Shown: one piece after another, positions 1 to 10,492 of the stretch
Numbering within the stretch: position 1 is the first letter of the stretch
How the letters are laid out: every line of letters begins with the position of its first letter
NCBI GenBank assembly: GCA_018830405.1
Contig: JAHJSF010000122.1
Location: 1 to 10,492 of the forward strand
Direction: 5' to 3'
DNA: 10,492 nt
From: Nitrospinota bacterium
GTDB lineage: Bacteria; Nitrospinota; Nitrospinia; UBA9942; JAHJSF01
Position numbers and translations under genes: made by a program
Notes under the pieces: model-generated
Database searches by the model: none
What the model saw: only the letters and a program-made list of their open reading frames with translations
Told to the model about the DNA's origin: nothing

Positions 1-24
1 ATAGAAAAATAAAAGAAGACAACT

Positions 25-615
25 ATGAAAAACGGCCGCAGTGGTAGATTTATAGCGATTTCCTTTCTTTTGCACCTATCTCTCCTTTTTTTATTTTTGG
101 TTTCCTACGGAGGAAAGAGGGGGAGTGTTGATATGACTGAGGGGCTAAAGGTGATCTTCTCAGCAGATTCTCTGTTGGAAGAGAAAAAGGGGGTTGAGGC
201 TGTAGGGGGAGATAATTCGATTCGCCCATTAAACCCCTCGGGGACGGCTGAAATGGATAGACCGACCAAGGGAGTTGCCAAGGTAGGGGCAGAAGATATA
301 GCTATAGAAGCTACTACCTCGAACTCGGGTGAGGCCGGTTCTGCTTTAGGATTGGGGATTATCGTTTATCAGAAACCGGCCTATCCGATCCTTAGCCGTA
401 TAAAAGGAGAAGAGGGGAGGGTGAGTTTATCCGCCGGTATAAAGGAAGATGGATTGGTTGAGACGGTGCGCATAGAGGAGTCAAGCGGCTATGACCGCCT
501 TGACCGAGCGGCTGTTAAGGCCCTTTATAAATTTCGGTTTGCGCCTTTTCTTTTGGCCGCCAATGGGGAGTTAAAGGAAAAAAGGGTCTCCTTTGTTTTT
601 GCTCTTCAGGAATAA
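25..615 (+). CDS. TonB-family energy transducer, short form
   Basis: 196 aa. TonB proteins pass the energy of the inner-membrane proton gradient to outer-membrane receptors. One N-terminal membrane segment is visible at about residues 9-28, after a positively charged start (KNGRSGR), giving an N-in, periplasmic-C topology. The helix carries Ser13-x3-His17, matching the SxxxH motif through which TonB contacts ExbB/ExbD. A C-terminal TonB domain spans about residues 115-195, with YP near 120-121, the G-R-V-S-L...I...D-G-L-V pattern, then SSG-x3-LD-x2-A and RFAPF. The linker (about 30-114) is short and lacks the Pro-Lys/Pro-Glu repeats of classical TonB, so its reach across the periplasm is probably limited. 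A weak ribosome-binding site (AGAAG) lies just upstream. exbB and exbD may lie upstream, outside the window. The family is secure; the partner receptor is unknown. Confidence 0.85.
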   Translation: MKNGRSGRFIAISFLLHLSLLFLFLVSYGGKRGSVDMTEGLKVIFSADSLLEEKKGVEAVGGDNSIRPLNPSGTAEMDRPTKGVAKVGAEDIAIEATTSNSGEAGSALGLGIIVYQKPAYPILSRIKGEEGRVSLSAGIKEDGLVETVRIEESSGYDRLDRAAVKALYKFRFAPFLLAANGELKEKRVSFVFALQE

Positions 616-731
616 ATTGGGGATAGAATAGTCTTTGGGGGTTGGTTGGGAAATATGATACTTTGAAAACGTCGGATTAGTTAATATGTTGCCTTTATCA
701 ATTTGGCTTATTAGTTCTATTGGCGATTTGA

Positions 732-1826
732 ATGGATAAAAAGTTCAAAATCTTAATAGCGGATGATGAGGAGCTTGGCCGTAGTTATGTGGCCACCGTT
801 TGTAAGAGTTTCGGCTACGATGTCTTAGAGGCATCTAACGGGCAAGAAGCCGTCGAGATGGCCGTAAACGATAGACCTGATGTCGTTATTATGGATGTCA
901 TGATGCCTGTCATGGATGGTTTTGAGGCCACCAGCAAGATGCAGGAGATTGAGTCCATATCTCACATACCTGTTATTATACTTACCGCCCTTGATTCGAG
1001 AGAAGACAAGTTAAAGGGAATAGAGGCCGGGGCAGCCGATTTTTTAAGCAAGCCTGTTGACTCAAATGAACTTGCTCTTCGCCTAAGAAACAACCTCCGC
1101 ATTAAAGAGTATAACGACCTTATTGCCAATCAGAACGTAATACTTGAAGGGATGGTGGAGGAGAGGACGGCGGAACTGCAGAAGGCCTATGACAACTTGG
1201 ATCAGGCCAACAAGGATACCAGGGAAAGTTACATAGAAACAATCCAGAAGCTTATCGTTACGAGCGAGTTTAGGGATAAGCGTACCGGGTGGCATATCAG
1301 AAACACCTCTCTCTACTGCAAGCTCCTGGCCGAGAAATTGGGGATGGACGACGAGTTTATAGACGCAATATATTACGCATCCCCAATGCATGATATTGGT
1401 AAGGTCGGGGTGCCTGATAGCATTCTTCTTAAACCTGGGCCACTGAATAGCGAGGAGTGGGCCACTATGAAAACCCACTCCGAACTGGGATATAATATCC
1501 TGAAAGATTCCAAATCAAAGTATCTGCAGATGGGGGCCATTATAGCCTATACTCACCATGAGAGGTGGGACGGCACAGGCTATCCGAGAGGACTCAAGGG
1601 GGAGGAGATACCGATAAGCGGCCGTATAATGAACCTGGCCGACCAATATGATGCCCTGACTACCGTAAGACCATATAAAGGCGCCTTTGATAGTGAGACC
1701 ACTTATAAGATTCTAACCGAAGGGGATGCTAAGACCAAGCCGGAGCATTTTGACAAAGAGATTCTTGGTGTGTTTTGCAAACATTTTGATCTCTTTAAAG
1801 AGATAAGTAAAAGTACCGCCAAGTAA
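732..1826 (+). CDS. Response regulator with HD-GYP domain (probable cyclic-di-GMP phosphodiesterase)
   Basis: 364 aa. The N-terminal receiver (about 5-120) has acidic residues Asp11/Asp12/Glu13, phospho-acceptor Asp55 in IMDVMMP, Thr85 and Lys107 in SKPVD. A probable coiled-coil linker (about 130-175) leads to an HD-GYP domain (about 176-355) with His188, His220-Asp221, Lys224, His249, His275-His276, GTGYP at 281-285 and Asp304. HD-GYP enzymes hydrolyse the second messenger cyclic-di-GMP, so phosphorylation of Asp55 by an unseen histidine kinase probably controls turnover. Where enzymes with a three-metal site carry a glutamate four residues before the first histidine, this protein has Arg184, which suggests a two-metal site. 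A weak promoter candidate lies upstream: TTGAAA at 663-668, 16-bp spacer, TATGTT at 685-690. The gene is followed after 27 bp by a single-domain receiver, probably co-transcribed. The cyclic-di-GMP role is inferred from the family. Confidence 0.9.
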   Translation: MDKKFKILIADDEELGRSYVATVCKSFGYDVLEASNGQEAVEMAVNDRPDVVIMDVMMPVMDGFEATSKMQEIESISHIPVIILTALDSREDKLKGIEAGAADFLSKPVDSNELALRLRNNLRIKEYNDLIANQNVILEGMVEERTAELQKAYDNLDQANKDTRESYIETIQKLIVTSEFRDKRTGWHIRNTSLYCKLLAEKLGMDDEFIDAIYYASPMHDIGKVGVPDSILLKPGPLNSEEWATMKTHSELGYNILKDSKSKYLQMGAIIAYTHHERWDGTGYPRGLKGEEIPISGRIMNLADQYDALTTVRPYKGAFDSETTYKILTEGDAKTKPEHFDKEILGVFCKHFDLFKEISKSTAK

Positions 1827-1853
1827 GGATGTTTTCGTAACCATTCTAATAAG

Positions 1854-2225
1854 ATGACAATGAAAAGAGTATTGTTGGTAGACGATGACGAGTTTAATCG
1901 AGATATGGTTATTCAACTTCTCGCAAATAGTATAGATATTGAGTGTGAGTTTATCGAGGCCGAGAATGGTTTAGAGGCGGTCGATTTAGCTGCCGAGATA
2001 AAGCCCGACTTGGTTCTTATGGACCTTTCTCTCCCGGGGATAAGCGGCTGGGAGGCAACTAGGCGAATAAGACAAATGGCGCAGGACCTTCCGATAATAG
2101 CTATTACGGCCCATGTTCTGAAAGGGGATAAGGACAGGGCGATGGAGGCGGGGTGTGTAGACTATATTACCAAGCCGGTAGATCATGATGAATTGGTACG
2201 TAAGTTTTTGGCCTACATTAATTAA
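1854..2225 (+). CDS. Single-domain response regulator (CheY/DivK-like)
   Basis: 123 aa, consisting of a receiver domain alone. Visible are the acidic pocket Asp10-Asp11-Asp12, phospho-acceptor Asp57 in VLMDLSLPG, switch Thr85 in AITAHVLKGDKDRAMEAG, and Lys107 in TKPVD. The segment from the switch threonine to the lysine resembles DivK-type receivers and those attached to hybrid sensor kinases more than chemotaxis CheY. There is no output domain, so it must act by protein contact, for example on a kinase or phosphotransfer protein. It sits 27 bp after the HD-GYP regulator on the same strand, so the two probably share a transcript and perhaps a phosphate source, but no kinase is present in the window. 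The start is uncertain by two codons (ATG at 1854 or 1860), and neither has a good ribosome-binding site at normal spacing. Confidence 0.88.
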   Translation: MTMKRVLLVDDDEFNRDMVIQLLANSIDIECEFIEAENGLEAVDLAAEIKPDLVLMDLSLPGISGWEATRRIRQMAQDLPIIAITAHVLKGDKDRAMEAGCVDYITKPVDHDELVRKFLAYIN

Positions 2226-2539
2226 GCAGTATATCGACAACCGCCACTTCTTCTTTTTTCTCTTTCTTTGCAATATCTTTCCCCTCTTCCCCTCCGGCCG
2301 CCCGATATTGTGTTAAAATCTATCTCTATATTCGGTTATTCTCTGGCTTGACCCCAGCATCAAGTACGGGGCAGGCTCCGAATCCAGAACAGAGGAACTG
2401 GATTCCGTCTCCCAGCTTGATTGGGGGATCAGGCATGCTCTTTGGATTCCCCGATTAAATCGGGGAATGACAAGTTTTATTATTGGAATTACCCTCTTAA
2501 TTACGCGAAGAGCCATAATTATTTCTGCGGGGATGTGAA
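2226..2539. other. 314-bp intergenic region between receiver gene and nadB
   Basis: No protein or RNA gene is recognised here. The first part (about 2246-2301) is a pyrimidine-rich tract on the plus strand without a clear preceding hairpin, so it is not a convincing intrinsic terminator. The middle (about 2348-2470) is a cluster of inverted repeats listed separately. The last 70 bp is AT-rich and must hold any nadB promoter, but I could not place a well-spaced -35/-10 pair. Confidence 0.6.
2348..2470. repeat. Cluster of hairpin-forming intergenic repeats
   Basis: Several inverted repeats stand in a row. (a) CCCC/GGGG around CATCAAGTAC, near 2351-2372. (b) An 8-bp perfect pair GAATCCAG (2380-2387) and CTGGATTC (2398-2405). 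(c) TCCCA...TGGGGGA around GCTTGAT, near 2410-2428. (d) A perfect 11-bp pair at 2446-2456 and 2458-2468, with ATTCCCCGATT as the left arm around a single A. Parts (a), (c) and (d) share the pattern C-run, ATCAAGT-like centre, G-run, as if one unit had been copied and diverged. This style of GGATTCC...GGGGAATGACA repeat is familiar as dispersed intergenic repeats in several bacterial phyla. Copy number here cannot be judged from one window. Confidence 0.7.
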
Positions 2540-4150
2540 ATGTGTTTTGAATCAGATTTTTTGGTCATAGGGAGCGGATTAGCCGGCCTGAGGGCAGCCC
2601 TTAAACTCAGCGAGCATGGGACGGTTAATATTGTCACCAAGCTCGACATGGAAGAATCAGAGACAAAGTATGCCCAGGGGGGGATAGCCTCTGTTATGTC
2701 TGAGACAGATTCTTTCAATCTCCACTATGAAGACACTATAAAGGCGGGGGTAGGGTTATGCCACGAAGATGCAGTCAGGACACTGGTGGAGGGGGGACCG
2801 GCCCAAATTAAATTTCTGGTCGATGCCGGGGTTCGTTTTTCGGTCAAGAAGGATGATGAAAACAGCTTAGACCTTGGGCGAGAGGGGGGGCATTCAAAGA
2901 GACGGATAGTCCATGCCTGTGATTTTACCGGTCTGGAGATTGAGAGAAGTCTCGTTAAGAAGGTCCGTGAGAGAAAAAATATAAAGGTTTTTGAGAACAA
3001 TATAAGCATTGATCTAATAACCGCGGCCAAGTTAAAGGGAAAGGTTGAAGGGGATAATCGGGTCTTAGGGGCCTATATACTGGATAGGAATAAAGGGAAG
3101 ATAAATAGGTTTGTCTCCAAGATAACATTCTTGGCCACCGGCGGGGCAGGCAAGGTTTACCTCTACACCTCAAATCCCGACGTGTCTACAGGGGACGGTA
3201 TTGCCATGGCCTATCGGGCCGGGGCCCCCATAGCCAATATGGAGTTTATCCAGTTCCATCCGACCTGTCTATATCATCCAAAGGCCAAGTCTTTTCTCGT
3301 AACCGAGGCCTTGCGGGGAGACGGGGCTATACTCAAGCTTAAAGACGGCTCAACCTTTATGGAGAATTATCATCCTATGGGATGTCTGGCCCCCAGGGAT
3401 GTTGTGGCCAGGGCGATAGACTCTGAGATGAAAAAGAGGGGTGATGAGTGTGTCTATCTTGATATTACCGATAAAGATTCCGACTGGATTAAAAATCGTT
3501 TCCCCACCGTATACAACAAATGTCTTAATTTTGGCATTGATATAACCAAAGAGCTGATTCCGGTTGTTCCGGCTGTCCATTTCATGTGCGGAGGGGTTAA
3601 GGTTGATATAGAGGGGAGAACGGGGATAAAAGGTCTCTATGCCTGCGGCGAGACCTCCCATACGGGGGTGCACGGGGCGAATCGTCTGGCCAGTAATTCC
3701 CTCCTTGAGTCTATGGTATTCTCCGAGAGGGCTGCCCTATCAGCGATAAAAGATATCGATCAGATAAAGAATGAGAAGATAGATATACCGGAATGGGATA
3801 GCGGTAAGGCAATAGATAGCGATGAATCGGTTGTTGTTGCCCATAACTGGGAGGAGGTTAGGCGAACCATGTCCAATTATGTCGGTATTGTCCGTTCAAA
3901 CAAGAGGCTGGAGCGGGCCAAGAGGAGGCTTAAGCTCTTTCAGGATGAGATTAAGGCCTATTATTGGGACTTTATCGTTACCAGTGACCTTATTGAGCTT
4001 CGAAACATAACTACGGTGGCCGAGATTATAGTCAGGTCGGCCCTGTGGCGCAAGGAGAGCCGGGGGCTTCATTATAATATCGACTATCCCTCTACAGATG
4101 ATGCCGAATATAAGATAGATACTATTGTATCTATTGATGATAATGTATAG
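2540..4150 (+). CDS. nadB: L-aspartate oxidase
   Basis: 536 aa, the usual family length. This FAD enzyme oxidises L-aspartate to iminoaspartate, which NadA condenses with dihydroxyacetone phosphate to quinolinate, the start of de novo NAD synthesis in the cytoplasm. Visible are the N-terminal FAD-binding GSGLAGL (11-17), the TKYAQGGIASV loop (42-52), REGGHSKRRIVHA (114-126), LATGGAGKVY (199-207), the QFHPT motif with His240, TEALRGDGA (255-263), the catalytic-type arginine Arg286 in APRDVVARAI, His347 in PAVHFMCGGV, and the C-terminal FAD motif YACGETSHTGVHGANRLASNSLLE (367-390). SNSLLE and the HTGVHGANR signature favour NadB over succinate dehydrogenase or fumarate reductase flavoproteins. 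nadA and nadC are not adjacent. The ribosome-binding site is weak. The TAG stop overlaps the first bases of a large palindrome. Confidence 0.95.
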   Translation: MCFESDFLVIGSGLAGLRAALKLSEHGTVNIVTKLDMEESETKYAQGGIASVMSETDSFNLHYEDTIKAGVGLCHEDAVRTLVEGGPAQIKFLVDAGVRFSVKKDDENSLDLGREGGHSKRRIVHACDFTGLEIERSLVKKVRERKNIKVFENNISIDLITAAKLKGKVEGDNRVLGAYILDRNKGKINRFVSKITFLATGGAGKVYLYTSNPDVSTGDGIAMAYRAGAPIANMEFIQFHPTCLYHPKAKSFLVTEALRGDGAILKLKDGSTFMENYHPMGCLAPRDVVARAIDSEMKKRGDECVYLDITDKDSDWIKNRFPTVYNKCLNFGIDITKELIPVVPAVHFMCGGVKVDIEGRTGIKGLYACGETSHTGVHGANRLASNSLLESMVFSERAALSAIKDIDQIKNEKIDIPEWDSGKAIDSDESVVVAHNWEEVRRTMSNYVGIVRSNKRLERAKRRLKLFQDEIKAYYWDFIVTSDLIELRNITTVAEIIVRSALWRKESRGLHYNIDYPSTDDAEYKIDTIVSIDDNV

Positions 4151-4342
4151 TGCTTAATTGCCTAAATCTTGCTGTAGTCGACCGGCCCTTGACTCGCCCG
4201 GCTTTGTCGTCAATCCTCGCTATACAACCCCCTATCCCCCTTTGTTAAGGGGGAATAAGGGGGTTGTGCTGCGGTTGTCTTCGCGCCGGTCGGGCCAAAT
4301 TCTTGGTCTTGATACTGACGCAGACTTAGGCAACTAAACACT
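4149..4342. repeat. 194-bp imperfect palindrome (MITE-like or attenuator-like element)
   Basis: Outer 21-nt arms at 4149-4169 and 4322-4342 match at 18 of 21 positions as inverted repeats (left arm starts AGTGCTTAATTGCC). The inner hairpin has 9-bp arms ACAACCCCC (4224-4232) and GGGGGTTGT (4259-4267), then further C-run/G-run pairing. Both pairs share the same centre (4245.5), so they belong to one structure. The sequence between them keeps only patches of symmetry (GCCCG and CGC in register). It fills nearly all of the nadB-ftsK gap and begins within the nadB stop codon. No target duplication is obvious. It could be a non-autonomous mobile repeat, a transcription terminator for nadB, or both. 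Confidence 0.7.
4224..4255. repeat. 32-bp repeat, copy 1 (inside the palindrome)
   Basis: Identical over 32 bp to 6631-6662. It begins ACAACCCCCTATCCCCC and ends AAGGGGGAA. Here it continues into a mirror half (TAAGGGGGTTGT), which copy 2 lacks, so this copy forms a longer hairpin spanning 4224-4267. Confidence 0.9.
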
Positions 4343-4375
4343 GGTATCCCCTTTTGCGAAATTAATTGATATTAT

Positions 4376-6625
4376 ATGGCCATGTCAGGAAACAAAAAAA
4401 CAGATAGCGGTGCCGATAAGGCAACAGGGGAAAAGGAAGGGATTTTAAGGGAAATATCCGCAATCCTTCTTATTGCCCTTGGGGTATTTGTGTCTATATC
4501 CCTCTACTCATACAATAGGCTCGACCCTTCTTTCAATAGATTTTTGTCTTCCCCTAACATGGCTATTGCCAATAGCGGCGGTATTGTAGGGGCCTACCTC
4601 AGTGATATCCTTATTCAGTTCTTCGGGATTGGGGCCTATATGGTTCCTTTGGCCATTATTCTCCTCTCCTGGGTGGTATTCTTCTCAAGGCGTATATCTC
4701 ACCCTGCCTTGATTATCGGCGGCCTATCAATGGGACTTATCTCCCTCTGTTCCCTCATGAATATATACGAGTTCCCTTTTATATTGGACGGGGGGATAAG
4801 ACCGGGAGGGGCGGTAGGTGTAGTAGTAAGTAAAATGTCTGTCCGTTTCCTTAATACCGGCGGCGCGGTTATTATGCTTCTCACCATCCTGTTGGTTTCA
4901 TTTATAGTACTGACCGGGATGTCTATAAGAGAGCTTTTAGGGGGGGGGAAGGATTTCTCTGTATCCATATTTGACAGCGGGCTTGATAGTGCCTCGAAGT
5001 GGCTTAACAGGCTTTTTAATCCGGAGGAAGATGAGCCAAAGCAGATAAATAAGAGGAGTCCCCGAATAGACAGGGGGATTATTAATAGGGAGGAGCCTGA
5101 GGGGAATAAAAAGGGTGATAATTTTCAAGAGTTTCTGGCGTCGGTCGGTGATGGTTCAGGTTACATTCTCCCCCCGCTATCCCTGCTCGACAACCCTGAG
5201 CCTCTTAATAATAAGGAGCTTGATGCTACCCTAATCAATAATTCTAAGACATTAGTCGAGAAATTAAGCACCTTCGGGGTGGACGGGAGGGTTGTTCAGG
5301 TTATCCCCGGCCCGATGGTAACGATGTACGAATTTGAACCAGGCTCAGGGATTAAGGTTAGCCGCATCCTTAACCTTTCGGATGACCTCTCTATGGCCAT
5401 GAAAAGCGCTAATATAAGGATACATGCCCCGCTTGACGGTAAATCGGTTGTAGGTATAGAGATACCGAATATTAAGAGGGCTAAGATAGTCTTAAAGGAT
5501 ATCATCGCCCCGACCAGTGAATCGGCTGGGAATCATAAGCTGACACTCGCCCTGGGGAAGGATGTTTCAGGGCTGCCTGTTCTGACAAACCTGGCCGAGA
5601 TACCCCATCTCCTAATCGCCGGGGCAACCGGTTCCGGCAAGAGTGTCGGGATAAACTCAATGATCAGCAGTATCCTCTTCAAGGCTACGCCGGACGAGGT
5701 TAAGTTTATTATGATTGATCCGAAAATGCTTGAGCTTTCTGTCTACGACGGGATCCCTCACCTTATTACCCCGGTAGTCACCCACCCCAAAAAGGCGGCC
5801 AATGCGCTAAGGTGGGCGGTTGAAGAAATGGAACGCCGCTATCAGCTTATCGCCTCTCTCGGAATGCGGAATATAGACGGCTATAACAGGGTAGTGACCG
5901 ATAAGAAGGCGGTTGCCCAATTGGAAAAAGGGAAGGATGCCGAGAACGAGGAGGGAAATGTAACTCAAGAAACCTATAAAAAACTCCCCTATATTGTGGT
6001 GGTTATTGATGAGTTGGCCGACCTTATGATGGTTGCCTCTAAGGATGTTGAGGATGCCCTAATCCGTCTGGCCCAGATGGCCCGCGCCTCAGGGATACAT
6101 CTTTTGGTGGCTACCCAGAGGCCTTCGGTGGATGTCTTGACCGGTCTTATCAAGGCCAACTTCCCGGCCAGAATATCGTATCAGGTTACCTCAAGGGTTG
6201 ATTCGAGGACTATCTTGGATTCAATAGGGGCGGAACGGCTCCTCGGTAAAGGGGATATGCTCTTTATGCCCCCCGGGACATCAAGACTGCAGAGGATACA
6301 TGGGGCCTATATCTCCGAGGAAGAGGTTAAGAGGTTGGTTGAATATATTAAGAAACAGGAGAGACCCATCTATGATGAAACCATTCTTGAAGACAGGGTA
6401 ACTGACGAGGATGATGGGGGAGATGACAGCCTGGAGGATGAGTATTACGATCAGGCGGTTGCCCTTGTGGCCAAGACTAGGAAGGCCTCAATCTCGATGG
6501 TTCAGAGGAGGCTTAGGATAGGTTATAACCGAGCCGCCCGACTTATTGAGATAATGGAAAAGCAGGGGGTGGTTGGCCCGGCCGACGGGGTAAAACCGAG
6601 AGATGTTTATATAGACAACATCTGA
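4376..6625 (+). CDS. ftsK: DNA translocase FtsK
   Basis: 749 aa. FtsK is a septal membrane-anchored motor that pumps chromosomal DNA during division and supports XerCD/dif dimer resolution. The N-terminal region (about 26-185) holds four to five hydrophobic segments, matching the usual four-helix anchor. A charged linker (about 190-290) is short compared with E. coli FtsK and nearer to SpoIIIE-type lengths. The motor (about 290-660) has Walker A GATGSGKS at 416-423, DPKMLELSVYDGIPHL (448-463), Walker B VVVIDEL (541-547), and LVATQRPSVDVLTGLIKANFP (577-597). A C-terminal winged-helix gamma domain (about 686-749) contains ASISMVQRRLRIGYNRAARLIE, which reads polar DNA motifs. The start is ATG 4376 or the second ATG at 4382; neither has a clear ribosome-binding site. 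It lies just after the palindrome and converges on epmB. Confidence 0.95.
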   Translation: MAMSGNKKTDSGADKATGEKEGILREISAILLIALGVFVSISLYSYNRLDPSFNRFLSSPNMAIANSGGIVGAYLSDILIQFFGIGAYMVPLAIILLSWVVFFSRRISHPALIIGGLSMGLISLCSLMNIYEFPFILDGGIRPGGAVGVVVSKMSVRFLNTGGAVIMLLTILLVSFIVLTGMSIRELLGGGKDFSVSIFDSGLDSASKWLNRLFNPEEDEPKQINKRSPRIDRGIINREEPEGNKKGDNFQEFLASVGDGSGYILPPLSLLDNPEPLNNKELDATLINNSKTLVEKLSTFGVDGRVVQVIPGPMVTMYEFEPGSGIKVSRILNLSDDLSMAMKSANIRIHAPLDGKSVVGIEIPNIKRAKIVLKDIIAPTSESAGNHKLTLALGKDVSGLPVLTNLAEIPHLLIAGATGSGKSVGINSMISSILFKATPDEVKFIMIDPKMLELSVYDGIPHLITPVVTHPKKAANALRWAVEEMERRYQLIASLGMRNIDGYNRVVTDKKAVAQLEKGKDAENEEGNVTQETYKKLPYIVVVIDELADLMMVASKDVEDALIRLAQMARASGIHLLVATQRPSVDVLTGLIKANFPARISYQVTSRVDSRTILDSIGAERLLGKGDMLFMPPGTSRLQRIHGAYISEEEVKRLVEYIKKQERPIYDETILEDRVTDEDDGGDDSLEDEYYDQAVALVAKTRKASISMVQRRLRIGYNRAARLIEIMEKQGVVGPADGVKPRDVYIDNI

Positions 6626-6630
6626 TTGTA

Positions 6631-6662
6631 ACAACCCCCTATCCCCCTTTGTTAAGGGGGAA
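6631..6662. repeat. 32-bp repeat, copy 2, between convergent ftsK and epmB
   Basis: An exact copy of 4224-4255. It forms an 8-bp stem TCCCCCTT (6642-6649) and AAGGGGGA (6654-6661) with a TGTT loop, placed in the 39-bp gap between two converging genes. Neither strand has a proper U-tract after the stem, so as an intrinsic terminator for ftsK or epmB it would be atypical. It may still limit read-through from both sides. Confidence 0.75.
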
Positions 6663-6664
6663 GT

Positions 6665-7606
6665 TTATAATATCGCGACCTTGCAGGGGCTTCCCGGAAC
6701 CTCTTTCACATACCTTGGCACCATATATCCGGGGAGCGTTTCCCTAAGAATCCCCAGTATCTCTTTCCCTTTTAATTCCTCTACATAGAAGTGGGCCGCC
6801 CCGGCCACCTTATCGAGATTGTGGAGATAATATGGGGTTACACCGATATCCACCAGCGCCTCAAAGAGCCTCCCCAGTGTTGCGCTATCGTCATTTATTC
6901 CTTTGAGGAGAACCGACTGGCTAAGAATAGTAATTCCCCCTTTTAAAATCTCTTTAACCGCTCCCTTTACCGAATCGTCCAGTTCATTGGGGTGGTTTGC
7001 ATGGATAACAAAGAGGGTGGTCAGCCTGTTATTTCTGAATATCGATACCATCTCGCTGTCTATCTCTTCAGGGATGGCGACAGGCACCCTGGTATGAACC
7101 CTTAACCTCTTTAAGTGGGGAATATCCGCAAGCGCTGTAACTAATTTTAGCAAAGCTTCCTTAGAGAGCATCAGGGGGTCACCGCCGCTTAGTATAACCT
7201 CTGAGATGGTCTTGTCGCTTCTAATTGCCTCGATAGAGGCTTCAAGGTCTTTGTGGTCAATATCTTTGTAATGCCGCCTGAAACAGAAACGGCAATGGAT
7301 GGGGCAAACCCCTGTGGGGGAAAGAAGAACCCTCCCTTTATATTTACTTAGAAGATTTTTTGTGACTGAGGCAGAACCTTCTTCCAGCGGGTCGGGGGAA
7401 AACCCAGGCACCTTATTTAATTCTTCCTTTGAAGGAAGAACCTGTAAAAGTAGGGGGTCGTTAGGGTCTTTTGGGGAGATACGGGCTGCAAATGATTCGG
7501 ATACTTTAAGGGGGAAGGGGTTTGAATTGCCTTCGGGTATTGATGACAATTCTTGGGGCAGGTTTAAGGCTGACAGAAGCTGACCAACATCGGTAATAAA
7601 TCTCAC
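6665..7606 (-). CDS. epmB: EF-P (R)-beta-lysylation protein EpmB / KamA-family radical SAM aminomutase
   Basis: 313 aa. It has the radical SAM cluster motif CPIHCRFC (Cys101, Cys105, Cys108), followed by FRRHY, ILSGGDPLM (138-146), RLRVHTRVP (168-175), SQSVLLKGIND (229-239), PYYLHNLDKVAGAAHF (258-273), and a C-terminal lysine Lys309 placed like the PLP-binding lysine of the family. The N-terminal NDPLLLQVLPSKEE...PGFSPDPLEE closely follows E. coli EpmB. The length is short, without the C-terminal extension of catabolic lysine 2,3-aminomutase. EpmB turns L-alpha-lysine into (R)-beta-lysine, which EpmA attaches to elongation factor P. The start is a GTG at 7606-7604, chosen because the N-terminal alignment begins there; there is no better ATG. 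It lies 33 bp downstream of glnB on the same strand. EpmA and efp are not in the window, so the EpmB role rests on sequence alone. Confidence 0.85.
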   Translation of the reverse strand: MRFITDVGQLLSALNLPQELSSIPEGNSNPFPLKVSESFAARISPKDPNDPLLLQVLPSKEELNKVPGFSPDPLEEGSASVTKNLLSKYKGRVLLSPTGVCPIHCRFCFRRHYKDIDHKDLEASIEAIRSDKTISEVILSGGDPLMLSKEALLKLVTALADIPHLKRLRVHTRVPVAIPEEIDSEMVSIFRNNRLTTLFVIHANHPNELDDSVKGAVKEILKGGITILSQSVLLKGINDDSATLGRLFEALVDIGVTPYYLHNLDKVAGAAHFYVEELKGKEILGILRETLPGYMVPRYVKEVPGSPCKVAIL

Positions 7607-7639
7607 TTTGACCCCGATTAACCCTTGAGAATCTAGTGG

Positions 7640-8008
<369 letters not shown>

Positions 8009-8179
8009 TTAAACCTGCCTATTTTTCGAGTCCAAATACTATATCACAATCCTTCTACAGCCGAGTCATTTTTTTGGTTTGAGCGATTATATATCAATAA
8101 GCGGGATAAAAATATATATTTAGAATATAATATAGGGCATCAAAATTTTTGTTAATTCTTTAAACTCTTTGTTTCTGTC

Positions 8180-9832
8180 ATGAGAGATAATTTGAAAGAT
8201 ATAAAAGATATAAGTAACTATCTTGCCTCCACCCCGTCTGCCACTCATTGGAGCAGGATCGGAGTAAGGAGACGGGCCGGTATTCTCTTTCCCCTCTTTT
8301 CTCTCAACACCGAGGCCAATCTTGGCATAGGCGAGTTCGCCGATTTGAATCTCTTGGCAGAGTGGTGTTCCCTGACCGGGCATAGCATCATACAACTTCT
8401 CCCTCTGAATGACAGCGGTTCCAGTAATGTCCCTTATTCGGCCATATCCGCCTTTGCCCTCAACCCTATACATCTCTCCTGTTCCGCCATGGATGGGTAT
8501 GAGGAGAATGAGGGGCTAACTGTCCGTATTGAGCGTATTAAATTGGTCTGCAGGTCGACGAAACGGGTCGATTACGGTTATATTTTTAGGGAAAAAATGT
8601 CTCTGTATGAGGATATTTACCTTCTATTTAGGGAAAAGGAAAGAGGGAACTTATCGGACAGTTTTGACAAATATTGTCTGGATAACAGAGATTGGCTGGA
8701 CGATTATGGCCTGTATATGGCCCTCAGGGAGGAATATCGGGGGGAGAGGTGGGAGAAATGGCCCAGGGAATATAAGGAATATGAGAATAATAGCCTGGAA
8801 GTATTCAGGGAGGGGCATGGAGAGCGAATAAACTTTTACTCCTATCTACAGTGGCAGACGGAGAAACAGTTTCTGGCCGCCCATAACTATGCTGCCTCTA
8901 AAAATGTTTTGATATGTGGCGACCTCCCCTTTCTGGTGGCTAGGGATAGTGCTGATGTCTGGAGCAGGCAGTCTCTATTTCACCTTGATAGATCGGCCGG
9001 GGCCCCCCCTGATCAATTTTCCGAGTTGGGCCAGAAATGGGGATTCCCAACCATAAACAGGGAAATCGATTTCCAAAGCGGTCATGATTGGCATAAGAAA
9101 CGCCTTAAACAGGCGGAGAAATTCTATGATATCTATAGGATAGACCACGCCCTGGGTCTATACCGTATATACAGCGTGATGGTTGATGAACCTGATGCCC
9201 GTTACGGCTGGTTTGACCCTGCCGATGAATCGACTTGGGAGAAACAGGGGGAGTATATGATGAAAATGATGTTGGAGACCTCTCATATGCTTCCGGTTGC
9301 CGAAGACCTTGGAATGGTTCCCGATTGTGTCAGGCCGAACCTTAAATCTCTCGGTATTCCCCGAACCATTGTTGACAGGTGGGAGCGTAATTACAGAGGG
9401 GATTATAATTATGTTGCCCCCTCAGAAACTGAGGCCATAGCTGCCCACTACCTTAGCACCCATGATACGGAAACGGTTTGGGAGTGGTGGAAAAATAGTG
9501 AGTCGGATAGGCAGGATATGTATGAGGCGGTCTCGGGCGACGGTTTCCCGCCCCGGGTATTGGACGATGAGCTTCACGAAGCTATTTTAGAGCGTTGTTA
9601 CAGGTCAAACGCCCTCTGGGCCATAAACCTCCCCCAGGATATTTTTAGCGGTAAAATATTTTCCGAAAAACCCGAGCTTCACAGAATTAATATCCCCTCC
9701 CTGATATCAGACTCTAATTGGAGCTATCGTTTCCCTATTACTTTAGATGACCTCGTTTCCGATAAGGACGCCTATATAAAGGGAGAAAACAGGCGCATCA
9801 GGAAACTTATCGAAGATAGTGGGCGGATATAG
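8180..9832 (+). CDS. malQ: 4-alpha-glucanotransferase (amylomaltase, GH77)
   Basis: 550 aa, the normal size for the short, single-domain amylomaltases. The enzyme transfers alpha-1,4-glucan segments between maltodextrins in the cytoplasm, in maltose or glycogen metabolism. The GH77 barrel starts at RRAGILFPLFSLNTEANLGIGEFADL (31-56), then IIQLLPLND (70-78), PYSAISAFALNPI (85-97), GDLPFLVARDSADVW (247-261) and GAPPDQFSELGQKWG (274-288). The catalytic set is present: nucleophile Asp322 in YRIDHALG, acid/base Glu375 in PVAEDLG, and Asp429 in STHDTE. The ATG at 8180 has no clear ribosome-binding site. A TATAAT box at 8126-8131 could be a -10 element but lacks a recognisable -35. No other glycogen or maltose genes are nearby. 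A probable integron cassette begins 8 bp after the stop; the C-terminus itself looks complete. Confidence 0.94.
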   Translation: MRDNLKDIKDISNYLASTPSATHWSRIGVRRRAGILFPLFSLNTEANLGIGEFADLNLLAEWCSLTGHSIIQLLPLNDSGSSNVPYSAISAFALNPIHLSCSAMDGYEENEGLTVRIERIKLVCRSTKRVDYGYIFREKMSLYEDIYLLFREKERGNLSDSFDKYCLDNRDWLDDYGLYMALREEYRGERWEKWPREYKEYENNSLEVFREGHGERINFYSYLQWQTEKQFLAAHNYAASKNVLICGDLPFLVARDSADVWSRQSLFHLDRSAGAPPDQFSELGQKWGFPTINREIDFQSGHDWHKKRLKQAEKFYDIYRIDHALGLYRIYSVMVDEPDARYGWFDPADESTWEKQGEYMMKMMLETSHMLPVAEDLGMVPDCVRPNLKSLGIPRTIVDRWERNYRGDYNYVAPSETEAIAAHYLSTHDTETVWEWWKNSESDRQDMYEAVSGDGFPPRVLDDELHEAILERCYRSNALWAINLPQDIFSGKIFSEKPELHRINIPSLISDSNWSYRFPITLDDLVSDKDAYIKGENRRIRKLIEDSGRI

Positions 9833-9833
9833 G

Positions 9834-9891
9834 AGATAACGCTGAAGCTCAGGCGCCGCTACTTGCGGTTGCCTGAAGCGCGTTGTTAGGA
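9834..9891 (-). other. attC recombination site (59-base-element type)
   Basis: 58 bp, close to the minimum attC size. Minus-strand order: R'' TCCTAAC (9885-9891), spacer AACGCGCT (9877-9884), L'' TCAGGCAACCGC (9865-9876), loop AAGTA (9860-9864), L' GCGGCGCCTGA (9849-9859), spacer GCTTCAGC (9841-9848), R' GTTATCT (9834-9840). L''/L' pair as 6 bp plus 4 bp, with AA facing a single C, so L'' carries one extra base, as attC sites use to set strand choice. The two 8-nt spacers do not pair well, forming the usual unpaired central spacer. R' keeps GTT, but its outer bases match the malQ flank rather than the cassette, consistent with insertion at a chromosomal site. Confidence 0.75.
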
Positions 9892-9901
9892 GTCTTAATT
9901 T

Positions 9902-10075
9902 ATGAAAAATATAACAATCTCTTTTGGGCACAAAACAAAAACAATAACTGAAACAGAATTAAGAAAAGCACAAAGATTTAATATGCAAAATTTACCGAAA
10001 AAAGAAAGTAAAATTATTGATGCTGTGCTAAGTTATTTTTCTATTCACTACCTGACTGTTTCTGATAAGAATTAA
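9902..10075 (+). CDS. Hypothetical 57-aa protein in the cassette, antisense to cassette orientation
   Basis: ATG at 9902, TAA at 10073-10075. The product starts MKNITISFGHKTKTITETE and ends YFSIHYLTVSDKN. It is basic and mostly predicted helix, with no signal peptide or membrane segment. Not recognised. In favour of it being real: a good ribosome-binding site GGAG (9889-9892) 9 nt before the ATG, and a protein-like composition in very AT-rich DNA. Against: it is short, the Shine-Dalgarno is part of the attC R'' core and so would be there anyway, and it runs opposite to the cassette's sense direction. Its 3' end overlaps the 110-aa gene tail-to-tail by 35 bp. Confidence 0.45.
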   Translation: MKNITISFGHKTKTITETELRKAQRFNMQNLPKKESKIIDAVLSYFSIHYLTVSDKN

Positions 10076-10373
10076 TAATAAACTTACAGAAAGATTGCCA
10101 GTTGTTGAAATCATACCACCATTTGAAACCGTGTGATTCAACGCCGTCTTTTTTAAGTTTTGTAGATAATTCAGATAGCATTTTGAAAAGTGCGCTTTTG
10201 TCTGGGGAATCAGCATATTCATCTTGTTTATTGATTTTCCCTTGACTACCATTTACATATACTGGATGGCCACCATCAGCATTATGAAGGCCATGCCCAC
10301 TTTTTGTTTCAATTAATTTTTTTAATCCAAGATAGATTAATTCTGATTGATTGTATGATAATTTTTCAAACAT
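10041..10373 (-). CDS. Hypothetical 110-aa cassette protein
   Basis: The start is well supported: AGGAG (complement of 10380-10384) lies 6 nt before the ATG, the best ribosome-binding site in the window. The product is soluble-looking, with no signal or membrane segment. An N-terminal helical part (residues 1-22) is followed by a Gly/His/Asn-rich stretch (25-45), a charged helix (about 58-76), and an aromatic C-terminal patch with Trp85-Trp86, Tyr87, Phe89, Trp92, Phe95, and a single Cys96. I do not recognise a family, and small unknown proteins of this kind are typical of integron cassettes. It is in the sense orientation of the proposed cassette, and its stop lies about 150 bp before the attC R'' core. 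Function unknown. Confidence 0.75.
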   Translation of the reverse strand: MFEKLSYNQSELIYLGLKKLIETKSGHGLHNADGGHPVYVNGSQGKINKQDEYADSPDKSALFKMLSELSTKLKKDGVESHGFKWWYDFNNWQSFCKFIINSYQKQSGSE

Positions 10374-10398
10374 TTTATTCTCCTTTTTTTATATGAAA

Positions 10399-10428
10399 TT
10401 AATTTTTATTATATTAATTTTTATTATA
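10399..10428. repeat. Two tandem copies of a 15-bp AT-only unit
   Basis: Copies at 10399-10413 and 10414-10428 are identical (TTAATTTTTATTATA), with a partial third starting at 10429. Each contains the complement of TATAAT, so the duplication gives two possible -10 boxes for the minus-strand gene. Only the distal one has a 17-bp spaced -35 candidate. Confidence 0.85.
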
Positions 10429-10451
10429 TTAATTAATTTTTCTCCTAACAA
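10423..10451 (-). promoter_or_regulatory. Candidate promoter of the 110-aa cassette gene, straddling the insertion joint
   Basis: On the minus strand: -35 TTGTTA (10446-10451; 4 of 6 to TTGACA), 17-bp spacer, perfect -10 TATAAT (10423-10428). This predicts a start near 10415 and a leader of about 42 nt before the strong ribosome-binding site. The first half of the -35 box (TTG) comes from the flank and the second half (TTA) from the cassette end. Confidence 0.5.
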
Positions 10452-10492
10452 TTAATATGCGAACTAGTGTGTTTTCCAATCAACCCATCCAA

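Follow-up and report, generated by a model that had tools for sequence, protein, structure and literature searches.

Integrons are usually pictured as a single array of gene cassettes beside a single integrase gene, with only the first cassettes being expressed. Two settings away from such arrays are among those closest to the locus described here. CALINs are clusters of at least two attC sites that lack an integrase; seven such loci, of at least two attC sites each, occupy conserved chromosomal positions in Xanthomonas (PMC12444791), and the single-attC case is left to the user by IntegronFinder 2 (PMC9024848). Insertion of cassettes at attG sites in bacterial genomes is the subject of Loot et al. 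(2024), as that work is cited in two articles (PMC12901181, PMC12444791).

The DNA analyzed here is a stretch of 10,492 nucleotides from an uncultivated Nitrospinota bacterium of the order UBA9942 (hereafter the window). Near its end, it carries a gene cassette directly behind malQ, which probably represents an isolated insertion by an integrase acting in trans (probability about 0.72). Each of the seven genomes analyzed from the order has its cassettes scattered over the chromosome one or two at a time, not gathered in one array beside the integrase, and several of them lie behind what appears from the sequence to be a copy of an integrase-free docking site with a promoter.

The attC site and its cassette

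The features of the locus are the following.

8180-9832, plus strand: malQ, a 4-alpha-glucanotransferase gene of family GH77 (PF02446, E 7.8e-123), which belongs to the host and borders the cassette distally
9833-9892, minus strand: attC site, composed of R'' (9885-9892), L'' (9871-9879, with an extrahelical T), a 16-nt apex (9855-9870), L' (9847-9854) and R' (9833-9840)
9840-10448, minus strand: gene cassette of 609 bp that begins with the T at 10448 and ends with the G of R' (9840), with G/TT at both ends (the slash marks the crossover) and a contrast in GC content
9902-10075, plus strand: 57-aa open reading frame (ORF call), a possible second cargo gene
10041-10373, minus strand: 110-aa open reading frame (ORF call), the likely cargo gene, in cassette orientation
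10423-10451, minus strand: promoter-like site, a consensus match only (10 of 12 positions)
10442-10449, plus strand: cassette start, CTCCTAAC, which reads G/TTAGGAG on the minus strand
10449-10492, minus strand: the 44 bp between the cassette start and the contig end, an upstream flank that is attI-like or attG and not attC-like

Read from 9892 to 9833, the minus strand is CTCCTAAC-AACGC-GCTTCAGGC-AACCGCAAGTAGCGGC-GCCTGAGC-TTCAGC-GTTATCTC, in the order R''-spacer-L''-apex-L'-spacer-R'. An extra T follows the third pair of L'' (GCTTCAGGC), which gives three pairs, an extrahelical base and five further pairs. On alignment, the geometry of the site (spacers of 5 and 6 nt, position of the bulge) is that of the aadA1, cmlA and GES attC sites. 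A preliminary description of this DNA had recognized the order of the boxes on the minus strand and the additional base in L''. Both are real, the latter in the minus-strand reading only, and the length of the site is 60 bp rather than the 58 bp first given. A hairpin on the plus strand was rejected as an alternative, because the extra base would fall in L' and R'' (AGATAAC) would be left unmatched.

A covariance model (R1), trained on 12 attC sites from class 1 and other plasmid cassettes and from arrays in genomes of the same class, with none from the window, scored the site at 30.3 bits (E 1.4e-6 in a search of the window). It was also the top match of R1 in the whole 1.42-Mb genome, with an E-value of 1.9e-4 that is rough owing to a shortened calibration of the model. 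The minus strand folded as DNA better than 200 of 200 shuffles (z -3.7), and the plus strand folded more weakly. Two of the checks named in the preliminary description, a covariance model and a fold of the bottom strand, came out in favor of the site. A simple palindrome scanner failed to resolve it, and the covariance model was used instead. Nothing in the window matched Rfam at gathering thresholds, and R1 gave no other convincing match on the contig, which stops at 10492.

The exact complement of R'' (CTCCTAAC on the plus strand) occurs once in the window, at 10442-10449, against an expectation of 0.006 for 600 nt of the same composition, and the cassette is therefore delimited as 9840-10448. 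It has a TTNNNNN start that is complementary to its own R'' as a perfect 8-mer. The body of the cassette, from attC to start, has a GC content of 26.8%, compared to 46.8% upstream. The boundaries, the AT-rich DNA between them and a gene in the matching orientation had all been anticipated in the preliminary description and were recovered here, the gene being the 110-aa ORF on the minus strand.

This ORF is preceded by AAGGAG. It matched no family in Pfam, NCBIfam, PHROGs or PADLOC, searches of plasmids, phages, viral contigs and genome contigs revealed no homolog of it, and its single-sequence structure model was poor (pLDDT 58). The AGGAG of the 57-aa ORF lies inside R''; no significant family match and no relative were found for this ORF in the family libraries and the fetched attC loci of the order. 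Since the cargo has no known relatives, it provides no independent trace of its mobility. The -35 element of the promoter-like site (TTGTTA) straddles the insertion junction and its -10 element (TATAAT) lies inside the cassette, such sites being no more frequent than expected by chance.

This genome has many short palindromes (CCCCCTT repeats, for example), and a chance hairpin or terminator accompanied by a coincidental 8-mer might imitate a cassette with no integron involvement. This reading is hardly credible: the E-value of the model, the bulge in L'', the spacer lengths, the cassette start and the base composition all agree, no terminator-like site was detected, and 59 of 77 genomes of the class lack any match to a second covariance model (see below). 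That the window holds a genuine attC cassette is close to certain.

The target site and the origin of the recombinase

The crossover lies 7-8 bp beyond the malQ stop, in agreement with the G/TT target that had been proposed there. An integrase of the IntI type would recombine the folded bottom strand of attC with a double-stranded G/TT target, which in this case would have been situated between malQ and its neighbor beyond the contig end. The tail of R', TTATCTC, would now be part of this target, and the inserted cassette would begin with its own TTAGGAG. A cassette-free malQ locus would be expected to join 9839 directly to 10449 as ATAGGAGATAA-CAATTAATATGC; in the genomes searched for such an empty site, none of the relatives had a closely similar malQ. 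An attC cassette with correct orientation and boundaries and a G/TT crossover supports the suggestion of the preliminary description that an integrase has been active in this lineage.

It had further been stated that no integrase was in view. This holds for the malQ contig, which carries no intI up to its end at 10492 and hence no complete integron with intI, attI and attC together, but not for the genome, where contig C76 encodes a full-length integron integrase (418.9 bits against a cut-off of 265). Residues 18-329 of this protein (312 residues) align with the solved structure of IntI4 (2a3v; E 2.6e-86). As no integrase is seen beside the cassette, the enzyme probably acted in trans, and we infer that the C76 integrase inserted the malQ cassette singly. 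Among the seven genomes of the order, only G000 and G001 have an integrase above the cut-off and G002 has a broken copy, a count that supports only a limited claim of absence elsewhere because the completeness of the genomes is 73-87%. The N-terminus of a relic integrase was observed on contig C83 of G000, the genome of the malQ cassette (L010, 10158-10490). Just upstream of it lies an attI-like tail, ACCTGATAATCAATGG/TT, the last bases of which are identical to the flank of a cassette on contig C220 of G002.

Only 44 bp separate the cassette start from the contig end, and the cassette is therefore not proven to be alone. It might be the distal member of an ordinary integron or of a multi-cassette CALIN, with the integrase, attI or other cassettes hidden past 10492. 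Consistent with this alternative, a contig end is no more than 1 kb away from 18 of the 62 attC sites of the order, a pattern that would arise if broken arrays account for some of the sites, and the intI of C76 is likewise close to a contig end. Several observations make it unlikely. Scored as the right half of an attC site, the upstream junction reached -1.8, compared to 15.5 for the attC of the window and a median of 13.3 for true sites (2 of 44 were equally low), and the next element is therefore probably no further cassette. The 22 bases at 10469-10490 have no second copy in the genome when up to 3 mismatches are allowed, and no contig of the order bears more than two attC sites of at least 20 bits. 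An attI with an intI may nonetheless lie directly past 10492. An isolated insertion in trans is the preferred reading.

Dispersed cassettes across the order

A second covariance model, whose training set included three attC sites from the genome of the cassette, was run over 77 genomes of the class and gave matches in every one of the seven genomes from the order, 3 to 13 in each. On the fetched contigs of these seven genomes, 62 attC sites of at least 20 bits were located on 48 contigs, with one site on 34 contigs, two on 14 and three on none. The view that cassettes outside integrons are uncommon, expressed in the preliminary description, does not apply to this order, where dispersed loci of one or two cassettes are the norm. 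The malQ locus is one of several such sites, which are found both in its own genome and in the six others from the order.

In the genome of the malQ cassette, further attC sites are found on contigs C120 and C150. The former has a perfect cassette start; on the latter contig, a second, decayed attC was seen by eye (17326-17396 of L067). Throughout the order, a perfect 8-mer complementary to R'' was present upstream of 14 of 56 attC sites, compared to 1.8% in a control with swapped R''. An alignment of 66 sites, fitted to the model and therefore leaning towards the structure, showed pairing of the L stem in 94% of its cells and numerous compensatory changes. The outer R positions were mostly unpaired, because the tail of R' belongs to the neighboring sequence.

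Orthologous loci of the order carry different cassettes in different species. One precise empty site was found: the cassette on contig C155 of G006 is missing from contig C18 of G005, a sister species, where the flanks join exactly at G/TT (filled, GACAATG/TTATGTG...GTAGCG/TTATCTT; empty, GACAATG/TTATCTT). On contig C220 of G003, the whole corresponding island is absent.

Other sequence features were observed at these loci. The same cassette body (82% identity over 353 bp) occurs on contig C21 of G002 (L117, 4281-4633) and contig C76 of G006 (L126, 3623-3975), in two genera, and adjoins different downstream sequences. At loci of G001 and G003-G006 (e.g. L122, L125 and L102), the same palindromic repeat, GTTCTCCCTTCGCTTCGCTCAGGGAGAA..., directly follows many attC R' boxes, as if it were a REP-like element or a hairpin nested at the crossover. 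Palindromic repeats of the CCCCCTTATTCCCCCTTAACAAAGGGGG type are scattered in the genome of the cassette (4222-4269 of the window; L012 and L068) and are unrelated to attC.

attI-like platforms

A sequence of 64 bp that resembles an attI site recurs in the order, and many of its copies directly precede the start of a cassette. This platform contains a predicted promoter, TTGACT-17-TATAAT, and was detected in about 19 dispersed copies ending at or close to G/TT. Six of the order's seven genomes have such copies; G000 has a diverged partial match, and 70 other genomes have none. Conservation of its columns averages 0.92 as far as the crossover and drops to 0.45 past the TT. At nine of 20 platform loci, the flanking sequence that was fetched contains an attC of more than 25 bits, and at two more it contains weak matches (the loci include L129, L134, L128, L099, L106, L142, L184 and L188-L208). 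The C-terminal fragment of an integrase lies near some copies, which suggests that some platforms are integrons after the loss of intI.

Other types of attI recur as well. The attI on contig C52 of G001 is found again on contig C136 of G002, with 94% identity over 180 bp. What lies upstream of the C76 integrase reappears ahead of the cassette on C150, with none of 500 shuffles scoring as well. With the search terms chosen, no literature on dispersed integrase-free attI sites was found.

We infer that the target at malQ was either an attG or a solo attI-like platform, an attI with promoter that has lost its integrase. Given an isolated insertion, the platform is a possible target, which we nevertheless tend to doubt. 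In its favor, many loci of the order have an attI-like sequence that ends at G/TT ahead of a cassette, and the sequence shared by C76 and C150 is such a case in the genome of the malQ cassette. The 44-bp flank, in contrast, matches no type of platform significantly: 34 to 46 of 500 shuffles scored equally well against the C76/C150 type and 12 of 500 against contig C40 of G005 (one of nine comparisons), and the 64-bp platform gave no significant match over the 44 bp. The flank sequence used in these comparisons carried one extra base at its end.

More generally, the order may run a distributed integron, in which integrase-free platforms of attI plus promoter are scattered over the chromosome, many of them with one or two exchangeable cassettes, and are served in trans by one or a few integrases. 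The malQ cassette would then occupy one such docking place. We regard this model as tentative and rather doubtful as a whole. If true, numerous small docking sites, often with a consensus promoter of their own, would allow most cassettes to be promoter-proximal and to be spread among chromosomal genes.

Comparison with known systems

In this order, the insertion of cassettes at a distance from the integrase can be compared in natural examples, a site that is filled in one species being empty in its sister species. The malQ element shares with the cassettes of class 1 and chromosomal integrons the AAC of R'' and GTT of R', spacers of 5 and 6 nt, L boxes of which L'' has an extrahelical base, G/TT boundaries and a single likely cargo ORF oriented like the cassette. 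It differs from them by the lack of a visible adjoining intI or attI, by an orphan cargo and by a possible second ORF on the opposite strand.

Like a CALIN, the malQ attC has no integrase nearby, but its contig shows a single attC up to its end, fewer than the two that define a CALIN, and the pattern recurs in seven genomes, on 48 contigs that each bear no more than two sites. As in attG insertion, the cassette apparently sits at a G/TT with no attI or neighboring attC visible, whereas several sites in the relatives are a recurrent attI-like sequence and not scattered unrelated targets. With the CALINs of Xanthomonas, the loci have in common integrase-free cassettes, conserved chromosomal positions and ancestral activity; what sets this order apart is the predominance of single cassettes, their variable content and the copied attI-like platforms.
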